From: an uncultured Flavobacteriales bacterium
Lineage (GTDB): Bacteria > Bacteroidota > Bacteroidia > Flavobacteriales > Crocinitomicaceae
Direction: 5' to 3'
Assembly: GCA_946479125.1 (NCBI GenBank)
Contig: CAMLET010000150.1
Span: forward strand, 1 to 7,282
DNA: 7,282 bases
Below the pieces are notes generated by a model, which ran no database searches, was not told the DNA's origin, and saw nothing but the letters and a program-made list of their open reading frames with translations. Shown in pieces: positions 1 through 7,282 of this stretch. Position numbers and translations under genes: made by a program. Position 1 is the stretch's first letter, and every line of letters begins with the position of its first letter.

Positions 1-180
1 GTTCTTATTCCCAATAATTGGAAATACAAATCACCACGATTAACAAACACATTGTGTAAAAGCGTTTTGTTTTTTTCGGAAAGATCAAAGCTGTTAGACA
101 AACTGAGTTTCATGTGTTATAAATTGCTACTTGGTCAAGCTTTAAATGCTGGATTCTATCAAAAAAAATATTCGTGTTGA
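1..180 (+). CDS. 3' end of an unidentified gene (partial, 59 residues visible)
   Basis: Frame 1 is open from the first base of the window to a TGA at 178-180, which overlaps the ATG of the next gene by one base (TGATG). This gives a 59-residue C-terminal fragment; its start lies outside the window. The tail is basic and rich in Lys, Leu and Phe, with a hydrophobic stretch (FMCYKLLLGQALNAGF) near the end and no catalytic motif I can recognise. The tight overlap with a glycosyltransferase gene suggests it belongs to the same operon and is probably another polysaccharide-biosynthesis enzyme. That is inference from position only, and I do not assign a function. Confidence 0.6.
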   Translation, partial: VLIPNNWKYKSPRLTNTLCKSVLFFSERSKLLDKLSFMCYKLLLGQALNAGFYQKKYSC

Positions 181-1283
181 TGAAAATCGCCTACATCATA
201 TCCGATATCAATAAGGCCGTGTTCTTTGAAAACACAGCCCTTGCTTTACGAGACGAGGGTTTTGACGTTTGTTATATCGTGATCAATTATGAAAATGGCG
301 CTTTAGTTGAATTTTTGAAGGAAAACCAATTCAACTATTACACGATTAAATCAGGGAAACTAAGCAGGTCTTTACCACATATTCTGAAGGTTCGAAAGAT
401 CTTAAAAAAAGAACAGGTCGATACTGTACATTGTCATTTGGCACAAGCTAATTGGATAGGTTTATGGGCTTCTTACCTCAAACGCATTCCGAATAGAATT
501 TACACGCGTCATTCGGGTGAACCTTTGACTTTAATGTGGAAAGAAAGGCTAATTGATTATATCCAAAACAGACTGGCGACTAGTATCGTTTCCATTTCAG
601 AGGTTATCGATGAGTTGTTAGCAAAACAAAAAGTACCACAACACAAGCGGGAAATCATTCATCATGGTTTTGAATTATCACGATTCAGCAACAATGATCA
701 GACTGAAGTTGCCCGAATAAAAAAAGCGTACAATCCAAATGAAAATCAGCCTGTAATTGGAGTGATTGCCAGATGGATGGAATGGAAAGGGATCCAATAT
801 ATCATAGAAGGATTTGTGTTGATTCTGGAAAAACATCCTAACGCTATTCTTTGCTTATTTGGTGCTCAAGGGCATGGAGATTATCATGAAGCACTTTCCA
901 ATCATCTTCACAAAATACCGTCAAGGAATCTACGTATTGTACCCTTCGAGAATAATGTTTTTGATCTTTACCAGTTGTTCGATGTATACGTTCACACTCC
1001 GGTAAATCCTACTTGTGAGGCATTCGGACAAACATATATTGAATCGTTAGCATCAGGAATTCCTTCTGTTTTTACCTCAAGTGGTATTGCCAGCGAATTT
1101 GTTGTTCATAGAGAACATGCACTTTTGGTCCCATTTCGAGACCCAAAAGCTATTGCCGATGCAATTCTTGAGACATTAGAAAACACCAAACTCGTAGAGA
1201 AAATGAAAAGTAACGGTGAGAAGATCGTTACTGAGCTTTTCGACTTCTCCGTGTATCAAAAAAACCTGATTAAGTTTTACCGC
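180..1283 (+). repeat. Copy 1 of an intragenic tandem duplication (GT4 unit A)
   Basis: This encodes about residues 1-368 of the double glycosyltransferase. It aligns without gaps to the second half at an offset of 1128 bases (376 codons) from the first strand to the NG of the C-terminal helix. After that a one-residue gap gives an offset of 375. The protein copies look roughly half identical by eye. DNA similarity is patchy, with only short exact matches such as the 14 bases at 660-673 and 1788-1801, so the duplication is old. Confidence 0.85.
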
Positions 1284-2414
1284 ACAAAGAATCTGGATAA
1301 GATCAAGCAGAAAATAATCTACGTTATTTCTGATGTTAAGAGAGCCGTTTATTTCGAGCAAACTGCCATCGCATTAAGAAATTTGAATTATGAAGTGATT
1401 TTTGTTCTCATCAGCTGCAAAAACTCTCATCTCGATATTTTTTTGAAGACCAACGGTTTCAAAAGATACTATTTAAATGTTGGTAAGCTTATTTTCTCCA
1501 CTCGTTCAATTTTGAAGCTACGTAGAATTTTAAAGCATGAAAATCCTTTATTAGTTCACACCCATCTTTCAAAAGCCAATTGGGTTGGGTTAACCGCTTC
1601 ATGGCTGTCAGGAATAAAAAAAAGAGTCTATACGCGTCATTCTGGAAAACCCTTGACCAAACATTTTAAAGAATCTGTATTGGACTCTATTCAAAATAAA
1701 ATTTCAACCCAAATTATAGCTGTCTCCAATAATGTCTCAAACATATTGAAAGAGCAGCAAGTAGCTGAAAGTAAACGAAAATTGGTGCATCATGGTTTTG
1801 ATCTTGAACGATTCGAAAACAAGGACATCGATGAAGTCAACAGAATACTTGAGTCATACAACCCAGAGAAAAAAAGCCCGGTCATTGGAGTCATTTCCAG
1901 ATGGATGGAGCTAAAAGGAATAGAATACATTATCAACGCATTTCTGAAACTTATTGAAGATTATCCAGATGCCAGACTCTGCATTTTCGGAGAAAGAAAT
2001 AATGATGAGTACGATTCCAGACTTCAAGAAAAACTGGAATTGATTCCCGAAAGAAATCTCTGTGTCGTCAATTTTGAGCACAATTGCTTCGATCTTTATA
2101 ACTTATTCGATATCTACATTCATGTTCCAATAAATGAAACTTGTGAAGCATTTGGACAAACGTACATTGAAGCACTTGCAGCCGGAGTTCCTTCCATTTT
2201 CACTTTAAGCGGAATTGCTCAAGAGTTTATTAAAGATGAATACAATGCGCTTGTTGTTCCATTTATGAATGATACAGAAATCTATAACGCTTGTACCCGA
2301 CTATTGAACGAGCCAAAACTTAAAGCTCAAATTATCGAAAACGGAAAAAAATCCGTTCAATCCTTTAACTTTGATACTTACATCGATCAATTGGTGAACG
2401 TTTATCTTTCATAA
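180..2414 (+). CDS. Tandem double-domain GT-B (GT4-type) glycosyltransferase
   Basis: The predicted protein of 744 residues consists of two complete, clearly homologous GT4-like units, about residues 1-368 and 377-744, joined by a short basic linker. Each unit shows the same landmarks: an N-terminal KI.Y.ISD strand, a YTRHSG loop (Y108-G113 in copy 1), an HHGF.L.RF stretch (H161 on), an R..xxKG donor-phosphate motif (R198/K203 and R574/K579) and an EX7E motif (E280/E288 and E656/E664). Both halves therefore look catalytically intact. A single GT4 enzyme is usually about 350-400 residues, so this is twice the normal length. It is likely cytoplasmic or membrane-peripheral, adding sugars from NDP donors to a lipid-linked glycan. 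E. coli WbdA is a known example of a polymerase with two GT4 domains. I chose ATG 180, which overlaps the upstream stop (TGATG) and begins the conserved first strand; GTG 174 and TTG 177 are in-frame alternatives. The stop overlaps the next ATG (TAATG). Donor, acceptor and linkage cannot be told from sequence. Confidence 0.9.
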   Translation: MKIAYIISDINKAVFFENTALALRDEGFDVCYIVINYENGALVEFLKENQFNYYTIKSGKLSRSLPHILKVRKILKKEQVDTVHCHLAQANWIGLWASYLKRIPNRIYTRHSGEPLTLMWKERLIDYIQNRLATSIVSISEVIDELLAKQKVPQHKREIIHHGFELSRFSNNDQTEVARIKKAYNPNENQPVIGVIARWMEWKGIQYIIEGFVLILEKHPNAILCLFGAQGHGDYHEALSNHLHKIPSRNLRIVPFENNVFDLYQLFDVYVHTPVNPTCEAFGQTYIESLASGIPSVFTSSGIASEFVVHREHALLVPFRDPKAIADAILETLENTKLVEKMKSNGEKIVTELFDFSVYQKNLIKFYRTKNLDKIKQKIIYVISDVKRAVYFEQTAIALRNLNYEVIFVLISCKNSHLDIFLKTNGFKRYYLNVGKLIFSTRSILKLRRILKHENPLLVHTHLSKANWVGLTASWLSGIKKRVYTRHSGKPLTKHFKESVLDSIQNKISTQIIAVSNNVSNILKEQQVAESKRKLVHHGFDLERFENKDIDEVNRILESYNPEKKSPVIGVISRWMELKGIEYIINAFLKLIEDYPDARLCIFGERNNDEYDSRLQEKLELIPERNLCVVNFEHNCFDLYNLFDIYIHVPINETCEAFGQTYIEALAAGVPSIFTLSGIAQEFIKDEYNALVVPFMNDTEIYNACTRLLNEPKLKAQIIENGKKSVQSFNFDTYIDQLVNVYLS
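1308..2411 (+). repeat. Copy 2 of an intragenic tandem duplication (GT4 unit B)
   Basis: This encodes about residues 377-744. The codon matching the initiator Met of copy 1 is CAG (Gln377), so the second copy has no start codon of its own at that point and is translated only as part of the fusion. The linker between the units is about eight residues, basic and Lys-rich (around residues 369-376). All glycosyltransferase landmarks, including EX7E at E656/E664 and R574/K579, are retained. Confidence 0.85.
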
Positions 2415-3301
2415 TGTCTGTGCAACTAACAATCGTTATTCCTACTTACAATCGTGCTCATTTAATTGAGAAGACGATAGAATCAGTTTTGAATCAAACG
2501 AGCAATGATTATGAAATAATTGTAATTGACGACGGAAGTACAGATGATACAGAAACTGTTGTTTCCAAGTACCTTGCAGATAACTTCAGATATTTCAAAA
2601 TTGAAAATTCTGAACGCGGAGCAGCCAGAAATGTAGGCACAACTCATGCAAAGGGAACTTACATGAATTGGTTCGATTCAGACGATGAAATGCTTCCTCA
2701 TCATGTAGAAACTGTTCTTGAAATGATTGACCAGCACAATTCTCCTGAGGTCATTACACTTACGTATTCTTTCAAAAACGCAAAAACAGAGGAAATCACT
2801 CCAAAAATTTTCGATAGTAAATCAAAACGTGATTTCCTGATTACCGGGAACTATCTTGCCTGTAATCCGGTTATTGTTCGAAGAGATATTGCGCTGAGTA
2901 ATCCATTTATTGAAGACAGAGACCTAAGCGCAAGTGAAGATTATGAACTTTGGCTGCGACTTTTTGCTCAATTTCCTTTTCACCATTCCGATAAAGTGAC
3001 ATCATATCTGGTTTTACACGACGAAAGAAGTGTGGTTACCATGACGAATCCTGAAAAGTTGGAAAAAAGATTCCTGAGCTTTTTGAACTATACGTGGCAC
3101 AATGATCTGCTGCATAAAAAACTTGGAAGCAGTATCAGCTATTTCATGATGCGCAATTATTTGATTCTGGCTGTCGATCTTGCCTATAACAAACACAAAC
3201 GAAAAGCATTCAAGTATTTGATTACCGCAACAAAAAATTCTCCAAAAGCAGTAACACAAAAAGTGTTTTGGGCGACACTAAAACACATTTGTCTGCGATG
3301 A
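2414..3301 (+). CDS. GT2-family (GT-A fold) glycosyltransferase
   Basis: This is a 295-residue enzyme predicted to transfer a sugar from a nucleotide donor to the growing lipid-linked glycan at the cytoplasmic face of the membrane. The N-terminus is a textbook GT2 start: the strand TIVIPTYNRA (residues 6-15) followed by VIDDGSTDD (residues 37-45), which binds the nucleotide. Next come R68-G69 and A71-R72-N73, typical of the family, then the metal-binding DxD-type motif as D88-S89-D90-D91. The likely catalytic-base region is S174-E175-D176-Y177 followed by W180. The C-terminal third is basic with short hydrophobic helices but no clear membrane anchor. The length fits single-domain GT2 enzymes. 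Its ATG shares a base with the stop of the double glycosyltransferase (TAATG), and its own TGA overlaps the hisH start, so it sits inside the operon. Specificity is unknown. Confidence 0.93.
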   Translation: MSVQLTIVIPTYNRAHLIEKTIESVLNQTSNDYEIIVIDDGSTDDTETVVSKYLADNFRYFKIENSERGAARNVGTTHAKGTYMNWFDSDDEMLPHHVETVLEMIDQHNSPEVITLTYSFKNAKTEEITPKIFDSKSKRDFLITGNYLACNPVIVRRDIALSNPFIEDRDLSASEDYELWLRLFAQFPFHHSDKVTSYLVLHDERSVVTMTNPEKLEKRFLSFLNYTWHNDLLHKKLGSSISYFMMRNYLILAVDLAYNKHKRKAFKYLITATKNSPKAVTQKVFWATLKHICLR

Positions 3302-3924
3302 TAAAACCAAAGGTTCATATTTTGTCATTGAACGGAGGGAACATTAATTCCATCATTAACGCTCTTGAAAAAATTGGCGCCCAAGGTCAGGAAGTTCTTA
3401 CAAAATCAGATCTTGAAAGCGCAACACACCTCATCATTCCAGGAATTGGTCATTTCGACCGAGCAATGAAACACCTCAGGGAGAGCAACTTCATCCCCAC
3501 TTTAAAATTGCTGATTCAGGAAAAACGAATTCCAACCCTTGGAATTTGTTTAGGTATGCATCTATTGGCAAAAAGCAGTACTGAAGGCGAACAAGAAGGT
3601 TTGAATATATTTTTCAATTCACAAGTGACTGAATTAAAAGTCACGAACTCACAGCGCTTTAAAATCCCACATAACGGTTGGAATACTTTGACAATTGAAA
3701 AAAATTGCTCTTTGCTTGAAGGAATTTCTGACAGCGATGAATTCTTTTTCTTACACAAGTATGTATGGGAGAGCACTGACAAACATGAAGTTGTTGCCAC
3801 AACAGCATATGAAAGTGGTTTTCCTTCTGTAATTGGTAATGACAATTGTTGGGGAGTCCAATTTCATCCTGAAAAAAGCCATGAAGCCGGATTAAGACTT
3901 CTTAAAAACTTTATTCAACTATAA
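3298..3924 (+). CDS. hisH: HisH-like glutamine amidotransferase subunit of an acetamidino-sugar system
   Basis: This is a 208-residue class I (triad) glutamine amidotransferase. It hydrolyses glutamine and passes ammonia to its HisF-like partner. The nucleophile is C84 in GICLGM, and the other triad members are H190 and E192 in VQFHPEKS. The PGIGHF loop and PHNGWN are also HisH hallmarks. One oddity is position 88: the Gln that usually follows in GICLGMQ is His here. I chose ATG 3298, which overlaps the preceding stop as ATGA and opens directly into the first strand (MIKPKVHIL); a TTG at 3268 would add ten residues from inside the upstream gene. The stop shares a base with the HisF-like start (TAATG), as expected for subunits made together. 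With a WbpG-type enzyme two genes downstream and no other his gene in view, the role is most likely ammonia supply for sugar amidination, not histidine synthesis. Confidence 0.92.
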   Translation: MIKPKVHILSLNGGNINSIINALEKIGAQGQEVLTKSDLESATHLIIPGIGHFDRAMKHLRESNFIPTLKLLIQEKRIPTLGICLGMHLLAKSSTEGEQEGLNIFFNSQVTELKVTNSQRFKIPHNGWNTLTIEKNCSLLEGISDSDEFFFLHKYVWESTDKHEVVATTAYESGFPSVIGNDNCWGVQFHPEKSHEAGLRLLKNFIQL

Positions 3925-4676
3925 TGTTCAGACCGCGAATCATACCCATTTTGCTGTTGAGCAATGGTGCTGCTGTAAAAACAAAGCAATTTGCTAACGC
4001 AACATATCTAGGCGACATCATCAATACTGCTCGCATTTTTAGTGAATTTGGTGCGGATGAATTGATTGTGTTAGACATTGATGCAGCTAAAGAGCAACGC
4101 TGTATAAGTCCTGAATTGGTTCGTGAACTGAGTGAAGAAACCGGAATGCCACTGGCTGTTGGCGGTGGAATTAGTTCCGAAGACGGAATTGCGGGTTTGC
4201 TGAACGCCGGAGCTGAAAAAGTAATCCTTGGCACAAACGTTTTTAAAAATTCCGATTTTGTAAAACAAGCTGCACAGGAGTTTGGAAGTTCAACCATTTC
4301 CGTTTGCGTTGACGTTTACAGGAATCAAGAACCGGAAGTCCGATTCTACAATGGAACCATTAAATCACAAATTGGTTTAGAACAGACAATTAAACACTTT
4401 GAGCGATTAGGAGTTGGGGAAATCATTGTTCAATCCATAAATAACGATGGAATGCGCACAGGCTATGATTTAGAAACAATTTCAAAAGCAGCTTTAATCT
4501 CTACAGTCCCAATAGTTGCACTTGGCGGCGCAGGATCTTTGGAAGATATTTCTGAAGCTTATTCAAAAACCAACTGCAGCGCCTTTGCAGCTTCCTCACT
4601 ATTTGTTTTTTATAAAAACGGTGTACTCATCTCTTATCCCGAAAAATCACAAATACAACAATTGTTCAACAGATAG
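3924..4676 (+). CDS. hisF: HisF-like protein, AglZ/HisF2-type acetamidino-modification partner
   Basis: This 250-residue (beta/alpha)8 barrel is homologous to the cyclase subunit of imidazole glycerol phosphate synthase. It begins RPRIIPILLLSNG, aligning position by position with the RIIACLDVKDG of true HisF, followed by VKT. Further on come LIVLDIDA, GGGISS, CVDVYR and GGAGS, the last two glycine-rich stretches being the usual phosphate-binding loops. Of the two catalytic aspartates of HisF, the second is present (D130) but the first (D11) is Leu. Loss of that Asp fits the HisF2/WbuZ-type branch that works with N-acetyl sugar amidotransferases. There the barrel is thought to act as an ammonia conduit and scaffold, not as a cyclase. 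Its start overlaps the hisH stop by one base. The 86-base gap after it separates it from the amidotransferase gene. The family assignment is secure; the non-histidine role rests on context and the missing Asp. Confidence 0.92.
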   Translation: MFRPRIIPILLLSNGAAVKTKQFANATYLGDIINTARIFSEFGADELIVLDIDAAKEQRCISPELVRELSEETGMPLAVGGGISSEDGIAGLLNAGAEKVILGTNVFKNSDFVKQAAQEFGSSTISVCVDVYRNQEPEVRFYNGTIKSQIGLEQTIKHFERLGVGEIIVQSINNDGMRTGYDLETISKAALISTVPIVALGGAGSLEDISEAYSKTNCSAFAASSLFVFYKNGVLISYPEKSQIQQLFNR

Positions 4677-4706
4677 CACCAAATTATCATTTATTGTTGC
4701 ATTTTA

Positions 4707-4727
4707 TTAGTTAGCAGTGCCAACTAA
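4707..4727. promoter_or_regulatory. 21-base near-perfect palindrome, operator-like
   Basis: TTAGTTAGCA, a central G at 4717, then TGCCAACTAA. Nine of the ten arm positions are complementary; the only mismatch is A4713 opposite C4721. It lies in the only sizeable intergenic gap and ends one base before the putative -33 TTG at 4729, a position where a DNA-binding regulator could act on the promoter. A transcription terminator is less likely: full pairing leaves a one-base loop, the outer stem is weak, and no T-tract follows. The protein that might bind is unknown. Confidence 0.4.
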
Positions 4728-4728
4728 A

Positions 4729-4757
4729 TTGTTAAGCTAAAAATTCGACTACATTTG
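4729..4757 (+). promoter_or_regulatory. Bacteroidota-type promoter (TTG, 18 bases, TACATTTG)
   Basis: A TTG at 4729-4731 is followed after 18 bases by TACATTTG at 4750-4757. This is an exact match to the Bacteroidota -7 consensus TAnnTTTG with a spacing in the accepted range. The -7 element also lies inside a small inverted repeat, ACTACA-TT-TGTAGT (4748-4761). Transcription would begin a few bases after the final G, at about 4761-4764, so the mRNA would start at or next to the ATG at 4763. It would drive the amidotransferase and the glycosyltransferase after it, separately from the genes upstream. Consensus match and position are seen; activity is inferred. Confidence 0.55.
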
Positions 4758-4762
4758 TAGTG

Positions 4763-5890
4763 ATGACTACTCCAGTTTACCAAATTTGTCGTCGGTGTGT
4801 TATGGACACTACCGATCCGGACATCGTTTTCGATCCGGAAGGGAACTGTAATCATTGTAATAATTATCTCGAAAATTTAGTTCCACAGTCTTATCAGGGA
4901 GAAAAAAGTGATCAAAAATTAAACGAGATAGTTGCATCCATTATGAAAAGCGGAAATTCAAAAAAATACGATTGTATTATTGGAATTAGTGGTGGTGTTG
5001 ACAGTTGTTATACTGCCTATCTCGCTAAGGAATTGGGCTTAAGGGCACTTCTTGTCCACTTGGACAACGGATGGAACAGCGATATTTCCGTTAGAAACAT
5101 TCAAAAAATGTGCGTTGCACTTGATTTCGATTATGAAGCTGTGGTTTTAGATTGGAGCGAGTTTCGACAAATTCAATTGGCTTTCTTGCGCTCTTCTTTG
5201 GTAGATATTGAAATGCCTACGGATCTAGCTATTCCCGCAGCGCTGCACCAAAAAGCAGCTCAGTACGGAGTTAAATTCATTCTCTCAGGTGGCAATTACG
5301 TGAGCGAAGGAATTTTGCCATTGCAGTGGGGATACCATGTAATGAAGGATATGAAACTGTATAATCATATCGTAAAAACTTATGGTACCGTTAAGCGAAA
5401 GAAAACACCGGTATTTGGTGTTCGTCAGGAAACCTATTATAAGCTGGTTAAGGGGATTAAATCAGTGTATTTACTGAATTACATTCCGTACAATCCAGAA
5501 GAAGCAAAACGATTTCTGGAGGAAAAATTCGGATGTAACTATTCCATCGGTAAACACCATGAATCAAGATATACACGTTTTTGGCAGTCTTATCTCATGC
5601 CAACCAAATACCATTTTGATTACCGAAAAGCCACGCTTTCCAATCAAATCTGTTCAGGTCAAACTACACGCCCGGAAGCTCTTAAAAAACTCGAAGACCT
5701 ACCATATTTAGGGTTAGATGTAGATAAAGAGTGTGAGTACATTTGTAAGAAACTGGGGATTTCTGAACAGGAAGCAATAGAAATCATGAAAGCAAAACCA
5801 CTTACTTACAAAAGCTTTCCGAACGGAGAAAAATGGATTAACTTTACTTTTAAAGTTTACAAATTCCTTTTCCCGAATAAGCGTCTGTAA
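4763..5890 (+). CDS. N-acetyl sugar amidotransferase (WbpG/PseA/WbuX family)
   Basis: This 375-residue PP-loop ATPase is predicted to activate the amide of an N-acetylated sugar with ATP and attack it with ammonia from the HisH/HisF pair, giving an acetamidino group. The N-terminus has two CxxC pairs, C9/C12 in CRRCVMDTTDP and C29/C32 in CNHC, probably a metal site. The pyrophosphate-binding loop is S76-G-G-V-D-S81, followed by LLVHLDNGW. The C-terminal half carries the HHESRYTRFWQ and CSGQTTRPEAL stretches that I associate with this family, and the length matches its usual 370-380 residues. ATG 4763 is preferred: GTG 4760 would add one residue, and the next Met (residue 14) would remove the first CxxC. 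No Shine-Dalgarno is seen, and the promoter just upstream may leave almost no leader. The known products of such enzymes include ManNAc3NAmA, FucNAm and acetamidino pseudaminic acid; which applies here is unknown. Confidence 0.94.
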   Translation: MTTPVYQICRRCVMDTTDPDIVFDPEGNCNHCNNYLENLVPQSYQGEKSDQKLNEIVASIMKSGNSKKYDCIIGISGGVDSCYTAYLAKELGLRALLVHLDNGWNSDISVRNIQKMCVALDFDYEAVVLDWSEFRQIQLAFLRSSLVDIEMPTDLAIPAALHQKAAQYGVKFILSGGNYVSEGILPLQWGYHVMKDMKLYNHIVKTYGTVKRKKTPVFGVRQETYYKLVKGIKSVYLLNYIPYNPEEAKRFLEEKFGCNYSIGKHHESRYTRFWQSYLMPTKYHFDYRKATLSNQICSGQTTRPEALKKLEDLPYLGLDVDKECEYICKKLGISEQEAIEIMKAKPLTYKSFPNGEKWINFTFKVYKFLFPNKRL

Positions 5891-7116
5891 TGACAAAACA
5901 TGTCCTTTTTGTTTCTTATGATGGTATGACTGATCCGCTTGGACAAAGTCAGGTTTTACCCTATTTAATCGGACTTCAAAAAAAGGGATACAAGATAAGC
6001 TTGATCAGTTTTGAGAAACCAGAACGTTTTCAAAGTGATCGTGAACATATTCAATCGATCTGTGACAAGGAACAGATCAATTGGCATCCACTGGCTTATA
6101 CAAAACGCCCACCTGTACTTTCAACCGTTTTTGATATCTGGAAAATGAAACGAAAGTTTCGTGAAATTAATTCGGAAACAAAAGTTGATCTGCTTCATTG
6201 CCGAAGTTACATTTCTGCGTTTTTGGGGTTAAAACATCAAAAAACAATTCCATGGATATTCGATATGCGCGGCTTTTGGGCTGATGAGCGTGTGGAAGGC
6301 AATATCTGGAACATTGACAAACCCTTGTACAAAAAGATCTATCAGTTTTTTAAAAAGAAGGAACTACGTTTTTTTAATGAAAGTACAGCCGTTGTTAGTC
6401 TCACGCACGCTGGAAAAACTGAAATTCTATCGTGGAAAGAGTTAAAGGTTTCTGAACAAAAAATCACTGTGATTCCATGTTGCGTTGATCTGGCATTGTT
6501 TGATCCTGATCGCGTTTCAAAAGAACAAATTGAAGACAAACGAATTGAACTCGGACTTGAAAACAAACGCGTTATTGGCTATATTGGTTCAATTGGTACC
6601 TGGTACATGTTAACTGAAATGCTGCAAGCCTTTAAGAGATTACATGCTGATGACAATAATTCCGTTTTTCTCTTTGTAACAAAAGAACCAGCACATTTAA
6701 TTCTCAATGAAGCTTCTAAATTGGGTATTCAAACAGAATCAATTAAGATCGTTTCAGCACTGCATAAGCAGGTTCCTGTTTTCGCTTCATTATTTGATTG
6801 TTCCATTTTCTTCATCAAACCCAGTTTTTCAAAGACAGCATCATCGCCAACAAAACAAGGTGAATTGATGGCAATGGGAATTCCGATCATTTGTAATTCG
6901 GGAGTTGGTGATACAGCAAAAGTTGTTGAACAATACGCAGCCGGACTTGTGGTAAACGTAAATGAACTGAATGAAAATTCACTTACATTTAGCACTTTGG
7001 AAAAAAAGTTCAATCAAACATCTGCAAAACAGGGGGCTCAAGATTTTTACAGTTTGGAAGCTGGAATTTCTAAGTATGATTTGGTATATAAATCTTGTCT
7101 TTCTGCGCAAAAATGA
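5890..7116 (+). CDS. GT4-family (GT-B fold) glycosyltransferase
   Basis: This 408-residue glycosyltransferase probably adds one sugar of the repeat unit to a lipid-linked acceptor in the cytoplasm. The N-terminal domain opens with HVLFVSYDGMTDPLGQSQVL (residues 4-23), containing the Gly-rich acceptor-side loop, and later has FDMRGFWADER, common in this GT4 branch. The C-terminal domain begins near VIPCCVD and IGYIGSIGTWY and ends with SPTKQGELMAMG (S319-G330) and CNSGVGD, the donor-binding region. Only the second Glu of the classical EX7E is present (E325); the first position is Ala317, as I recall for the branch with an S-PTK-E motif. The start overlaps the amidotransferase stop (TAATG), so the two are probably translated together. 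Its place directly after a hisH-hisF-wbpG set recalls wbpH in P. aeruginosa, which makes transfer of the amidinated sugar or its neighbour a reasonable guess. Confidence 0.92.
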   Translation: MTKHVLFVSYDGMTDPLGQSQVLPYLIGLQKKGYKISLISFEKPERFQSDREHIQSICDKEQINWHPLAYTKRPPVLSTVFDIWKMKRKFREINSETKVDLLHCRSYISAFLGLKHQKTIPWIFDMRGFWADERVEGNIWNIDKPLYKKIYQFFKKKELRFFNESTAVVSLTHAGKTEILSWKELKVSEQKITVIPCCVDLALFDPDRVSKEQIEDKRIELGLENKRVIGYIGSIGTWYMLTEMLQAFKRLHADDNNSVFLFVTKEPAHLILNEASKLGIQTESIKIVSALHKQVPVFASLFDCSIFFIKPSFSKTASSPTKQGELMAMGIPIICNSGVGDTAKVVEQYAAGLVVNVNELNENSLTFSTLEKKFNQTSAKQGAQDFYSLEAGISKYDLVYKSCLSAQK

Positions 7117-7130
7117 CGTAATTCGTCCCC

Positions 7131-7282
7131 ATGCAAAACGAACAAACTAAGATACTTATTACAGGAGGCGCGGGTTTTGTCCCTTCTTCACTTGCAGACA
7201 AACTTCTAGAAGACACAAACAATTTCGTAGTATTAGTTGATAATTTTTTAACCGGTAAAAAAGAAAACATTCCCAATCATCC
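7131..7282 (+). CDS. NAD-dependent epimerase/dehydratase (extended SDR), 5' part only
   Basis: Fifty codons are visible before the window ends. The product begins KILITGGAGFVPSSLADKLL and continues VVLVDNFLTGKKENIP. This is the Rossmann start of nucleotide-sugar SDR enzymes such as UDP-glucose 4-epimerase, dTDP-glucose dehydratase or UDP-glucuronate decarboxylase. The acidic D37 at the end of the second strand favours NAD(H) over NADP(H). The usual GxxGxxG has its third Gly replaced by Pro (G12, G15, P18). The gene follows the glycosyltransferase stop by 14 bases and is probably in the same transcript. It likely makes or modifies a nucleotide sugar for the same polysaccharide. The exact reaction cannot be told without the YxxxK region, which is outside the window. 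Confidence 0.85.
   Translation, partial: MQNEQTKILITGGAGFVPSSLADKLLEDTNNFVVLVDNFLTGKKENIPNH

Follow-up and report, generated by a model that had tools for sequence, protein, structure and literature searches.

A conserved fusion of two GT4 glycosyltransferase units in a putative surface polysaccharide gene cluster

Described two-module glycosyltransferases and the gene row of the window

Multi-module glycosyltransferases determine the repeat structure of surface polysaccharides in bacteria. What decides the distribution of modules over polypeptides is called unclear in the literature (PMC11231755). The same publication describes WbdA of E. coli O9/O9a and K. pneumoniae O3 as an O-antigen mannosyl polymerase, with two GT modules per polypeptide that use one donor type and form different linkages (PMC11231755). 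Two GT modules in one chain are also present in the protein described here. WbdA works together with WbdD in an ABC-transporter system (PMC11231755). Neither an ABC exporter nor a chain terminator lies within the 7.3-kb window. The top structural match of both units of our protein is HepE (Alr3699) of Anabaena, which was solved with UDP and glucose; HepE is a single unit and shares 18-19% identity with the units of the window. For the sugar amidotransferases, two cases are described in PMC10607449: E. coli O145 needs WbuX for L-FucNAm, and in P. aeruginosa O5 an acetimido group on the first O-unit sugar depends on WbpG. Searches of open-licence PMC papers listed none that deals with the present fusion or with GT4 pairs fused in Fluviicola-type bacteria.

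The window, i.e. the whole stretch of DNA that was analysed, comprises 7,282 bases with a GC content of 33-41% (500-base windows) and no tRNA, and its nearest named relatives are Flavobacteriales MAGs and Fluviicola. It is a tight gene row on the plus strand in which four junctions overlap by one to four bases. Positions 1-180 hold the last 59 codons of an upstream gene, whose stop codon TGA (178-180) overlaps the start of a gene for a fused GT4-GT4 glycosyltransferase of 744 amino acids (180..2414, +). A GT2 family glycosyltransferase follows (2414..3301, +), with an ATG that overlaps the stop codon of the fused gene. Further downstream on the same strand are a HisH-like glutamine amidotransferase (3298..3924; the start was taken as ATG 3298, while the mechanical ORF begins at TTG 3268), a HisF-like protein (3924..4676), a WbuX-type N-acetyl sugar amidotransferase (4760..5890), a third GT4-type glycosyltransferase (5890..7116) that its best profile matches place in another GT4 group, and, from 7131 on, the first 50 codons of an epimerase-like gene. 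The latter are 74 and 70% identical to their counterparts in two related loci, L001 and L002, and the L002 counterpart matches Pfam Epimerase.

Two profiles, TIGR03573 (WbuX; 260.2 bits with a cut-off of 203.2) and TIGR01855, were matched above their cut-offs by the neighbour proteins of the window. The HisF-like protein stayed under the cut-offs of its nearest models, AglZ/HisF2 (259 of 310 bits) and WbuZ (231.5 of 299.7 bits). A WbuX-family amidotransferase with HisH-like and HisF-like partners forms the gene set for acetamidino sugars, and the full set is present in the window. By its gene content the row looks like a surface polysaccharide cluster, and, given its WbuX, HisH and HisF genes, its glycan probably carries an acetamidino sugar.

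Two GT4 units in one reading frame

The fused ORF starts with ATG at 180 and ends with the stop codon at 2412-2414; an alternative start, GTG, lies 6 bases upstream of ATG 180. A sequence-only reading had described it as two complete GT4 glycosyltransferases in tandem, and our analysis bears this out. Unit A (residues 1-368; 180..1283, +) and unit B (residues 377-744; 1308..2411, +) share 180 identities over 368 aligned columns (49%), both are predicted to fold as GT-B, and both keep the family motifs. Between them lies a linker (residues 369-376; 1284..1307, +) that is constant in length and variable in sequence across the four fusions known to us (P0001-P0004, including the protein of the window). 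Chance similarity of the halves is ruled out by shuffling: A and B score 945 in a global alignment, and none of 500 alignments with one half shuffled exceeds 5.5. The alignment has a single internal gap near the C-terminus; the constant offset of 376 residues that had been proposed holds up to this gap.

The donor-site motifs that had been read in both halves were confirmed. In unit A, both R and K of R198-x4-K203 (771..788, +) as well as E280-x7-E288 (1017..1043, +) align with the corresponding residues of HepE. In unit B, E656-x7-E664 (2145..2171, +) aligns with BshA, and in the sequence alignment of R574-x4-K579 (1899..1916, +) with BshA, K579 is matched by Lys and R574 by Asn, which gives four of four aligned donor residues for A with HepE and three of four for B with BshA. 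The matches at E280/E288 and E656/E664 occupy corresponding positions of the two units; a third E-x7-E match, at E114 of unit A, has no counterpart in unit B. The R-x4-K and E-x7-E residues of both units are kept in all four fusions. Structure prediction, which had been proposed as a check on the halves, modelled each unit as a complete GT-B fold with two Rossmann-like domains matching GT4 profiles and structures; the model of the whole protein (pTM 0.54) does not fix the mutual arrangement of A and B. By predicted fold and motifs, the fused protein is a GT4 member and a putative glycosyltransferase of the retaining GT-B type.

Two further details of the sequence-only reading stood in part. 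The initiator Met of the second copy was said to have become Gln377, but residue 377 is Gln in the protein of the window and Arg, Lys and Lys in the three orthologues, so this is a mere alignment statement. The acceptor halves were said to have diverged more than the donor loops, which is weak when A is compared with B (48% identity in the acceptor half, 52% in the donor half) and clear when B is compared with the family. As a reference for this second comparison we used 100 single-unit proteins of 364-396 amino acids out of the best 120 of 1632 matches; they lean towards A, since the ranking profile holds A, B and two A-like singles. Unit A is family-typical, with a mean identity to these singles of 57% in the acceptor half and 55% in the donor half for the A unit of the window (A1). 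The corresponding values for its B unit (B1) are 47% and 54%, and the half-to-half differences of B1-B4 are reached by only 1, 1, 0 and 0 of the 100 singles.

The same pattern appears in the 84 columns with at least 97% conservation among the 100 full-length singles; of these columns, 44 lie in the acceptor half and 40 in the donor half. These columns are broken 1, 1, 1 and 3 times in A1-A4 and 5, 6, 8 and 10 times in B1-B4, and all breaks fall in the acceptor half (donor half, 0/40). As a control, the same count for every one of the 100 singles against those singles less than 72% identical to it gave means of 0.56 acceptor-half and 0.39 donor-half breaks, the largest numbers being 4 and 2. 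One break, L34V, is common to all four A units. Four of the 44 acceptor-half columns are broken in all four B units, namely I6 (to V or A), K12R, C85T and I139V; taken alone, the four-to-none split of these fixed changes does not reach significance (Fisher p 0.12). I6 and K12 are close to the A-B junction, and the acceptor-side change in B could reflect packing after fusion. C85T matches the state in the distant homologue P0007 and may therefore be an old rather than a new state. The family comparison nevertheless supports the earlier suggestion of one donor and different acceptors, with the donor half of B intact and its acceptor half changed, and a B unit with the same donor and a changed acceptor is the best reading of it.

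Distribution and origin of the fusion

From 7999 scored candidates, 18 were obtained at E 0.001. Three of these (P0002, P0003 and P0004) are full-length fusions of exactly 744 amino acids with the same architecture and 90, 75 and 70% identity to the protein of the window, and the B units of the four fusions differ by up to 34%. Since three other proteins carry the same fusion, an assembly artefact is ruled out. Two separate ORFs are likewise ruled out, with no stop codon between the units in the protein of the window or in the three orthologues. A-B gene conversion left no consistent sign: in P0001-P0003 the identity of the own A-B pair is not above all cross-pair identities, and in P0004 it is slightly higher (0.518 vs 0.482-0.507 for its A).

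A further protein among the candidates, P0005 (758 amino acids; 35% identity over 98% of the protein of the window), has the same GT4-GT4 architecture, with halves that are 44% identical to each other. Both its halves, however, are separated from A and B by a 100/100 branch in a 40-row tree, and a single clade of all fused halves including those of P0005 is rejected in that tree (AU p 6e-71). We therefore suggest that P0005 is best read as an independent fusion, and on this tree the GT4-GT4 fusion most likely arose at least twice in the wider family. A clade of the two halves of P0005 is neither shown nor rejected (AU p 0.107, 40-row tree).

Others of the 18 candidates join a related GT4 to different envelope genes, namely a GT2, an acyltransferase or another GT. 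P0006 and P0009 are GT4-GT2 fusions, which differ from the present one in having a GT2 and not a GT4 as the second module; their GT2 parts are 39 and 33% identical to the GT2 of the window, which makes GT4 and GT2 a recurrent pair. P0008, P0010 and P0015 combine the related GT4 with an Acyl_transf_3 acyltransferase, and P0011 combines it with another GT.

Single-unit relatives are plentiful (1632 matches at E 1e-40). The closest are full-length GT4 proteins (PF13439 and PF00534) of Fluviicola-type Bacteroidota, which are at most 61% identical to A among the best 120 of 1632 matches and at most 56% identical to B among the best 120 of 1199. They occupy the same operon slot as the fusion, before GT2 and WbuX. 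The sequence-only reading had named two separate ORFs in close relatives as an observation that would speak against it. This was not observed: the seven close loci (L001, L002, L007-L011) each have one single-unit ORF, not two, with its own stop codon and 57-59% identity to A. As in the window, the GT4 is followed in all seven by a GT2 (52-61%) and then WbuX (58-63%), which in L007-L011 is truncated by the end of the locus.

These loci also differ from the window in their gene order. No HisH or HisF gene lies between GT2 and WbuX in any of the seven, where the window carries the HisH-HisF pair (3298-4676); HisF-like proteins with 42-44% identity are encoded elsewhere in six of the seven single-unit genomes. 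In L001 and L002 the order is WbuX-epimerase-GT4, and in the window WbuX-GT4-epimerase. In four of the seven (L001, L002, L008 and L009) the GT2 starts in the frame of the GT4, one codon past its stop codon, and natural GT4-GT2 fusions exist in P0006 and P0009. A frame of G106 given as 672 amino acids consists of GT4 and GT2 on either side of a stop codon. Two separate members of the GT4 family, L013 and L017 (47 and 34% identity), lie about 3 kb apart on one contig of G098.

The fusion is rare among the relatives examined. In the family group of G001, of which 240 genomes were examined (a draw of 200 was also taken from this group), 12 genomes matched at E 1e-60, all with frames of 370-380 amino acids and 36-55% identity to unit B, and none of the matches was a fused copy. 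In the order group, 14 of 399 genomes matched at E 1e-75, never with more than one unit and without a fused copy. The genome contigs searched gave two single-unit loci and no fused copy, and none of the 20 stretches of viral contigs that matched a pattern encodes a relative.

The sequence-only reading had attributed the fusion to an internal duplication of one gene, and here our results point in both directions. We calculated a tree of 69 rows and trees of the half-alignments (57 of the 100 full-length singles, with six long outgroup rows left out) as well as the tree of 40 rows (22 of the 100). In the 69-row and 40-row trees the four A units group together (100/100) inside the Fluviicola-type singles, and the four B units group together (100/100) outside the clade of A and these singles, with branch supports of 92/84 and 96/92 (69 rows) and 87/84 and 97/94 (40 rows). 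This topology favours a fusion of two already diverged paralogues over a duplication in place, an origin that would be compatible with the function proposed below and to which we give about even chances. Against it, a clade of A and B is rejected in neither tree (AU p 0.156 for 69 rows, 0.0635 for 40 rows), and for the half-alignments a tree with A and B together surpasses the free quick tree in fit (p 0.645 and 0.661). A profile built from B only likewise gave no B-like single among its best 120 of 1199 matches (top identity 56%), most of which are also among the best 120 of 1632 from the first profile. The stems of A and B are both long (0.58 and 0.63 changes per column, 69-row tree). These alignments leave room for a duplication in place as well as for a fusion of older paralogues.

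Possible functions of the fused protein

The locus presents two complete units, a conserved fusion, intact donor sides, a diverged acceptor side of B and a defined operon position. The shared donor, the order of action, the hand-over and the identity of the glycan are what we infer. We consider it somewhat more probable than not that the fused protein is a bifunctional retaining GT4 enzyme, in which A performs the ancestral step and B uses the same donor on a changed acceptor. Such an enzyme would act in surface polysaccharide assembly. Unit A would have the role of the single-unit GT4 found at this operon position in the relatives and extend a lipid-linked glycan by a sugar taken from a nucleotide donor. 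Given its kept donor side and changed acceptor side, unit B would most likely attach another residue to a different acceptor, drawing on the donor of A or on one that closely resembles it. This acceptor is probably what A or the following GT2 produces, and the glycan would still be on the enzyme at this step. The linker, short and always 8 residues long, would hold both sites together for this hand-over.

The earlier reading had left a choice between two successive sugars and a polymerisation of the WbdA type. As a chain polymerase, A and B would take turns at the growing end, and their product would be a long chain with two linkages. A single polypeptide with two GT modules and one donor type is also what has been described for WbdA (PMC11231755). 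In two of the seven single-unit genomes (G106 and G012) an ABC2_membrane gene lies 11-12 kb from the GT4 on the same contig, as in ABC-export systems. In three others (G001, G061 and G090), however, the GT4 has a Wzx-like PF13440 gene at a distance of about 4-5 kb, in line with a repeat-unit pathway, and the GT4 contigs of G002 and G032 carry neither gene. Because the export route varies among the seven relatives, it does not decide between repeat-unit and WbdA-like synthesis; this evidence moreover comes from single-unit relatives, and the window itself shows neither exporter. Two further GT genes are present in the window. We regard polymerisation as possible though rather improbable and prefer the bifunctional enzyme.

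Two further readings concern the roles of the units. Fused enzyme duplicates can split labour into an active unit and a partner, and one of the two units might serve as a structural or regulatory partner of the other in a mimic of a homodimer in one covalent chain; B is the more diverged unit. Loss of some donor columns would be expected in a copy without catalysis, and B has lost none: all 40 conserved donor-half columns and the motif residues are kept in four fusions whose B units differ by up to 34%, which leaves this reading quite unlikely. Improbable, too, is the use of different donors by A and B. We know of no substrate, donor or activity for any close member, which leaves room for such a difference, but the donor half is the conserved half of B, and its mean identity to the 100 singles is nearly that of A (54% for B1, 55% for A1).

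The fusion is thus real, conserved and rare, and made of ordinary parts, with WbdA as the precedent for two modules that use one donor type and form different linkages. The unfused form in the same operon slot of seven relatives offers a before/after comparison with the fusion, and the asymmetry between A and B points to acceptor-side positions 6, 12, 85 and 139 of the unit, which may have changed the linkage. It is conceivable, and we propose it tentatively, that one lineage swapped its single GT4 for an in-line pair whose second member changed its acceptor and not its donor. If so, the glycan of this operon would gain one residue of the same sugar or become a two-linkage chain, and the single and fused forms would document, in nature, the states before and after the rise of a dual-module polymerase.
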